64,000 nucleotides of DNA from Candidatus Scalindua japonica. GTDB taxonomy: Bacteria > Planctomycetota > Brocadiia > Brocadiales > Scalinduaceae. Shown here piece by piece: positions 1-64,000 of this stretch. Under the pieces are notes generated by a model. That model was not told the origin of the DNA, searched no databases, and saw only the letters and a program-made list of their open reading frames with translations. Each line of letters opens with the position of its first letter. The first letter of the stretch is position 1. The stretch is taken from positions 1-64,000 of the forward strand of contig NZ_BAOS01000014.1 in NCBI RefSeq assembly GCF_002443295.1, in the 5' to 3' direction. Both the position numbers and the translations under genes were made by a program.

Positions 1-804
1 GGGCGCAGTTGTGGAGTTGGCCTGAACCCCGCACACGTTGATGACAACACAAACTGCCTGCTGTGTGGACAGTGCGTAAAGTCATGCGAACATAATAACC
101 CCGACGCTGAAGGACGTCCTAATCCGGGCTTGTTTGTACGACCATGGTTCAAGGATATTTTTGCACTCAGGCCAATGTCTGCCGCACAGACAGCATTCTG
201 TCTTGTTGTGTCAGGGTTTGTAGTTTACGAAGTATTTACCGAATGGAAAGTTACAAAGGAGCTACTGATCTGGATGCCTGAAAATACAAATATGTTGCTG
301 AGTACAGAGAACACCTGGTCACATGGACTGATCAAATCATTGACACTTTTTATAGTCCTGCCGATACTGGTCTGGCTCCTTCCATACGGCCTGTTCAGGT
401 TGGCAGGAGGAAAACTGTCTATAGCAAAATATCTCTGCATTTTCGGTACAGCATTCATCCCGATCATGGCTGCAGCACACACAGTTAAAGCACTACTCAA
501 AACAACATCACGTATCCCCTACTGGGAAAACGCCTTCACTGACCCGATTGGCATAGAGTCTGCGAGAGGCATCATTAACAAATCCATCCAACTGGCGCCA
601 TTACCTGTCTGGCGCGATCCTGTTATAACTGCGCTGTCTCTGGTTTTAATATGCGGTGGTATTGCGGTCAGTGCTGTTGTCATTAGGAAACTTACCGTAA
701 CCCATGTTAGTCAATCCTGGAGTCGTGCATGGACACTCTATCTCATTCCAGGCATCTATGGCGGTGCTTTTGCCGTTATGATCATCATATGGCGTCTTTT
801 CTGA
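1..804 (+). CDS. Membrane-bound 4Fe-4S protein, 5'-partial
   Basis: The reading frame is open from base 1, so the gene begins before the window. The first visible residues contain a CX2CX2CX3C ferredoxin motif (C19, C22, C25, C29 of the visible part) followed by a CP-free, Asn-rich segment, with one further Cys at residue 4 that probably belongs to a second cluster. After it come roughly five hydrophobic segments. This layout (ferredoxin domain next to membrane helices) resembles the polyferredoxin membrane proteins of the NapH/NosR type that pass electrons from quinol, but which family it belongs to cannot be decided from the C-terminal 267 residues. A TTG at 130 could be called as a start but sits inside the conserved domain and is not one. 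Confidence 0.75.
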   Translation, partial: GRSCGVGLNPAHVDDNTNCLLCGQCVKSCEHNNPDAEGRPNPGLFVRPWFKDIFALRPMSAAQTAFCLVVSGFVVYEVFTEWKVTKELLIWMPENTNMLLSTENTWSHGLIKSLTLFIVLPILVWLLPYGLFRLAGGKLSIAKYLCIFGTAFIPIMAAAHTVKALLKTTSRIPYWENAFTDPIGIESARGIINKSIQLAPLPVWRDPVITALSLVLICGGIAVSAVVIRKLTVTHVSQSWSRAWTLYLIPGIYGGAFAVMIIIWRLF

Positions 805-1141
805 TTTCTTAAACAATCCAACATCAAACAGATCTCAGCTGCTGAGAGAAGCAGGAAATAAAGGAGTAAAATCTTATTTATTTTAATTACAAATATTCGG
901 AAGCATCCGGTTAGGTTTTTGCAAATACCACTTTTGTCATACCCGAATTCTTTTTCGGTTATCCAGGTAACTCGTTTAATCTGGATTCCCGTTTAAAGCA
1001 TACCTGCCCGAATATGTATCCGTCCCCCCCCAGAATGACATTGTCGGGCTGGCGAACAGTGGAGCCGGGTGGGCAGGAATGACAGTTTTGGAGCATTAGT
1101 GTGTAATATGCAAAAACTTAACCTGACGTTACTGAGTAAAT
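805..1141. other. Intergenic region with degenerate repeat
   Basis: No coding frame is convincing here. Positions about 930-1085 are richer in GC than their surroundings and look like decayed dispersed-repeat sequence. The complement of 1030-1060 carries the core GTTCGCCAGCCCGACAA found in the repeat copies near 13.7, 18.5 and 23.9 kb. The flanking genes converge on it. Confidence 0.6.
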
Positions 1142-2059
1142 CTAAAATCTATCCAGAAATTCTTTACTTTTCTTGATAGATTCAACGGGATTCTGCATCG
1201 TTTTGGAATTGATAACGTAGAATCCATAATATCCTGTGGAGTCAAGTGAAGAGGCGAACTCTTCTACCGGTATAATGCCGTCTCCAATGGGCACCTCGAT
1301 CTGTCGACCTTCTTCCGTTTGTCTGGTGTCCCATAGATTTGTATGGACTATATATTCGTGTAATTCATATACACCCTTTATCGGGTCCAGATTGTTTGTC
1401 ATTAAAGAGGCCGGATCATATATTACTTTTACCCCATCAGTGTGCAGGGACTTCAGAAAGTCTTTCAGTGTTGAATAATTAACATATGAAGCTTTGACAG
1501 CAAGTCTGCATCCGTAATTTTCAGCATGCTGTCCAATCTCACTGAGGGCGGTATTTAGGGCATGCCAGTGTGTAGTGCCTTGATCTGTTGGTATGCTGCC
1601 TATCTGTACGGTTATAATAGCGGTTTGTAAATCCAGTGCAAGATTAATAATCTCTTTTGTCCTCTGGATAATATAATCAAATTCATTGTGATTGGTAAAG
1701 CCAGCACCGAGTTCTCCTCTCAGAGCGCAGATACATAATCTGTTCATATCTAAAATACGTTTCAACTCACGCCTGCCTGTCTGAGATATGTTCTCAGGCG
1801 CTATCTCTCTCTGTGTAGCATCGATTTGAATGCCTTTAAAACCAAGGGTAGAAGCAACGTTGATACCATCCTTAATCCTTAAACGAAAAGATTCCAACAC
1901 AATACCGGTTCTTTGTTTTATCATATTATAAAAGAGCTCAGCCGTAACATAGTTTAAAGTGCTTAAGCGAATTCTTTGAGTTCTCTCTAAAGGATATGCA
2001 GGAAATAAGCCAGGATTTAGATTTATAGTAATAATTTCGGGTTTCGCTTCATGCCTCAT
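1142..2059 (-). CDS. TIM-barrel sugar phosphate isomerase/epimerase-like protein
   Basis: About 305 residues in the pattern of the AP-endonuclease-2 / xylose isomerase-like TIM-barrel superfamily: alternating strand-helix units, a central segment with KASYVN and VIYDPASL, and the C-terminal IGDGIIPVEEFASSL segment typical of sugar phosphate isomerases/epimerases, where the acidic residues bind a divalent metal. The substrate cannot be read from the sequence. The longest frame begins at 2125, but the ATG at 2059 (MRHEAKPE) starts just before the end of the upstream dehydrogenase gene, overlapping it by 11 bases, and is the likelier start. It is probably the last gene of the rubredoxin-dehydrogenase unit and so translationally coupled to it. 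Confidence 0.7.
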   Translation of the reverse strand: MRHEAKPEIITINLNPGLFPAYPLERTQRIRLSTLNYVTAELFYNMIKQRTGIVLESFRLRIKDGINVASTLGFKGIQIDATQREIAPENISQTGRRELKRILDMNRLCICALRGELGAGFTNHNEFDYIIQRTKEIINLALDLQTAIITVQIGSIPTDQGTTHWHALNTALSEIGQHAENYGCRLAVKASYVNYSTLKDFLKSLHTDGVKVIYDPASLMTNNLDPIKGVYELHEYIVHTNLWDTRQTEEGRQIEVPIGDGIIPVEEFASSLDSTGYYGFYVINSKTMQNPVESIKKSKEFLDRF

Positions 2060-3086
2060 TAGGAACAAGAACAATCTTACCAAACTGTTTTCTCTCCAAC
2101 ATCTTTGTTTGAGCGGCAACCGCATCTTTAAGAGGAAAAACAGAATCTAAGACCGATTTCAATCTGCCTGATTCAATAAGTTCCATAACTTTCATCAATT
2201 CGCCTCTGCTCCCCATATAACAGCCTGAAACCGAGAGCTGTTTAGCAAATAAAAATCTTAGATCAAAATTTACTGTTGGTCCGCTTGTGGCACCGCAGGT
2301 AACAATTCTACCGCCCCGCTTAAGACATAACATACTCTTTTCCCATGTTTCCGGACCAATATGTTCAAAAATCAGGTCAACCCCTCTTCCACCCGTAATC
2401 TCATTAACTTTTTCTGCAAAGTCCTCCCTGGAATAATTTATTACATGGTCGGCACCAAGCTCTCTTGCTTTCTCCATTTTTCCATCACTACCAACTGTTG
2501 TAATAACATCCGCTCCACTGAGCCTTGCTATCTGTATGGCAGCACTACCTATACCGCTACCTGCAGCATGAATAAGAACCGCTTCTCCTGTTGTCAAATC
2601 TCCACGCGTCTTCAACATATTCCACGCTGTCAAGAATACCAGTGGCACTGCAGCCCATTCATTAAAAGACAACTTATCCGTTACAGGAATAATGTTTACC
2701 GCCGGGGTTTTTGCATATTCTGCATAGCCGCCATTTACCTGAAAACCCATAATCCTGAATTCATGGCAGAGACTATCATGAGAATTAAGACAGTATTCAC
2801 ACTTACCACAATTTATACCAGGTGCGACAAGAACACGCTGCCCAATATTTAAGCCTTCAACCGCACTACCAATTCCTGCTATTTCTCCGGCAATTTCGCA
2901 ACCGAGTATATGTGGCAGCGGTATCGTGATACCCGGCAATCCCTGCCTTACCCAGATATCCAGGTGATTTAATCCACATGCCTTTACTTTAACCAGGACT
3001 TCTGAAGAAGAAACCTCTGGTTCCTCAATTTCGGTGTATATTAATTTATCAACGCCACCATGTTCTTTAAAAAGAGTTGCCTTCAT
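2049..3086 (-). CDS. Zinc-binding MDR alcohol dehydrogenase / quinone oxidoreductase-like
   Basis: A 345-residue medium-chain dehydrogenase/reductase. Visible marks are the GroES-like N-terminal domain with ILGCEIAGE, the structural-zinc loop CGKCEYCLNSHDSLC, and a Rossmann nucleotide-binding segment around AAGSGIGSAAIQIA. Such enzymes oxidise alcohols or reduce activated double bonds with NAD(P)H; the substrate is not evident. Its ATG overlaps the rubredoxin stop codon by one base (TAATG), so the two are translated together, and its end overlaps the TIM-barrel gene. Coupling to rubredoxin suggests a redox role, but nothing in the protein itself binds rubredoxin recognisably. Confidence 0.85.
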   Translation of the reverse strand: MKATLFKEHGGVDKLIYTEIEEPEVSSSEVLVKVKACGLNHLDIWVRQGLPGITIPLPHILGCEIAGEIAGIGSAVEGLNIGQRVLVAPGINCGKCEYCLNSHDSLCHEFRIMGFQVNGGYAEYAKTPAVNIIPVTDKLSFNEWAAVPLVFLTAWNMLKTRGDLTTGEAVLIHAAGSGIGSAAIQIARLSGADVITTVGSDGKMEKARELGADHVINYSREDFAEKVNEITGGRGVDLIFEHIGPETWEKSMLCLKRGGRIVTCGATSGPTVNFDLRFLFAKQLSVSGCYMGSRGELMKVMELIESGRLKSVLDSVFPLKDAVAAQTKMLERKQFGKIVLVPNEA

Positions 3087-3247
3087 TACTCAACTTTCTC
3101 AAATGCATCTTTGCCGGCGCCACATGCAGGACATACCCAATCATCCGGCAGGTCTTCAAATGGAGTACCTGGTGCTATATCGTTAACACTGTCTCCTTTT
3201 TCCGGGTCATATATATAACCGCAAACTGTACATTCCCATTTTGTCAT
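3086..3247 (-). CDS. Rubredoxin
   Basis: A 53-residue protein too short for most ORF cut-offs. It has both iron-binding knuckles, ECTVCGY near residue 6-11 and WVCPACGAG near residue 37-44, plus the conserved YDPEKGD and [11 protein letters not shown] segments, so it is a complete single-iron rubredoxin. An AATTACC/GGAGGT-type Shine-Dalgarno (complement of acctcc at 3255-3260) lies about 8 bases before the ATG. In anaerobes rubredoxin hands electrons to flavodiiron proteins that reduce oxygen or nitric oxide; such a protein is encoded 1.2 kb upstream on the same strand. Stop and next start overlap as TAATG with the dehydrogenase gene. Confidence 0.95.
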
Positions 3248-3273
3248 TTTAATTACCTCCTAGATTATATAAT

Positions 3274-3327
3274 GCCCGTTTCCCAAACGGGCTTACTCCC
3301 AGTTATCGGCCCGTTTGGGAAACGGGC
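3274..3327. repeat. Nested inverted repeat (palindromic arms in mirror orientation)
   Basis: Two 19-base units, 3274-3292 and 3309-3327, are exact reverse complements of each other, separated by 16 bases. Each unit is itself a hairpin with an 8-base-pair stem (GCCCGTTT/AAACGGGC) and a 3-base loop, CCC in one and GGG in the other. The block lies between nrnA and the rubredoxin gene. It has no following T-run on either strand, so it is not a textbook terminator. Confidence 0.9.
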
Positions 3328-3338
3328 GCTACATAGAA

Positions 3339-4352
3339 TTACAGATGGCTGTTGGTGTTAGAAACACACAGCTCATTTTCTTCAAAATATTCTCTTACTC
3401 CTGATATTATGTTCCCAATAGCAGTATCAACAGGTTCGTTTATTGACGCACCGGCAGCACGCACGTGCCCGCCACCTCCAAAGTCTGAGGCGAGTTTAGC
3501 AACATCTACCGTATGTTTTGATCGAAAACTTACCTTTGTTTTTCTCTCACCAATTTCTCTGAAAATAATTACAACCTCCACCTCTTTTACAGCACGAACA
3601 AGATCAATAATAACATCCGTATCCACAAATTTTACTCCTGATGATTTTATCATATCTTTTGTCAACTTGGTCCATACCACTTTCCCATCACATTCCGGAC
3701 GCAGTATACCAAGCGCAAGGTTCAACAACTTCAAATAGCTCATGTGTTTATTATTAAAAAGTTGCTCATATATTACCTCAGATTTAACCCCGACCTTAAT
3801 CAGGTCAGAGCAGGCTTTTAACGCTTTTACACTTGTATTACTGAATTTGAACCAACCGGTATCAGTTGCAATTGAGAGATATAGTGGTGTTGCGATCTCC
3901 AGACTAATGTCTCCATTCATAAAAGTGATCAAGTCAAATATCAGTTCTCCTGCAGAAGATGCCTCTTTGTCTATTATATTAATGTCTGCATAGCCAGGAT
4001 TAGACGCATGGTGATCGATGCATATCTTAGTAATTGGACTTGTCTTAATCATATCTGCAAAATCACCCAACTGTCCCCAATCAGCAACGTCAACAATAAA
4101 TATAGCATCAAAATCATTAAGATTTACATTTATATCCCTGTTTTTTAAAAACTTAACATCGCTATCTGTATCAAAACAATGGTATACGGCAGGAAGTGCC
4201 TCATTGTTTACTATTACCGCCTCCTTATCTATACTACAAAGAAATCGTTTTAGCGCAAGTTCAGAGCCGATCGCATCTCCCTCAGAAAAGAGATGTGTGG
4301 TTATTATGAACTTCTTACCGTCATTTATAATATCTACAATTTCCTGCCACAT
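3339..4352 (-). CDS. nrnA: DHH-family phosphoesterase, NrnA-like oligoribonuclease / pAp phosphatase
   Basis: A 337-residue two-domain DHH-DHHA1 protein of the usual NrnA length. Catalytic motifs visible in order: THLFSEGDAIGS (motif I), VDVAD (motif II), the DHH signature IDHHASN, SIATDTGWF (motif IV), and the DHHA1 substrate loop FGGGGHVRAAGA. NrnA proteins degrade nanoRNAs of a few nucleotides from the 3' or 5' end and many dephosphorylate 3'-phosphoadenosine 5'-phosphate. Motif I differs from the common HxNPDGDA form in having FSE before GDA, but the metal-binding Asp is kept. It sits between the flavodiiron and rubredoxin genes, on the same strand. Confidence 0.85.
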   Translation of the reverse strand: MWQEIVDIINDGKKFIITTHLFSEGDAIGSELALKRFLCSIDKEAVIVNNEALPAVYHCFDTDSDVKFLKNRDINVNLNDFDAIFIVDVADWGQLGDFADMIKTSPITKICIDHHASNPGYADINIIDKEASSAGELIFDLITFMNGDISLEIATPLYLSIATDTGWFKFSNTSVKALKACSDLIKVGVKSEVIYEQLFNNKHMSYLKLLNLALGILRPECDGKVVWTKLTKDMIKSSGVKFVDTDVIIDLVRAVKEVEVVIIFREIGERKTKVSFRSKHTVDVAKLASDFGGGGHVRAAGASINEPVDTAIGNIISGVREYFEENELCVSNTNSHL

Positions 4353-4494
4353 TAAAATAATTTAGAGCCTTTCACTCGCCAGATTTATTGAATTCACATT
4401 ATCAAAAGGAAACGTCTGGTTGAGGCATGATCGGTTACGGAAGGACAATTCACATATCCGGGCTTAAAAGCGCAATGGTCTATCTTAATAGTAT

Positions 4495-5688
4495 TTAGAT
4501 AACTGATACAAACTTCTTACCAAACTCTTCACATCCGTTCAGCGCTTCTTCAGAAGGGGTCATCCTTAACTTACAACCTTCAACAACTATTTTGAAACGT
4601 AAACTTTTTAAGATATCTTCAATTATCTGTACCGCTTCACCACTCCATCCGTAACATCCAAAGACCGCCGCCGCCTTACCCCTGATATTTAGTGTTACCA
4701 GGCTTGAAATAATATCAAATATTGGCTTTGGAGCTTTTGCGTTCAGCGTAGGTGTCCCAAGGATAATACCATCAGAAGCATCAATTTCGTCAAGCAAGGA
4801 GTCCATATCAACTTCTGCGGCATTTAAAAGTGAAACATCTGTATCTGGAAGGCATGCCCCTCTATAAATAGATTCCGCCATCTTTTTTGTGCTGCCATAT
4901 GATGATACATATATAATTACTATCTTTTTTTTGTCAGGATATTTTTTTGTCTTTCCTGCCCATTCTCTATAAGCTTCAATATATTTGTCCAGATTTTCCC
5001 TTAGTATAGGTCCATGAGACGGAGCAATAATATCTAAATCAATATCCTTTATGTTGTCCAGAGCATCGATAACGTGTTTTTTAAAAGGCCTTAATATAGT
5101 ATCGTAGTAAAATTCATACGCATTAAATGCTTCTTCCTTGGAATCCAATTCATCGTTAAATCTTTTATCACTGCAATAATGTGAACCAAATGCGTCACAG
5201 GGAAAAAGTATTTTATCAGTTTCGAGATAGGTAAACATGGTATCTGGCCAATGGAGAAATGGTGCGGATATGAACTTCAGAACCTTACCACCAAGATCAA
5301 TAGTGTCACCCGCCTTCACCTCTTTGTAGTCAAATTCTTTGTGCAGAATATTCTTCACAAAAGATCTAGCACCTCTGGAAAACACTGGGATTGCTTTAGG
5401 TGCCAACTCCATCAATCTGATCAAACCTCCCGAATGGTCAGGTTCTGTGTGATTGATAATAATATAATCAATGTCTTCCGGTCTAACTAACGATCTTATT
5501 TTCGAAATAAAGCCGTCAACACAATAGGATTTCACCGTCTCTATGACAGCGATCTTCTCTCCCCGAACCAGGTAGGAATTATAAGTTGTTCCGTGTTTTG
5601 TTGGTATAACAATGTCAAATACTACGAGGCCTGGATCCAGAGCGCCGATCCAGTAGACGTCTTCCTTAATCTTAACCGGTTGATCCAT
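4495..5688 (-). CDS. Flavodiiron protein (FprA / rubredoxin:oxygen oxidoreductase)
   Basis: 397 residues, the standard two-domain flavodiiron layout. The N-terminal metallo-beta-lactamase-like half has all diiron ligands: H80-x-E82-x-D84-H85, H146, D165 and H225. The C-terminal half from about residue 253 is a flavodoxin domain with the FMN phosphate loop SSYGSTKKMA. Such proteins reduce O2 to water or NO to N2O with electrons from rubredoxin, protecting anaerobes; which gas is preferred cannot be told from these motifs. Its ATG begins at the base next to the stop codon of the upstream MetV-like gene, so the two form an operon. A rubredoxin gene follows 1.2 kb downstream. Confidence 0.93.
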   Translation of the reverse strand: MDQPVKIKEDVYWIGALDPGLVVFDIVIPTKHGTTYNSYLVRGEKIAVIETVKSYCVDGFISKIRSLVRPEDIDYIIINHTEPDHSGGLIRLMELAPKAIPVFSRGARSFVKNILHKEFDYKEVKAGDTIDLGGKVLKFISAPFLHWPDTMFTYLETDKILFPCDAFGSHYCSDKRFNDELDSKEEAFNAYEFYYDTILRPFKKHVIDALDNIKDIDLDIIAPSHGPILRENLDKYIEAYREWAGKTKKYPDKKKIVIIYVSSYGSTKKMAESIYRGACLPDTDVSLLNAAEVDMDSLLDEIDASDGIILGTPTLNAKAPKPIFDIISSLVTLNIRGKAAAVFGCYGWSGEAVQIIEDILKSLRFKIVVEGCKLRMTPSEEALNGCEEFGKKFVSVI

Positions 5689-6366
5689 TTATTCTTTCTC
5701 CATTTGAAGATGTTTGATTTCTAATCTACGCGGAGAACTGCCGGTGCTTACAGACCAGTTTTTCGGTGGTCTGATATCATCCATACAATGCACCATCTCC
5801 TGCTTGTCAAGCTGTACAAAAATTTGATTCCAGACACACGGCACATCTTCCGCGACTTCACACTTACCTTCCATCGACCCGCCACATGGACCGTTAAGCA
5901 AACTTTTCGAGCACCTGCTTACAGGACAAAAGCCGCCTGTCTTGTCAAGCACACAATCACCACAACCGGCACATCTCTCCAGAAACAAGCCCGGTTCTAC
6001 CGGTGCACCCATAAAAGTAGTATTTAATCCAGGCAACACCCTTGCCGGGGTATATTTTTCAGCTAATGTCTGCACTCCCACGCCACATGCTATGGAAACC
6101 ACTGCATCATAATCATTAATATAATTTCCTATTGGCGTAACATACTCCTGCTCACACTGCCTCAAAACGGTCTCTTCCTTTACCTCAAGCGTGCGGCCAT
6201 CTCTCTTCGCCGCAATGCGTAATTTAATTGCAAGCTCCTCTACCTGTTTTTGACCACCAGTATGACAAACAGTTACACAATCTCCACAACCAATTACGCA
6301 AATTTTACTGAAGTCTTTAACCAATTCATAAATTTCTTTAAACGGTTTTGACTCAGCCACTATCAT
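5689..6366 (-). CDS. Methylenetetrahydrofolate reductase C-terminal-domain protein (MetV-like)
   Basis: 225 residues with two cysteine-rich regions: an N-terminal GCGDCVTVC and a C-terminal stretch with CAGCGDC, CPVSRC and NGPCGGS, the hallmark of the zinc/iron-sulfur MTHFR C-terminal family that includes MetV. In acetogens MetV partners MetF in the 5,10-methylene-THF reductase of the Wood-Ljungdahl pathway. No metF lies within the window, and the gene is instead joined directly to the flavodiiron gene. I infer an electron-transfer or C1 role; the link to oxygen defence suggested by the operon is unproved. Confidence 0.85.
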   Translation of the reverse strand: MIVAESKPFKEIYELVKDFSKICVIGCGDCVTVCHTGGQKQVEELAIKLRIAAKRDGRTLEVKEETVLRQCEQEYVTPIGNYINDYDAVVSIACGVGVQTLAEKYTPARVLPGLNTTFMGAPVEPGLFLERCAGCGDCVLDKTGGFCPVSRCSKSLLNGPCGGSMEGKCEVAEDVPCVWNQIFVQLDKQEMVHCMDDIRPPKNWSVSTGSSPRRLEIKHLQMEKE

Positions 6367-6575
6367 AATTTTTCTCCCTGGAAATATTGAGACTCATACA
6401 TATTATCTATTTCCGAATAATAACATAAAATCAATGAAAATGAAGTAAAAAAACACTGTTTATATACAAAATAAATGACCGACAGTAAGAAGCTAATTTA
6501 TTTGTTGAACAAGAACGGCATTTATGCTTAAAATAAATATCATTATTTTTTCAGAACTTTCAAGAGAGCGCTTTA

Positions 6576-7196
6576 ATGATCAATAAGAATATTGTAGTAG
6601 GCCCTTTGGAGGTAAATTGTTATATAATAGGATGTGAGGATACAAAGGAGGCCGCCATTATCGACCCTGGAGATAACGCAGATGCAATTATCAGAACGAT
6701 TGAAGCAGAAGGGCTCAAGCCAGAATTTATCATCAATACACATGCGCACTTTGATCATATAGGAGGAGTGAAAGAGATACAGGACTATTTCAAGATAGAG
6801 TTCTTTCTCCACAAAGAGGACCTGTTTCTTGTTTCAAATGCGAGTGAACAAGCTGCATCGTTTGGACTTAAGCCTATTCCCAAACCTGAGGTTAATAAAT
6901 ATATCAATAACGGTGACACAATTTCTTTAGGTAATAAGACTATTACGGTTATTCATACTCCCGGGCATTCACCAGGATGTGTCTGCTATAACGTAGATAG
7001 TAGTGTCTTCGTTGGAGATACTCTGTTCGCAAGCTCTATTGGCAGAACGGACTTGCCGGGTGGTTCTTATGAAACACTAATTAATTCAATAAAGGAGAGG
7101 CTTTTCCCTCTGGGTGACTCTACCACTGTATATCCCGGACACGGTCCTTCTACAACAATAGGAAATGAAAAAGAGCACAATCCGTTTCTGAAATAA
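6576..7196 (+). CDS. MBL-fold metallo-hydrolase (glyoxalase II-like)
   Basis: 206 residues of the metallo-beta-lactamase superfamily. The metal site is complete: THAHFDHIGG (HxHxDH), HTPGHSPG, the bridging Asp in VGDTLF, and the closing His in PGHGPST. Length and motif spacing match the small hydroxyacylglutathione-hydrolase-like group common in bacteria, whose physiological thioester substrates are mostly unknown. It leads a plus-strand run with pfp and mobA. Confidence 0.88.
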   Translation: MINKNIVVGPLEVNCYIIGCEDTKEAAIIDPGDNADAIIRTIEAEGLKPEFIINTHAHFDHIGGVKEIQDYFKIEFFLHKEDLFLVSNASEQAASFGLKPIPKPEVNKYINNGDTISLGNKTITVIHTPGHSPGCVCYNVDSSVFVGDTLFASSIGRTDLPGGSYETLINSIKERLFPLGDSTTVYPGHGPSTTIGNEKEHNPFLK

Positions 7197-7223
7197 TTAA
7201 AAAAAAGAGAGAGGAAATTATTT

Positions 7224-8276
7224 ATGAAAAAGATAGGTATCTTAACAGGAGGAGGAGACTGTCCCGGATTAAACGCGACAATCCGCGCAGTTGTTAGAAA
7301 AGGGATCAAAGATAACAACTACAAAATGTATGGCATATTGGAAGGATGGAAAGGTTTAATTGAAGGAAATATAAAAGAACTTGATATGTTTAGTGTTTCC
7401 GGAATTCTTCCCAGAGGAGGCACCATACTTGGAACAAGCAGGACAAACCCCTTTGGGGAAGGCAAAGAAAAGGACCAAGAACGAATTCTGGATAATATTA
7501 AAGCACTCGGCCTGTATGCCATTGTCGCTATTGGAGGTGATGATACCCAGGGCGTGGCATACAAGTTATCAGAAATGGGCGTCAATGTTATTGGCATCCC
7601 CAAGACAATAGATAATGATATTTTGTGTACCGATTACACATTTGGCTTTGATACGGCCGTAAATATTGTAATGGATGCAATTGACAGGCTGCATACTACT
7701 GCTGAATCACACAACAGAGTGATGGTAGTAGAGGTCATGGGAAGGCATGCTGGATGGATTGCAACATTTGCAGGTATTGCCGGTGGTGCGGATATCATAA
7801 TGATACCGGAAAAACCGTTAGATATGGAAGACGTCTATAAATCAATAATTAGAAGGCATAAGAGTGGCAAAAATTTCAGTATAGTCGTTGTGTCAGAAGG
7901 AGTAAAGATATCTGTAGCAGATAGAGAAAAAGAAGGGTTTGCACTTCAAAGTAACAATAAAGATGATTTTGGGCATGTTATGCTGGGTGGTATCGGATCA
8001 GTACTGGCAAATTTAATTGAGAAAAGAACCGGGTTTGAGACCCGAAATACCGTTTTGGGCCATACTCAAAGGGGTGGCTCTCCCACAGCATTCGACCGTA
8101 TTTTATCCACCCGCTTTGGAGTAGCTGCCATGGAATCAATAGACAAGGGTGAATTTGGAAAAATTGTTGTTTTAAAGGGAAATGAAATTATATCCGTAGA
8201 CCTTAAGGATGTAATTGGACAAAACAAAATAGTTGATGACTACTGGTATGACATTGCAAAAGTGTTTTTTGGCTGA
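7224..8276 (+). CDS. 6-phosphofructokinase, probably pyrophosphate-dependent
   Basis: 350 residues of the PFK family, with GGGDCPGLNA at the N-terminus, a fructose-6-phosphate site PKTIDNDI, MGRHAGWIA and a GHTQRGG loop. Two donor-specificity positions point to pyrophosphate rather than ATP: GGDDT where ATP enzymes usually have GGDGS, and PKTIDND where ATP enzymes have PGTIDND. PPi-PFK is reversible and so could serve glycolysis or gluconeogenesis. A strong GAGAGGAAAT ribosome site precedes the ATG. The donor assignment is inference from these residues. Confidence 0.9.
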   Translation: MKKIGILTGGGDCPGLNATIRAVVRKGIKDNNYKMYGILEGWKGLIEGNIKELDMFSVSGILPRGGTILGTSRTNPFGEGKEKDQERILDNIKALGLYAIVAIGGDDTQGVAYKLSEMGVNVIGIPKTIDNDILCTDYTFGFDTAVNIVMDAIDRLHTTAESHNRVMVVEVMGRHAGWIATFAGIAGGADIIMIPEKPLDMEDVYKSIIRRHKSGKNFSIVVVSEGVKISVADREKEGFALQSNNKDDFGHVMLGGIGSVLANLIEKRTGFETRNTVLGHTQRGGSPTAFDRILSTRFGVAAMESIDKGEFGKIVVLKGNEIISVDLKDVIGQNKIVDDYWYDIAKVFFG

Positions 8277-8309
8277 CAAAATAATTTTATTTAATAAAGG
8301 GCTAAACCT

Positions 8310-8882
8310 ATGAATGCAGTAATTCTTGCTGGCGGCAAGAGCAGCAGAATGGGATCCAATAAGGCATTTCTCAAATTAAAAGGCAAAACGTTCATAGAAC
8401 TGCAGATAGAATTACTCAGAGAGATATTTGATAAAATTTCTATTTCAGCTAATACACCATCAGAATATGAGTATTTGAATTTGCCGGTTTACAAGGACAT
8501 CGATCCCGGTAGAGGCCCATTGGGAGGAATATATACCAGCCTGATAAGCTCTAGCAGTTTTCATACATTTATGCTTGCTTGTGATATGCCATTTGTAGAG
8601 ACGGAGCTGATAAAACATCTTAAATCTCTTACAAAAGAGTATGATGTCGTTATTCCAAAGAGTGAAAGAGGATTGGAACCATTACACGCATTTTATTCAA
8701 AAAACTGTATTGATCCAATCAAGAGAGAACTTGACGCGAACAATCTCCGTATAATCAGTTTCTTTCCACAAGTTAATGTTAAAATAGTAGAGTTGGACAA
8801 CCTGGCATCATCGAATAATTTCAAAAGTGCAATTAAAAACCTGAATACCAGGGATGAATATGAAGATGTAATAAAAAAGTAA
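8310..8882 (+). CDS. mobA: Molybdenum cofactor guanylyltransferase MobA
   Basis: 190 residues, a nucleotidyltransferase fold with the GTP loop LAGGKSSRMGSNKAFL at the N-terminus and the metal-binding CDMPFV segment near residue 92. MobA joins GMP to molybdopterin to make the bis-MGD cofactor used by nitrate reductases, formate dehydrogenases and nitrite oxidoreductase-type enzymes. It lies 33 bases after the phosphofructokinase gene on the same strand. The region after it (8883-9013) carries no gene. Confidence 0.9.
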   Translation: MNAVILAGGKSSRMGSNKAFLKLKGKTFIELQIELLREIFDKISISANTPSEYEYLNLPVYKDIDPGRGPLGGIYTSLISSSSFHTFMLACDMPFVETELIKHLKSLTKEYDVVIPKSERGLEPLHAFYSKNCIDPIKRELDANNLRIISFFPQVNVKIVELDNLASSNNFKSAIKNLNTRDEYEDVIKK

Positions 8883-9013
8883 TTGTATCCGCTGATGAAT
8901 ACAGGAAACTCAGGAAGAAGTGTATCTTTTTGCAGAATTTGAAAAGTTTAATCAATTAAAAACTTTATTATTTGCCAAAAGCCAAGATCGAGCCGAACCA
9001 CCACAAGAAAATG

Positions 9014-9274
9014 CTAAGGCATATACCCTCTTTTATTCATTTCCTGCTTCATGATTGTTAATCTATCTTCTATTTTTTTTATCTTGTCAGCATCATTGCT
9101 GCTATAATCGCTTTCTGTGCTGCCGGACGCACGTTTCACCATATAGAGATTAAGGTCGGTTTTATAGTATCTATCTATCAACTCCTCGTCAGTCAGCTTA
9201 TCTACAGGCTTTAATGCGGTACAGGCAAAAAGTAATAACGGTATTAAGATTAATAATATATTTCTTAACTTCAT
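9014..9274 (-). CDS. Small putative lipoprotein, unknown function
   Basis: 86 residues. The first 18 form a lipoprotein signal peptide: Lys-Leu-Arg, a leucine/isoleucine core, then a lipobox LFAC with Cys18 as the acylation site. The mature part is short, charged and helical, with DKLTDEELIDRYY and a C-terminal KKIEDRLTIMKQEMNKRGY helix. I do not recognise the family. It would be anchored to a membrane by lipid. Confidence 0.65.
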   Translation of the reverse strand: MKLRNILLILIPLLLFACTALKPVDKLTDEELIDRYYKTDLNLYMVKRASGSTESDYSSNDADKIKKIEDRLTIMKQEMNKRGYMP

Positions 9275-9431
9275 TATCGAAAATGGTACATTATTGACCT
9301 GTTTTTTTCAAGCAGAAATAAGATATAAGGGTTATAAAAATGGGTTTAGAATCTGTTTATCCATTTCAGGGAATTAATAAAATATTTGAATATAATCTGT
9401 TAATACATACACTGTTCGGTATAGACATTCC

Positions 9432-9860
9432 TTAATCCAGCCATAACAGCTTTCGGAGAAATGATGTTTTTCTCGCTTCTGATTTTAGCTCACGTACGGC
9501 AACATCTATTTTCTTTTCTAAACTATCGATTCTACCGTTAATTTCATCTATTTTAGATATTAAATCCCTATGTTTGCCTGCAACCACTACCTCCGTTGCC
9601 GTAATTTGAGAAGTCATTTCTGTGATTATTTTCCTTGCTCCTTCTTCTAATTTTTTAATTGTACCATCCTGCTCTTTTACGGACGAAACAACTGTATTCA
9701 TCACTGCTTCTACATCTTTAAGGCGTCTGATTTCATCATTCAACCTGCGCAGGTCATCCACTATTGTAACAGGCAGACTTGTATCTATTTTCTCCTCAAG
9801 ACGCTTTAACTCACAATCCAGGCTCCCAACCAAATCATTACTATCGTGTAATAACTCCAT
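9432..9860 (-). CDS. Coiled-coil protein, unknown function
   Basis: About 142 residues from the ATG at 9860, which has an AGGAGG Shine-Dalgarno 8 bases upstream; the longer frame to 9956 has no such site. Nearly the whole protein is predicted helical coiled coil from its heptad pattern: LDCELKRLEEKID, VDDLRRLNDEIRRL, IDEINGRIDSLEKKID. The C-terminus ends in a basic-hydrophobic tail (KTSFLRKLLWLD). There are no membrane segments or catalytic motifs. It may be structural or an adaptor; no function can be assigned. Confidence 0.6.
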   Translation of the reverse strand: MELLHDSNDLVGSLDCELKRLEEKIDTSLPVTIVDDLRRLNDEIRRLKDVEAVMNTVVSSVKEQDGTIKKLEEGARKIITEMTSQITATEVVVAGKHRDLISKIDEINGRIDSLEKKIDVAVRELKSEARKTSFLRKLLWLD

Positions 9861-10252
9861 TCCGCATACCTCCTGGAATACCGGAAAAAAAACTAAAGCC
9901 ATAATCCACGTATAGGTGTTCGCAATAAATATGCCATGATCCAGGCAATACCACATATTGCCTTAAGCCCTTTCATTATCCGATGATAGAAAACAACTGG
10001 AAACATTCAAAACGAATTGGTTTTTGCAACACAATTCCCCATATCTGACAATTTGTCCATATTTATGATAGGAACTATTTTGCAAGCAGACACAATGTCA
10101 GAATAAGTTGAAACTGCTTAAGTTTGAAGTGAGCTAAAGTAGCCAGCCTGTGCATGGCACACAAAGCTTAAGGATTTATTAGCTTATAAAAGATTTCTGG
10201 TTTCATGACGTTCTTGACTATGCGGCAGGTGAACTTTCTTTTTACCAGGATC
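9861..10252. other. Intergenic region, no feature found
   Basis: 392 bases between the coiled-coil gene and the end of the RND gene, both on the minus strand. I see no coding frame. A TGGCAC at about 10155 was examined as a sigma-54 site but lacks the matching -12 TTGC element. Confidence 0.5.
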
Positions 10253-13200
10253 TTAAAATCCAAAAACCCTCTTCACCCACATTCCAAAGTCGTCAATCAA
10301 CGAATAGATTGTAGGCATAATTACCAGAGTTAATATTGTAGACGTAACTAAACCTGAAATCATAACAAGCCCTACCGGCGCCCAGATGCTCTCCCTACCC
10401 TCAAACGGCCCAAACAGAAAAGGTAAAAAAAGCGGAAGTACCATTGGCAAAAGCCCAAGGATAGTTGTAAACGTTGTCATCAGGACAGGCCTCATCCTGT
10501 CCCTCCCAGCCTTGACAATTGCTTTACTCTTCTCCATACCTCCTCTTCGTAAACGGTTAACATAGTCTATGAGAACAATCGCGTTATTCACTGCAAGACC
10601 ACATAAAAGCAATAATCCCAGACGGGAAACACTGTCAAGAGGCACTCTCAAAAAATAAAAGACAATTGCCACACCAGTAAATGCAAATGGTATTGTAAGC
10701 AGGATTGCCAGTGGATGAATGTATGATTCAAACAGTGACGCCATTATCAGATAAATCAGTATAATAGCCAGTATCAATCCAAACCTGGTTTCTGCCTCTT
10801 CACTCTCAAATCTTCTAAATTCCTCTCCCAGACTCCACTCATATCCGGCAGGAAGGTTAAATCCTGCCATCTTCTCCATAATATCATCTCTAATCTTTTT
10901 GAGTCCTGTTTTCTTATACTGAGCAGTGATTATCACTATTGGTTTTCTATCTTTTCTTTCAATAGCCTCTGGGCCCCTCCTCTGTTCAAAGTCAACCACT
11001 CTCCCTAACACAACACTCTTTTTTTCACTATTTTCTGACTCAAGGTTCTGTAACTGGTCAAGACGCTGTCGATCTTTCTCCTTAAGCTGAAGTACTATGT
11101 CAATTTCATTATCTTCTACTTTGAACTTACTCACAGCCCTGTTTCCCAGAGAGCCAGCAATACCATACGCGACTCTCTCAGATGTCAATCCATATCTCCT
11201 TACTTTATCTCTATCAATTGATACAATGATTTCGTCTTTACCCTTTTCCAGATTCGTTTGAACATCATACAGATCGGACATATCTGCTAGCCTGTCCTTT
11301 ATATCGTCTGACAACCTGGTCAGCGTATTAATATTTCTCCCTTTTATTTCAATACTTACCTCTCTTCCGCTACCACTACGACCGTGTCCAAACATCTTCC
11401 TGTATTTAACACCGGGAATTACCGGAAACAGAGATCTCATCTCTTTTTCCAAGACAGAAACCGCCTTTTTTGCCACTTCCTGTTTTGCAAAGTAGACTGC
11501 AAGAGAACCTCCACTCCTCTGGAAATTGCTGGAAACAGTTTCGATCTCCAATTCCTCTTTGTTCTCCCGGAGAATTCCTTCTAACCGCTCAAAGAGTTCT
11601 TTTGTGTCGTCAATGCTGTAACTCTTCGGCACATCCACCTGCACACGTGACTCTCTATAAATACCTCGCCTGACAACCTCCGTCTCAAGTCTTCCAAACA
11701 GATAGAGTGCTAAAACCACAATGAATATCGTGGCTACAACCGTGATCCACCTGGAGCGCAACGTCAACTCAACAAATTTTGTATAACAGATAGTCAGTTT
11801 CCTTATTAGAGAAGACTCTGATTTCCTGACAGGTTTACTATGTTCTCTCACCAGACCGGATAACTCAGTCAAATTGAGAAATCTTGACGCGACCAATGGT
11901 ATCAGGGTCAATGCTACAAATAACGAAGAGACCAACGCAGAGCATATTGATACTCCAAAGTCATGCATAAAGACACCCATCCTGGATTTTGAAAGAAACA
12001 CCAGCGGTATAAAAACACATATGGTCGTGGCTGTTGCGGCTATGATCGCCACACCGACCTCCCTGCTCCCTAAAACAGCCGCCTCCCTTAAACTCAGACA
12101 CCTCTCCTGTTTATGCCTGAAAATGTTCTCAAGGACTACAACTGCGGGATCAACCATCATTCCTATTGCCAGCATCAATCCCGTAAGTGAAATAATGTTC
12201 AGGGTCACCCCTGAACCGACAAATCTTCTCATCAGAAACATCAGACAAAATGTACATAATACTGAAATCGGAATTGCCGCAGTTATTAACAACGCGCTTC
12301 TAACGTTGTGAAGAAAAAAGAACAGTATGGCAACAACAAGCGCACCACCCAATAATCCGGCATTCCTTAAACTCTTCAGTCTCTCCAGTATTGCCTGGGA
12401 CCGGTCACGATATACATGTATAGCCAGATTTTTCATTCTGGGGTCTGCCTTGATCCCGTTAACGGTATTAATAATTTCTCTGGCCACAGCCACCATATTC
12501 GCGTCAGACGCTTTCATTACTCTCACCTTAACTGCTTCCCGGCTGTTGAGCCTCTGATAACTCTCCTTGACAGCATATCCATATCTGATATCAGCAACAT
12601 CAGAAAGCTTTATACCTTTTCTGTTAACCGGTAAAGATGCTACTTCATTTACATTCTGAAACTCCCCTATTACACGCACTAAATACTTTGACGACCCCTC
12701 AATTAAGTCACCCGCTGATACATTTATATTATTTGTTCTCAAATATCTTCTTAAAGAAAACGTATCAATGTTATGAGATTTGAGCCTGGCGAGGTCCAGT
12801 TCTACTAACAACTTCTTCTTTTCAATACCACGGACATCTACGCTCGCAACACCATCTATCCTCTGGATCTTCGGCTTAATAACATCTTCAACAATATCGT
12901 ATAATTCACCGATATCACCATGTACAGACACACTAAACTCCACAACCGGCAGATCTCCGGACTTGAAGCGAAAGATGCGTATATTATCAACTTCATCCGG
13001 TAGATTATTCCTTATCTGTTCTATCTTGTCTCTCACCTCCAGAGTGGCGATATCCATATCGGTACCCATCTTAAACTCTAAAGACACCTCCGAGTTCACA
13101 TCTGTTGACCTTGATTCAATTATTTCAATGTGCTTGACAGTCCCGAGAGCGTCCTCTACCTGCAGCGTAATCAAATCCTCAACCTCCTGCGGAGAAGACG

Positions 13201-13357
13201 ACTTATAAGGTACGTTTACTCTCAGGGAATGGCCTGTAATCTCCGGTATGTATAAAAGAGGTATTCTGTATAATGATATCCAGCCAATAACCAAAACACT
13301 AAGGATTATCATTAATGTCGTTATCGGCCGTTTAACAGCAAATTCAGGTATATTCAT
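10253..13357 (-). CDS. RND-family efflux transporter permease subunit
   Basis: About 1034 residues, the normal length for an AcrB/CzcA-type inner-membrane pump. Visible are the N-terminal FAVKRPITTLMI helix, a large periplasmic loop with VEDLITLQVEDAL, the helix bundle with LTGLMLAIGMMVDPAVVVLENI, where the Asp of transmembrane helix 4 that relays protons is present as MVDPAVV, a second periplasmic loop, and the closing helices with VNNAIVLIDY and DRMRPVLMTT. The set resembles the hydrophobe/amphiphile branch rather than heavy-metal CzcA, but the substrate is open. Neither a membrane-fusion protein nor an outer-membrane channel gene lies next to it, so its partners must be elsewhere. An alternative TTG start is at 13381. 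Confidence 0.92.
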   Translation of the reverse strand: MNIPEFAVKRPITTLMIILSVLVIGWISLYRIPLLYIPEITGHSLRVNVPYKSSSPQEVEDLITLQVEDALGTVKHIEIIESRSTDVNSEVSLEFKMGTDMDIATLEVRDKIEQIRNNLPDEVDNIRIFRFKSGDLPVVEFSVSVHGDIGELYDIVEDVIKPKIQRIDGVASVDVRGIEKKKLLVELDLARLKSHNIDTFSLRRYLRTNNINVSAGDLIEGSSKYLVRVIGEFQNVNEVASLPVNRKGIKLSDVADIRYGYAVKESYQRLNSREAVKVRVMKASDANMVAVAREIINTVNGIKADPRMKNLAIHVYRDRSQAILERLKSLRNAGLLGGALVVAILFFFLHNVRSALLITAAIPISVLCTFCLMFLMRRFVGSGVTLNIISLTGLMLAIGMMVDPAVVVLENIFRHKQERCLSLREAAVLGSREVGVAIIAATATTICVFIPLVFLSKSRMGVFMHDFGVSICSALVSSLFVALTLIPLVASRFLNLTELSGLVREHSKPVRKSESSLIRKLTICYTKFVELTLRSRWITVVATIFIVVLALYLFGRLETEVVRRGIYRESRVQVDVPKSYSIDDTKELFERLEGILRENKEELEIETVSSNFQRSGGSLAVYFAKQEVAKKAVSVLEKEMRSLFPVIPGVKYRKMFGHGRSGSGREVSIEIKGRNINTLTRLSDDIKDRLADMSDLYDVQTNLEKGKDEIIVSIDRDKVRRYGLTSERVAYGIAGSLGNRAVSKFKVEDNEIDIVLQLKEKDRQRLDQLQNLESENSEKKSVVLGRVVDFEQRRGPEAIERKDRKPIVIITAQYKKTGLKKIRDDIMEKMAGFNLPAGYEWSLGEEFRRFESEEAETRFGLILAIILIYLIMASLFESYIHPLAILLTIPFAFTGVAIVFYFLRVPLDSVSRLGLLLLCGLAVNNAIVLIDYVNRLRRGGMEKSKAIVKAGRDRMRPVLMTTFTTILGLLPMVLPLFLPFLFGPFEGRESIWAPVGLVMISGLVTSTILTLVIMPTIYSLIDDFGMWVKRVFGF

Positions 13358-13412
13358 GATGCTGGTATTATTGGAAAACAAAATTAAGTCGCTATCGCTA
13401 CAAGAACCATCA

Positions 13413-13462
13413 TTCGACTCCCCGTCCGTACCGGCCCGGGCCGGTACGGACGGGGAGTCGAA
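13413..13462. repeat. 50-base perfect palindrome
   Basis: The two 25-base arms are exact reverse complements with no spacer. The ends are TTCGACTCC and GGAGTCGAA and the centre is CCGGCCCGGGCCGG. It is far richer in GC than its surroundings. It lies about 55 bases upstream of the RND pump start. Confidence 0.95.
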
Positions 13463-13531
13463 GTGTTATCAAACATTGCTCTGTACACCAAGTTACTTTT
13501 AAGAGAGGACAACAGGTTACAATATCTGTAG

Positions 13532-13550
13532 GGTTGTTCCCCGAACAACC
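13532..13550. repeat. Short perfect hairpin
   Basis: GGTTGTTC and GAACAACC form an 8-base-pair stem around a CCC loop. The design (8-bp stem, 3-base loop of one nucleotide) is the same as in the units at 3274 and 3309, though the stem sequence differs. There is no following T-run. Confidence 0.7.
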
Positions 13551-13725
13551 TTAAAGACTTTACAAATTCTACATCTAATAACTTTAGATAGCTACGGGTT
13601 TTTTCGACTGAAAAGAATCGTATGGAATCAGGGAAAAGCAGGTGTACATTTTTACTGTCGAACACGAGGACGTCAGAGTTTTACTCTCTTAACATACTCT
13701 GCTCAATCAGGTAATTTGTGAAAAT

Positions 13726-13810
13726 CACGGACAAACAAGTTCCCGCCGGGCCTTGCCGTTCGCCAACCCGACAAGACTGTTCTGGCGCGAAGGGGTATCC
13801 ATGCCACCCA
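13726..13810 (+). repeat. Dispersed repeat family A, copy at 13.7 kb
   Basis: An 85-base GC-rich block beginning CACGGACAAAC and containing CCTTGCCGTTCGCCA and CCCGACAA. It aligns without gaps and with few differences to 23904-23988, and its core is also at 18488-18540 and, inverted, at 1030-1060. All copies are intergenic. Confidence 0.85.
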
Positions 13811-13954
13811 TTTACACTGTAAAGGCTATTACCTGACAGATGCTTAATGTATCTACTCTTTAAAAACTTTACATAAACTTTCCCTTGATTTTATTGTTAC
13901 AATCTATTAAAAGAGAGAGCTTCATAAACACACATTATTCTCAATTGCCAGGTT

Positions 13955-14299
13955 ATGACAAATAATTCCTTGGAACACTCTATTAAGATAAATTTGTTAC
14001 GTAAGAAAAGATGGCGGTTCTGGCTTGGAACACCTATCTGCTTTGCCATATTCTGCATAGTTTTTACAATATGTCTGTATCTGGACGTCCCACATCTGGA
14101 ATTTATACTGGTAGTGCCATATCTTATATCCTGCATATACTGCCTGTGGGGTGTCATTAGCGGTCGGTGCCCTGAATGCGACAGAAGGCTACCGGCACTA
14201 TGGCACTGGTCAGTTAAACCCAAATGCCGGGTGTGCGGTCCCTTTTCTTTAACAGATAAATCTTCAACTCATAAAGTCCGACATACCTTAAATCAATAA
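13955..14299 (+). CDS. Small membrane protein with C-terminal zinc ribbon, unknown
   Basis: 114 residues: a basic N-terminus, two hydrophobic helices (about residues 24-44 and 50-70), then a CPEC...CRVC four-cysteine pair about 28 residues apart that looks like a zinc ribbon. I do not recognise the family. No clear Shine-Dalgarno precedes the ATG, so the exact start is uncertain. It stands alone upstream of the TSP3-repeat gene. Confidence 0.55.
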   Translation: MTNNSLEHSIKINLLRKKRWRFWLGTPICFAIFCIVFTICLYLDVPHLEFILVVPYLISCIYCLWGVISGRCPECDRRLPALWHWSVKPKCRVCGPFSLTDKSSTHKVRHTLNQ

Positions 14300-14546
14300 T
14301 TATCTATTTTCTTTGACTCGAAAACCCATTTTCGTTACTATTTGTTTGTTTAGTACGCATATATAAACGATTAAAACTAAAATTGGTTATGCCTTAATTG
14401 AGTTTACAGAACATTAAAAGTGTTGCCAGGTATTTGTTATTATTATTTTGTTAATAACCTGGTTTAATTCAGTTAAGCTCTGACAATCTATTGTTTTAAA
14501 ACAACTACTAATAATCTCAACAACAGATAATTTAGGAGAATTTGTC

Positions 14547-15824
14547 ATGAAAATTCTGATAGTAATTCTTGCAACATTATTACTACTTACAATTCCGACT
14601 GCTGTCTTCGCTCAGTCTGATGAAGACCATGATGGTATTCCAGACTGGGTGGAGCTGGGTTGTGTCGATGAGACCATGACCGATTGCCCTCCGGCACAGC
14701 CTGACAATGATAATGACGGAATTCCGGATTATCAAGACGTAGACGATGATGGTGACGGAATCCCCACCATACTTGAGGGAGATATTGATACAGATGGCGA
14801 TGGTATACCTAATTATCTGGACGAGGATTCCGACGGTGACGGTAAGCTTGATATCGATGAAGGTTTAAATGACGATGACGGAGATCTCATACCAAATTTT
14901 CTTGATGCCCATGACGAATCTCCATGCCCGGATGAACTATTTGAACTCGACTCTGATGGTGACGGGCTATCAGATGCTGCTGAAATGGGACCTGATTGCG
15001 AAGAGCTGGACACTGATAATGATGGTATCCCAAACCACCTTGACACAGATGACGATGGCGACGGCATTCGTACATCTGATGAAATAATAGATGATATCTT
15101 TGCTGGTTACTTTGATTTGGATACTGGTGAATTCATTTTATATAATGATGTTGATGGTGACGGCATCCCAAATTATCTAGATACAGATTCTGATGGTGAT
15201 GGGAAATCAGACGAAGAAGAACATAATCCCGCTTTAGGTACTCACGGCACAGACTCAGATTACGATGGTATTCCAAACTTCCTTGACCCTGATGATCATG
15301 ATGGTCCGCATGGAGATCCGGATGGTGACGGATTGAGCAATGGACTTGAGATATCTATCGGGAGCAATCCTTTTTCATCAGATACTGATGGTGATGGTAT
15401 TGGAGATGGTACAGAATTTGGTAATGAAAACCCCAATAAACCGAAAGATACTGACAAGGACGGGGTGATTGATATCCTGGACACTGACGACGATGGAGAT
15501 GGTATCCTGACTGAAGACGAGGGCAGTGTTGATAGTGATAGAGACGGTATTCCTAATTATCTTGATACAGATTCTGATGGCGATGGTATTTCTGATGCCG
15601 ATGAAGGTTTTGGTGATAAAGACTGCGACGGCATTCCAGACTATGTAGACCCTGATCAAACTGATGGGCCTTGCTATGATCCTTGTGAATTTATATTTCC
15701 CGATTCCGTTTGGATGCAGGAGTGGTGTCGTGACCATTTAAATTTTTCTGACGAAAGAGTCATACACCATAAAAACAGTAAAAATAAGCGTAGAAATTCA
15801 GCCAGAAAAGTTAAGAAAAACTGA
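14547..15824 (+). CDS. Secreted thrombospondin type 3 repeat (calcium-binding) protein
   Basis: 425 residues. Residues 1-22 are a clear signal peptide ending in VFA. Almost all of the rest is a run of aspartate-rich calcium-binding units of the type [12 protein letters not shown] and DDDGDGI, recurring every 12-25 residues (roughly twenty units), as in TSP type 3 repeats. The C-terminal 40 residues leave the repeat pattern and end in a strongly basic tail ([17 protein letters not shown]) with two pairs of cysteines before it. It should be exported and become rigid on binding Ca2+; a cell-surface or matrix role is inference. A GGAGAATTTGTC ribosome site precedes the ATG. Confidence 0.88.
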
Positions 15825-15917
15825 AAGAGCGCAAGATATTTAAAGATTGCCAATGAATAAGCGCTTGTGGCAGATTTTTGGTTTACAGGCTAACCCTTAG
15901 CCGTAAAGTTTTAACCA

Positions 15918-15948
15918 TTTCAGGCAACCTGTTTCAGGTTGCCTGAAA
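15918..15948. terminator. Stem-loop between convergent genes
   Basis: A perfect 14-base-pair stem (TTTCAGGCAACCTG and its complement) with a TTT loop lies 94 bases after the TSP3 gene and 126 bases after the end of the convergent helicase gene. The T-run expected of a Rho-independent terminator is weak on both strands, so it may act bidirectionally as a 3' structure. Confidence 0.55.
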
Positions 15949-16073
15949 TACACCATTCCATGTTTCTTCTTTTTCCTTAACATGAGAAGCAGCAATAGTA
16001 TAAATCTATAAATCGGGCGGACACAAAACCTATCGAAAGTGAAGAAATGTTCTTACTTTTGCCTGACTTAATT

Positions 16074-18146
16074 TTACTTATACTTCTCATTCAACAGTTT
16101 CTGGTGCTCTTCTCTGTTTTTTATAAGCCCTGCTTCGTATAAGAACAGTGACGGGTAAAACCTCAGCTTTTTTACTTTGTCTACTTTTGCGTAAGAGAGC
16201 CATAAGCCATCTTTTGCTCTTGTTACTGCCACGTAGAAAAGCCTTCTCTCTTCGTCTATGCTACCACCTTTATTAGCTAATTTCCTATTGGGAAAACGAC
16301 CGTCCATTAAATCGAGAATATAGACGTCTTTAAACTCCAGGCCCTTACTTGCATGAACGGTTAAGAGGTTGACACCCTCACCTTTTGTAAGTTCATTTGA
16401 GCCGAGTATCATGGAGTTGAGGAAGCGTTGGTTGTCTGTATAATTTTTTGTAAGGTCTTTAATGAGAGAAACTTTTCTTTTAATATTTAAGATAGCCCTC
16501 TCTTTTACCTCTTCATTGATTTTCTTGTTTCTGTCTAAAGCCCTTTGATCAGCTAAAATATTGGTAATATATTTATAGATCTTCGATTCACTTATTGCTT
16601 CAACCATGGAGATTGGTTTTTTGGTCCTGACTATCCTTTTATACAATAGATAAAAATCATTCAAAAACCGGACACTCTCATCTGTTAATTTTGGATGTTT
16701 GAGTATCGGACTATTCGCAATCTTATCATCTAACTCCAGGTGTGAAAATTTGGACCCACTTTCCAGATGGACAAAATCATCAAACAGGGCCAGTTGATAA
16801 TTCACTTTTCTTTTTTCAAATGGGTTTCTGATACTAGTGTCAGGATGGAGGATACCCTGGTAAGCGGAGCCACGTCCCAATCTTTTCAAAGCTTCAAAAA
16901 TGTCTTTCGCTGTCGCGCTGCCGATGCCCTTCGCGTATTCGAAGATATGAATAAAGGCCATCATGTCTTTGGGGTTTACAAAAAACGAGTACATATCAAA
17001 AAGTATTTTTACCTCTTTCGCGTCGAAAAAGCTTTTTCCACCTCTCCTTTTACAGGGTATACCAAGTTCTCTTAAACTTGCCTCTATTCCATCTGCCGAA
17101 GAGTTGTTCCTGAATATCACAGCCACATCTTCATAATTTGAGGGGTTCCCTTTTATCATATAAGAAACTTTACTGTACTGCTCAAAAAGCTCATTAAATT
17201 CCAATAGTGATGGACTTACCGGATCGTCCTTTCTCACCACTATCAGCTCTTTCGGATATATCCTGTCATTAAAGTTTATCACTCTGTCCGCCAGAGAGAG
17301 GATCAATGCAGTTGATCTATAATTCTTTTTAAGAGAAAACACTTTTGCGCCTGGAAACTTTTTAGAGAAAGAACCTATCAGATTTATATTGGCGCCATTG
17401 AACGCGAAAATACTCTGATCATAATCTCCAACACAGAAAAGCGAAGAGGGGTCCATTTTATCTATCAGTGAGCCTTGCAGAGAGTTTGTATCCTGATACT
17501 CATCCACTAAAACTTCTTTATAATTTACAAACAGGTCCGCGTTTAAGAGGTCTCTCGTCTTGATCAGCAGATCGTTAAAATTTATGTAGCCGTAGCTCTC
17601 CTTCATCAATTCATATTCATTAGATATGTCTTCATATATATCAGAGTAGAAGTCATGATCAGGATAGTTGTCACGCATCCAGTCTCCAAAGCCAAGCTCC
17701 AGTTCTGTGTTCTGGTAAAACGAATATATATCATAAAGATAGTTAGCTGAGTATTCAGCTACCTTGTACGCAAGTTTTTTAAACTCACGTTTTTCATAAA
17801 TGCTTCTAAAAAGTGTTTTAAGTTCTGTCTGTTGTTTCAGCAAAAGACCGGGATTGTGCTTTTTCAAAAGCTTATAACAGATTGCATGAAAAGTACCAGC
17901 TTCTATTCTTGAAGTAACTTCATTAGGAAAAAAGCGTGTCAGCCTCTCCACCATTTCAGTAGCTGCTTTATTGGTAAACGTGAGTAGTAAAATTTCCTGA
18001 GGTGCCACATTAGAATTGAGAAGATGGGCAATCCTTCCAACTATTGTTGAAGTCTTTCCCGTTCCGGCAGACGCAATAACGATATTACGTCCGGTTTCAG
18101 CAGTAGCAGCGTTTAACTGTTCTTCGTTTAAGAGGCTTAATGGCAT
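16074..18146 (-). CDS. UvrD/Rep-family superfamily 1A ATP-dependent helicase
   Basis: 690 residues with the helicase motifs in order: Walker A ASAGTGKTST at residues 27-36, LTFTNKAATEM (Ia), VDEYQDTN (II), GDYDQSIFAFNGA (III), LKKNYRS (IV), LLTVHASKGLEFKDVYIL (V) and FYVAVTRAKDGLWLSYA (VI). These 3'-5' DNA translocases act in repair and replication restart. The gene is somewhat divergent from UvrD and PcrA in length and lacks their long C-terminal tail, so I do not give it either name. It is monocistronic, with a stem-loop after its end. Confidence 0.9.
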   Translation of the reverse strand: MPLSLLNEEQLNAATAETGRNIVIASAGTGKTSTIVGRIAHLLNSNVAPQEILLLTFTNKAATEMVERLTRFFPNEVTSRIEAGTFHAICYKLLKKHNPGLLLKQQTELKTLFRSIYEKREFKKLAYKVAEYSANYLYDIYSFYQNTELELGFGDWMRDNYPDHDFYSDIYEDISNEYELMKESYGYINFNDLLIKTRDLLNADLFVNYKEVLVDEYQDTNSLQGSLIDKMDPSSLFCVGDYDQSIFAFNGANINLIGSFSKKFPGAKVFSLKKNYRSTALILSLADRVINFNDRIYPKELIVVRKDDPVSPSLLEFNELFEQYSKVSYMIKGNPSNYEDVAVIFRNNSSADGIEASLRELGIPCKRRGGKSFFDAKEVKILFDMYSFFVNPKDMMAFIHIFEYAKGIGSATAKDIFEALKRLGRGSAYQGILHPDTSIRNPFEKRKVNYQLALFDDFVHLESGSKFSHLELDDKIANSPILKHPKLTDESVRFLNDFYLLYKRIVRTKKPISMVEAISESKIYKYITNILADQRALDRNKKINEEVKERAILNIKRKVSLIKDLTKNYTDNQRFLNSMILGSNELTKGEGVNLLTVHASKGLEFKDVYILDLMDGRFPNRKLANKGGSIDEERRLFYVAVTRAKDGLWLSYAKVDKVKKLRFYPSLFLYEAGLIKNREEHQKLLNEKYK

Positions 18147-18581
18147 TTCTATCTTTAAGAGTCCAGATCTGGAAATCTTGTTTCATTGAGAAACAATGCG
18201 TTTTGGTGACAGGCGACTATTTTCAAGAGGGGGAATGGTAAAGCAAAAAGCGGCAGAATGCAACAGGTTTTTGTAACTCAGTTGAGAAGAAGAACATACA
18301 TCGTCCCACAATTATTATGTTAGTACAATATTATTATTGCAATATCATTTATAATCAATAGTTATACAAAAATTTATACTATCCATTAAATGAATCACAA
18401 ATTGCATGGCACGTTTTTCCACCTGAATGACAAATCGGGCAGGCCAGACGGGCCGTGTGAAAAAGGTTTTTGACCGCCCGGATGAATCCGTTCGCCAGCC
18501 CGACAAAGCGGTTCTGGCGGGGACGAGCGAAACATCCCCCTTACATTTCTGGTCAAGAATCGCCCAATTTTGGTATTAATT
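18147..18581. other. Intergenic region with repeat family A copy
   Basis: 435 bases between two minus-strand genes. The stretch 18435-18540 is GC-rich and holds a shortened family A repeat. The remainder (18147-18430) is AT-rich, with no coding frame seen; it should contain the helicase promoter. Confidence 0.6.
18488..18540 (+). repeat. Dispersed repeat family A, partial copy
   Basis: Contains the core CCGTTCGCCAGCCCGACAA followed by GGTTCTGGCGGGGACG, matching the second half of the copies at 13726 and 23904. The first half is not recognisable. Confidence 0.7.
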
Positions 18582-19226
18582 TTACGGTTTAGTCTGGTGT
18601 TTGAATCTAACTTTCAAGAAACACCCTCCCAATACAGCCAGACCAATAATCAAAAGTACAACAGTCTGAGGTTCCGGGACTGCAGCAATTCCAAGCGTCA
18701 CAGTGAACTCATCAAAGCTGAATCCATTACCTGTGTTATAAGCCAGCATGACTGATTGCCCGATAGGAATAGTGTTAGTTACCGGAAAGTTATACACGTC
18801 TGCTAAAGGGACGGTGCCAACCAGCGTAATTGGTGGCCCACCGGCAATAGTCAGAATTGCATCTTCCGCATTGGTAAACGATGACAGGATCAGTTGGTCG
18901 AACGTGACAAGTTGATCAAATGTGATGGTAATCAATTCGGTAACACCGGAGCCGTTATCAATTGTATCGGTGTCATCACCAGCTCCCAAAGCGTTAATTC
19001 CGAATCCACCCGCAGTCTGGTTTAATACGCCGTCATTGGATGACAATGTTGCGGTCAATCCATTCTTTGTTATAGGACCTGTAACTAAACCATCCACAAA
19101 AGTACCCTCTGCTCCGCGCAAGTCAAATGTAATGGAAAACGCGTTTGCCGGTACAGACAAAGCACAAACTGAGGTCAGAACCATAGACATGAAAAGCAAA
19201 TATTGAATTGTTTTATACCGTAACAC
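18582..19226 (-). CDS. PEP-CTERM sorting-domain exported protein
   Basis: About 214 residues. The C-terminus has the tripartite exosortase signal: VPEP, a hydrophobic helix (VVLLIIGLAVLGG), and a basic tail (KVRFKHQTKP). The N-terminus is a signal peptide ending in VPANA. The middle is beta-rich with a run of TITFDQLVTFDQLILSSF, as in jelly-roll-like surface domains. I place the start at the GTG at 19226, because GAGGAGG lies 8 bases before it; the longer frame from 19247 would contain the ribosome site inside the gene. Such proteins are cut and anchored by exosortase, whose gene is not in the window. Function of the mature part is unknown. Confidence 0.85.
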   Translation of the reverse strand: MLRYKTIQYLLFMSMVLTSVCALSVPANAFSITFDLRGAEGTFVDGLVTGPITKNGLTATLSSNDGVLNQTAGGFGINALGAGDDTDTIDNGSGVTELITITFDQLVTFDQLILSSFTNAEDAILTIAGGPPITLVGTVPLADVYNFPVTNTIPIGQSVMLAYNTGNGFSFDEFTVTLGIAAVPEPQTVVLLIIGLAVLGGCFLKVRFKHQTKP

Positions 19227-19605
19227 TAGAGCAGCCTCCTCATCCATAAGGTTTAAAATAGAAACAAAAACGAACTAATTTACGTTAATAAAGTTTCTAT
19301 TCAGAAAGTCCGGCCTCCATGCCAGACTGCCACTTTGTTTCTTACATTTTAGTGAAACTCGTGGCATTTGTTAGATATCTCAACATCGGTGAGAATAATC
19401 AAACCATATTTTTCTTATCAGGTCAAACAAATATTCAAAAAACTACGATTTCTTTTTCTGTGAAACAGCGACTTTTTACTCTGAAAAAAAACTAGACAAT
19501 TGAAGGCATAAGTTGTAAATTCTTTTGAGTTCAATAAATCATCATACGTAAGGTACGTTGTCCTCTGTCCTATAGAATAACTTTTTCAGTTTGAGGAGAA
19601 TATCT
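19227..19605. other. Intergenic region between divergent genes
   Basis: About 380 bases shared by the promoters of the PEP-CTERM gene (minus) and the sensor gene (plus). Within it, the complement of about 19307-19328 can form an 8-base-pair stem with one G-U pair. No known riboswitch or sigma-54 site was recognised. Confidence 0.5.
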
Positions 19606-21567
19606 ATGTTTGTTTCGATAAAAACCCATGTCATAGTATTACTGATTTTTGCTACGATGACTCCTTTTGTTTTACTAAGAATTTTCGCGTATCCAATAAT
19701 ACAATCGGATCTCAAAACAGTGATTATGGATAACCTGGAAGCAATCGGACACAAACAGGCAGAGTTGGTGACCACCTGGATGCATGAGAGAATGAAGGAC
19801 GTCATTGTTGCAGCAAGCAATCCTAATGTGGCCAATAGCATTATATTTACAAAAGAGGAGAAGGAGTATAGAGACACCGTCAAATATCTGGAAACATTTG
19901 TGACTGAGTATGGCTACAAAGGAGCATTTGTAAGTGATAATAAAGGTACAATCATACTTGCAACATCAGAAGAACGTATTGGCATGGATATTTCAAAAAT
20001 GAATTTTTTTAAACAGGCAATTCTGGGAAAGACTTTTACGTCAAGTATCATGCCTTCAAAAATCCCTCTTACAAATGAGTTTGAAGAGAAAGAATTGGGA
20101 TTACCTACAATGTTTATTGCATCACCCCTGAAGGATGAAAACGATGTCATAACAGGCATTATCACATTAAGGATTCATGTAGGCATACTGAGTAATTTAA
20201 TGCATAGCTACGCATATGGAAAGACTGGAGAATCTTATCTTGTTAGCAAAAAAGGATACATGCTCACAGAATCGAGGTTTACTGAACATTTAAAAAAAAC
20301 CGGTGCGGTTAGTAAGAGGAGTGCTATGGAAGTCAGGTTGATTGACCCGGAAACAGGCAAATTAACCTTAGGTGCCAGGCAGTGTATTGCAGGTAAGAAC
20401 GGTTCTAATGGAGTCGGCTATAACGACTATGGGGGTATCTCTGTACTGGGAGTATGGGAGTGGGTACCTGAGTTTAATTGGGGAGTTATTACGGAAATAG
20501 ATAGAGCCGAAGCTTATGGGCCTGTTTACAACCTTAAATACATTGTCCTTGCTTTGATACTGTCGATAGCATTTCCATTCTTATTAGTAGCTTATTTTCT
20601 TGGCAGCAGATTTTCCACTCCTATCATCCGGCTTAAAGAATTTACCGAAGAGATAACTTCAGGAGATTTAACCAAAAAAGTGGAAATTAAAAACCATAAT
20701 GAGATAGGTGAATTGGCAACTGCCTTCAACATTATGACAAAAGCCCTACATGAGAAGACAAAAGAGACAAAGGAATCTGAGGAACGCTACAGAAAAATGT
20801 TTGATTCTCTCAAGGAAGGTGTATATCAATGTGAACCAGAAATCGAAGGAGTGTTTACATGGGTAAATCAGGCCTGTGCGGAAATGTTTGGCTACAATTC
20901 TCCGGAAGAGATGGCTGGTACAAAGGTCAAGAATATCTACGTAGACCCTGGAGATAGATGGCGGCTTCTGGAAATACTGGAAAACCACGGAATATGGAGA
21001 AACTTTGTCTCTAATTGTAAAAAAAGAGATGGTGAACCTCTTTATACAGAACGTACAACAAATATGATCAGAAACGAAGCAAATGAGCCTGTCCTGATTG
21101 AAGGGATAATCAGGGATATCACTGAGCGAAAAAGGCTGGAGGATGAGTTACATGAGTCTGTTGAACGCGACAGAGAGCTGTTTAATTCTCTTAGAGAAGG
21201 CATTTATCAATGTGAACCAGGATCTGAAGGAGCATTTACATGGGTAAATCAAGCCTGTGCTGAAATGTTTGGTTTCGAATCTCCAGAGGAGATGATGGGT
21301 ACAAAAACAAAGGATATTTTTGCTGATCCTGAAGATAGATGGAAATATCTTGAAAAGCTGGAAAAATATGGATTTTTGAGAAACTTTGTTTCTAATTGTA
21401 AAAAGAAAAATAATGAATGTTTTTTTACCGAACGCACTGCCAATTTAATCAGAAATGAAGATGGTGAACCTGTCACTATTGAAGGTATAATCAGGGATAT
21501 CTCTAAACAGAAGATGCTGGAGGAAAGACTGAAAAACTCCGAAAAATATCAAAATGATAAGGGTTGA
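19606..21567 (+). CDS. Cache-HAMP-PAS-PAS sensor protein without output domain
   Basis: 653 residues from the ATG at 19606, which has GAGGAG 7 bases upstream. Order of parts: transmembrane helix at residues 9-26, an extracellular double-cache-type sensor domain to about 305, second transmembrane helix at about 310-335, HAMP at about 335-390, then two PAS domains at about 395-520 and 520-645. The protein stops right after the second PAS. There is no histidine kinase, GGDEF, EAL or chemotaxis methyl-accepting domain. The two PAS copies are near duplicates, sharing FTWVNQACAEMFG and RNFVSNCKK. Either the output domain was lost or the protein signals by interaction. The following 140 bases show no kinase fragment in frame. 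Confidence 0.85.
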   Translation: MFVSIKTHVIVLLIFATMTPFVLLRIFAYPIIQSDLKTVIMDNLEAIGHKQAELVTTWMHERMKDVIVAASNPNVANSIIFTKEEKEYRDTVKYLETFVTEYGYKGAFVSDNKGTIILATSEERIGMDISKMNFFKQAILGKTFTSSIMPSKIPLTNEFEEKELGLPTMFIASPLKDENDVITGIITLRIHVGILSNLMHSYAYGKTGESYLVSKKGYMLTESRFTEHLKKTGAVSKRSAMEVRLIDPETGKLTLGARQCIAGKNGSNGVGYNDYGGISVLGVWEWVPEFNWGVITEIDRAEAYGPVYNLKYIVLALILSIAFPFLLVAYFLGSRFSTPIIRLKEFTEEITSGDLTKKVEIKNHNEIGELATAFNIMTKALHEKTKETKESEERYRKMFDSLKEGVYQCEPEIEGVFTWVNQACAEMFGYNSPEEMAGTKVKNIYVDPGDRWRLLEILENHGIWRNFVSNCKKRDGEPLYTERTTNMIRNEANEPVLIEGIIRDITERKRLEDELHESVERDRELFNSLREGIYQCEPGSEGAFTWVNQACAEMFGFESPEEMMGTKTKDIFADPEDRWKYLEKLEKYGFLRNFVSNCKKKNNECFFTERTANLIRNEDGEPVTIEGIIRDISKQKMLEERLKNSEKYQNDKG

Positions 21568-21707
21568 TATTTCTCAAACAGACAGATAATATTCTATAAA
21601 AATTGATAACCCCCAATCCTCTTTTCCGTTGACTTTAACAGTTAAAAGACTAAAATTTAAATTTCAAACCGTCTATTTTAAATCAACGTTTTTGAAAGGG
21701 AAAAATT

Positions 21708-22046
21708 GTGAAGCGAACTGTAACCTCTATAGTACTTATTGTTTTTATCGGTTTGGTAATTGGATTTTGTACGAACAGTGTAACTACCTTCGCCAATGAC
21801 CATGCAACTGGCAACTGCGCACAATGTGGAGAACCGAATGACGGTCATGTCGGTGCGATAACAGTTGAATATGATGGTGAGCATCAGACTTTCTGTTGTC
21901 CAAGTTGTGCCACTAAGTACGCAAATGCGCATCAAGAAGGAATACACCATCAAGGCAAAGGCCATCACGAGCACGATGACCATGGTAAACACAAAGGACA
22001 TGATGAGCACCAAGACCATGGTAAACACAAAGGACATGATCATTAG
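21708..22046 (+). CDS. Exported His-rich metal-binding protein with TRASH-like knuckle
   Basis: 112 residues, starting at a GTG with GAAAGGG upstream. Residues 1-29 are a signal peptide ending in TTFA. The middle has CAQCGEPNDG and FCCPSCATKY, a CX2C...CX2C pattern like TRASH/YHS metal-binding domains. The last 40 residues are almost entirely His, Gly, Asp and Lys, built from a 12-residue unit (DHGKHKGHDEHQ) repeated. At the DNA level 27 bases are exactly duplicated at 21978-22004 and 22014-22040. It probably binds Zn, Ni or Cu outside the cytoplasm. A strong terminator follows. Confidence 0.75.
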   Translation: MKRTVTSIVLIVFIGLVIGFCTNSVTTFANDHATGNCAQCGEPNDGHVGAITVEYDGEHQTFCCPSCATKYANAHQEGIHHQGKGHHEHDDHGKHKGHDEHQDHGKHKGHDH

Positions 22047-22074
22047 AACGAATTAGTTATATATTGCGTAATAT

Positions 22075-22119
22075 AAAAAGACATTCTTGTTTTAGCAAAA
22101 AGCAAGAATGTCTTTTTTT
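22075..22119 (+). terminator. Rho-independent terminator
   Basis: A 15-base-pair stem (AAAAAGACATTCTTG with its complement) encloses a 13-base loop and ends in a run of seven T. It lies just after the His-rich protein gene and only 19 bases before lpxA, so lpxA must have its own promoter within or after the loop, or depend on read-through. Confidence 0.9.
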
Positions 22120-22137
22120 GTAAAGTAAGGGGACAAA

Positions 22138-22908
22138 ATGATTCATAAAACTGCTATTATTGATTCGGGCGCTGAGCTGGCAAGTGATGTAGAAGTTGGC
22201 CCATATACCTTTATTGAATCGGATGTAACTATTGGGGAAGGCACTGTTATTGGCCCTAATGTCAATATCAAATCATACACTTCAATAGGTCCACGCTGCC
22301 ATATCCATACCGGAGCTGTCCTGGGTGGAACACCTCAGGACTTAAACTTCGATGGCGGAAAATCATATGTTACTATCGGAGCAAATTGTCAGATACGCGA
22401 AGGCGTAACGATCAATCGCGGAACCCAGCCAGATTCGACAACAGAGATTGGTGATGACTGCTTTCTAATGGCGTTATCGCATTTTGGCCACAATGTCAAA
22501 CTCGGCAACAAAGTTATAGTAGCAAACGGTGCATTATTAGGAGGTTATGTTGAAGTTGGAGATCAGGCTTTCATCAGTGGAAATTGTATTTTACATCAGT
22601 TTGTAACAATAGGTCGATTGGCCATGCTGGGTGGCGGTTGTGGCGCATCCAAAGACGTTCCTCCTTTCTGCCTGATGAAACCGTTAGAGGCAAATAAAAT
22701 CATAGGCTTAAACTCAGTTGGCCTGCGCAGATCAGAATTATCAAAAGATGATCGGCAGGAAATCAAAGAGGCATTCAAGATCCTTTTTCTATCAGGTTTG
22801 AATATAAGACCCGCTGTCGAAAAAATCAAATCAGCATATCCCTCAGGTCCGGCTTATGAGCTTGCAATATTTATAGATGAGTCAGAACGTGGTATCTGTG
22901 TGATGTAA
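22138..22908 (+). CDS. lpxA: Acyl-ACP--UDP-N-acetylglucosamine O-acyltransferase LpxA
   Basis: 256 residues, standard LpxA length. The N-terminal two-thirds is a left-handed beta helix of hexapeptide repeats (IGEGTVIGPNVNI and so on); the catalytic His lies in LSHFGHNVKLGN, and the C-terminal helical cap contains GLNSVGLRRSELS and the end of the acyl-chain site. LpxA adds the first acyl chain in lipid A synthesis, so the organism makes, or retains, lipid A genes. No lpxD or fabZ flank it; it stands alone, converging on the sugar reductase gene with 4 bases between them. Confidence 0.93.
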   Translation: MIHKTAIIDSGAELASDVEVGPYTFIESDVTIGEGTVIGPNVNIKSYTSIGPRCHIHTGAVLGGTPQDLNFDGGKSYVTIGANCQIREGVTINRGTQPDSTTEIGDDCFLMALSHFGHNVKLGNKVIVANGALLGGYVEVGDQAFISGNCILHQFVTIGRLAMLGGGCGASKDVPPFCLMKPLEANKIIGLNSVGLRRSELSKDDRQEIKEAFKILFLSGLNIRPAVEKIKSAYPSGPAYELAIFIDESERGICVM

Positions 22909-22912
22909 GTAT

Positions 22913-23788
22913 TTAAAAAAAGGATGACCTTGCTTTGATGATGCTTCGTAATTTTTCTGAATTAAGTGATACATCACCAATACGAGGCGGCCCATTGTCC
23001 TCCTCATGACGCATTCTACCATGTAATAAACCGGGAGAGTACCCTCCCCTATCCAACACATACTTACCTATTTCAAAAAGGCTCCATCTCCTTTCTCCTC
23101 CTAAATGGAATAGACCTCTCAACTCAAGTGTAAGCGCGGATATCACTACCCGGCCAACCTCTTCACATTCAACACAGCTTCTGTATTCATCATAAAAGAG
23201 CGTTACCGGCAGGTCTCTCCTGAACCTGTTCTCTATCCAATCAATCGCTCCTTTTTTGCCAACAATTGAATCTCCAAGTGGCAAAGCCAGTCTGATAATA
23301 CAATAGTCTCTGCATTTCTGAATATATCTCTCCGCGCTGACAAACGTCTTTCCTACAACGTTAATAGGACCAGGCGCGTCATCTTCGGTATAACCGTTTG
23401 TGGGTGCATTGTAACCGGAAAATACCAGATCAGTGCTCATATAAACAACAGGTACGTTTTTGCCAAACACATCTACCACCGCCTTTGTTCCCAGTACATT
23501 CAGTGAATGTGCCCATTCCGGTCTCTCTTCACATACATCCAGATCACAGACACCCGCACAATGGATTATGTGAGTTGGTTTGAATTCATCTCTTATTTCT
23601 TCCAGTTTTACCCGTTCTGTAATACAGAATGATTCAACATTTTTCGCATCGGGAACAACGGAATTTGGAGGCTTTAAACCAAATAATTGATTATCCGGCA
23701 ACAGATTACGTAATTGCGTGAATATAGGCCATCCATGTATTGATGTGACTCCTGTGACCAATATTCTCCAAGAATCAGGAATTATCAT
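22913..23788 (-). CDS. SDR-family sugar nucleotide reductase (RmlD-like)
   Basis: 291 residues of the extended short-chain dehydrogenase type. The N-terminal nucleotide site ILVTGVTSIHG, the strand-end HCAGVCDLD, the STDLVFSG segment and the catalytic position INVVGKTFVSAE (where Tyr is usual in YxxxK, here VxxxK) resemble dTDP-4-dehydrorhamnose reductase RmlD. The apparent absence of the catalytic Tyr raises doubt whether it is an active dehydrogenase. No other rml genes are nearby. Confidence 0.7.
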   Translation of the reverse strand: MIIPDSWRILVTGVTSIHGWPIFTQLRNLLPDNQLFGLKPPNSVVPDAKNVESFCITERVKLEEIRDEFKPTHIIHCAGVCDLDVCEERPEWAHSLNVLGTKAVVDVFGKNVPVVYMSTDLVFSGYNAPTNGYTEDDAPGPINVVGKTFVSAERYIQKCRDYCIIRLALPLGDSIVGKKGAIDWIENRFRRDLPVTLFYDEYRSCVECEEVGRVVISALTLELRGLFHLGGERRWSLFEIGKYVLDRGGYSPGLLHGRMRHEEDNGPPRIGDVSLNSEKLRSIIKARSSFF

Positions 23789-23903
23789 TATGTAAAGATT
23801 AAAGCCTTGAAACCTCGTGCATTAAGTGTAAGTTGAATATTGGCTATACTCAGGAGTTGTCAAGTCTAAGCTGTATAAAAGAACTACTCATTCGTTGGAT
23901 TAG

Positions 23904-23988
23904 CACGGACAAACGAGTTCCCGCCCGGCCTTGCCGTTCGCCAGCCCGACAAAAATGTTCTGACGGAGACGGGTATTCATACAACCCG
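23904..23988 (+). repeat. Dispersed repeat family A, copy at 23.9 kb
   Basis: Begins CACGGACAAACGAG and matches 13726-13810 over its full 85 bases with about ten differences and no gaps in the first 60 bases. The strand given is the same orientation as that copy. Confidence 0.85.
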
Positions 23989-24045
23989 GTCTGGCAATCT
24001 CTCTCTGCGATTTTTTTCTGAAGTTATTTATACGGAATCGTAACC

Positions 24046-24082
24046 AAAAAATAGCAAGCCTCTCGAAAGAGAGGCTTGCTAT
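24046..24082 (-). terminator. Rho-independent terminator of the OB-fold gene
   Basis: Read on the minus strand: a perfect 14-base-pair stem (ATAGCAAGCCTCTC and its complement), a TTTC loop, then six T. It lies about 90 bases after the end of the OB-fold protein gene. Confidence 0.9.
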
Positions 24083-24169
24083 CTGGCAACCGAGTTTGGA
24101 GTATCTGAAGTCAAATATATTTATCACTAACTTTAGTCCACTTCAAACTTAAGGCACTTTTACACTTCT

Positions 24170-24946
24170 CTACTTAGAAACCTGACCAAACTCAACAATC
24201 GCGTTGTATTTGTAGCCACTACCAAAGTCTTTATCAGAAAACAGTACACCCTTTATAGTTACTGTGTCTCCAACCGATGGAAGGTCCATAGTAGTGACAA
24301 CCATATCATTGTCCCCACTCTGTGCGCTACCAGTCCCATCCTGGATATGCAGCCAGTTTTTGTTCATGATCCGCGGAGTAACCTTGACTACTTCTCCCGT
24401 AAGAATAATATCTTTATTATCAAGCTCTTTTCTCTTCGCAAAAAGCTCTGAAACCGTATATGAGTTAGCCCCATCTACCTTTTCGACCTTTATGTCCTTA
24501 TGAGCAGAAGGCTTGGCTCCACTACTGCCTAAAGTCTTCTTTTGAGGTTTTGCATCTTCTGGTGCTGACCCTCCCTGTGAAATCAGCCCCTCAGAGAAGA
24601 GAATTGAATCAAAAGTACGGTTCAGGGACGGGCTCTTGTACTCAATCATTTCAAAACCGGCTGCCAGGACTACATCCTCTCCAACAGAGACCTTGCTTTC
24701 AGGTATTGCAACCCATACCATATCTTTCTTAGTTTGAAGAAGGATATAGGTGTAACCGGCGCTGTTCATCGTCTCTGCTACTGAACCCACAAGCGGGTCC
24801 TTTGACATAGCCTGAGGTGACACAGACTGAGGACTTTTATGTGTATCCTCATTAGATAATGAATACTGAGAAGCATAAGTTAAATTAACAAACGCAATAG
24901 TTGCAAACAGCAAAATAAGAGACAAAACAGCTACTGATCTTTTCAT
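24170..24946 (-). CDS. Secreted protein with C-terminal OB-fold domain
   Basis: 258 residues. Residues 1-25 are a signal peptide (KRSVAVLSLILLFATIAFVNLTYAS). Residues 50-110 form a small beta domain with MVWVAIPESKVSVGEDVVL, a pattern like secreted nitrite-reductase-associated NrfJ-type proteins, and a second OB-fold domain (residues 165-258) has ILTGEVVKVTPRIMNKNWLHIQDGTG, as in nucleic-acid-binding or tRNA-type OB folds that have been reused in exported proteins. The role is unknown. It has its own terminator. Confidence 0.7.
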   Translation of the reverse strand: MKRSVAVLSLILLFATIAFVNLTYASQYSLSNEDTHKSPQSVSPQAMSKDPLVGSVAETMNSAGYTYILLQTKKDMVWVAIPESKVSVGEDVVLAAGFEMIEYKSPSLNRTFDSILFSEGLISQGGSAPEDAKPQKKTLGSSGAKPSAHKDIKVEKVDGANSYTVSELFAKRKELDNKDIILTGEVVKVTPRIMNKNWLHIQDGTGSAQSGDNDMVVTTMDLPSVGDTVTIKGVLFSDKDFGSGYKYNAIVEFGQVSK

Positions 24947-25114
24947 TTCTTAATACACCTTTCTGATTTTATAGTTTATTACAAAATAAATTTAACAGGG
25001 TTTATAAATAGTTTAACAAAAAGAGAGTTATCAATTGTTCCCATTGTAAAATAAAAGTAAAATATAGTACTTTTATATAAAAAGAAGTGGATTATTCAAA
25101 GTAAATTTTTTTTA

Positions 25115-25990
25115 ATGCAAGATATTATCCATAACATGAAAACGTTCCTGATATGTCATCGTGGCGCACTTGGTGATTTTATACTTACATGGCCGGCACT
25201 CCTTTGCTTGAGAAAGACATTATCTGATTATCATTTTCTTGGCATTGGAAGACCAGAATATATGCGACTAGCCATAACCCTTGACTTGTTAGACACTTAT
25301 CTTGACAATGAATCATCTGAACTACTTGATTTTTTTTGTGGAAAGCGTATTCCTGAAGAGATTGGAACTCCACAGGGAGCCGTACTCTGGCTGACAAACG
25401 GACAGGAAACAGTAAATATATTAAAAAAATCGGCTTCACTACCGGTTATCTGTATACCCCCCTTTCCGACAAAACAGATACACTTGTCACACTATTACAG
25501 ATCAGTCATTCAAACTCATTTTAACATGATAATACCTCCAGGTCACTCAGATTATCTACCTACCAGGACTACGGAAAATCAATATGCACTTATTCATCCA
25601 GGAAGTGGAAGTTTAAAAAAAAATTATAATACACTCCTTTATAGAGATTTGGCGAAGCTATTGAGACAAACCGGTTATCAAAAAGTTAGTTTTATTTTTG
25701 GACCGGTTGAAGATGAAAAAATGAATAAAGAAGACTTTGCCGGAGAGTGTATAGAACGTCCAAAGGATGTAGAGGCGCTGGCAGATTTATTATCATGCGC
25801 GTCACTTTATATTGGAAACGATTCGGGTGTAAGCCATCTTTCCGGATTCCTGGGAATACCAACAATTGCCCTCTACAAATCTACAGATCCAGAGGTATGG
25901 GGTGTTTTAGGTAAAAAAGTTGTTTATATTCGGTCTAATGAAGAGAAATCAGCCTTGCATATGATAAAGGAGTGTTTGAGATCTTTATGA
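25115..25990 (+). CDS. Glycosyltransferase family 9 (heptosyltransferase-like)
   Basis: 291 residues. The N-terminal CHRGALGDFILTWPAL loop (acceptor side) and the C-terminal YIGNDSGVSHLSGFLGIPTIAL sugar-nucleotide site are the two signatures of the GT9 family that adds heptose to LPS cores; the central segment has LIHPGSGSLKKNY. It is shorter than WaaC/WaaF by 30-60 residues and lacks their usual specificity segments, so the sugar is uncertain. A second in-frame ATG at 25136 is an equally possible start, since neither has a clear ribosome site. Confidence 0.85.
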   Translation: MQDIIHNMKTFLICHRGALGDFILTWPALLCLRKTLSDYHFLGIGRPEYMRLAITLDLLDTYLDNESSELLDFFCGKRIPEEIGTPQGAVLWLTNGQETVNILKKSASLPVICIPPFPTKQIHLSHYYRSVIQTHFNMIIPPGHSDYLPTRTTENQYALIHPGSGSLKKNYNTLLYRDLAKLLRQTGYQKVSFIFGPVEDEKMNKEDFAGECIERPKDVEALADLLSCASLYIGNDSGVSHLSGFLGIPTIALYKSTDPEVWGVLGKKVVYIRSNEEKSALHMIKECLRSL

Positions 25991-26067
25991 CTGTTGACTA
26001 TTAGATTTGTGAGTCAGAATAAGGGTTTCAGTAGTAAAAAGAATGCAATAAGAATCATTAACCCTTT

Positions 26068-26351
26068 TTATTCATCAGTTCTTTTCTTTATCTTGTCATA
26101 TACATTTTTTCTATGAATAATGCCCAATACCAATACTTCACTTTTCGCCACTTTGAAATCAACTCTATAATCTCCTACCCTTAGTTTCCAATAACCTTTG
26201 AGGGTTTTTCTTAAAGGTTCCCCGTATTGATGTGGAGCGGTCATGAGGCGTGTTTCTATTGCTTTTTTAATACGCATTCTCGATCGCAGATCAATTAATG
26301 GTATGTCCGTTTCCTTTACATAAGGATGATTGATAAGGAACTGATATCCAT
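26068..26351 (-). pseudogene. RelE/ParE-family toxin, frameshifted after its start codon
   Basis: The family signature is intact downstream: RSRMRIKKAIETRLMTAP, GEPLRKTLKGYWKLRVGDYRV, and HRKNVYDKIKKR near the end. A good ribosome site (AAGGAG, 7 bases) leads to an ATG at 26351, but this ATG is one base out of frame with the toxin: the frame carrying YQFLINHPYVKETDIPLID, the expected first strand of the fold, has no start of its own. Deletion of a single base between the ATG and the second codon explains it. An internal ATG at 26277 would give a 69-residue protein lacking the first strand and helix. So the gene is probably dead unless the missing base is a sequencing error. Confidence 0.75.
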
Positions 26352-26376
26352 CTTCTTGCTCCTTAAGATATAGATG

Positions 26377-26631
26377 CTATAAATATGGAGAAATAATATC
26401 CGCTCTAAGACCTTCGCTTGGATCGACGTTACAGTAGAATTGCCACTCACCGGTTGTATTCGGTTGTTTGAGTTCCTCTTCCAGCCAGGCAATACTTTCC
26501 TTGTTAATCCGCCCAAAGCTGAATACTCTCTTCTCTTTTTTACTTATAAAAAAATCTCTATCATCCTCTACATAACTATTATCTTTAAGAAGCTGATGCT
26601 TGTTCATCTCAACAAAATCAAACTCTATCAC
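26377..26631 (-). CDS. Small unknown protein in antitoxin position
   Basis: 84 residues, starting at a GTG with GAGGAG 8 bases upstream and ending 25 bases before the toxin start, hence in the same operon. It is acidic, with no recognisable ribbon-helix-helix, HTH or AbrB domain (key segments: SFGRINKESIAWLEEELK and EWQFYCNVDPSEG). Position makes it the expected antitoxin, but sequence does not support any known antitoxin family. The palindrome at 26654-26695 is just upstream. Confidence 0.55.
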   Translation of the reverse strand: MIEFDFVEMNKHQLLKDNSYVEDDRDFFISKKEKRVFSFGRINKESIAWLEEELKQPNTTGEWQFYCNVDPSEGLRADIISPYL

Positions 26632-26653
26632 TTTAAGATCTCCTCATATTCAT

Positions 26654-26695
26654 CTATTCTGTTAGTTTTTTATTAATAAAAAACTAACAGAATAG
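26654..26695. promoter_or_regulatory. 42-base perfect palindrome upstream of toxin module
   Basis: The arms (CTATTCTGTTAGTTTTTTATT and its exact complement) meet with no spacer. It starts 22 bases upstream of the GTG of the antitoxin-position gene, where toxin-antitoxin complexes bind to repress their own promoter. A TTGACA (complement of tgtcaa at 26702-26707) just upstream could be the -35 box. Confidence 0.65.
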
Positions 26696-26770
26696 TATAG
26701 AATGTCAACTAATTTCGATGACTCAGTGACTCCAGGACATGAAAATATATCTCCCTTTTATAGAGCACAG

Positions 26771-26846
26771 CGGCCATGTCACTGCTTATAAACACATCAT
26801 CACGGCCGTCTGCCATTAGTCGGGCGGGGATGATGCACTCCATATT
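26771..26846 (+). repeat. Dispersed repeat family B, copy 1
   Basis: Shares with 36731-36812 the segments TGTCACTG, CATCATCAC, a CGGGGATGATGC segment and CTCCATATT in the same order and spacing. CATCATC and GATGATG can pair, so the element may fold as a hairpin. Confidence 0.75.
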
Positions 26847-26937
26847 ACCCTTTTGAAATAAGCGGGATATACCTGTTTTCCAAAAACTGTACTGAAATCC
26901 TACAACAAGAGCAGCGAAGGCGGGCAAACGTCTTAAT

Positions 26938-28080
26938 CTACAATAGCGCCTTATCGAGATCATCAATTAAGTCATCAACATTTTCAATTCCAACAGAGAT
27001 TCGGATAAGTTCGTCTGATATTCCCAGTTTTTCTCTGACCTCTTGCGGAAGTGATGAATGCGTCATTATTGCCGGATGTTCTATGAGCGACTCCACACCG
27101 CCAAGACTTTCCGCCAATGAAAATATCTCTACCCTTTCAAGGAAACTCCTTGCCGACTCCAACCCTCCTTTTATAAAGAATGTAATCATTCCTCCAAAAC
27201 CTGACATCTGCCTCTTTGCGAGTTCATGTTGAGGATGAGATTCCAAGCCGGGGTAGATAACGTTTGTTACGTTGGAATGTTTTTCCAGAAATTGCGCTAT
27301 CTTCATTGCATTGTCTGCATGTCTCTCCATCCTGACGGCAAGGGTCTTAATTCCCCGTAAGGCCAGAAAACAGTCAAAGGGGCCCGGTGCCGCGCCTGTT
27401 GCGTTCTGAAAGAAATGAACTTGATCATATATCTTTCTGTCATCAGTTACCACAGCACCTCCAATCATATCACTATGCCCGTTCAGGTACTTAGTAGTGC
27501 TGTGCACTACAATATCAACTCCGAGGTCCAGGGGATTCTGGAAGAAAGGGGTCGCAAATGTATTATCAGCAACGGTTAATATATTATTACTCTTTGCAAT
27601 GTTTGTAATTGTTTCAATATCCGTAATCTTAAGCAACGGGTTTGAAGGGGTCTCAATCCAGATTATTTTTGTGTTGTCTTTTATATGTTTTTCTATGAAT
27701 TCCGGTCTGCTTAAGTCTACAAAATCAAATTCAAGGTTCTGTTTTGATAAAATCTTTTCAAACATCCTGAACGTACCGCTGTAGACATCATCACAGCATA
27801 TTACGTGATCACCTGTGCCCAGAATGCGGATAACCGTAGAAATGGCAGACATTCCGGAAGGGAACGCCAGACCATATTTTCCCTCTTCCAGAGACGCGAT
27901 ATTTGTCTCCAGTGCAGTTCGGGTAGGATTATGACTTCTGGCATAAACATATCCTTTTTTCTGGCCTGGAGATTCCTGCACAAATGTACTTGTCTGGAAT
28001 ATCGGAGTCATCACTGCACCGGTAAATGGTTCAGGTTCACATCCGGCGTGAATTGCCCGTGTTTCAAATTTTTTCTTCAT
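26938..28080 (-). CDS. Cys/Met metabolism PLP-dependent enzyme (cystathionine gamma-synthase/lyase family)
   Basis: 380 residues of the trans-sulfuration family. Marks: the N-terminal ETRAIHAGCEPEP, YARSHNPTRTALE, the pyridoxal-phosphate lysine in HSTTKYLNGHSDMIGG near residue 197, and SLGGVESLIEHPAIMTH near the C-terminus. Family members include MetB, MetC, CGL and OAH sulfhydrylases; the motifs alone do not separate them, but SLGGVESL is most typical of MetB/CGL-like enzymes. It is preceded upstream by a long stem-loop (28153-28200). Confidence 0.88.
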   Translation of the reverse strand: MKKKFETRAIHAGCEPEPFTGAVMTPIFQTSTFVQESPGQKKGYVYARSHNPTRTALETNIASLEEGKYGLAFPSGMSAISTVIRILGTGDHVICCDDVYSGTFRMFEKILSKQNLEFDFVDLSRPEFIEKHIKDNTKIIWIETPSNPLLKITDIETITNIAKSNNILTVADNTFATPFFQNPLDLGVDIVVHSTTKYLNGHSDMIGGAVVTDDRKIYDQVHFFQNATGAAPGPFDCFLALRGIKTLAVRMERHADNAMKIAQFLEKHSNVTNVIYPGLESHPQHELAKRQMSGFGGMITFFIKGGLESARSFLERVEIFSLAESLGGVESLIEHPAIMTHSSLPQEVREKLGISDELIRISVGIENVDDLIDDLDKALL

Positions 28081-28152
28081 ATATTTCTGAAAAATTATCA
28101 GAGTTAGATAAGAGTTACAAATCCTGACATCGGCAGGGAATATATGCTTAAA

Positions 28153-28200
28153 TCAAAACGCCCATCAGTTCTGTATTAGAAGAACTGATGGGCGTTTTGA
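28153..28200. terminator. 20-base-pair perfect stem-loop
   Basis: TCAAAACGCCCATCAGTTCT and its exact complement enclose an 8-base loop. It is 73 bases upstream of the trans-sulfuration gene. The U-run after it is only four or five bases on either strand, so it may be a terminator for the gene before it, or a repeat element. Confidence 0.55.
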
Positions 28201-28382
28201 TACTTTGCTTATCCTTGTGAAACTTTAAATCCAATATGTTTCAATGCATCTATACGAAAGCACAATGAGAGAGCCTACAACTACAAAAACAAAACTACTA
28301 AATTTGAAAAAGTTAAACATCTTGAAAGCCTTCATTAAAAGCTAATTTTTTGAAGAGAAATTTTTCCAGATTGCAATTGTTT

Positions 28383-28422
28383 ACCCATCCACACCACTTT
28401 AACGGTGTGAATGGGTTTTTTA
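28383..28422 (+). terminator. Stem-loop after the copper-chaperone-like gene
   Basis: ACCCATCCACACC and GGTGTGAATGGGT pair with one mismatch around an 8-base loop, followed by six T on the plus strand. It lies just past the end of the minus-strand gene at 28432, for which it may also be the 3' hairpin. Confidence 0.55.
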
Positions 28423-28431
28423 GAGTTCTCA

Positions 28432-28767
28432 TTATCCTTCAGTAACGTTATATCCTAACTTTTTTACTGCTTTTATGAGATCACCAACACTTGTCTTTCC
28501 TTCTTCCAGATGTAATTCTGCCTTACCATCTTTATGGCTTACGTTAACATCACTGACACCACTGCATGCAGACAAAACTTTTTTTACCTTGCCTTCGCAA
28601 CCACCACATGTCATACCCTTAACATTTAACGTTACATCTTTTTTCTTCGGATGTTTTTCAACATCTTCGCAAACGGTACAGGAAGCCTGCACAACTGTAT
28701 AAGAAAATGCAAAGGTAAACATCACAGCAGCGAAGATTATACAACTCAATTTTAAAGGTTTATTCAT
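28432..28767 (-). CDS. Exported heavy-metal-associated (HMA) domain protein
   Basis: 111 residues: a signal peptide (residues 1-28, ending VVQAS), a short Cys-containing linker (CTVCEDVEKH), then a full HMA domain with the Cu-binding loop GMTCGGCEGKVKK at about residues 50-62 and the fold's end KAVKKLGYNVTEG. CopZ-like proteins are cytosolic; the signal peptide suggests this one works outside the cytoplasm, as do mercury-binding MerP proteins. An AGGAGG ribosome site is 8 bases before the ATG. The next gene on the strand is a separate aldo/keto reductase. Confidence 0.88.
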   Translation of the reverse strand: MNKPLKLSCIIFAAVMFTFAFSYTVVQASCTVCEDVEKHPKKKDVTLNVKGMTCGGCEGKVKKVLSACSGVSDVNVSHKDGKAELHLEEGKTSVGDLIKAVKKLGYNVTEG

Positions 28768-28836
28768 AACTTATTCCTCCTTTTAAAAAAACACATAAAA
28801 GTAAAAAACCCTTTTACCAGGGCAAAACTTCCAACT

Positions 28837-29781
28837 CTACTTTTCGTTTAATATATTTGATATTTCTTCCAAATCATTATCCGGAATTCCCCAACCTACA
28901 GCGCCTATATTTTGTTCAACCTGATCCGGGTTTTTCACCCCGACAATTGCCGTAGTCACTCCTTTTTGATGAAGCAACCAGTTAATGGCCAGCTGGGCCA
29001 ACGTCTTACCATGTTTCTGCGCAATCTTTTCAACTCGCCTGACTTTTTTAATATGTGAAATATATACATCACCGGTAAAATTACCGATAATTTTCTGTCC
29101 ACGCCAGTCATCAAATCTGGTGTTTTCATCGTATTTACCAGTTAATACTCCGGATGCAAGCGGGCTGTAGCAGATTACTCCTATATTATTCTCGATACAA
29201 AAAGGAAGACCTTCTTCCTCAATATCTCTCTCCAGCATACTGTACATAGGTTGAAGTGATATTATCTGTCCGCATTTAAGACTCTCCTGTATTTGACCGA
29301 CTGAATAATTGCTCACACCTATATAGCGGATCTTCCCTTCCTTCTGTATCTGCATGAGAGTACTCATCGTCTCTTCAACAGGCGTATTTTCATCCGGCCA
29401 GTGAATCTGGTATAAATCTATATAATCTGTTTGCAGTCTTTTCAGGCTCAGATCTATCTCTTCTAAAATAGATTCTCTTGTAGAAATTTTCTCTATAGCC
29501 TTTAACTTTTCTTTTTTCCATTTTAGACCGCATTTTGTTGCAATTATGACATCTCTACGTTTTGATTTCAGACAACTGCCTAATAACTTTTCAGAAAACC
29601 CAAACCCATATACCGGAGCAGTATCAAAAAAATTAATGCCAAGATCAATTGCCTTTTCAATGGAACGAATAGAGTTCTCTTCACCTTCTGTACTCCAGAA
29701 TGGTTTGCCCCCTATCCCCCATGCACCGTAGCCTATGGTGGAGACCTTTAAATCACTTTTTCCAAGTTGTCTGTATTCCAT
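28837..29781 (-). CDS. Aldo/keto reductase
   Basis: 314 residues of the aldo/keto reductase barrel. The catalytic tetrad is present: D in FFDTAPVYG, Y in VYGFG, K in ATKCGL, and H in YQIHWPD. C-terminal NADPH-binding ATAIVGVKNPDQVEQN is also there. Such enzymes reduce aldehydes and ketones; the substrate is not clear. It is closest in style to the YghZ/general oxidoreductase group. Confidence 0.9.
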   Translation of the reverse strand: MEYRQLGKSDLKVSTIGYGAWGIGGKPFWSTEGEENSIRSIEKAIDLGINFFDTAPVYGFGFSEKLLGSCLKSKRRDVIIATKCGLKWKKEKLKAIEKISTRESILEEIDLSLKRLQTDYIDLYQIHWPDENTPVEETMSTLMQIQKEGKIRYIGVSNYSVGQIQESLKCGQIISLQPMYSMLERDIEEEGLPFCIENNIGVICYSPLASGVLTGKYDENTRFDDWRGQKIIGNFTGDVYISHIKKVRRVEKIAQKHGKTLAQLAINWLLHQKGVTTAIVGVKNPDQVEQNIGAVGWGIPDNDLEEISNILNEK

Positions 29782-29991
29782 TTTTTTAAGACCTGCTAAA
29801 TTAATTTCTAAACTGTAATTATTACTCTTTATTTATTCTAATAAAAACACATCTAAATGAAAGGATATTTTACAAAATTTACGGTAAGGGCAATGCCATA
29901 AGGTTCTTATTTCAGATGTGTTTTGCAAACTTAAATACTGTATTAGTAGAGAGTTTAAGTTTTTGTTAAAGATAAAAATCTATTTTTCTCT

Positions 29992-30750
29992 CTAATCTCC
30001 TTCTACTAGAGGAACAAATCGAACGGGAATAGTATTTTTTGTTTCGATGTTTCCGTCTTCATCTTTTTCCACAATCAGCAGATCCTGACTAAGATAGTCA
30101 TTATCAACAGGGATAACCATCCTCCCTCCCGGTTTGAGTTGTTTTATTAATGGATCGGGAATCTCTGGTGCAGCGGCTGTAACTATTATTGCATCAAATG
30201 GTGCTTTTTCCGGCCAGCCGAGTCTGCCATCTGATATCCTCACTTTTACATTATCATATCCAAGATTTTTCAAACGTTCAGATACCTGAACCCCTAATTC
30301 TTCAACTATTTCTATAGTATATAATTCCTTAACAATTGAAGACAGGACAGCGGCCTGATAACCCGAACCGGTTCCTATTTCCAGAACAACATCCTCACTA
30401 TCAACTTCGAGCATTTCAGTCATCAGCGCCACAATATATGGCTGAGAAATTGTCTGTCCTGATCCTATCGGTAGCGGCTGGTCAAAGTAGCTACCTCGCC
30501 TGTATCTTTCAGGGACAAACAGATGCCGCGGAACGCTATTCATTGCATCGAGAACTCTTTTGTTTTTTACTCCTCGCGCCGCTATCTGCTGCTCGACCAT
30601 CATCGCTCTTTTTCGAGCGAAATCCTTATCTGGAGATTCTACTTCCTTACCGTTTGCAATTGAAAGATCTCCTTTCTGTATAAAAGGACGGAAACTGTAA
30701 AAGATGCATAATATAATAACTACTATCGTTATAAAGGCTAAAAATTTCAT
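29992..30750 (-). CDS. pcm: Protein-L-isoaspartate O-methyltransferase with N-terminal membrane anchor
   Basis: 252 residues. An N-terminal hydrophobic segment (residues 2-20) precedes a typical PCMT domain beginning near residue 50. SAM-binding motif LEIGTGSGYQAAVLS and the family motifs PRHLFVPERYR, YFDQPLPIGSGQTISQPYIVALM and FDAIIVTAAAPEIP are all present. PCMT repairs isoaspartate in ageing proteins. Most bacterial Pcm proteins are cytosolic and about 210 residues long; the extra 40 residues with a signal-like helix suggest an exported or membrane-bound form. Confidence 0.9.
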   Translation of the reverse strand: MKFLAFITIVVIILCIFYSFRPFIQKGDLSIANGKEVESPDKDFARKRAMMVEQQIAARGVKNKRVLDAMNSVPRHLFVPERYRRGSYFDQPLPIGSGQTISQPYIVALMTEMLEVDSEDVVLEIGTGSGYQAAVLSSIVKELYTIEIVEELGVQVSERLKNLGYDNVKVRISDGRLGWPEKAPFDAIIVTAAAPEIPDPLIKQLKPGGRMVIPVDNDYLSQDLLIVEKDEDGNIETKNTIPVRFVPLVEGD

Positions 30751-30916
30751 TTTTTCCCATAGGTTGAAAATGCTTATACTTCAATTATAACACCACAGTA
30801 AACCATGTCAAGAAAGGTATGCGCTTCTCAATACACAGGTTTTACTTGCATCAGGGTCATTTAGAAATTATACTCACAGCCGGAATATCATTAAGCCAGA
30901 TACCCTTCAATTAAAA

Positions 30917-31528
30917 ATGGAAAAAAACAAGAAAACAAAGAGCCTGAAAGAAGAATGTTTTGTTATAGACACAAGCATTTTTACTAATCCGGATGTATAT
31001 ATTACTTTCGGTAGAACACCAACTACCGCTCTGAAAAATTTCTTGAAACTCATAACGAAACTGGATGTCCCTAATTTTTATATGCCTCCATCAATTTATG
31101 AAGAACTCATGAATTTTGTAGATATTGACAAGGTACCTAAGGATCTTCAGATCAGGATTTTTCAGAAACCTCCAAAAAAGTATCAGATGAATGTACCCTC
31201 TTTTCTGCTCTATGAATTAATAGAAGATGTGCGCCATCGAATAGATAAGGGGCTAAGAGTCGCCGAGCAGGCGGTGAGAGAAGTAATAACCGATAACGAA
31301 CCGGACACGATAAATAATCTCAGGAAAAAATATCGCGCCGCGTTAAGAGAGGGAATAATTGACAGCAAGGAGGACGTCGACTTAATTTTGTTGGCAAAGG
31401 AATTAGATGGTATTCTTGTTACTGCTGACAAAGGAATAATGACATGGGCAGATAAGTTGGGAATTCGTTATGTTGAATCACGTAATCTTCGTGGGATTAT
31501 AAACAGTTTAGGGTCCGAGAAAAAATAA
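30917..31528 (+). CDS. RNA ligase partner protein (PIN-like domain)
   Basis: 203 residues. It matches the family that occurs in genomes alongside the Pab1020-type RNA ligase (MJ_0950 / RNA ligase partner). The fold is PIN-like: the N-terminal [13 protein letters not shown] with D18, E62/E63 in YEELMNF, and a C-terminal [28 protein letters not shown] with D153, D155 and D171 give the acid cluster of a metal-dependent ribonuclease. The activity of the family has not been established to my knowledge. It converges on the RNA ligase gene; its last six codons lie in an inverted repeat shared with the end of that gene. Confidence 0.9.
31509..31528 (+). repeat. Inverted repeat, left arm
   Basis: TAGGGTCCGAGAAAAAATAA at the 3' end of the partner gene is the complement, with one substitution and one inserted base, of 31674-31694 at the end of the RNA ligase gene. 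The arms are 145 bases apart and each includes or abuts a stop codon. Confidence 0.9.
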
Positions 31529-31673
31529 TCTTACACTCTCACACCCCATCTTCAGGCCATCTTTGTCCTAACTTCATTCACCGAATCCTCAACGCAGCTT
31601 AGGCTGGGCTTGCGGTTTGACTCATTAAGATCGACCAAATCTGACCTAAAAGTGAGTGCGACAGTTTATAAAG

Positions 31674-31694
31674 TTATTTTTTTATCGGACCCTA
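31674..31694 (-). repeat. Inverted repeat, right arm
   Basis: On the minus strand this reads TAGGGTCCGATAAAAAAATAA, starting with the RNA ligase stop codon TAG. It mirrors 31509-31528. The bases between the arms carry no gene, though one minus-strand frame (about 31557-31668) stays open for 37 codons without a start. Confidence 0.9.
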
Positions 31695-32816
31695 GTCAAA
31701 GTGTGAACTACCGTCCCAGTGTTTCCGTATCACTTCATATGAAGGAAAACACCTCCTGACAATTTCTACATGCCATTGTCGTCCAACTTTATCCTGCCGG
31801 ACCAGATTGGCGTCTACTTTACATTTATGAAAATGCTCAAACAATTTCTTGATGTTCTGCTCTTTATTGAATCTTACTTTAAATCTTTCAGTTATCATTT
31901 TTCCTTCCGCTGCCTTCTTCAGATTTTCAAAAAGCGGCAGCAGCAGGGCCTCTCCTGTTTTTTTAAGAAATTCATCATTCAGAGGTAAGTCATTCTCCAA
32001 AAGATAAAAAAGCGACCTTAACATTCTATGCGTAAAAAATTCTGCCTGGTACTCTATCATTAGTGGAGAAGTTATCTTCATATCCCTCAAACACGATCCA
32101 ACGGTAACATATTTCACGGTTTTTCCAGATGGATCTATTGGTTTAAAGACAAGGCCCTCACAACCTTTTTCGTTCAAACCCTGAATGTGTCTCTTTAAAT
32201 CTATTATGTCAGAAGGTGCATAACTGCCAAATCTGGTAACTGTTGGTATTCCATATCTATCGAAAAACTCATATCTCTTTTCGATAGGCATTTGATGCTC
32301 ACTATTCATCTCTTTAATGTCAAATGCAAAAAAACTAACATCCTCGGTCACATAAGGAGGTGATTCTCCATTGTATGGATTTTCCGGCCCTGCTATTTCA
32401 CCACATACAATCAGTTCAGGGTTTTTTGTAAAAAAACTTTCATAGTTAAAAAAATCTCCCAATCTATCGGTACTGAAAGGACAGACATAACTACCTCTGG
32501 TGAAAGCAAATACCTTGCCCTGGACCTTAGCAATTCTAACATTATAGCCGTCCACCTTTTCCTCTACGTAAAAAGAATTTCCAAAAGCCAGTTTGATACC
32601 ATTTTCCAAATGCATAATTCTTGCTATACGCGGAAAGTCATAGATTATTCCCGAATAAGTTACCACCGTACCCTTTCTTAACTGTCCGGTTCTTTTCACT
32701 ACCCTGTAGTAAGTAATTCCGTCAAACTCATCGGGTATTATACTGTGATCCTCTAAAGACTCATTCCATAAGTCTTCTGTCATATTTACCTTTGAAACAA
32801 TTTGCGGAATTCTCAT
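31692..32816 (-). CDS. ATP-dependent RNA ligase (Pab1020 / Rnl3 type)
   Basis: 374 residues, usual for the archaeal Pab1020-type ligase. Nucleotidyltransferase motifs: K87 in the EEKVDGYN motif I (lysine that is adenylylated), FFAFDI (IIIa, about 162-167), EGLVFKP (IV, about 220-226), KYVT (V, about 235-238). A C-terminal helical domain specific to the family follows. The studied archaeal enzymes join or circularise single-stranded RNA. The bacterial role is unknown. Together with the PIN-like partner next door it forms a likely two-gene RNA-processing system, with the genes facing each other rather than in one operon. Confidence 0.92.
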   Translation of the reverse strand: MRIPQIVSKVNMTEDLWNESLEDHSIIPDEFDGITYYRVVKRTGQLRKGTVVTYSGIIYDFPRIARIMHLENGIKLAFGNSFYVEEKVDGYNVRIAKVQGKVFAFTRGSYVCPFSTDRLGDFFNYESFFTKNPELIVCGEIAGPENPYNGESPPYVTEDVSFFAFDIKEMNSEHQMPIEKRYEFFDRYGIPTVTRFGSYAPSDIIDLKRHIQGLNEKGCEGLVFKPIDPSGKTVKYVTVGSCLRDMKITSPLMIEYQAEFFTHRMLRSLFYLLENDLPLNDEFLKKTGEALLLPLFENLKKAAEGKMITERFKVRFNKEQNIKKLFEHFHKCKVDANLVRQDKVGRQWHVEIVRRCFPSYEVIRKHWDGSSHFD

Positions 32817-33199
32817 AATTTAAAATCATTTTTGAAAAAATATTTTTGTTATTATACTGCTCTTATTATATTATTAAACTTGTAACCTTCAACTTTTTTA
32901 ATATTGACAGTATTGCCAATCAAAAGTATAATTCTAAAAAATTCTTAATATATTGCATTTCTTAAAAAAACACATACGTAAAAGTATTTTACATATAGAG
33001 CAAGTCATATTATCCCAGTCTCCATATATATTAAATAAATTAGCATAATAGCTAGTTTGTTTTGTCATATTTCAAAATAACTGTAAAAGAATAGAATGAG
33101 ATTACCATACTACACATGGAAATAATGTCTGGTATGGCATAATATATGCGGTTACAATTTACATTGGCATATTAAGTTTTTCGTAGTCGGAGATATTTT
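32817..33199. other. AT-rich divergent promoter region
   Basis: 383 bases between the divergent RNA ligase and RCK-DHH genes. Very AT-rich with several TATA-like stretches; no ORF, RNA or repeat was recognised. A GTCGGAGAT ribosome site precedes the start at 33200. Confidence 0.5.
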
Positions 33200-34663
33200 A
33201 TGTACATTATTTTTGGTTGTGGTGTAACAGGAAGTGCAGTTGTCGACTCATTACACAAGTCCGGAAAAAAGTTGTTAATTGTTGATAAGGACGAGAATGC
33301 CTTGGCTCCGTGGAGGGAACAACAGGTTAATGTAGCTGTATCAGACATGGAATCCTTTGATGTGGACTCACCGATCTACAAAAACTCTAATATATTTGCA
33401 ATCCTCACGGGTGATACCGATGGCAACCTGTCAATGGTAAAAAGGATAAAGGAGAAGACGCCTGATAATTTTATCATTGTAAAAGCGTCTAATAAGGAAG
33501 AAGCAGAAGCACTGGAATCAAATGGCGCTGATGAAATATTGCATACAGGTAATGTTCTGGCTAAAACGGTATTATCTACTTTCGATACTTTCGAAATGGA
33601 CCATTCCGCTTTTACATTAGTTAACACGATAAAGGAATTGAACGGTAAAGAGATGGCAATCTTCCTGCAGGACAATCCGGACCCTGATGCAATAGCATCG
33701 GGACTTACCCTTAAATACATATGCAAGTACTGTGACGTCGAAAGCACACTCTATTATGGAGGAAATATCAGTCACCAGAAGAACAAGGCATTGATTAATT
33801 TGTTAAATATGGATTTAATAAGCATAAAGACGAAAGAAGCCGTTATGGAGGTAGTACGGTCTGCAGGCAAAATAGCACTGATAGAAGCATCAATTCCCTC
33901 AAGAAACAATGTCTTACCTGAAGATGTTACGCCCAATTTAATATTTGATCATCACCAGGTAGATATTAGTGCAGTTAAGGGAGATTTTGTTGATATCCAA
34001 ACTAACATAGGCGCAACCTCCACAATTATGACTAAATACATTCGGCAACTAAACCTTAAACCCGATACATCGCTTGCTACGGCTTTATTATATGGAATTC
34101 GCACGGACACAAAAGAGTTTACCAGAAATACTTCTCCAGATGATCTGAACGCAGCATCATATCTATCACCATTGGTAGATAACCATATTATGAGCCTGTT
34201 AGAACACCCCCCTATGAGCCTGGAAACACTGGATATCATCGGCAGAGCTATTAGAAATAAAGAAATCAGGGGTTCATACCTTGCATCATTTGTAGAATTT
34301 ATTAATGACCGGGATGCTTTGCCACAGGCAGCAGAAATGATGCTGCAGTTAGAGGGTGTATACACTGTTCTTGTTTTCGGGATAAATGATGATAAGGTTC
34401 AGTTATCAGCAAGAAGCAGGGATTCAAGAGTAAACCTGGGACTGATTCTGCAAAGCGCATTTGGCGAATTAAATTCAGGTGGTCACGCGACAATGGCAGC
34501 CGGAGCAATCAATCTTGGAATCCTTGGTGATGCGAACGACAGAACATCTCTTTTAAAAGTAACTTCTGATGCGGTCAAAAAAAGATTTTTTTCCTCAGTT
34601 GGAACCGAGTTTGAAGCGGAAACAATGCCAACAGATGAAGAATCTCAGGTGAACTTAGTCTGA
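33200..34663 (+). CDS. RCK_N (TrkA-N)-DHH-DHHA1 fusion phosphoesterase
   Basis: 487 residues. Residues 1-125 are a Rossmann RCK_N domain (FGCGVTGSAVVDS loop, acidic D29 at the end of the second strand) of the kind that gates K+ channels by binding NAD or nucleotides. Residues 150-340 are a DHH domain: QDNPDPDAIASG (D158, D161, D163), FDHHQVD (D250, H251, H252) and GIRTDTKEF (D303). Residues 365-470 are DHHA1, ending in SGGHATMAAGA. Motif II has IEAS where Asp is usual. There is no RCK_C domain and no transmembrane segment. The same fusion is known mostly from archaea. Related DHH-DHHA1 proteins cut c-di-AMP or nanoRNA; what this one cuts is unknown. Confidence 0.88.
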   Translation: MYIIFGCGVTGSAVVDSLHKSGKKLLIVDKDENALAPWREQQVNVAVSDMESFDVDSPIYKNSNIFAILTGDTDGNLSMVKRIKEKTPDNFIIVKASNKEEAEALESNGADEILHTGNVLAKTVLSTFDTFEMDHSAFTLVNTIKELNGKEMAIFLQDNPDPDAIASGLTLKYICKYCDVESTLYYGGNISHQKNKALINLLNMDLISIKTKEAVMEVVRSAGKIALIEASIPSRNNVLPEDVTPNLIFDHHQVDISAVKGDFVDIQTNIGATSTIMTKYIRQLNLKPDTSLATALLYGIRTDTKEFTRNTSPDDLNAASYLSPLVDNHIMSLLEHPPMSLETLDIIGRAIRNKEIRGSYLASFVEFINDRDALPQAAEMMLQLEGVYTVLVFGINDDKVQLSARSRDSRVNLGLILQSAFGELNSGGHATMAAGAINLGILGDANDRTSLLKVTSDAVKKRFFSSVGTEFEAETMPTDEESQVNLV

Positions 34664-34684
34664 TCGAAAATAGCAAAACTCAAA

Positions 34685-35113
34685 TCACAAACTATCTTCT
34701 TCACTCCAATTTGTCGACTGGCGGTTCGAATAGTATTGAAATTGACCGGACTTAAACTTCCGTCTCAAAATATTCTTTAACCGTTTTTTCAACCAACTTC
34801 TAAAAAGCGGGACCATTAAGACAAAACCAGATACATCTGTTATCATTCCAGGTGTGATTAACAGTGCACCGGCAATGAGAATAAAAAAACCGTCGATAAG
34901 GCTATCTGTCGGAATTATACCATTTTGCAAGTCTGCTCTTATTTGTCTTTGAACACTTAAACCCTGACTTCTGGCGAGCAAACCCCCTATTATACCGGTT
35001 ATAAGCACTATAATTATCGTCTGGAAAGATCCCAGATATCTTCCGACCTGTATTAAAAGATACAGTTCTATTAAGGGTATAACCGTAAATAGTAAAATAA
35101 GTCTGAATAGCAT
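34685..35113 (-). CDS. fxsA: FxsA family membrane protein
   Basis: 142 residues with three hydrophobic segments in the N-terminal 100 residues: PLIELYLLIQVGRYLG, TIIIVLITGIIGGLLARSQG and FFILIAGALLITPGMITDVSGF, the well-conserved core of the FxsA family of inner-membrane proteins. A basic tail follows (SWLKKRLKNILRRKF). FxsA overproduction in E. coli relieves exclusion of phage T7; its normal role is unknown. It converges on the RCK-DHH gene. Confidence 0.9.
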   Translation of the reverse strand: MLFRLILLFTVIPLIELYLLIQVGRYLGSFQTIIIVLITGIIGGLLARSQGLSVQRQIRADLQNGIIPTDSLIDGFFILIAGALLITPGMITDVSGFVLMVPLFRSWLKKRLKNILRRKFKSGQFQYYSNRQSTNWSEEDSL

Positions 35114-35256
35114 ATTATTTTATATATACATACATAATTACTGAATAAATTCGAAAAAAGCTTGACTTAAAGTTTTTATATCACATAACATAGCAGCATA
35201 CAATAATTCAGCAAAACTCAGTCTCACTTTGTAAAACAATCTTTTTTAGAAATATT

Positions 35257-36717
35257 ATGACAAACTTTGTAAACAAAACCGGGAAAAAACTGATAATCAG
35301 GGAGTTAGACCCAGCTACTGACTTGTTGAAAATATTTCGCCAGACCCAGGGTAACTCTAAAAACTTTTTTCTTGATAGCGCTGACAACAATGAAAAGACC
35401 GGAAGGTACTCATTTATAGGCTATGATCCATTTCTTACCGTCATGTCAAAAGGCTGTAATATATTAACACAAAACGGCCATAGTATTACCAGAAAAACCG
35501 GAAATCCATTTGATGAACTGAGGCGTCTGTTAAGCAGCTTTCATATGGAGAACAGTTTTGAGTTTGTCCCGTTTACGTGTGGCGCTGTCGGATACTTTGC
35601 CTACGATCTGTGCCATTTCATTGAAAAGCTACCTGATACTACCATTGATGATATTGAATTTCCGGAAATGTGTTTCAGCTTTTATGACACAATTATAGGT
35701 GTTGATCATCTTGAGAACCGATATTTTTTACTATCTGTAAATATTAATCAGAATTCCCAAAAAAGTACAGCGAAAAGAATTGACCATGTGTTAAGAATGA
35801 TTCGTAATGGATTGAACTTACCTTATGAAGAAGAGTCGCGAATTAAAGGAAACAAGATAAAACGAAAAATAATAAGTAACTACTCTAAAGAAAACTATTT
35901 AAAGGCTGTAGACCGTGCAAAGCAATATATCAGTGCGGGAGACATTTATCAGGTTAATCTTTCACAGCGTTTTCAAACACAGATTGAGACATCACCCTAT
36001 GACATATATAAAAGATTAAGAGAAATAAACCCCGCATCATTTTCATCTTATTTGAAATTTGACAATAAATACATAGTCAGTTCATCTCCGGAAAGATTTC
36101 TATCTCTGAAAAACACACCGATTGGTACTGGTAAACAGAGTGATAAAATAGAGCGAATTATTCAGACAAGGCCAATCAAAGGTACCCGGCCCAGAGGCAA
36201 AGAAGAAGATATTAACAAAAGAATGAAAGAAGAATTACTCTCAAGCAAGAAAGACGATGCGGAATTAGCGATGATTGTAGACCTTGAACGAAACGATCTT
36301 GGACGGGTGTGTAATTATAATTCAGTAAAAGTAACAGAGAAAAAAATACTGGAGACACATCCTACGTTGTATCACCTTGTCGCAACAGTGGAAGGAAATC
36401 TGCACTCACGGTATGATACCATAGACTTACTAAAGGCTACATTTCCGGGAGGTTCAATAACCGGTGCGCCGAAGGTAAGGGCCATGCAGATTATTGATGA
36501 ATTAGAACCAACCAAACGAAGTGTATACACCGGTGCAATAGGATATCTGAGTTTTAATGGAAATATTGATCTAAACATTGCTATAAGAACATTTTTAGTA
36601 AAAGACGATCATATCTTTTTTCAAGTTGGAGGTGGGATAGTCGCAGATTCCAACCCGGAAGACGAGTATCAGGAAACACTTCATAAAGCCCGGGCATTAA
36701 TAGAGACGCTTGAGTAG
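35257..36717 (+). CDS. pabB: Aminodeoxychorismate synthase component I (PabB)
   Basis: 486 residues of the chorismate-binding family (anthranilate/ADC synthase component I): N-terminal SFIGYDPF, then a C-terminal catalytic domain with SAGDIYQVNLSQRF, ETHPTLYHLVATVEG, FPGGSITGAPKVRAM, and VGGGIVADSNPEDEY. The family's telling position reads RPIKGTR: PabB enzymes have this Lys, whereas TrpE has Ala in PIAGTR. With pabC next to it I assign pabB, for p-aminobenzoate and folate, rather than trpE. It is separated from pabC by 121 bases holding a repeat. Confidence 0.85.
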   Translation: MTNFVNKTGKKLIIRELDPATDLLKIFRQTQGNSKNFFLDSADNNEKTGRYSFIGYDPFLTVMSKGCNILTQNGHSITRKTGNPFDELRRLLSSFHMENSFEFVPFTCGAVGYFAYDLCHFIEKLPDTTIDDIEFPEMCFSFYDTIIGVDHLENRYFLLSVNINQNSQKSTAKRIDHVLRMIRNGLNLPYEEESRIKGNKIKRKIISNYSKENYLKAVDRAKQYISAGDIYQVNLSQRFQTQIETSPYDIYKRLREINPASFSSYLKFDNKYIVSSSPERFLSLKNTPIGTGKQSDKIERIIQTRPIKGTRPRGKEEDINKRMKEELLSSKKDDAELAMIVDLERNDLGRVCNYNSVKVTEKKILETHPTLYHLVATVEGNLHSRYDTIDLLKATFPGGSITGAPKVRAMQIIDELEPTKRSVYTGAIGYLSFNGNIDLNIAIRTFLVKDDHIFFQVGGGIVADSNPEDEYQETLHKARALIETLE

Positions 36718-36730
36718 TGCTTTTGGAATG

Positions 36731-36812
36731 CGGTGACCGTGTCACTGTTTTAATATGCATCATCACACCCGCCCGGCCAAGTCCTTCGGACGGGGATGAT
36801 GCGCTCCATATT
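36731..36812 (+). repeat. Dispersed repeat family B, copy 2
   Basis: Fills most of the gap between pabB and pabC. It shares the ordered segments listed for 26771-26846. AATATGCATCATC and GATGATGC...CATATT make an imperfect hairpin. It sits in a short operon gap, so it would be transcribed with these genes. Confidence 0.75.
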
Positions 36813-36838
36813 GAAACGCACTTTCCATATTCAATATT

Positions 36839-37687
36839 ATGACAAATTTCATATTTTTAAATGGCAAAGTAATGCCGGACACAGTGGGAAATATTTCATC
36901 TGGAGACAGGGGGTTTCTCTATGGTGACGGCATTTATGAAACACTTCGTTCGTATAATGCGAAGCCTTTTAAGCTTTCTGAGCATCTGGAACGTATGCGA
37001 CACTCTGCAAAGCAGCTCAGGATTTCTTTCGACTATACTAATGCAGAAATAGGCGAGTGGATAAATAAACTGATAGAGAAGAACTGTGGCCAGGATGCCT
37101 ACATCAGAATTACACTTTCAAGGGGCACAGGAGGAGGCAGGCTTCAAATGGCTGATAATATTGATTCAACTTGTCTGGTCCAGGTCAAACCATTTACACC
37201 GTATGAAAAAAAGCTTTACGACGAAGGAATGTCTCTGATTATTTCAAATTGTCGAAGAAGTACTTCAAACCCGATTTACTGTTATAAATCAACGAATCTA
37301 TTGACAAGTATTTTGCTGAAAGAAGAAGCAAACAATAAATTTGCCCATGAGGCGATTATACTTAATACAGACGGACATGTTGCCGAATGTGTGGTAAGCA
37401 ACATTTTTTTGGTACACGGTGGGAGTGTTGTTACCCCTTCACTTGACACAAATATCCTTCCGGGAATAACAAGGAGGACAGTGCTTGATATTTGTAATGA
37501 CAACGATATCTCAGTCAGCGAAAACCGTTTTACAATAGAAACATTAGTCAAATCGGATGAAATATTCATTACCAATTCTCTGATGGAAATAATGCCGGTT
37601 TCAAGGATTGAAAATTATAAAATAGGAGAAACAATACCAGGAAAGATTACGAGACTGCTTATGAATGCTTACAAACGCTTGATTTAA
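36839..37687 (+). CDS. pabC: Class IV aminotransferase-fold PLP enzyme, probably aminodeoxychorismate lyase (PabC)
   Basis: 282 residues of fold type IV. Marks: FLYGDGIYETLRSYN at about residues 28-42, the pyridoxal-phosphate lysine in CYKSTNLLTS near residue 148, EAIILNTDGHVAECVVSNIF, and SLMEIMPVSRI. BCAT, D-amino acid aminotransferase and ADC lyase share this fold and cannot be told apart by these motifs, but the gene follows pabB on the same strand, as pabC does elsewhere. A second member (40968) carries the aminotransferase role more plainly. Confidence 0.75.
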   Translation: MTNFIFLNGKVMPDTVGNISSGDRGFLYGDGIYETLRSYNAKPFKLSEHLERMRHSAKQLRISFDYTNAEIGEWINKLIEKNCGQDAYIRITLSRGTGGGRLQMADNIDSTCLVQVKPFTPYEKKLYDEGMSLIISNCRRSTSNPIYCYKSTNLLTSILLKEEANNKFAHEAIILNTDGHVAECVVSNIFLVHGGSVVTPSLDTNILPGITRRTVLDICNDNDISVSENRFTIETLVKSDEIFITNSLMEIMPVSRIENYKIGETIPGKITRLLMNAYKRLI

Positions 37688-37787
37688 ATTTATACATCAA
37701 CGTTTTATATCAACAGCCACCTTTGAGCAATACTTACAATTGAGGTTGCAGAAAGTAAATTATTTTATTAAATCCTTGAGATTCAAC

Positions 37788-38180
37788 ATGGCGAAACTAA
37801 TTGACGAATTTAGAGAAATTATTGGCGATCAACATTTTTTATCACTCCTCGCATTCTTAAAGGACATTGGTCCTGACGCACGTACGCATAGAATATGTGT
37901 AGTAATTGCATCAATATTGAGATTTGCGGTCAAGCAATTACCAGCCCATTGCGAAGATGGGTCTCTTTCTCAAGCATTGCTCATGCTTGATGAACAACCA
38001 CATCTTGCCAAGGAACAATCTGATGAGTTTGAAATGGTTTTTGGGTTGATAGACGGCCTGTGTTGTGAAGCAGGCATATTGAACGGACGGGAATCCGCAC
38101 AAGGCGAGAATTACAGCATATCAGAAAATGCAATCTTAGAGTATGCCGCATGGTACAACATGCCATGGGAAGATTACTAA
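37788..38180 (+). CDS. Conserved-looking hypothetical protein
   Basis: About 130 residues from the ATG at 37788. The longer frame from 37740 begins with a TTG that has no ribosome site. The protein is acidic and predominantly helical (LIDEFREIIG, RICVVIASILRFAVKQL, FGLIDGLCCEAGIL), with no membrane segment, no metal motif and no family I can name. It ends 24 bases before the end of the convergent guaA gene. Confidence 0.5.
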   Translation: MAKLIDEFREIIGDQHFLSLLAFLKDIGPDARTHRICVVIASILRFAVKQLPAHCEDGSLSQALLMLDEQPHLAKEQSDEFEMVFGLIDGLCCEAGILNGRESAQGENYSISENAILEYAAWYNMPWEDY

Positions 38181-38204
38181 TCCAACCAATCGAAACAGAT
38201 TGAT

Positions 38205-39755
38205 TTACTCCCATTCAATGGTACTTGGAGGTTTTGAACTGATGTCGTAAACGACACGGTTAACACCTCTGACCTCATTAATGATACGACTCGAAATACG
38301 GGCCAGTACTTCGTATGGTATCTTTACCCAATCTGCTGTCATAAAGTCGGTTGATTCAACCGCCCTGAGTGCAATAACATTCTCATAGCTTCTCTCATCT
38401 CCCATAACACCAACAGTACTCACCGGTAAGAATACAGCAAAAGCCTGGGCAATTTTTCCATACAGACCCGCCGATTTTATCTCCTGTATCATTATTTCAT
38501 CCGCAAATCTGAGAGTTTGTAATCTATCTTCTGTAATATCCCCTATTATCCTTATGGCAAGGCCCGGACCGGGAAAGGGATGTCTCCATATAATATCATC
38601 CGGCAGCCCCAACTCAGAACCCATTTTTCTAACTTCATCTTTAAAAAGCTCCTTTAGGGGTTCGACAAGTTCGAAACCCAACTCCGAAGGCAACGCCCCC
38701 ACATTATGATGGCTTTTAATAGTAACAGTAGGCCCTCCATGCGCAGAAACACTTTCTATAATATCCGGGTAGAGAGTGCCCTGTGCCAGGTATTTGATAT
38801 CAGCAATTTTATTTGCTTCATCCTTAAATACATCAATAAATTCATGACCGATAATTTTCCGTTTCTGCTCCGGGTCGGTTACCCCTGACAATTTCTCTAA
38901 AAACCTCTCCCTCGCATTCACAAAATGTAAATCTACCTTGAAATTCTCTTTAAAGGTTTTAATCACACTTTCTGATTCGTTCATTCTCAGCAATCCGTTG
39001 TCTACAAAAACACATGAAAGATTACTGCCTATCGCATTATAAATAAGGGCTGCGGCAACGGCAGAATCAACGCCACCTGATAAACCACATATAACTTTTT
39101 CTTTCCCCACCTGCTTTTGTACTTTCTCTACAGCACTCTTTATATAGGAACTCATCTCCCAGTCTCCGGAACAGCCGCAGATTTTGAAAAGGAAATTATT
39201 CAGAATTTGTTTACCGGATGGAGTATGCGTAACTTCCGGATGGAATTGTACACCGTAGAAATCCCTTTCTTTATGTCTTGCCGCAGCGTATGGACAATTA
39301 TCAGAATACGCAAGAGACTGAAAATCATCAGGAAGTTCCATTGCCTGATCGCCATGGCTCATCCAGACATCTATAGAATCATCCAGTGAAGAGAATAGAG
39401 TGGAATGGTCCTTCACGGTACATCTGGTATTTCCATATTCTCTATTTTCCGAAGAATTTATTTCAGCACCTAATATCTGGCTACCCAATTGAAACCCATA
39501 ACATATTCCCAAAACCGGTATATCCATATAAAGCAGCTTCTCATTACACCTTGGTGCGCCTGAAGCATAAACACTGGCAGGACCACCGCTCAAAATAATT
39601 CCTTTAGGATTCTGTTGTTTGACGTCTTCAGGAGTTATTTTATGTGATACTATTTTACTATAAACGTTTTGCTCCCTGATTCTCCTTGCAATCAGATGAG
39701 AGTACTGTGAACCGAAGTCAACAACAAGTATAGCTTCGTGTGTTTTACTATGCAT
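38205..39755 (-). CDS. guaA: GMP synthase (glutamine-hydrolysing)
   Basis: 516 residues, complete GuaA. The class I glutamine amidotransferase domain has the nucleophile C85 in [10 protein letters not shown] and its His partner in FHPEVTHT; the ATP pyrophosphatase domain has [12 protein letters not shown], and the C-terminus [17 protein letters not shown] is the dimerisation end found in GuaA. It turns XMP to GMP with glutamine and ATP. The gene is isolated; guaB is not in the window. Confidence 0.97.
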
Positions 39756-40089
39756 TTTTCCTGAAATTATAAAAATAATTTTTCTAACTCTATGAAACAG
39801 AACAACATTACCGCTTCTTTTTTGCGGTTAATAGTATATTCAAACCTGGATCTCTTTTTTTTAGACTGTACACGTAATACAATATATCATTGAAATAATC
39901 AAGTCAGTTTTTTTTTATATACAAAAAACTAAAATCATGGCAGTTTCAGGGTGTTAAAAATCCCTTGACTTTATTTTTTTATTGGGTATATTCAATCCGA
40001 AATTCAGGCAAAATACTCTTTTAAAGATTAAGGGAGTATGTTATCATGGAGCCCGTTTAATTCAGCAAGCAGGCAAAAGGAGGAATACA
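39756..40089. other. Intergenic region between guaA and the dksA-like gene
   Basis: 334 bases between divergent genes. It includes an AT-rich stretch, and the strong promoter at 39965-39992. Apart from these, nothing recognisable. Confidence 0.5.
39965..39992 (+). promoter_or_regulatory. Sigma-70-type promoter of the DksA/TraR-like gene
   Basis: TTGACT, a 16-base spacer, then TATATT. It lies about 98 bases upstream of the TTG start at 40090 and points the same way. Confidence 0.6.
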
Positions 40090-40485
40090 TTGAAAGTAGC
40101 AGAATTAGCGCAATACAAACAAATACTTTTAGATCTCAGGAAAAAACTGGTTGGCAATGTGACCTTTATGGAGGATGAAGCATTAGGTAAATCCAGACAA
40201 GATGCATCCGGAGATCTATCAAATGTCCCTATCCACATGGCAGATGTAGGCACCGATAATTACGACCGCGACTTGACGATTGGATTGATCCAAAATGGCG
40301 AAGAAGAGTTGAAGGCTATTGATAATGCACTGGAAAGAATAGGCAATAAAACATATGGCACTTGTGAGGAATGTGGAAAGAAAATTGCCAAAGCACGTCT
40401 TGCGGCATTGCCTTATGTAAACAACTGTATAGAGTGTCAGAGGCTGGAAGAAGAGGGAGAAGAGGGAGAAGAAGAAACTGGCTAA
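40090..40485 (+). CDS. TraR/DksA-family zinc finger protein
   Basis: About 131 residues from a TTG start at 40090, chosen because AAAGGAGG lies 6 bases upstream; the longer frame from 39982 lacks one. A coiled-coil N-terminal part (AQYKQILLDLRKKLVGNVTFME) precedes a four-cysteine zinc finger, CEECGKKIAKARLAALP then NCIECQRLE, and an acidic tail. The coil tip has the D-x-x-D/A pattern found in DksA-type proteins (DASGDLSN). DksA-family proteins enter the RNA polymerase secondary channel and act with ppGpp. It precedes lspA. Confidence 0.88.
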   Translation: MKVAELAQYKQILLDLRKKLVGNVTFMEDEALGKSRQDASGDLSNVPIHMADVGTDNYDRDLTIGLIQNGEEELKAIDNALERIGNKTYGTCEECGKKIAKARLAALPYVNNCIECQRLEEEGEEGEEETG

Positions 40486-40516
40486 TAGTAAGATATCGAG
40501 AAATACTACGCTGTTT

Positions 40517-40993
40517 TTGATTGTTACTTTTTGTGGTATTCTTCTTGATCTTATAACAAAATGGATAGTATTCGAGAAATTAAATGGCACCGGCAGGCTT
40601 GTCATTATAAAAAGATTTTTAGGATTTGTTTGCAGTCGAAATGAGGGTGTTGCCTGGGGCTTTGCCCAAGGCCGAAACAACATACTCATTTTTTTTTGTA
40701 TAACCGCTATAGGTGCAATTCTGTGGTTTTATAAAACCTTCGACAAATCTGGAATAATCCCCCATATTGCTTTTGGCATGATACTTTCAGGTGCTATTGG
40801 GAATTTATGGGACCGAATCTTCCATCACCATGTCAGAGATTTCATAGATGTCCATTTGGGGTTTGGGTATCATTGGCCAACATTTAACATAGCAGACGCT
40901 CTCATATGTGTGGGAGTATGCCTGATTCTTTATGATACATTATTTACAAAGAAACAGGAAAATCCGCTTACACGGAAGAATGCGATCTCGTAA
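40517..40993 (+). CDS. lspA: Lipoprotein signal peptidase (signal peptidase II)
   Basis: 158 residues with four transmembrane helices. The catalytic Asp residues appear as GNLWDRIFHHHVRDFIDVHLG and WPTFNIADALICVG, and RNEGVAWGFAQG is the family's N-A-x-A-like segment. LspA cuts lipoprotein precursors at the lipobox. The TTG at 40517 has no ribosome site and the open frame extends 12-15 codons upstream with a typical LspA N-terminus (KISRNTTLFLIV) but no ATG or GTG; a CTG at 40478 with GGGAG before it is possible. So the true start is uncertain. The 3' end overlaps the convergent aminotransferase gene by 26 bases. Confidence 0.93.
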   Translation: MIVTFCGILLDLITKWIVFEKLNGTGRLVIIKRFLGFVCSRNEGVAWGFAQGRNNILIFFCITAIGAILWFYKTFDKSGIIPHIAFGMILSGAIGNLWDRIFHHHVRDFIDVHLGFGYHWPTFNIADALICVGVCLILYDTLFTKKQENPLTRKNAIS

Positions 40994-41837
40994 GCTCCTG
41001 ATATTTGTTTAATAAACGTAGAGTAATTTTACCGGGGGTTCCCGTAGCAATTTTTCTACCGTCTATATTAGCAACGGGAATTATCTCCGCGGCAGTTCCA
41101 GTCAAAAAGCACTCATCAGCATTAAACAGATCACCCTGAGCCAACTGCTCTTCTCTCACGGTTATACCGTCTTCTTTTGCAAGATCGATAACAACGTCTC
41201 TCGTTATACCTATCAGAATTCCCGCGGAAGCAGGAGGTGTAAAAATCTCATTATTTTTAACAATGAAAATATTATCTCCGGTACACTCTGCAACATAACC
41301 TTCTGTATTTAACATGATACCTTCGGCAGCACCGGCATTAATACATTCTATTTTTGCAAGAATATTATTAAGATAATTCATAGATTTTATCGAGGGACTG
41401 AGTGCTTTTGAATGATTGCGTATAGTCCGGACAATAATTGCATCAAGACCCTTCTCATATAGCTCTTTAGGATACAGCTGTATGGTGTCTGTTATAATTA
41501 TTATTTGTGACTCCTCACAATTAAAAGGATCAAGCCCAAGTTTTCCCTCTCCCCTGGTTACTATCAACCGAATATAAGAGTCTCTTAAATTATTTGCCTT
41601 TAGTGTATCCAAGACAGCATTTTTAAGCTCATCCCTGGTCAACTTTATTTCCAGAGAAATCGCCGCTGCAGAATCGTAAAGTCTGTCAATATGTTCTGAA
41701 TGTTTGAATACAGTACCATTGTAACACCTGATCCCTTCAAAGACCCCATCACCATATAACAACCCGTGGTCAAAGACAGAAACCTTCGCCTCTTCTTTTG
41801 GGTATAAATTTCCGTTTATATATACCTTCGGCCCCAT
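40968..41837 (-). CDS. ilvE: Branched-chain amino acid aminotransferase-like, fold type IV
   Basis: 289 residues. Pyridoxal lysine in SIKSMNYLNNILAKIE near residue 149, N-terminal HGLLYGDGVFEGIRCYNGTVF, and the conserved EGYVAECTGDNIFIVKN. The sequence fits the bacterial BCAT-type III group that makes valine, leucine and isoleucine. A paralogue lies at 36839. Its 3' end overlaps lspA. lolD follows 18 bases upstream on the same strand. Confidence 0.85.
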   Translation of the reverse strand: MGPKVYINGNLYPKEEAKVSVFDHGLLYGDGVFEGIRCYNGTVFKHSEHIDRLYDSAAAISLEIKLTRDELKNAVLDTLKANNLRDSYIRLIVTRGEGKLGLDPFNCEESQIIIITDTIQLYPKELYEKGLDAIIVRTIRNHSKALSPSIKSMNYLNNILAKIECINAGAAEGIMLNTEGYVAECTGDNIFIVKNNEIFTPPASAGILIGITRDVVIDLAKEDGITVREEQLAQGDLFNADECFLTGTAAEIIPVANIDGRKIATGTPGKITLRLLNKYQELTRSHSSV

Positions 41838-41854
41838 CTACTACAATGCTCCTT

Positions 41855-42571
41855 TTAATTCCTGGAATAATTAATAATTTTACCATCAGCCATTCTCACT
41901 ACATGACTGGCCAATTCCGCAAACCTTTCATCATGAGTAACTATTACCACTGTCTGCTTCGTATTTTCATTCAAATCCCAAATTAATTTCTGAATTTCAC
42001 TTCCTGACTTTGTATCAAGATTACCTGTTGGTTCATCACATAACAATATCTCAGGATCATTCATTAATGACCTGACAATCGCCACTCTCTGTTTCTCTCC
42101 GCCAGAGAGTTCGTTTGGTCTATGATTTATTCTATCCTTAAGACCCACACGTTCTAAAAGCTGAATTGCTTTTTCCGTATGATACTTCTTCGATGTTGAT
42201 TTAAAAAATCTTCTGCCAATCAGGCGAGGCATCAAAACATTTTCTAATGCGTTAAAATCCGGTAACAGATGATAAAACTGAAATACAAACCCGAAAATCC
42301 TGTTCCGCTTTTCTGCCAACTTTTTCTGCCCCATAATACTCAAATTTTCACCTTTAAAACTCACATGACCTGAAGTAGGAGTATCTAATATACCCAGAAT
42401 ATGGAGGAGTGAGCTTTTTCCAGCACCAGAAGCGCCTAAAATGATTAATATCTCACCCTTTTTTATATCCAGATTTACACCATCGAGCACACGGATAGAC
42501 GTTTTGCCAATTGTATATTCCTTGCAAATTTCTTTCGCACACAGATAACTGTTATCAATCTCTTCTATCAT
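41855..42571 (-). CDS. ABC transporter ATP-binding protein (LolD / MacB type)
   Basis: 238 residues. Walker A GASGAGKSSLLH, ABC signature ELSGGEKQRVAIV, Walker B ILLCDEPTGNLD and H-loop VTHD are all present, with the MacB/LolD subfamily traits (FQFYHLLPDFNALENVLMP). LolD, with LolC and LolE, detaches lipoproteins from the inner membrane; here no permease gene is adjacent, so the partner is encoded elsewhere and the specific role is open. Confidence 0.88.
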   Translation of the reverse strand: MIEEIDNSYLCAKEICKEYTIGKTSIRVLDGVNLDIKKGEILIILGASGAGKSSLLHILGILDTPTSGHVSFKGENLSIMGQKKLAEKRNRIFGFVFQFYHLLPDFNALENVLMPRLIGRRFFKSTSKKYHTEKAIQLLERVGLKDRINHRPNELSGGEKQRVAIVRSLMNDPEILLCDEPTGNLDTKSGSEIQKLIWDLNENTKQTVVIVTHDERFAELASHVVRMADGKIINYSRN

Positions 42572-42606
42572 ATCTTAAAAAAACAAAAAATTTGGTGTTT
42601 ATAACA

Positions 42607-42674
42607 CTTCGACTCCAGTCAGTGTACCGAATTTCCTGGTTCACTGCGAAATGTCATCCTGAGCCGAGTCGAAG
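42607..42674. repeat. Repeat element with TTCGACTC ends
   Basis: CTTCGACTC and GAGTCGAAG form 9-base inverted ends of a 68-base segment in the lolD-lysS gap, with the TCATCCTGAGCCGAGTCGAAG sequence common as an intergenic repeat in many bacteria. The ends match those of the 50-base palindrome at 13413. Confidence 0.6.
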
Positions 42675-42705
42675 GATAACTTTGTATCAACAACACCCTG
42701 CTTTA

Positions 42706-44136
42706 TCAAGACTGTTGCCGCAGCAAAGGAAACAAAATTACATCTCTAATGGAAGTACTGTTTGTCAGGACCATTACCAACCTGTCAATTCCTATTCCTA
42801 AACCACCGGCAGGTGGCATTCCGTACTTAAGGGCCTTTAAGAAATCTTCGTCTATCTTACCTTCAGTATCTTCATCAGCTACTTGTTCACGAAATCGTTT
42901 ACTTTGTTCTAGCGGTTCATTGAGCTCTGAATAGGAATTGGCGAGTTCCATTGTCGCAATGTACAATTCAAACCTCTGTGCCAGGTGAGGATTATCTTCA
43001 CAGGATTTCGTTAATGGACAGATGCTGACAGGATAGTCAATTACGAATGTCGGGTCCCACAACTCTTTTTCAACAAGCTCTCCGAAAATATGTTCAGCAA
43101 TAACATCCTTGTGAACATCTTCAACCTCAATACCTAATTCTTTGCCTTTTGCTTTTAATCCTTCTTCATCGTCTAAATCCACAGAAGCGTACTTAGACAA
43201 CAGGTCAGAGAATGTACACCTCTTCCAAGGAGGTGACAAGTCAATACTACGTTCACCATAAGGAATTTCAAACTTGCTATACATATCTTGCGCTAAACCG
43301 GTAACAAGGCTTTCGGTCAACTCCATCATCCCGTTATAGTCGCTGTATGCCTGATATAGCTCCATCATCGTAAACTCCGGATTGTGCCGTGTCGATAAAC
43401 CTTCATTCCGGAAATTACGGTTAATTTCATAAACCCTCTCCATCCCTCCAACAAGAAGTCTCTTTAAATACAATTCAGGCGCTATCCTCAGAAACAGATC
43501 CATATCCAGCACGTTATGATGAGTAATAAAAGGCTTTGCCACCGCCCCCCCCGGAATGGACTGCATCATAGGAGTTTCAACTTCAACAAAGTTTCTTTTA
43601 TCAAGAAAATTCCTGATTGATTTTATGATATTAGACCTCTTTAAAAAAAGGCCCATTACATCGTCATTTGACGAGAGGTCAATATAACGCTGCCTGTACC
43701 TGATCTCAACATCCTTTAAACCATGCCATTTTTCAGGTGGAGGAAGCAGCGCTTTGGAAAGAACAGTAAAGTCATCAGCAAAAACGGTTATCTCACCAGT
43801 CCGAGTCTTAAATACTCCACCCTCTACACCAATAATATCTCCGAGGTCAAGCAGACGAAAAATTTCATATTTTTCTTCTCCCACATTATTCAGTTTAACA
43901 TAAACCTGGAGTTTGCCGGTCCAATCCTTAAGGTGAAGAAAAGAAGCCTTACCCTGGCGCCTCATAGTCATTATTCTGCCTGCGCACTTCACCTTCTTAC
44001 CTTCCTCTTCCTCCGAGTAAGCGTCTATAACTTCCTTTAAAGGTGTGGCGTGGTCATAACCTGCACCATAAGGATCAACTCCTTTTTCTCTGAGTCTGTT
44101 TAATTTTTCAATCCTGGTCTGTTCAAGAGTTTCCAA
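42706..44136 (-). CDS. lysS: Lysyl-tRNA synthetase, class II
   Basis: 476 residues. An OB-fold anticodon-binding domain (residues 45-150, [22 protein letters not shown]) is followed by the class II catalytic core with motif 1 ([20 protein letters not shown]), motif 2 ([22 protein letters not shown]) and motif 3 ([13 protein letters not shown]). Class II LysS is the usual bacterial type. A promoter is proposed at 44250-44277. Confidence 0.97.
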
Positions 44137-44454
44137 TGTGTTCCTTTAACGTATTAACATTATGATGTCATACATCCAATGCTATTGTCTTCCCTTAAGA
44201 TGAGTTTGGGGATTTGATGAGAAAAATAGTGAGTTAAACTTAAGAGAATATTTTAGCAACAAAGAATATACTGTCAAGTTAAAACGCAAATCGAATAACT
44301 TTATAGCCGTTAAACCGTTTTTGGTACCAAATTCATGTCTGACACCTTATACGAAGTGAGAAAATTATTCAATTTCTTTCTCATTTTTGTTCCGACTGGT
44401 GCCTGTTTGTCTTTCTCCTTGAATATATGATTTAAAACTATTAATATTGAAAAA
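44137..44454. other. Divergent intergenic region lysS-rnpA
   Basis: 318 bases, AT-rich, containing the lysS promoter and presumably the rnpA promoter. No rpmH is found in front of rnpA, unlike the usual order. No other feature seen. Confidence 0.6.
44250..44277 (-). promoter_or_regulatory. Sigma-70-type promoter of lysS
   Basis: Read on the minus strand: TTGACA, a 16-base spacer, TAAAAT. It is about 114 bases upstream of the lysS start. Confidence 0.55.
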
Positions 44455-44808
44455 ATGGATCAAGGTTTTTCCAAAAAAGAGCGATTGTTGAAACGAAAAG
44501 AATTTCAGCATGTCTTTGATAATGGAGAGAGATATGGAAACGATCAGTTAAAGATATACGCGTTATCAAATGGCGGATCTGTATCCCGACTGGGCCTCGT
44601 TGTGGGAAGAAAATTTGGCAACGCACCCAGGCGTAATAGATTTAAGCGAATTCTTCGAGAAGCATACAGATTAAATAAAAGTTTATTGAGCAGTGGAGCA
44701 GACATAGTTGTAATTCCAAGGCAGGGTTTAAAAGAACTCACATTAATGACAATCGAAGAAAAGTTCAAAATAATCCTGACACAAATTAACAATAAGTTAA
44801 AGAAATGA
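44455..44808 (+). CDS. rnpA: Ribonuclease P protein component
   Basis: 117 residues with the RNR signature VVGRKFGNAPRRNRFKRILREAYR in the middle, and an N-terminal KKERLLKRKEFQHVFDNG. The protein binds the RNase P RNA and aids 5' processing of tRNAs. Its stop overlaps the yidD start by 4 bases (ATGA), as in most bacteria. rpmH, normally directly upstream, is instead 14 kb away. Confidence 0.95.
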   Translation: MDQGFSKKERLLKRKEFQHVFDNGERYGNDQLKIYALSNGGSVSRLGLVVGRKFGNAPRRNRFKRILREAYRLNKSLLSSGADIVVIPRQGLKELTLMTIEEKFKIILTQINNKLKK

Positions 44809-45014
44809 AATATTTAATTGTTAAGTTCATACGAACGTACCAGATAATTCTGTCACCAATTTCACGCCCATCGTGCCGCTTCTACCCAACATGCTCACAA
44901 TATGCTGTAGAAGCAATTGAGAAAAAAGGAATTATTGTAGGGTTATTAAAGGGAATCTGGAGAGTTGTAAGATGTAATCCTTTTGGCGGATCAGGATATG
45001 ATCCGGTTAAATAA
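44805..45014 (+). CDS. yidD: Membrane protein insertion efficiency factor YidD
   Basis: 69 residues with the family core ISRPSCRFYPTCSQYA and the C-terminal CNPFGGSGYDPVK, both near invariant. YidD is a small membrane-associated protein that helps insertion of inner-membrane proteins via YidC. yidC itself is not next to it. Confidence 0.95.
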   Translation: MKYLIVKFIRTYQIILSPISRPSCRFYPTCSQYAVEAIEKKGIIVGLLKGIWRVVRCNPFGGSGYDPVK

Positions 45015-45015
45015 A

Positions 45016-46023
45016 ATGATCAATACGGACAAAGAAATCATTGAATGTGTACCAAACTTCAGTGAAGGACAGAACACCGGTATTATAGATAAAATCGCAT
45101 CATCTGTACAATCAACCAAAAACGTTAAACTCCTGAATGTGGAACCTGACAGGGATTACAACAGGACGGTAGTCACCTTTGCCGGAGAACCGAACAGTGT
45201 AAAGGAAGCGGCATTTAAAGCAATATCTACTGCATCTGAGCTTATTGACATGTCACGGCAGAGAGGAGAGCATCCAAGGATAGGAGCAACGGATGTCTGC
45301 CCCATAATACCTGTCGCAAATACAACAAAGGATAAATGTGTAAAATTATCAAATGAACTTGGAAAAGATGTAGGCGAAAAGCTTGGCATCCCTGTATATC
45401 TGTATGAAGATTCTGCAAAGTCAACAGAAAGGAAAAAACTTGAAAATATCAGAAAAGGTGAATATGAAGGTCTGGAACAAAAACTGAAAGATTTAATACC
45501 TGATTATGGACCTGCAGAATACAATGATACGGTCAGGAGGTCCGGCGCCACAGTGATTGGGTCGAGATTTTTCCTGATTGCTTATAACGTGAACCTGAAC
45601 ACCAGGGACGTGAGTATAGCAGACAAAATAGCAAAAAAGATAAGAGAGTCAGGCTCTATGATAGTTGATAAGACTGGCTTAAAAAAGAGGGTCCCGGGAA
45701 TATTGAAATATGTAAAGGCAATAGGCGTAGAGCTAAATGAATACAACATAACACAGGTTTCCCTGAACCTTACTAATTATAAAGAAACTGCTATTCACAA
45801 AGTATTTGAAACCATAAAGGCCCAGGCAAAAATATATGGTATAGAGGCGACCGGAAGTGAGATAATTGGCCTTGTTCCAAAAGAAGCTCTTTTAGAGGCC
45901 GGTATCTTTTATACTGATGGTAATTCTGAGGACAATCTTATAAAGGCGGCAATAGAACACCTTGGCTTAAGTCAATTAAATATTTTCGAACCGGAAAAGA
46001 AAATAATAGAAAACCTGTTATGA
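45016..46023 (+). CDS. ftcD: Glutamate formimidoyltransferase
   Basis: About 335 residues from the ATG at 45016; an ATG at 44998, inside the end of yidD, is the alternative. N-terminal IIECVPNFSEGQ and the mid-sequence LNVEPDRDYNRTVVTFAG and GEHPRIGATDVCPIIPV are those of the FtcD formiminotransferase domains. The enzyme moves a formimino group from formiminoglutamate to tetrahydrofolate in histidine breakdown, or supports formyl-THF use. The cyclodeaminase domain is absent. The 46024-46151 gap shows no gene. Confidence 0.9.
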   Translation: MINTDKEIIECVPNFSEGQNTGIIDKIASSVQSTKNVKLLNVEPDRDYNRTVVTFAGEPNSVKEAAFKAISTASELIDMSRQRGEHPRIGATDVCPIIPVANTTKDKCVKLSNELGKDVGEKLGIPVYLYEDSAKSTERKKLENIRKGEYEGLEQKLKDLIPDYGPAEYNDTVRRSGATVIGSRFFLIAYNVNLNTRDVSIADKIAKKIRESGSMIVDKTGLKKRVPGILKYVKAIGVELNEYNITQVSLNLTNYKETAIHKVFETIKAQAKIYGIEATGSEIIGLVPKEALLEAGIFYTDGNSEDNLIKAAIEHLGLSQLNIFEPEKKIIENLL

Positions 46024-46151
46024 TATACATTGTCAGGCTAAAAACCTTTTCTTTTTATACATGGTATCATTATACAATTGACATCTTCTGAAAGGTTTGT
46101 TAACCTGCAAAGCCGTCAGTAAATATTAGATTAAAAAGTAAAAACCAGAAA

Positions 46152-46961
46152 ATGATTTTACTTTTTTTCATATTATATAAACTTTATCCACGACATACGA
46201 GGAGCCCTGAAACGGTTTACCTGGCTTTTGCTTTTGGTTTTATTGTAATTGTCTTTACCAGCTTTGGTATTGAAAGACTGTGGTCGAAGTATCTGAACAC
46301 AAAGATCGTCAAAACGTTTCTTCTACCGGGTACTATAATCCACGAATTAAGCCATACCTTTCTATGCCTGATTACAGGTACTACCATTAAAGAGCTTAAT
46401 ATTTTCAAGATCGAAAACAGTGGTATACAACACGACAGGCCAAAAGTCCCCTATCTATTTGATTTCTTCATAGCAACTTCCCCTATCTTCGGCTGTGCTT
46501 TTGTGCTTATCTTAACCTCCATAATCCTTAGAAATCCCATTCAAGTGCATGAATCCTTACCAAATGAGATGAAATTCTCTATGAAACTGGTATTTGACTA
46601 CGCAAAGAATTTTCTGGATATAATATGGCTGACACTTGATACATTCTGGAAAAGTGGATTTAAGAGTATAAGTTCCATTTTATTCATAATTGCATCTATC
46701 ATTTTTGCTGTATCCATGGCACCACACAAAAGTGACATAAAGTATATAGTGTTAGGGTTTCTTATCATTGGAACAGCTCTATTTTCTCTTGAGATGTTTG
46801 GTATATCACTTCTAGACTATAAATGGTGGGATCAGGCGTTACAGAACTCCTGGAGAATAGTCACTTATATCATTTCACTATTGCTAACTATCCTATTTAT
46901 AACCTCCGTGATAATCGGATTTATAAAAGGAATCAAGTTGACTTTGGGACATAAAAGCTGA
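46152..46961 (+). CDS. Integral membrane HExxH putative metalloprotease
   Basis: 269 residues with about five hydrophobic segments. A zinc motif H64-E65-L66-S67-H68 lies at the start of the second or third helix, preceded by FLLPGTII and followed by the glycine-less FLCLITGTTIKELNIF segment, as in M50-like site-2 proteases and related membrane zinc proteins. A clear third zinc ligand was not identified, so proteolysis is unproved. The stop overlaps the MGMT start (TGATG). Confidence 0.65.
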   Translation: MILLFFILYKLYPRHTRSPETVYLAFAFGFIVIVFTSFGIERLWSKYLNTKIVKTFLLPGTIIHELSHTFLCLITGTTIKELNIFKIENSGIQHDRPKVPYLFDFFIATSPIFGCAFVLILTSIILRNPIQVHESLPNEMKFSMKLVFDYAKNFLDIIWLTLDTFWKSGFKSISSILFIIASIIFAVSMAPHKSDIKYIVLGFLIIGTALFSLEMFGISLLDYKWWDQALQNSWRIVTYIISLLLTILFITSVIIGFIKGIKLTLGHKS

Positions 46962-47461
46962 TGACAAAAACAATCTACTATTCCCACTTCAACTCACCAT
47001 TCGGTACTGTCTTTATTGCAAAAACGGCCAGTGGCATTTGCTTTATTCATCTTTCGACAACCTCAGAATCTCAATTTCAATCACTTCTGAAAAAAAGATT
47101 CAGAGAAAATTATTTTAGGGATGATGACAAACTTGATAATGAAATAGATGAACTGATTGATTACTTTAATGGAGATCAAGTAAATTTCAAATCCGCGTTA
47201 GATTTAAGCATCGGAACAGAATTCCAGAGAAAGGTCTGGGAAAAAATAGGTGAAATACCTTACGGAGAGCTCAGGACCTATAAATGGATTGCCAGTAAAA
47301 TAGGCAATCCAAATGCGGTCAGGGCTGTTGGCAATGCCGTAGGACAGAACCCGGTACCTCCAATAATACCATGTCACCGTGTAATACGTTCAGATGGAAA
47401 TCTCGGGGGATTCTCTTCGGGAATTTCACTGAAAAAGTGGCTATTAAAACTGGAGAAATAA
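46961..47461 (+). CDS. Methylated-DNA--protein-cysteine S-methyltransferase
   Basis: 166 residues, the usual Ogt/MGMT length. The acceptor C138 lies in IIPCHRVIRSDG, preceded by the DNA-recognition helix with GNPNAVRAVGNAVGQNPVP. The protein transfers alkyl groups from O6-alkylguanine to itself. It is translationally coupled to the membrane protein before it (overlap of one base). Confidence 0.93.
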   Translation: MTKTIYYSHFNSPFGTVFIAKTASGICFIHLSTTSESQFQSLLKKRFRENYFRDDDKLDNEIDELIDYFNGDQVNFKSALDLSIGTEFQRKVWEKIGEIPYGELRTYKWIASKIGNPNAVRAVGNAVGQNPVPPIIPCHRVIRSDGNLGGFSSGISLKKWLLKLEK

Positions 47462-47470
47462 ATCGTTAAA

Positions 47471-47563
47471 TGGCGGAGAGGCCGGGATTCGAACCCGGGG
47501 TCCCACTATCAGCGAGACAATGGGTTAGCAACCCACCGCTTTAAGCCGCTCAGCCACCTCTCC
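47471..47563 (-). tRNA. tRNA-Ser (GCT)
   Basis: 93 bases on the minus strand, 5'-GGAGAGG to CCTCTCC-G-CCA, with encoded CCA. Anticodon stem GTGGG/CCCAT around loop TTGCTAA gives anticodon GCT. A long variable arm, typical of serine tRNAs, and the GGTTCGAATCC T-arm are present. Confidence 0.95.
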
Positions 47564-47575
47564 AAACACAATGGT

Positions 47576-47889
47576 TTAAAACACTTCTCTTAAGTCTATA
47601 TTTAAATCCGTTATAACTTGAGAAGTCAAGATATCGATCTTATCATAAGTCTTGACTGTTTCAAACGAGCCGTCTTTTAACAACCTGAATTCGACGTTAC
47701 CTACAATCGGGTTTACTATCCAATACTCTTTAACACCGTATTTCGAATAAACCTTACTTTTTGATCTCCCGATCTCTTTTTAAGGATGAAGAGGAGACTA
47801 TCTCTACTACCAAATCCGGAGTACCACTAACGTTATTCTCCGTAACAATATTAAAACGTTCATGATTGATACTTACCTCTACGTTAATT
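47576..47889 (-). pseudogene. Uma2 (DUF820) family endonuclease remnant
   Basis: Read on the minus strand, the segment from the end of the second tRNA-Ser to the first holds Uma2-family sequence in two frames: GTPDLVVEIVSSSSLKRDREIKK, then, after a one-base insertion (extra T), KVYSKYGVKEYWIVNPI followed by the family's C-terminal strands to LREVF and a stop. The first half of the gene is missing and the fragment begins right at the 3' end of tRNA-Ser(TGA). So it is a truncated, frameshifted remnant. Confidence 0.8.
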
Positions 47890-47979
47890 TGGCGGAGGGA
47901 GTAGGATTCGAACCCACGGTCCCGTTGCCAGGACTGCAGTTTTCAAGACTGCCGCCTTCGTCCACTCGGCCATCCCTCC
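47890..47979 (-). tRNA. tRNA-Ser (TGA)
   Basis: 90 bases on the minus strand, GGAGGGA to TCCCTCC-G-CCA with encoded CCA. Anticodon loop CTTGAAA gives TGA. Long variable arm present. The 3' end abuts the Uma2 remnant. Confidence 0.95.
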
Positions 47980-48086
47980 TGAAATATTACCCCGAGAAGC
48001 GGAGCTTAGCTCTGTAAAAAAATGTTTTTATTCTTTAACCTTAGCCCACTTTGGATACTTTTAATATGAAACTATTCGCATTAAAA

Positions 48087-48491
48087 TTATAAGTTATCCC
48101 ACTTACAGACCTCTTCAAGGACTGTTTTTGCTACATATATTGGAGTATTACCCTGCATAGCAAGAGCAATTGCATCACTTGGTCGTGAATCTATCTCTAA
48201 AGCGCTACCATTTTGTCTTATTATTATTTTCGCATAAAAAGTATTATTCTTTAAATCACTTATTTCAATCCTTTCAATACCTCCACTTAACTGCACTATC
48301 ACACTTGTGAGCAGATCATGTGTAAGCGGCCTCGGGGTTGGTATTTCTTTTACCGCCCTGTCAATGGCCCATGCCTCGTGCAAGCCGATAACGATCGGAA
48401 AACTTCTCTGTCCGTCTTTTTCCTTAAGAACAATTATCTGATGGTCGCTTGTTTCAGATATCATTATCCTTGATAATTCCATATGAACCAT
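48087..48491 (-). CDS. Bifunctional nuclease family protein (DUF151)
   Basis: About 134 residues. The DUF151 core is complete: FPIVIGLHEAWAI, LTHDLLTSVIVQLSGGIERIEI, LEIDSRPSDAIALAMQ, and PIYVAKTVLEEV. Members have been reported to show DNase and RNase activity in plants and Mycobacterium-type bacteria; the role is unclear. The ATG at 48491 is favoured over the longer frame (from 48545) because a GAGGA ribosome site lies about 10 bases upstream. An ATG at 48482 is also possible. Confidence 0.85.
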   Translation of the reverse strand: MVHMELSRIMISETSDHQIIVLKEKDGQRSFPIVIGLHEAWAIDRAVKEIPTPRPLTHDLLTSVIVQLSGGIERIEISDLKNNTFYAKIIIRQNGSALEIDSRPSDAIALAMQGNTPIYVAKTVLEEVCKWDNL

Positions 48492-48769
48492 CACAGTATT
48501 TTCCTCGAAAAATATTGATAATACCACGAAAATTCTAACATACACGGTATCTTTGTCAACATTATTTTAAAATACGGAAAAGCAAATAGAATTAAAACGT
48601 GTGTAGGCATTATCCCCCTATTCACCACCTGTACTGCATTGTGTTTGGCATTGATTGTACTTCTATTATCTGGACAATACCTATTGACACTAAATGTGGT
48701 GACTGCTATACTTCCACCACTTCATCAATCTTATTTTAACCGATAACCGTAACATTCTAACATAAGTGT

Positions 48770-49591
48770 ATGTTATTAAAATCAATAATTCTGGGACTAA
48801 TACAGGGGTTGACAGAATTTTTACCGATCAGCAGTTCCGGACATCTCGTAATCGTTGAAAATTTATTAAATATGGAAACCCAGGGTGTTGTTTGGGAGAT
48901 AGCATTACATTTCAGTACGCTTTTGGCCATATTCGGTGTTTTCTACAAAGATATATTCTCAATCTTAAAAAGCGCTTGCCTGTCCTTCAAAAAACTCTTC
49001 TCTGGTGAAAGTATTATTAATATTTTTAATAACGACCCCGATACGCGCATTTTTCTTCTGATAATAATTGGAACAATACCTACCGTCTTAATAGCGTTCT
49101 TCTTCAGGAACTCGTTCGAAAGTCTTTTCAACAAACCTGGAGTTGCAGGGTATATGCTAATCTTAACCGGTACGCTACTATGGTTTACCAAGTATAATTT
49201 AAGGAGAAAAAGCAATAAAGAACATTTGGGGATTTTTGATGCCTTGATAATTGGAACGGTACAGGGGCTTGCAATAACCCCCGGTATATCACGTTCAGGT
49301 TCAACAATAGCAACAGCTACTTACAGGGGAATTGACAGAGAGACATCTGCCAGGTTCTCCTTTCTGTTAGTCATACCTGTGATTCTTGGGGCAATGACAA
49401 TGATGGCAAAAGAGACCATTACTCTTAAAAGTGATGAAATGTTATTTCTTGTAATCGGAAGTGTTGTTGCCGGCATAACCGGCTACATTTCTTTACGCAT
49501 CTTAATGAGAATTGTTACGAATGGAAAGTTACATCTTTTCTCTTATTACTGTTGGTCGGTTGGGTTGTTTGTAATCATTTATTTCATATGA
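48770..49591 (+). CDS. uppP: Undecaprenyl-diphosphate phosphatase (UppP/BacA)
   Basis: 273 residues, multi-spanning. The two active-site loops GLTEFLPISSSGHLVI and ITPGISRSGSTI are exact to the family. UppP recycles undecaprenyl diphosphate for peptidoglycan and O-antigen synthesis. Its stop overlaps the next gene's start (ATGA). Confidence 0.96.
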   Translation: MLLKSIILGLIQGLTEFLPISSSGHLVIVENLLNMETQGVVWEIALHFSTLLAIFGVFYKDIFSILKSACLSFKKLFSGESIINIFNNDPDTRIFLLIIIGTIPTVLIAFFFRNSFESLFNKPGVAGYMLILTGTLLWFTKYNLRRKSNKEHLGIFDALIIGTVQGLAITPGISRSGSTIATATYRGIDRETSARFSFLLVIPVILGAMTMMAKETITLKSDEMLFLVIGSVVAGITGYISLRILMRIVTNGKLHLFSYYCWSVGLFVIIYFI

Positions 49592-50295
49592 ATGACTATC
49601 TGACACGATCCAGGAATCTACCGAAAAGTTTTCTTTTTATTTTGCCACTTTTAGTGTTTTATGAAATTGGCTTAGTCCTATATGGCACTGAAACAAAAAA
49701 TACTGCCGGCATTATCGTAAAAAAACCATTTGAGATTTTTGGAGATAACGCAGCCCTGGTATTCAACTCCTTAATTATCATCATCTCCTTCTGCTCGATA
49801 TTTTATATTGAGAAAAAAAATCACTTGAGTTACAGAATTTTCATTCCTATGTTTTTTGAAAGTGTGGTTTATGGTTTTGCCATTGGGTACGTTACACTGT
49901 TTTTTGTACATGGATATTTACCATTTGATATTAGTAACTCATATGTACAAAGTTTCATAAAAGGAATAATTATCTCTTTAGGCGCAGGTATATATGAAGA
50001 AATACTCTTTCGGATGCTTCTGTTAAGCGCTCTTTACTTTATAATAATCAAGGCTTTGAGGATCAACCCGATAATAGGTTCTTTTATAAGCATACTAATA
50101 TGCGCTTTCATTTTTTCTATCATGCATTATATAGGACCATCATCTGATAATTTCTCTATAAGCAGTTTCTCATTTCGTCTGGTTGCCGGGATTATTTTAT
50201 CTGCTATCTTTGTTTTTAGAGGCTTAGGGATTGCAGTGTATACACATGCAATTTATGATATTCTGGTAATCCAGAAGGCTTATATCATAACATAG
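49588..50295 (+). CDS. CPBP-family intramembrane glutamic-type protease
   Basis: About 235 residues from the ATG at 49588, which overlaps the uppP stop; the longer frame (49552) lies within uppP. Six or so hydrophobic segments. The family motifs EEILFRMLL (EExxxR), FSIMHY and HAIYDIL are all visible. These are relatives of CAAX prenyl proteases and bacteriocin-immunity proteins; the substrate is unknown. Confidence 0.88.
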   Translation: MNDYLTRSRNLPKSFLFILPLLVFYEIGLVLYGTETKNTAGIIVKKPFEIFGDNAALVFNSLIIIISFCSIFYIEKKNHLSYRIFIPMFFESVVYGFAIGYVTLFFVHGYLPFDISNSYVQSFIKGIIISLGAGIYEEILFRMLLLSALYFIIIKALRINPIIGSFISILICAFIFSIMHYIGPSSDNFSISSFSFRLVAGIILSAIFVFRGLGIAVYTHAIYDILVIQKAYIIT

Positions 50296-50441
50296 ACAAA
50301 CAAACCAGTTAAGCAGTATACCCTAAATAGACCATTCTCTCTCAAAAGCTGCAAAAAATAAATTAAAGAGAGTAAAAGATTAGAAATTTATGTTATAATA
50401 CCTTGTTTTTACAAATTAACAATTTGATTCGGTATCGTTAA

Positions 50442-51068
50442 ATGGAAAATATAATAGTGGGCATTACAGGGGCCAGTGGTGCAGTTTATGGGCAACGCCT
50501 CTTACAGGCTTTGAGTGACAAATCATATCCAATTCATTTAAGTGTATCAGAAGCAGCCATAAAAGTGATTGAGAGTGAATTAAACCTCACTTTAAACCTG
50601 GACAAGTTCAATATCAGCAAATTTATTGATAGGGAAAACCACAGCATAACTTATCACCATATATCAGATATTGCAGCATCCATCTCAAGCGGCACATTAA
50701 AAACTAAAGCAATGATTATAGTGCCATGCAGCATGAACACGCTCTGTTCAATAGCAAATGGTATTGCGTCAAATCTCATTCAACGCGCGGCAAGTGTTAC
50801 TTTAAAAGAGGGAAGGAAATTAATTGTCATGCCTCGTGAAACGCCTTTAACGTCAATACATCTTGAAAATATGTTGAAATTGTCAAAAGAGCAAACCTGT
50901 ATCCTGCCTGCCATGCCAGGATACTATTACCACCCGAAAACTATAGATGATCAGGTTGATTTCATGGTAGGAAAAGTCCTTGACTATCTTGGAATAGAGT
51001 ATCTACCGTACACTAAAAAGAGTTATGAAGTGTGGAGAAATATCAATTCTGAATTAATGACTACTTAG
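50442..51068 (+). CDS. ubiX: Flavin prenyltransferase UbiX
   Basis: 208 residues with the N-terminal ITGASGAVYGQRLL flavin loop and VPCSMNTLCSIANGIASNLIQRAASVTLKEGRKL, the typical UbiX middle. UbiX makes prenylated FMN, the cofactor of UbiD decarboxylases used in quinone synthesis or aromatic-acid metabolism. No ubiD is in the window. The gene stands 10 bases before sppA. Confidence 0.92.
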   Translation: MENIIVGITGASGAVYGQRLLQALSDKSYPIHLSVSEAAIKVIESELNLTLNLDKFNISKFIDRENHSITYHHISDIAASISSGTLKTKAMIIVPCSMNTLCSIANGIASNLIQRAASVTLKEGRKLIVMPRETPLTSIHLENMLKLSKEQTCILPAMPGYYYHPKTIDDQVDFMVGKVLDYLGIEYLPYTKKSYEVWRNINSELMTT

Positions 51069-51078
51069 AAATAACATT

Positions 51079-52140
51079 ATGGATGACAATAAGAAAAAAA
51101 GTAGAACAGGCTTCTGGATTTCAACTTCACTGGCAATATTCTTTTTTCTTTGCTGTGTTGTATTATTCATTTCGTTGATAGGACTATTCGTTTTAAAAGG
51201 CGCTATTACAACACAGGTTGAAGACAAAAGCACCAAAAAGCTTGCTGAGACTATAATAGGGGGAACGGGCACCGACAAAATTCTTCTTATTCCATTAAAG
51301 GGTGTTATTACCGGACAATCATCAAAGAAACTTTTTCAGGAAACGCCCAGTATCGTTGACAGTGTAAAACATCAACTCGAACAAGCACGGAATGATAACA
51401 ACATAAAAGCGGTCATACTGGAAATTAACAGTCCTGGAGGCGGAATAACAGCAAGCGATATTATTTATAAAGAAATCCTGGAGTTTAAAGAGGAAACAAA
51501 TAAGAAGGTAATTGTCAGCATGCAGGATGTTGCGGCATCAGGCGCTTATTATATTTCAGCTGCAGCAGACAAAATCATCTCCCATCCCACTACAATTACC
51601 GGAAGTATTGGAGTCATCATGCCCCTTATCAATTTTGCCAATCTAGCAGAGAAGTACGGCATTGAAGATAATTCTATAAAATCAGGTGATATGAAGAGTA
51701 TTGGCTCACCTCTTAATAAAATGTCTGATGCTGAGAAAAAAGTGTTATATGACATTGTAGACGAAATGTATACAAGGTTTGTGAACATTATTGCCGTTGG
51801 TAGAAATATGGAAATAGAAGATGTTAGAAAGCTGGCGGATGGAAGAATATATACAGGGAAACAGGCATTGGATAACGGGCTGGTAGACCACTTGGGCTAT
51901 GTCAATGATGCAATCACTTTAACCAAAGAGATAACAGGTCTAAAAGATGCAAAAATTATAAGATACAAAAGGATGTTTAATCTGGCAGACGTCTTTACTG
52001 GTTCAATGGATCGTCTATTGTGTAACCCAACAATCAAGTTTAGTTTAAATGTCTCAACAGAAAATGATTCCCCAGGATTTATGTACTTATGGACAGGGTA
52101 CCAACAAAACTACCTCTTCAAATGGCCCACATTCAATTGA
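51079..52140 (+). CDS. sppA: Signal peptide peptidase SppA (S49 family)
   Basis: 353 residues with one N-terminal transmembrane helix at about residues 15-38. The S49 core has INSPGGGITASD, and VAASGAYYISAAADKIISHPTTITGSIGVI with the catalytic Ser in AASGAYY; the downstream Lys used as general base lies in GDMKSIGSPL. This is the short form, about half the length of E. coli SppA, so it would work as an oligomer. Confidence 0.92.
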   Translation: MDDNKKKSRTGFWISTSLAIFFFLCCVVLFISLIGLFVLKGAITTQVEDKSTKKLAETIIGGTGTDKILLIPLKGVITGQSSKKLFQETPSIVDSVKHQLEQARNDNNIKAVILEINSPGGGITASDIIYKEILEFKEETNKKVIVSMQDVAASGAYYISAAADKIISHPTTITGSIGVIMPLINFANLAEKYGIEDNSIKSGDMKSIGSPLNKMSDAEKKVLYDIVDEMYTRFVNIIAVGRNMEIEDVRKLADGRIYTGKQALDNGLVDHLGYVNDAITLTKEITGLKDAKIIRYKRMFNLADVFTGSMDRLLCNPTIKFSLNVSTENDSPGFMYLWTGYQQNYLFKWPTFN

Positions 52141-52233
52141 ACGCAACAATTCATATTGTCAAATCATCAAAACGCCAAAATGACAAAAGACTAAGATAAC
52201 CGATAGATATAGAATTCTGATATCGGAGAATTA

Positions 52234-55200
52234 ATGTTACAAGGCAGAATTATGAAAAATGACACTCTTCACAATAGACAGAAGGAATCTAAACGATCTT
52301 CAGGACCAGGACTGATAAAACAGTTGATTGTATTGGCACTGATCCCGGCCCTTATAGTAGGCGGTTTCATGGCAATTCTGCTGTTTGGTGAATTTGATGC
52401 GAAAAAAAAGGCTGAACAGATCAAGAGTATCACTGACTATATGGTAGTAGCCAACCAGGTCGTTCACCAGTTACAGAGGGAGTGCGGAATATCTGCCGGA
52501 TATATTGCCAGTAATGGAAGTAATATGAAAGAGGCGATGAAGAAGCAGAGACGACTTACAGACAAGTATTACACGGTTATGGACAAAGACACAAAATCAT
52601 TGAATATGGCAAAGCTTGGTTATAAATTTGCCAGACGCGCAAATATCTCATCAAGAAAACTATTGGAACTGCCTTCTATCCGAGAAAAAATTTCTTCATT
52701 AACAATCGAAAATAATGAATCCAATGCACACTATTCTGAGATAATAGACGACATCATCGCGACATTTCAAGAGGCAAGCGTTATTATTAAGGACTCTAAA
52801 CTTTCATTTCCATTTACGGCCTGTATAAATCTCATCATGGCGAAAGAAATGGCAAGCAGTGAAAGGGCAATTTTAACCGGGTTTGCAACAGTAGACAAAC
52901 CTGTCACTGAGGCAGAAATACATACCTGGATGCAAGCATATAAAGGACAGAATGCTTTACTCGCGGTTTTTAAATATCAGATTACAGAAGAGCAACAGAA
53001 TGAGTTTCATACAAAAATGAGTGAGTCAAATATAACGGCGGTAAAAAATATGCGTAAACAAATCAGTAAAAATCTTTCAAACGGTAATTTTGGACTGAAA
53101 CCAGAATCTGTTATTACTGCTACAACCGGACGGATTGATGATCTGAAACAAGTTGAAGATGCTCAACTCCAGGAACTCCTTAAAAAAGCAACAGTATTAT
53201 CCTCGGAAAAAATAATTTCTGTTATTATTTATTCCGGTTTGACTGGTGGGTCTGCAATCGCAATGTTTGTGCTGTGTTTTCTTATAGCAAGGAGTATAAC
53301 CAAACCTATAACTACACTTTCAAAAGCAGCAAAAAGTGTCGCGGCAGGAGAACTCAACCACAATATTGAAATAAAATCCGGAAGAGAAATTGAAGAATTA
53401 GCGGATAGCTTTAACGATATGATATCCAACTTACGCCTGACGATGAAAAAGAATGACACCCACAACTGGCTCAAAACCGGCCAAATGGAACTGAATGTAA
53501 AAATGCGAGGTGAGCAGGATACTGAAACATTGGGCAATAATATCATTGGATTCCTAACCGAATATTTAAACGCACAGATTGGGATATTATATATGTCTGA
53601 TAAAGATAATCGCCTTAAACTAATAGGTAGTTATGCATACTCCCAACGAAATAGTATTTCGAATGAGTTTATGCCAGGTGAGGGACTGGTGGGTCAGGCG
53701 GCAATAGAGAAAAAACATATTCTTTTAACAAATTGTCCTGATGATTCTATCAATATTAACTCTGGCATAGTAGCAGCGACTCCAAAACATATCCTGATTT
53801 TTCCATTAATATTCAATAACAAGGTAAGAGGTGTTGTTGAAATCGGATCTTTACACCAATTTCATGATATTTCAATTACCTTACTGGAACAGGTTGCGGA
53901 GGGCATTGCTATTGCGTTGAATACTGTTACATCCAGAAATCGTACTGAGATCCTTCTTAAACAGACACAGCAACAGTCAGAAGAACTACTGGCACGTGAA
54001 GAGGCTCTACACCAAAGCAATGAGGAACTTGAAAAAAATACCATTGCTTTAAAAGAATCTGAAGTAAGACTGCAGAACCAACAAGAAGAGCTTCGTCAGA
54101 TCAACGAAGAGCTTGAGGAACAAAAAGAGTATGTAGAAAAAAAGAACAAGGACCTGCAAGATGCAAGAAAGACTATTGAGGAACGAGCCAGGGAACTGGA
54201 ACAAAGCAGTAAATATAAATCTGAATTCCTTGCCAATATGTCCCATGAACTCAGAACTCCATTAAATAGCATCCTCCTTTTATCAAGGCTCCTTGCTGAA
54301 AACAAAGACGGCAGTTTATCAGAGGACCATGTAGAATCAGTTCTATCAATTTATTCATCAGGTAACGACTTACTTGGGCTTATTAACGATGTGCTGGACC
54401 TGTCAAAAGTAGAAGCAGGCAAGATGGATCTCCAGATAGAAGATATGTATTTACAGGATTTTTGTAACAATATAAAACGAAATTTTCAGCATACTGCCAA
54501 AGAAAAAGGTATCAGCTTGAATATTGAGATCACAGATGGGTTACCGGAGTATATTCGTACTGACGAACTGAGAGTTGAGCAGGTTGTGAAAAACTTCCTT
54601 TCTAACGCATTCAAATTTACTTCAGAAGGAAGTGTGTCATTACAAATTAGCCGTACAAATGAATTACAAAAAAGTAAATCAGACCAGATTAAGAGTATTT
54701 CATTTTCCGTTATAGATACAGGAATTGGTATTCCGGAAGACAAACAAAAAGTAATCTTTGAAGCATTTAAACAAGCTGATGGCACTACAAGTAGAAAGTA
54801 TGGTGGAACAGGGCTTGGGTTGTCCATTTCAAAAGAGCTTGCCCACTTGCTTAATGGAAAAATTCAGATGAAAAGTACATGTGGAAAGGGAAGCACCTTT
54901 ACGCTTTATCTCCCGGAAACATTTGACCCGGAAACTAAAATAATAAAAAAAGACCCAGTATCATCATCAGTAAATATCGAACCAGAAACATACATCAGTA
55001 ACAGACGGGAAATGCAAGCAAACCGGAAAGAGATAGAGGAAAACATCAAAGATGACAGAAAAACAATTTCAGAAGAAGACAAATCCGTACTTATTATTGA
55101 GGACGATCCTGCATTCTTAAAAATCCTGAGGGATTTAACACGTGAACATGGCTTTAAGTGTCTAGTCGCAGGAGATGGGAAAACAGGTCTTCAATTCGTG

Positions 55201-56247
55201 GATTATTACAAACCCAGTGGTATAATCCTGGACGTAAACCTTCCTGGCATCAACGGATGGACTGTTATGGCAAGGCTGAAAGACAACCCGGAAACCCGTC
55301 ACATACCTGTTCATTTCATATCCGCATCTGACAATAAGTTCGATGCTATAAAAATGGGAGCAATAGATTACGTGACAAAACCGGTAAGCCCTGAAGTGAT
55401 TAACCAGGTATTTGCAAAATTTAATAAAATAATATCAAAACCCGTAAAAGACCTCCTTGTCGTAGAAGATAATTCGGAACAGGCAGATATGATATCAAGT
55501 ATAATTGGCAGTGGAGATGTCAGAGTCACGATTGCCTCAACTGCCGTAGAAGCCTATAACAAAATATTATCCGGTGTGTTTGACTGTATGGTGTTAGACA
55601 TTAGCCTTCCTGATATGCCGGGTGTAGAATTACTCAATAAGATCAGAACAAATGAAGAACTCTTTCAACTGCCTGTCATTGTTTATACCGGCAAAGAACT
55701 TACGAAAAAAGAGAAAAAATTAATAGATGAATTCGCAGCAACAACTATTACTAAGGGAGCAGGTTCTCATCGAAAGCTCCTGGATGAGACGACTCTATTT
55801 CTACACCGTGTCGAAGCAAACCTTCCTGAAACACAACAAAAGATACTTCGAAGAATTCATGACAAAGAAGCTATTCTGGCCGGGAAAAAGATACTGGTTG
55901 TAGACGATGATATGCGAAATGTTTTCTCAATCAAAAAGGTCCTTGAAGACAAAGACATAAAAATATTAATTGGAAAAAATGGTAAAGAGGGATTAACATG
56001 CTTAAACGATAACCCGGATATTCACCTGGTACTCATGGATATTATGATGCCTGAAATGAACGGGTACACAGCCATAAAAGAGATTAGAAAACAGGAAAGA
56101 TTTAAGAACCTCCCTGTTATTGCACTAACAGCAAAGGCGATGAAAGGAGATCGTGCCAAGTGTATAGAAGCTGGCGCCAACGACTACCTGGCCAAACCAT
56201 TTGATATTGACAGGCTATTCTCAATGTTAAGAGTATGGCTGTATTAA
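52234..56247 (+). CDS. Hybrid histidine kinase with NIT sensor and three receiver domains
   Basis: 1337 residues. Order: transmembrane helix (about 30-50), NIT nitrate/nitrite-sensing-type domain (about 70-320, with RECGISAGYIAS and NLIMAKEMASSERAI), second helix (about 330-355), HAMP (to about 410), GAF (430-575), coiled coil (580-665), HisKA with phospho-acceptor H671 in ANMSHELRTPLN, HATPase_c with FLSNAFKFT and GTGLGLSI, then three receivers at about 950-1065, 1070-1190 and 1218-1337. The first receiver has IIEDD and LDVNLPG, the second VVEDN and LDISLPD, the third VVDDD and MDIMMPEMN. GGAGA sits 6 bases before the ATG. A NIT domain in a nitrite user could report on nitrate or nitrite, but the ligand is inferred. 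Confidence 0.92.
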   Translation: MLQGRIMKNDTLHNRQKESKRSSGPGLIKQLIVLALIPALIVGGFMAILLFGEFDAKKKAEQIKSITDYMVVANQVVHQLQRECGISAGYIASNGSNMKEAMKKQRRLTDKYYTVMDKDTKSLNMAKLGYKFARRANISSRKLLELPSIREKISSLTIENNESNAHYSEIIDDIIATFQEASVIIKDSKLSFPFTACINLIMAKEMASSERAILTGFATVDKPVTEAEIHTWMQAYKGQNALLAVFKYQITEEQQNEFHTKMSESNITAVKNMRKQISKNLSNGNFGLKPESVITATTGRIDDLKQVEDAQLQELLKKATVLSSEKIISVIIYSGLTGGSAIAMFVLCFLIARSITKPITTLSKAAKSVAAGELNHNIEIKSGREIEELADSFNDMISNLRLTMKKNDTHNWLKTGQMELNVKMRGEQDTETLGNNIIGFLTEYLNAQIGILYMSDKDNRLKLIGSYAYSQRNSISNEFMPGEGLVGQAAIEKKHILLTNCPDDSININSGIVAATPKHILIFPLIFNNKVRGVVEIGSLHQFHDISITLLEQVAEGIAIALNTVTSRNRTEILLKQTQQQSEELLAREEALHQSNEELEKNTIALKESEVRLQNQQEELRQINEELEEQKEYVEKKNKDLQDARKTIEERARELEQSSKYKSEFLANMSHELRTPLNSILLLSRLLAENKDGSLSEDHVESVLSIYSSGNDLLGLINDVLDLSKVEAGKMDLQIEDMYLQDFCNNIKRNFQHTAKEKGISLNIEITDGLPEYIRTDELRVEQVVKNFLSNAFKFTSEGSVSLQISRTNELQKSKSDQIKSISFSVIDTGIGIPEDKQKVIFEAFKQADGTTSRKYGGTGLGLSISKELAHLLNGKIQMKSTCGKGSTFTLYLPETFDPETKIIKKDPVSSSVNIEPETYISNRREMQANRKEIEENIKDDRKTISEEDKSVLIIEDDPAFLKILRDLTREHGFKCLVAGDGKTGLQFVDYYKPSGIILDVNLPGINGWTVMARLKDNPETRHIPVHFISASDNKFDAIKMGAIDYVTKPVSPEVINQVFAKFNKIISKPVKDLLVVEDNSEQADMISSIIGSGDVRVTIASTAVEAYNKILSGVFDCMVLDISLPDMPGVELLNKIRTNEELFQLPVIVYTGKELTKKEKKLIDEFAATTITKGAGSHRKLLDETTLFLHRVEANLPETQQKILRRIHDKEAILAGKKILVVDDDMRNVFSIKKVLEDKDIKILIGKNGKEGLTCLNDNPDIHLVLMDIMMPEMNGYTAIKEIRKQERFKNLPVIALTAKAMKGDRAKCIEAGANDYLAKPFDIDRLFSMLRVWLY

Positions 56248-56278
56248 TTACTATTATCACAGATTTGAAAGGTTAGTC

Positions 56279-57343
56279 ATGAAGCTTCTAAGCAAAACAA
56301 TAGAAAACATTGAGAAAATCTCAATAGATGCAGATGGTAATATAAAAAACAGATTCAGCAAATTAGCCATTCCAACAGGAAGCCTTGGAAGACTCGAAGA
56401 GTTTGCAACTATTTATGCCTCAATAAAAGGAGCACTCGACGCCACAATAAAAGATAAAGTTGTTTTTACGATGGCTGGTGATCATGGTGTATGCAGTGAA
56501 GGTGTAAGCGCTTTCCCACAAGAGGTAACCGGGCAGATGGTAAAGAACTTCCTTGATGGCGGAGCAACGATAAGCGTTTTAGCAAAACATGTGGGTGCAA
56601 GGGTTGTGGTTGTAGATTGTGGTGTTAAAGCAGATTTTAAACCTGTTGAAGGTTTAAAGATTAAAAAAGTAGGATACGGAACAGGTAATATTGCACATGG
56701 TCCAGCTATGTCCAGAAACCAGGCGATAAAGTCTCTGGAGACGGGAATTGAGGTATTTAACGAAGAACTCGTGAATGGCATGGATATTATTGCTACCGGT
56801 GACATGGGTATTGCTAATACTACGCCAAGTAGCGCAATAATCGCATGTTTAACGGGAGCAGATTTATATAAAGTAACAGGACGAGGAACAGGTTTAGACG
56901 ATATTGGTGTTGAGAAAAAAATAAAAGTTATAAAAACGGCTTTAGATGTGAATAAACCTGATCCTTCTGATCCAATAGACGTCCTTTCAAAAGTAGGTGG
57001 ATTTGAGATAGGCGGCATTGCGGGTCTGTGTCTTGCTGCGGCAAGACACAGAACTCCGGTCTTGATTGACGGATTTATCTCTACCGCCGCAGCATTAATA
57101 GCATTTTCAATAGAACCGAAGGTCAATGATTACCTCATATCATCTCACAAATCTACAGAAAATGGCCATAAAACTGCATTGGAAAAACTAAAGAAAAGAG
57201 CAATTTTAGACTTGGATTTAAGGCTTGGGGAAGGTACCGGGGCCGTATTAGCAATGAGTCTGATCGAAGCCGGTGTCAAAAGCCTGACACAATTGGCAAC
57301 ATTTTCAGAAGCCGAAGTCTCTACACCATGTGTTACGAAGTAA
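56279..57343 (+). CDS. cobT: Nicotinate-nucleotide--dimethylbenzimidazole phosphoribosyltransferase
   Basis: 354 residues, normal CobT length. Visible: AIPTGSLGRLEE, FTMAGDHGVCSEGVSAFPQEVTGQM, ATGDMGIANTTPSSAI, and the C-terminal SHKSTENGHKTALEKL and LRLGEGTGAVLAMSLIE. CobT activates the lower ligand of cobalamin. Cobalamin is used by methyltransferases of the C1 pathway suggested by the MetV-like gene. No cobalamin riboswitch is apparent before the gene; it lies 31 bases after the hybrid kinase. Confidence 0.95.
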   Translation: MKLLSKTIENIEKISIDADGNIKNRFSKLAIPTGSLGRLEEFATIYASIKGALDATIKDKVVFTMAGDHGVCSEGVSAFPQEVTGQMVKNFLDGGATISVLAKHVGARVVVVDCGVKADFKPVEGLKIKKVGYGTGNIAHGPAMSRNQAIKSLETGIEVFNEELVNGMDIIATGDMGIANTTPSSAIIACLTGADLYKVTGRGTGLDDIGVEKKIKVIKTALDVNKPDPSDPIDVLSKVGGFEIGGIAGLCLAAARHRTPVLIDGFISTAAALIAFSIEPKVNDYLISSHKSTENGHKTALEKLKKRAILDLDLRLGEGTGAVLAMSLIEAGVKSLTQLATFSEAEVSTPCVTK

Positions 57344-57396
57344 AGTGGAACAGAGTAGTTTAATAAACTACTGGAAAACGCTATAGCAAATTAACA

Positions 57397-58662
57397 ATGA
57401 AAATAGAATTAATATCTGTTGGTTCAGAGCTTGTTTGTGGGCAAATCAGAGATTTAAATGCGCCATTTGTCGCATTAAAACTCACTGAACTTGGCTTCAA
57501 TATTGTTAATCATACTATTTCAAGCGACAATTCTATTCAACTGAAATATTCACTCCAAACTGCATCAGAAAGAGCAGAGTTGATTATCATGACAGGTGGG
57601 CTGGGACCAACGAATGATGATATCACAAGGGAAGTTGTTGCCGATTTCTGTAATGTAGCATTAGTATCAGATCAGAAAACGGTAGATCATGTTGAAAACT
57701 TGATAGGAAGTATACATAATCAGAAGTTTGTAAATTCCGGGAAACAGGCAAAGGTTCCAGAAGGCGGCATTATTATCCATAACACTACTGGAACCGCTCA
57801 GGGTTTTCTTGTAAAAATTTCTCAAGTCAGTATTATTTGCCTACCTGGTGTTCATACGGAAATGGTACGAATGTTTGAAGACTGGGTTGTACCATATATT
57901 CTTAGAGAATCAGGAGAACGTAAGAAAAGATATACAAGAGTATTTAGCACATTTGGTATGCCTGAATCTATACTTGATGAAAAAGTCAATCGATTAGTTA
58001 AACCAGATAAATACGTATCTTATAGTACGCTTGTAAACAATAGTACTGTTTTAATTCGCGTCACATTATGCGATAGAGATGAGATTAATGCTGGCTCAAT
58101 ACTTGATAATATTGAAAATGAAATTTGTAGAGAGTTGGGAGTGTCTGTTTTCAGCACCCACGAAGATACTCTTGAAAATGTCATCTCTAATATTTTTAAA
58201 GAAAATACTCTGACTTTAGCGGTAGCTGAGTCTTGTACTGGAGGCCTGGTTTCTAACTTATTGACAAATGTCCAAGGCAGCTCAGCTTACTTTTTAGGAG
58301 GGATAGTATCATATAATAACAAGGTAAAAGAACGACAGCTCAACGTTTCAGAAAAACTCATTAAGGAATTTGGTGTGATAAGTGCAGAGATTGCAAAAGC
58401 TATGGCTTCCGGTGTGAGAGAACGTTTACAGGCAGATATAGGCCTCTCAGTTACCGGAATAGCAGGGCCTACTGGTATTGACATAGGGGTTGATCAAAAA
58501 AGGCCTGTCGGACTGGTCTATATTGCAACTGCAATAAATGATGATTTGGAGTGTAAAGAGTATCGCTTTTTTGGGTCCAGAGCAGATATTAAAAACCACG
58601 CTGCAAATACAGCCCTGAATACGTTAAGACTATCTTTGTCAGGAAAAACAGCAAAACAGTAA
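57397..58662 (+). CDS. cinA: CinA-family nicotinamide-nucleotide amidohydrolase / competence-damage protein
   Basis: 421 residues. An N-terminal MoCF-biosynthesis-like domain (residues 1-170, with VGSELVCGQIRDLN and MTGGLGPTNDDITREVV) and a C-terminal PncC-type amidase domain (from about 265, AVAESCTGGLVSNLLT and SVTGIAGPTG) match full-length CinA. It may recycle NMN or hydrolyse ADP-ribose. It follows cobT by 53 bases. Confidence 0.94.
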   Translation: MKIELISVGSELVCGQIRDLNAPFVALKLTELGFNIVNHTISSDNSIQLKYSLQTASERAELIIMTGGLGPTNDDITREVVADFCNVALVSDQKTVDHVENLIGSIHNQKFVNSGKQAKVPEGGIIIHNTTGTAQGFLVKISQVSIICLPGVHTEMVRMFEDWVVPYILRESGERKKRYTRVFSTFGMPESILDEKVNRLVKPDKYVSYSTLVNNSTVLIRVTLCDRDEINAGSILDNIENEICRELGVSVFSTHEDTLENVISNIFKENTLTLAVAESCTGGLVSNLLTNVQGSSAYFLGGIVSYNNKVKERQLNVSEKLIKEFGVISAEIAKAMASGVRERLQADIGLSVTGIAGPTGIDIGVDQKRPVGLVYIATAINDDLECKEYRFFGSRADIKNHAANTALNTLRLSLSGKTAKQ

Positions 58663-58685
58663 AAATATAACTTTACATAGTCATG

Positions 58686-58817
58686 CTACGTATTAAATTT
58701 TCTTCCCTTTGCTCTTCTTCTTTTAAGTATTGCCCTTCCACCTTTTGTTCTCATTCTTTTTCGAAAACCACACATTCGCACTCGTTTTAGAGAGCTCTTT
58801 CTGATTCTTATTTTCAT
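58686..58817 (-). CDS. rpmH: 50S ribosomal protein L34
   Basis: 43 residues, minus strand, found by reading and too short for a 60-codon cut-off. The protein is nearly all Lys/Arg, with [20 protein letters not shown] and KRRRAKGRK, the L34 pattern (usual length about 44-46). An AGAGGA ribosome site precedes the ATG and a promoter is proposed at 58838-58867. It converges on cinA, 23 bases away. It is not adjacent to rnpA, its usual partner. Confidence 0.95.
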
Positions 58818-58837
58818 AATTTTGTCCTCTGTTGTAT

Positions 58838-58867
58838 ATAATAGATCTCTAGCGTTTAAACTGGCAA
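58838..58867 (-). promoter_or_regulatory. Sigma-70-type promoter of rpmH
   Basis: Minus-strand TTGCCA, 18-base spacer, TATTAT, ending about 20 bases before the rpmH start. Confidence 0.55.
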
Positions 58868-59046
58868 GATCTCAACTACTCAACTAAATAATGTCATCCG
58901 ATTTAATAAGCTAAATGCCTTTTTAGCCTATCCTCTCTATAAATTCCATAAATGGATAAAGTCCCTATTCTATAGAATGATAAATATTTGTCAAATAAAA
59001 GATGTGTAAAAAAAAAAGAACCTTTTATAAAAGTCATAAAATCCTG

Positions 59047-59075
59047 TTGACATAAGTATTTAGACTTGATAGCAT
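59047..59075 (+). promoter_or_regulatory. Sigma-70-type promoter of the HU-family gene
   Basis: TTGACA, 17-base spacer, TAGCAT, about 60 bases before the start codon. The leader holds a CGAAAGC/GCTTTCG 7-base-pair hairpin at 59080-59113 just before the GGGGAGAAAG ribosome site. Confidence 0.65.
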
Positions 59076-59135
59076 GTCCCGAAAGCTTTCAATATTTGTT
59101 ATAAAGGCTTTCGCAAATGAAAGGGGAGAAAGAGA

Positions 59136-59462
59136 ATGCAGACTACAACAAAGAGAGATTTATGTGAGAAAATTGTACGAAAAACTGACAACTCACAACT
59201 ATTAGTTAAAGAAACGATTCAAATGTTTCTAGACAGAATTGTTCATGAGTTATCACAAGGTAATCGAATAGAATTGAGGGATTTCGGAGTTTTCGAGGTC
59301 AAGAAAAGAGCGGGAAGAAAGGCAAGAAATCCTCGTACAGGAGAAGAAGCTTTTGTGCCCGAAAAAAATGTAGTTGTTTTTAAAGTCGGAAAGTTAATGA
59401 AAGAGAAGGTAAACAATAACACAACAAGTCCAGAACCAACTGATATTAATAATCAGGTATAG
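59136..59462 (+). CDS. HU/IHF-family DNA-binding protein
   Basis: 108 residues. The C-terminal half has the family pattern [37 protein letters not shown], i.e. the DNA-embracing beta arm followed by [13 protein letters not shown]. Slightly longer than HU (90), with a 12-residue polar tail. It bends and packages DNA. Which of HU or IHF it is cannot be decided. Confidence 0.93.
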
Positions 59463-59647
59463 CACATCACAGCAATACAACTTTCATAACATTTTACTCT
59501 TATTTTGTAATGTTGGCATCAGAAAATATTTGACTACCACTTCTAATAAATCAAATCCTACCACCATTTAGTCCAAAAAATATATCACATTCAATTCATA
59601 ACCATAATACAGGGACAAATACCGTCCGCAATCTGATTGAAACAAAC

Positions 59648-60817
59648 GTGAAAGAACATCTCATTAGTTACATCCAAGATCATGAAAAGGAGATAATTCG
59701 CCTGGCGACTGAGCTGATTGGAGCCAATACGGTAAATCCACCCGGCAATGAATATCTGGCTGTCGATATTATTAAGAAGTATTTCAACACTCATGGAATC
59801 AAGTATGATATTTTTGAGAAGATTACGGGAAGAGCAAACATAATTGGATATATAGGCAATGGAAGCCCAACATTACTTGTTGCATGCCATATGGATGTAG
59901 TTCCACCTGGCGACGGATGGGACACAGATCCTTTTAATTCTGTAGTAAAAGACAACAGAATTTTCGGGCGCGGAGCAAATGACAATAAAGGGCAAATGGC
60001 TTCAATGCTGGTCCTGTCGAAGTTGTTAAAAGAGAATGAATCTAAACTTAATGGTAGTTTATTAGTAATTGGCGCAGCTGATGAAGAAAAAGGTTCAGGA
60101 CTGGGACTGGAATACCTGCTTGACGAGTGTGGAATATCTGCTGATTACGCAATTATACCGGATGTTGCAAACAATATGAAAATAATAGACGTTGGAGAAA
60201 AAGGGGCTTTGTTTTTAAATATAATATCATACGGCAAGCAGTCCCACGGTTCAACACCGGAAAAAGGTGTTAATGCTATATGGAATATGATTGAGCTACT
60301 TAATCAATTAAAAAAATTAAGATATAAATGTTCAACCCATGAGCTGTTTTCTCCTCCAACACTAAACCTGGGCACTATCACCGGCGGAGCAGCACATAAT
60401 ATTGTTCCTGCCAGGTGCGAAGTAAAAATTGATATACGTTATTTACCAGGTGAAACAGAAAAAGAAATCCTGAAAAAAATTTATGAAATTATTACTTCAA
60501 TTAATAAACATAATCCAACGGCAAAGTTTGACATTCATGTTGATACGCATCTTCCTCCTACCCAGGTACCTGTAGATAACCCATTGATCAGTTTGATTTC
60601 AAAACACACTGAGTCAATCCTTGGGATAAAACCAATACCCATGGGATACTCAGGAGTAACGGTATCCAAACAACTAATAGAAAAAGGTATCATGGCCGTT
60701 GGGTTTGGCCCAGGCGATGAAGATCAATCACATATTGCAAACGAGTCCATTGAAATCCGGGAACTGATTGATTTTGGAAAAATAATGGGTCTGATAATAT
60801 TCGATATACTAAAGTAA
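59648..60817 (+). CDS. M20-family metallopeptidase (ArgE/DapE type)
   Basis: 389 residues. Zinc site residues in HMDVVPPGDGWDTDPF, GANDNKGQMAS (Asp), DEEKGSG (Glu pair) and the C-terminal DQSHIANE; dimerisation/lid domain inserted between about residues 180 and 290 with a catalytic His in GKQSHGSTPEKG. The family includes succinyl-diaminopimelate desuccinylase, acetylornithine deacetylase and carboxypeptidases; the sequence does not choose. Confidence 0.9.
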   Translation: MKEHLISYIQDHEKEIIRLATELIGANTVNPPGNEYLAVDIIKKYFNTHGIKYDIFEKITGRANIIGYIGNGSPTLLVACHMDVVPPGDGWDTDPFNSVVKDNRIFGRGANDNKGQMASMLVLSKLLKENESKLNGSLLVIGAADEEKGSGLGLEYLLDECGISADYAIIPDVANNMKIIDVGEKGALFLNIISYGKQSHGSTPEKGVNAIWNMIELLNQLKKLRYKCSTHELFSPPTLNLGTITGGAAHNIVPARCEVKIDIRYLPGETEKEILKKIYEIITSINKHNPTAKFDIHVDTHLPPTQVPVDNPLISLISKHTESILGIKPIPMGYSGVTVSKQLIEKGIMAVGFGPGDEDQSHIANESIEIRELIDFGKIMGLIIFDILK

Positions 60818-60988
60818 TTATTTATTTTTAAAGAAAAACAAAATTCGTCTTGACTATGATTCTTTGAAATATATAATTTTACTAATAACTGGAAACGGAA
60901 TACATTAAGTCAGGTATTTCGCATCACAAAAACCTTTTAAGCTTCATTATTAATGTTTTGCTTTTTGCAGTTTAAAAAGTAGTAAAAG

Positions 60989-61171
60989 ATGGCTTCCAAT
61001 TTAAAAGTAAATTCTAAAAAGAATTACGATAAAACAGAAAGATTGGCTTTCTTAAAAGAGAGGTACAAAAAACTTATATTAGAACCGAGAAAAGAGATAG
61101 AATCTGAGATAGAGAAAGACTTAAACGAAGAAGATATAATCGAAACATCATCTGTAGACAGTCTCTATTAG
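60989..61171 (+). CDS. Short charged hypothetical protein
   Basis: 60 residues, Lys/Glu-rich, mostly one predicted helix (KTERLAFLKERYKKLILEPRKEIESEIEKDL). No ribosome site of note and no known family. It might be real, as its frame reads as codon-like, but support is weak. Confidence 0.4.
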   Translation: MASNLKVNSKKNYDKTERLAFLKERYKKLILEPRKEIESEIEKDLNEEDIIETSSVDSLY

Positions 61172-61380
61172 TTGATAGTTTTAACATCTATAATTACTCA
61201 ACTATTCTAAATCATTCCTGATGAAATATAATATTTTTTATTAACATTCCTTAAAGTAATGGAGTATTAGTAATCCACTTCTCTTTATTAAGAATCTTTT
61301 TTTGGATAATAAGTTGTTTCTTAAAAAACAACTTAACATATATCCTGTATACCATAGAATTCAATCATGAGTATAAATGT
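61172..61380. other. Intergenic region before tRNA-Pro
   Basis: 209 bases, AT-rich. It contains a 10-base-pair stem (TAAGTTGTTT at 61310-61319 with 61326-61335) but no T-run after it. No gene seen. Confidence 0.45.
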
Positions 61381-61458
61381 CGGGGCGTGGCTCAGCTTGG
61401 CTAGAGTGTCCGCCTTGGGAGCGGAAGGTCGCTGGTTCGAATCCAGTCGCCCCGACCA
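61381..61458 (+). tRNA. tRNA-Pro (TGG)
   Basis: 78 bases, CGGGGCG to CGCCCCG-A-CCA with encoded CCA. Anticodon stem TCCGC/GCGGA around CTTGGGA gives TGG. T-arm GGTTCGAATCC is standard. Confidence 0.95.
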
Positions 61459-61691
61459 TTTTACCAGACTGAAGAAAAAAGAAACAGAAGCACACATAAT
61501 CTGCCACATATACTAATAACAGGTTTGATTTTTGGCTTTTCAAAAAACCAAATCATGATTGCATTTTCCCTGGACAAAAGATACTGAGGACGTTATTCAG
61601 ACATCATTGTTTCTGGATTTTCCCGATAACAATTTTGAAATGAGTGTAAATAACAGATTTTAACTTTCTAACAAAGTATCCGAGAATCAAT

Positions 61692-62717
61692 ATGCGTGTA
61701 GCAATGTATTACAACAACAGTGATATCAGAGTGGAAGAGATGCCTGTTCCACAGATTGACCCAAGTGAGGTTTTACTAAAATCACTGGCTTGCGGTATAT
61801 GCGGCAGTGACGTAATGGAATGGTATCGTATCCACAAAGCACCACTTGTACTTGGACACGAAGCGACCGGTGAAATTGTTGAAGTAGGAGAAGATGTCAC
61901 TAAATTCAAAAAAGGAGACAGGGTTTTTGTTTCACACCATGTTCCCTGTAATACATGTCACTATTGTTTAAACGGCAATCATACTGTGTGCGATACCCTG
62001 CGAACTACAAATTTTGATCCAGGAGGTTTTGCTGAATATGTTCGAGTACCAGAAATCAATGTGGACAGAGGGATTTTTGTACTTCCTGACAATATGTCAC
62101 TGGAAGATGGCACCTTTATAGAACCTTTGGCCTGTGTGGTTCGAGGCCAGAGGGTTGCGCGTATTGAGCCCGGGCAGACTGTAGTTGTGATCGGCAGTGG
62201 AATGTCAGGACTTCTTCATATACTGCTTGCTCGATCACTTGGTGCCGGAAAAATAATAGCGACTGACATAAGTGAATACCGAATGGAGATGGCAAAAAAA
62301 TTTGGTGCTGATTATGCCATTTCAGCCCATGAAGACCTGCCTTCACATCTGCTCAGTGTAAATAATGGCAGGCTGGCAGATCGTGTGATAGTTACTGCCG
62401 GAGCTATCCCTGCATTAAATACCTCCATTAAGTCAGTAGATCGTGCAGGTACCGTGCTTTATTTTGCGCCAGGTGGTCCGAACGATACACTCAACATACC
62501 GTTTAATGATTTCTGGAAAAATTGTATTACCTTAATGTCTACCTACGGTGCCAGCCCTCTTGATATTGATGTGGCAATTGAGCTGATTAGTTCACAGCGT
62601 GTTCCTGTCAAAGAGATGATTACTCATCGTTTAGGACTTACAGAAACACAACATGGATTTAAACTGGTTAGTGAAGCTAAAGAGTCGATTAAAGTAGTCA
62701 TTGAACCTCATAAATGA
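61692..62717 (+). CDS. Zinc-dependent MDR dehydrogenase (threonine/sorbitol dehydrogenase-like)
   Basis: 341 residues. Catalytic zinc residues in CGICGSDVMEWY and LGHEATGEIV, structural zinc loop CNTCHYCLNGNHTVC, nucleotide site VIGSGMSGLLHI. It resembles L-threonine 3-dehydrogenase and sorbitol dehydrogenases of NAD type. Substrate not established. Its end overlaps the longest frame of the next gene. Confidence 0.85.
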   Translation: MRVAMYYNNSDIRVEEMPVPQIDPSEVLLKSLACGICGSDVMEWYRIHKAPLVLGHEATGEIVEVGEDVTKFKKGDRVFVSHHVPCNTCHYCLNGNHTVCDTLRTTNFDPGGFAEYVRVPEINVDRGIFVLPDNMSLEDGTFIEPLACVVRGQRVARIEPGQTVVVIGSGMSGLLHILLARSLGAGKIIATDISEYRMEMAKKFGADYAISAHEDLPSHLLSVNNGRLADRVIVTAGAIPALNTSIKSVDRAGTVLYFAPGGPNDTLNIPFNDFWKNCITLMSTYGASPLDIDVAIELISSQRVPVKEMITHRLGLTETQHGFKLVSEAKESIKVVIEPHK

Positions 62718-62772
62718 GTATCTTCTGATAAATCAAACCTCAAAAGCTTCAAAAAAATCTCACCCAAATACA

Positions 62773-63582
62773 ATGCATGAACCCGCTCGTTTGTCCACTG
62801 ATAAAATAAAACAAAATCTTCGTACAAAAACAATAGGTCAGGAAATAATTATACTTGATCGTACGGCATCTACAATGGACATTGCAAAGAAAATGCTCAA
62901 AGAGGGAGTCCCGGAGGGAACAACTATCTTTGCAGAAGAGCAGATTCGGGGAAGAGGACGGTCTGGGAGAGAATGGTCATGCAAAAAAGGGAAAGGTCTG
63001 TTGTTAACTACTGTCTTAAGACCGGTAATCCAACCGGAAAAATCTTACCTTTTGATGGTTTTTACTGCAGTTGCAATTGTAAAAACTATCAGGGACATCT
63101 TCAACTTACCGGTTGAAATTGACTGGCCTAATGACATTGTAATCAACAAAAAGAAATTAGGCGGAATAATTGTAGAAACACAAATTCATACCGGGAAACC
63201 AAGGGACTACATTGTAGGAATAGGTATTAACGTCAACTTACAAAAACATGAACTTCCTGCTCATATAGATCAACCGGCAACATCTCTTACAATTGAAAAA
63301 GAAACATTTATTGACCGTACCAGTTTTGCCAGGGCATTGCTGCAAAACCTCGACTCCTGGTACTTAATATTTAAAGATGAACGTTGTGAGTATATTGTGG
63401 AGAAATGGCAGGAATTTTGTGTAAATATTGGAAAAAAGATCAACGTCTATTATAAAAAAAAGAATTTTGCAGGTATTTTTCTCGGCATTGCGAATAATGG
63501 AGATTTGATATTACTACTAGACAATGGGCACAAGAAAAAATTTAAAGTTGAACATACTGTCATAGAAAACCAAAAAGTATAA
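62773..63582 (+). CDS. birA: Biotin--[acetyl-CoA-carboxylase] ligase
   Basis: About 269 residues from the ATG at 62773 (longer frame from 62701 overlaps the dehydrogenase by 17 bases). The biotin-AMP loop GRGRSGREWSCKKGKGLL and the DWPNDIVINKKKLGGIIVE segment are typical; a C-terminal SH3-like domain ends in GDLILLLDNGHKKKF. The N-terminal helix-turn-helix of E. coli BirA is missing, so it is a ligase without repressor function. It loads biotin onto carboxylases. Confidence 0.92.
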   Translation: MHEPARLSTDKIKQNLRTKTIGQEIIILDRTASTMDIAKKMLKEGVPEGTTIFAEEQIRGRGRSGREWSCKKGKGLLLTTVLRPVIQPEKSYLLMVFTAVAIVKTIRDIFNLPVEIDWPNDIVINKKKLGGIIVETQIHTGKPRDYIVGIGINVNLQKHELPAHIDQPATSLTIEKETFIDRTSFARALLQNLDSWYLIFKDERCEYIVEKWQEFCVNIGKKINVYYKKKNFAGIFLGIANNGDLILLLDNGHKKKFKVEHTVIENQKV

Positions 63583-63633
63583 CCTGCAATCTCGGATCAG
63601 ATTTTTGCGTGTACAAAGTTTACTACTATTTTT

Positions 63634-64000
63634 TCACCATACATCATCTAGTTTTGTATCCTCGTAGTTAATTAATCCCTCATCAAGCTGTTTTTCTACA
63701 ATCTGCAGCTTTGTCTCTAATTTATTAATTTGTTTTGTCAAATCTCTATAAACTATGAAACCAAGGATTAATAATAAAACCGTGTACACAATTACAAATG
63801 CCGTTGCGGGGCTGTCTTTTTGTACTGTATCACGAGACTTAGTAGAATAACCATATGCATCCTTACCTAAAACAGTTTTTCGATTTATCTCTGTTATGTC
63901 ACTGGATTCAAAAGTTTCCTCTTGCCGCAGGCGGCTGGATCCCTTTACATTATCAGACCGGTCACTCTTGTTCCTCTCCTGTTTAAGCGTATCTGATACA
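63634..64000 (-). CDS. Membrane coiled-coil protein, 5'-partial
   Basis: The frame is open from the stop (TGA at 63634-63636) to the right end of the window, 121 codons, and runs on beyond. It has a charged N-terminal part with repeated Ser/Arg/Lys, one transmembrane helix (ATAFVIVYTVLLLILGFIVY), then a coiled coil (KQINKLETKLQIVEKQLDEG). This is a typical small envelope or division-associated layout, but no family is recognised. Its start is outside the window. Confidence 0.65.
   Translation of the reverse strand, partial: VSDTLKQERNKSDRSDNVKGSSRLRQEETFESSDITEINRKTVLGKDAYGYSTKSRDTVQKDSPATAFVIVYTVLLLILGFIVYRDLTKQINKLETKLQIVEKQLDEGLINYEDTKLDDVW

Follow-up and report, generated by a model that had tools for sequence, protein, structure and literature searches.

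Why would a cell keep a protein-only RNase P alongside the RNA enzyme, and does an RNA ligase encoded tail to tail with it act on the same RNAs? A pair of convergent genes in Candidatus Scalindua japonica bears on the first question and raises the second. We considered the pair in the context of a window of 64,000 nucleotides (contig NZ_BAOS01000014.1, positions 1 to 64,000), in which the features needed for the argument are the following.

30917..31528, + strand: HARP gene, 203 amino acids (aa), with matches to the TIGR03875 and PF08745 profiles
31511..31692, between the two 3' ends: MITE-like insertion of about 182 bp, with a near-perfect terminal inverted repeat, GGGTCCGANAAAAAATAA, and TA on both flanks
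31692..32816, - strand: Rnl3-type ATP-dependent RNA ligase gene, 374 aa, with matches to TIGR01209, PF09414 and PF18330; nucleophile K87
32865..32932: back-to-back promoter-like sites, TTGAAG-16-TATAAT on the - strand toward the ligase and TTGACA-17-TATAAT on the + strand toward the DHH gene, from a pattern match whose count is not above that in shuffles
33200..34663, + strand: gene for a TrkA_N plus DHH/DHHA1 phosphodiesterase (c-di-AMP phosphodiesterase-like), divergent from the ligase and adjoining it in most Brocadiales loci
44467-44787: rnpA, the protein of RNA-based RNase P (104 bits), about 13 kb from HARP

Identity of the two enzymes

Both open reading frames are intact and convergent, with their stop codons 163 bp apart, and both genes are under purifying selection, with a dN/dS of about 0.05-0.07 in HARP and of 0.08-0.17 in the ligase; together with the profile scores, this puts the reality of the two genes far beyond chance. 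The + strand product scores 209 bits against TIGR03875, 'RNA ligase partner protein' (cut-off 95 bits), and 210 bits against PF08745, PIN_5 (cut-off 27 bits). Its neighbor scores 318 bits against TIGR01209 (cut-off 137 bits) and 94.6 bits against PF18330, Lig_C, and is also matched by PF09414, RNA_ligase. The pair almost certainly consists of HARP (homolog of Aquifex RNase P), an RNA-free RNase P, and Rnl3, the Pab1020 family of RNA ligases.

The solved structures matched by HARP are all named RNA-free ribonuclease P (7e8j/7e8k/7e8o, 7f3e, 7og5, 8ssf and others), and the best of these matches is 7e8k, with an E value of 1e-108. This entry holds PbHARP, the enzyme of Planctomycetes bacterium GWF2_40_8, whose complex with pre-tRNA-His is 7e8o (PMC9051087). 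The window protein is about 85% identical to PbHARP from end to end, the basic N-terminal extension included. Pre-tRNA cleavage by PbHARP, which is weak under some conditions, is abolished by D151A, D155A and D173A and also needs several arginines (PMC9051087). With an offset of two, the three aspartates correspond to D149, D153 and D171 of the window HARP, which, like D18, do not vary among 29 sequences. The arginines implicated in pre-tRNA contact or activity are likewise invariant in this set: R106, R114, R121, R136, R140 and R144, corresponding to R108, R116, R123, R138, R142 and R146 of PbHARP. In other words, the two proteins have all of the catalytic Asp and pre-tRNA-contact Arg residues in common, and the window HARP differs in its last few residues, which have been altered by the MITE-like insertion. 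We conclude from its sequence that the window HARP is an RNA-free RNase P, predicted to oligomerise and to cut the 5' leader from pre-tRNA, both of which have been demonstrated for the ~85% identical PbHARP. As a separate observation, HARP of a Brocadia-type genus (g4; loci L003, L006, L013, L017 and L031) carries an insertion of ~40 residues after R121; the first of these residues, KKIDKGLK, look like a repeat copy of the RHRIDKGLR helix just before them.

The ligase matches the structure of Pab1020 (E 6e-77) as well as other Rnl3 structures. Little or no variation is seen across 27 ligases at K87 (EEKVDGYNVR), D166 (FFAFD), E220 and K225 (EGLVFK) and K235 (KYV). K87, in KVDG, is the counterpart of the adenylated lysine, and adenylation is lost in MthRnl when the equivalent lysine is replaced (K97A). 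Motif V is K235-Y-V237, with valine as in Pab1020 and without the usual second lysine. The full-length match, the nucleotidyl-transferase motifs and the Pab1020-type C-terminal domain are all common to the window protein and to Pab1020 and MthRnl; where it differs is in having a bacterial and probably mesophilic host. By these motifs, the window ligase is predicted to be an ATP-dependent RNA ligase of the Rnl3 family.

A preliminary description of this DNA had proposed a Pab1020-type ATP-dependent ligase facing a PIN-like partner in convergent order. The TIGR01209 score and the Pab1020 match bear out the ligase assignment, and the two genes lie as described, both being real open reading frames. 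The five conserved acids reported for the partner understate the case, in that many more than five positions are invariant among the 29 sequences, D18, D149, D153 and D171 included. Loss of the catalytic acids across homologues had been raised as an argument against the proposal; we looked through the 29 HARP sequences for it and found the acids invariant. The statement that the partner's activity is undescribed has to be withdrawn, since the partner is HARP, for which structures have been solved and, in the case of PbHARP, pre-tRNA cleavage has been shown (PMC9051087).

Co-occurrence, gene order and loss

The association of HARP with Rnl3 was reported by Seshadri and Gopalan (mBio 2025; PMC12153264): of 751 genomes with HARP, 89% also encode Rnl3, HARP accompanies the ligase in every genome that has one, and 80% of bacterial HARP-Rnl3 pairs are co-localised, typically bidirectional. 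Among 392 Planctomycetota genomes, we find full-score HARP and full-score ligase in an identical set of 29, with no ligase occurring without HARP. This count leaves out G102, a 79% complete genome whose HARP is fragmentary and lies at the end of a contig, and a few weak PIN or ligase-like matches in other Planctomycetota genomes. Since 28 of the 29 genomes belong to Brocadiales (anammox), the window's own order, they represent few independent events rather than 29. The named relatives are records of Candidatus Scalindua, Brocadia, Kuenenia and Jettenia, which are mesophilic anammox bacteria.

These mesophilic hosts would weaken an extreme-environment rationale for keeping HARP and Rnl3. The published analysis treats an extreme-environment host as a proposed correlate of the pair rather than a defining feature; its text emphasises extremophiles, and Brocadiales is not among the bacterial orders that it names (PMC12153264), whereas among the anammox bacteria surveyed here the pair is close to fixation. 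In other respects the window pair resembles the published one, having the same two families co-localised on opposite strands, and it is a well-conserved new example of that pairing, not a new system. The preliminary description was thus right that the two families co-occur, and the survey of Planctomycetota that it suggested places them together in the same 29 of 392 genomes; its view of the system as little known is overtaken by the 2025 publication (PMC12153264).

The arrangement of the two genes is as consistent as their co-occurrence. A ligase lies beside HARP at 50 of 80 named loci. Every one of these 50, drawn from Planctomycetota, Nitrospirota and Deltaproteobacteria, is convergent, and in about half the 3' ends overlap. 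The remaining 30 comprise 6 genomes with a ligase elsewhere and 24 with none in the assembly, these last being mostly Nitrospirota and often drafts. The two genes are unlinked in three genomes of one Kuenenia-type genus (G088, G195 and G239), which retain both, and in G267 and G308 the two genes are also not on the same stretch. The dependence is therefore one-sided: the ligase is found only where HARP is present, and HARP is often found without the ligase. We also considered a phage or plasmid origin for the pair and rejected it, as no relatives were found on viral contigs and plasmid matches were distant haloarchaeal ones only.

Several losses within the group can be followed in some detail. 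HARP of Scalindua SCAELEC01 is followed by a decayed ligase 3' end only, the S. arabica ligase has a large internal deletion, and the ligase of G322 has a frameshift that may stem from an assembly error. In G300 (L040), of the same genus, a single deletion that starts near codon 54 of HARP and ends shortly upstream of the ligase has removed the rest of HARP and the whole ligase, sparing both flanking genes and the neighbor's promoter-like site. These cases show that a host can do without the pair and that the ligase tends to disappear before HARP, in agreement with the weaker purifying selection on the ligase than on HARP.

One-sided dependence points to a ligase that works after HARP, and it argues against a toxin-antitoxin-like pair in which the PIN nuclease would damage RNA and the ligase repair the damage. 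This idea, raised in the published analysis (PMC12153264), draws on the kinship of PIN and VapC domains, on the adjacency of the two genes and on their loss as a unit in G300. We nevertheless consider it improbable. Nuclease-only genomes are not expected of a VapBC-type system, and HARP-only genomes are found here: where no ligase adjoins HARP, 24 of 30 named genomes have none anywhere in the assembly (mostly Nitrospirota drafts), SCAELEC01 keeps HARP with the remnant of a ligase, and it is the ligase that evolves faster and tends to go first. Convergent genes are also unlike the usual co-transcribed toxin-antitoxin operon, and HARP is a site-specific pre-tRNA enzyme. Its complementation of an E. 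coli RNase P defect (cited in PMC12153264) points to HARP being harmless there in the absence of the ligase.

RNA-based RNase P and the order of cutting and joining

In Aquifex, HARP has taken the place of RNA-based RNase P as the main tRNA 5' processor. The window's host, unlike Aquifex, also has the RNA-based enzyme, with rnpB on contig 13 of the same genome (289 bits) in addition to rnpA in the window. Because the cell keeps both rnpB and rnpA, HARP is auxiliary here and not the main tRNA processor, and we rejected replacement on the same evidence. The observation that would best suit replacement is the failure to find rnpB in three HARP-positive drafts (G370, G374 and G390); searching them at the DNA level with rnpB of the window genome gave no match either. 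These drafts still contain rnpA along with HARP, however, and because rnpA is present there, missing draft sequence is a likelier cause than loss of rnpB, which we found in the other 37 of the 40 genomes examined. Two of the three drafts fall in the window's own family. CCA is encoded by 23 of 43 tRNA genes, about half, which also speaks against HARP as the main processor, a reading that we regard as highly improbable; encoded CCA slows Hydrogenobacter HARP about 10-fold (PMC12153264).

The chemistries known from homologues allow a sequence of events to be sketched. HARP, as a metal-dependent PIN endonuclease, would cut the 5' leader off pre-tRNA or a tRNA-like RNA to leave a 5'-phosphate. Rnl3, using ATP and an adenyl-lysine at K87, would join the 5'-phosphate end of an RNA to a 3'-hydroxyl end, in most cases that of the same molecule. 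The ligase would in this way operate downstream of HARP, either sealing or circularising a subset of the 5'-phosphate RNAs that HARP generates or mending RNAs after their cleavage by HARP. We suggest that HARP is probably an auxiliary RNase P with Rnl3 acting after it on its products, the order following from the one-sided dependence described above. For the narrower proposal, that the two enzymes are coupled on shared RNAs, we judge the chances to be roughly even. A joint role in RNA repair, processing or circularisation, close to that put forward in the preliminary description, is plausible.

The separation of the two genes in the Kuenenia-type genomes and in G267 and G308 counts against coupling, as do the weak pre-tRNA cleavage by PbHARP under some conditions and the small number of independent events behind the Planctomycetota cases. 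No growth phenotype resulted from knocking out the ligase in T. kodakarensis, or HARP in H. volcanii or M. mazei (PMC12153264). It is conceivable that there is no direct cooperation, that HARP serves as a backup RNase P while Rnl3 repairs or circularises RNA independently of it, and that the two stay together because they travel as one cassette. Such an arrangement would fit the patchy distribution with its losses, the unlinked genes of Kuenenia-type genomes and the presence of RNA-based RNase P throughout. Yet both genes are retained even where they are unlinked, and no HARP-less ligase occurs in 392 genomes, which suggests a shared need, and the tail-to-tail order is kept across phyla. We therefore view separate roles as a serious alternative but an unlikely one.

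If HARP and Rnl3 do act in succession, on which RNAs might they do so? Roles proposed for the pair are C/D-box RNA maturation, RNA repair, 5'-adenylation and a toxin-antitoxin pair (PMC12153264). Circularisation of archaeal C/D-box RNAs would not explain the pair in anammox bacteria. To our knowledge these archaeal substrates do not exist in bacteria, and for this reason we raise, as a tentative and rather doubtful extension, the idea that anammox HARP and Rnl3 might constitute a cut-then-circularise pathway for an undiscovered class of bacterial circular RNA or circularised tRNA-like RNA.

The intergenic insertion and the neighboring gene

The HARP and ligase reading frames overlap at their 3' ends in most Scalindua, whereas in the window they are held apart by the MITE-like insertion. 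It has replaced the last HARP codons, so that the protein ends in ..NSLGSEKK rather than the ..NSLIKM/VKM of relatives, and has left the ligase C-terminus beside it intact. Three diverged copies of the element, with 72-74% identity, are found elsewhere in the genome, on contigs 13, 16 and 28. The OFTM1 isolate carries a related element at this position, and the insertion may be shared between OFTM1 and the window. Although the 163-bp gap folds strongly (z -4.0), we rejected it as a structured RNA substrate because it is a MITE-like repeat with related copies at other places in the genome and because most congeners lack it. A search for known RNA families across the whole window returned three tRNAs only.

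The DHH gene next to the ligase was considered as a third partner and rejected, since it occurs in members of the order that lack the pair and survives the G300 deletion. In the other phyla examined it was not seen adjoining the pair, and we treat its position beside the ligase as synteny. In G088, where the ligase is unlinked from HARP, the ligase still lies beside the DHH gene.
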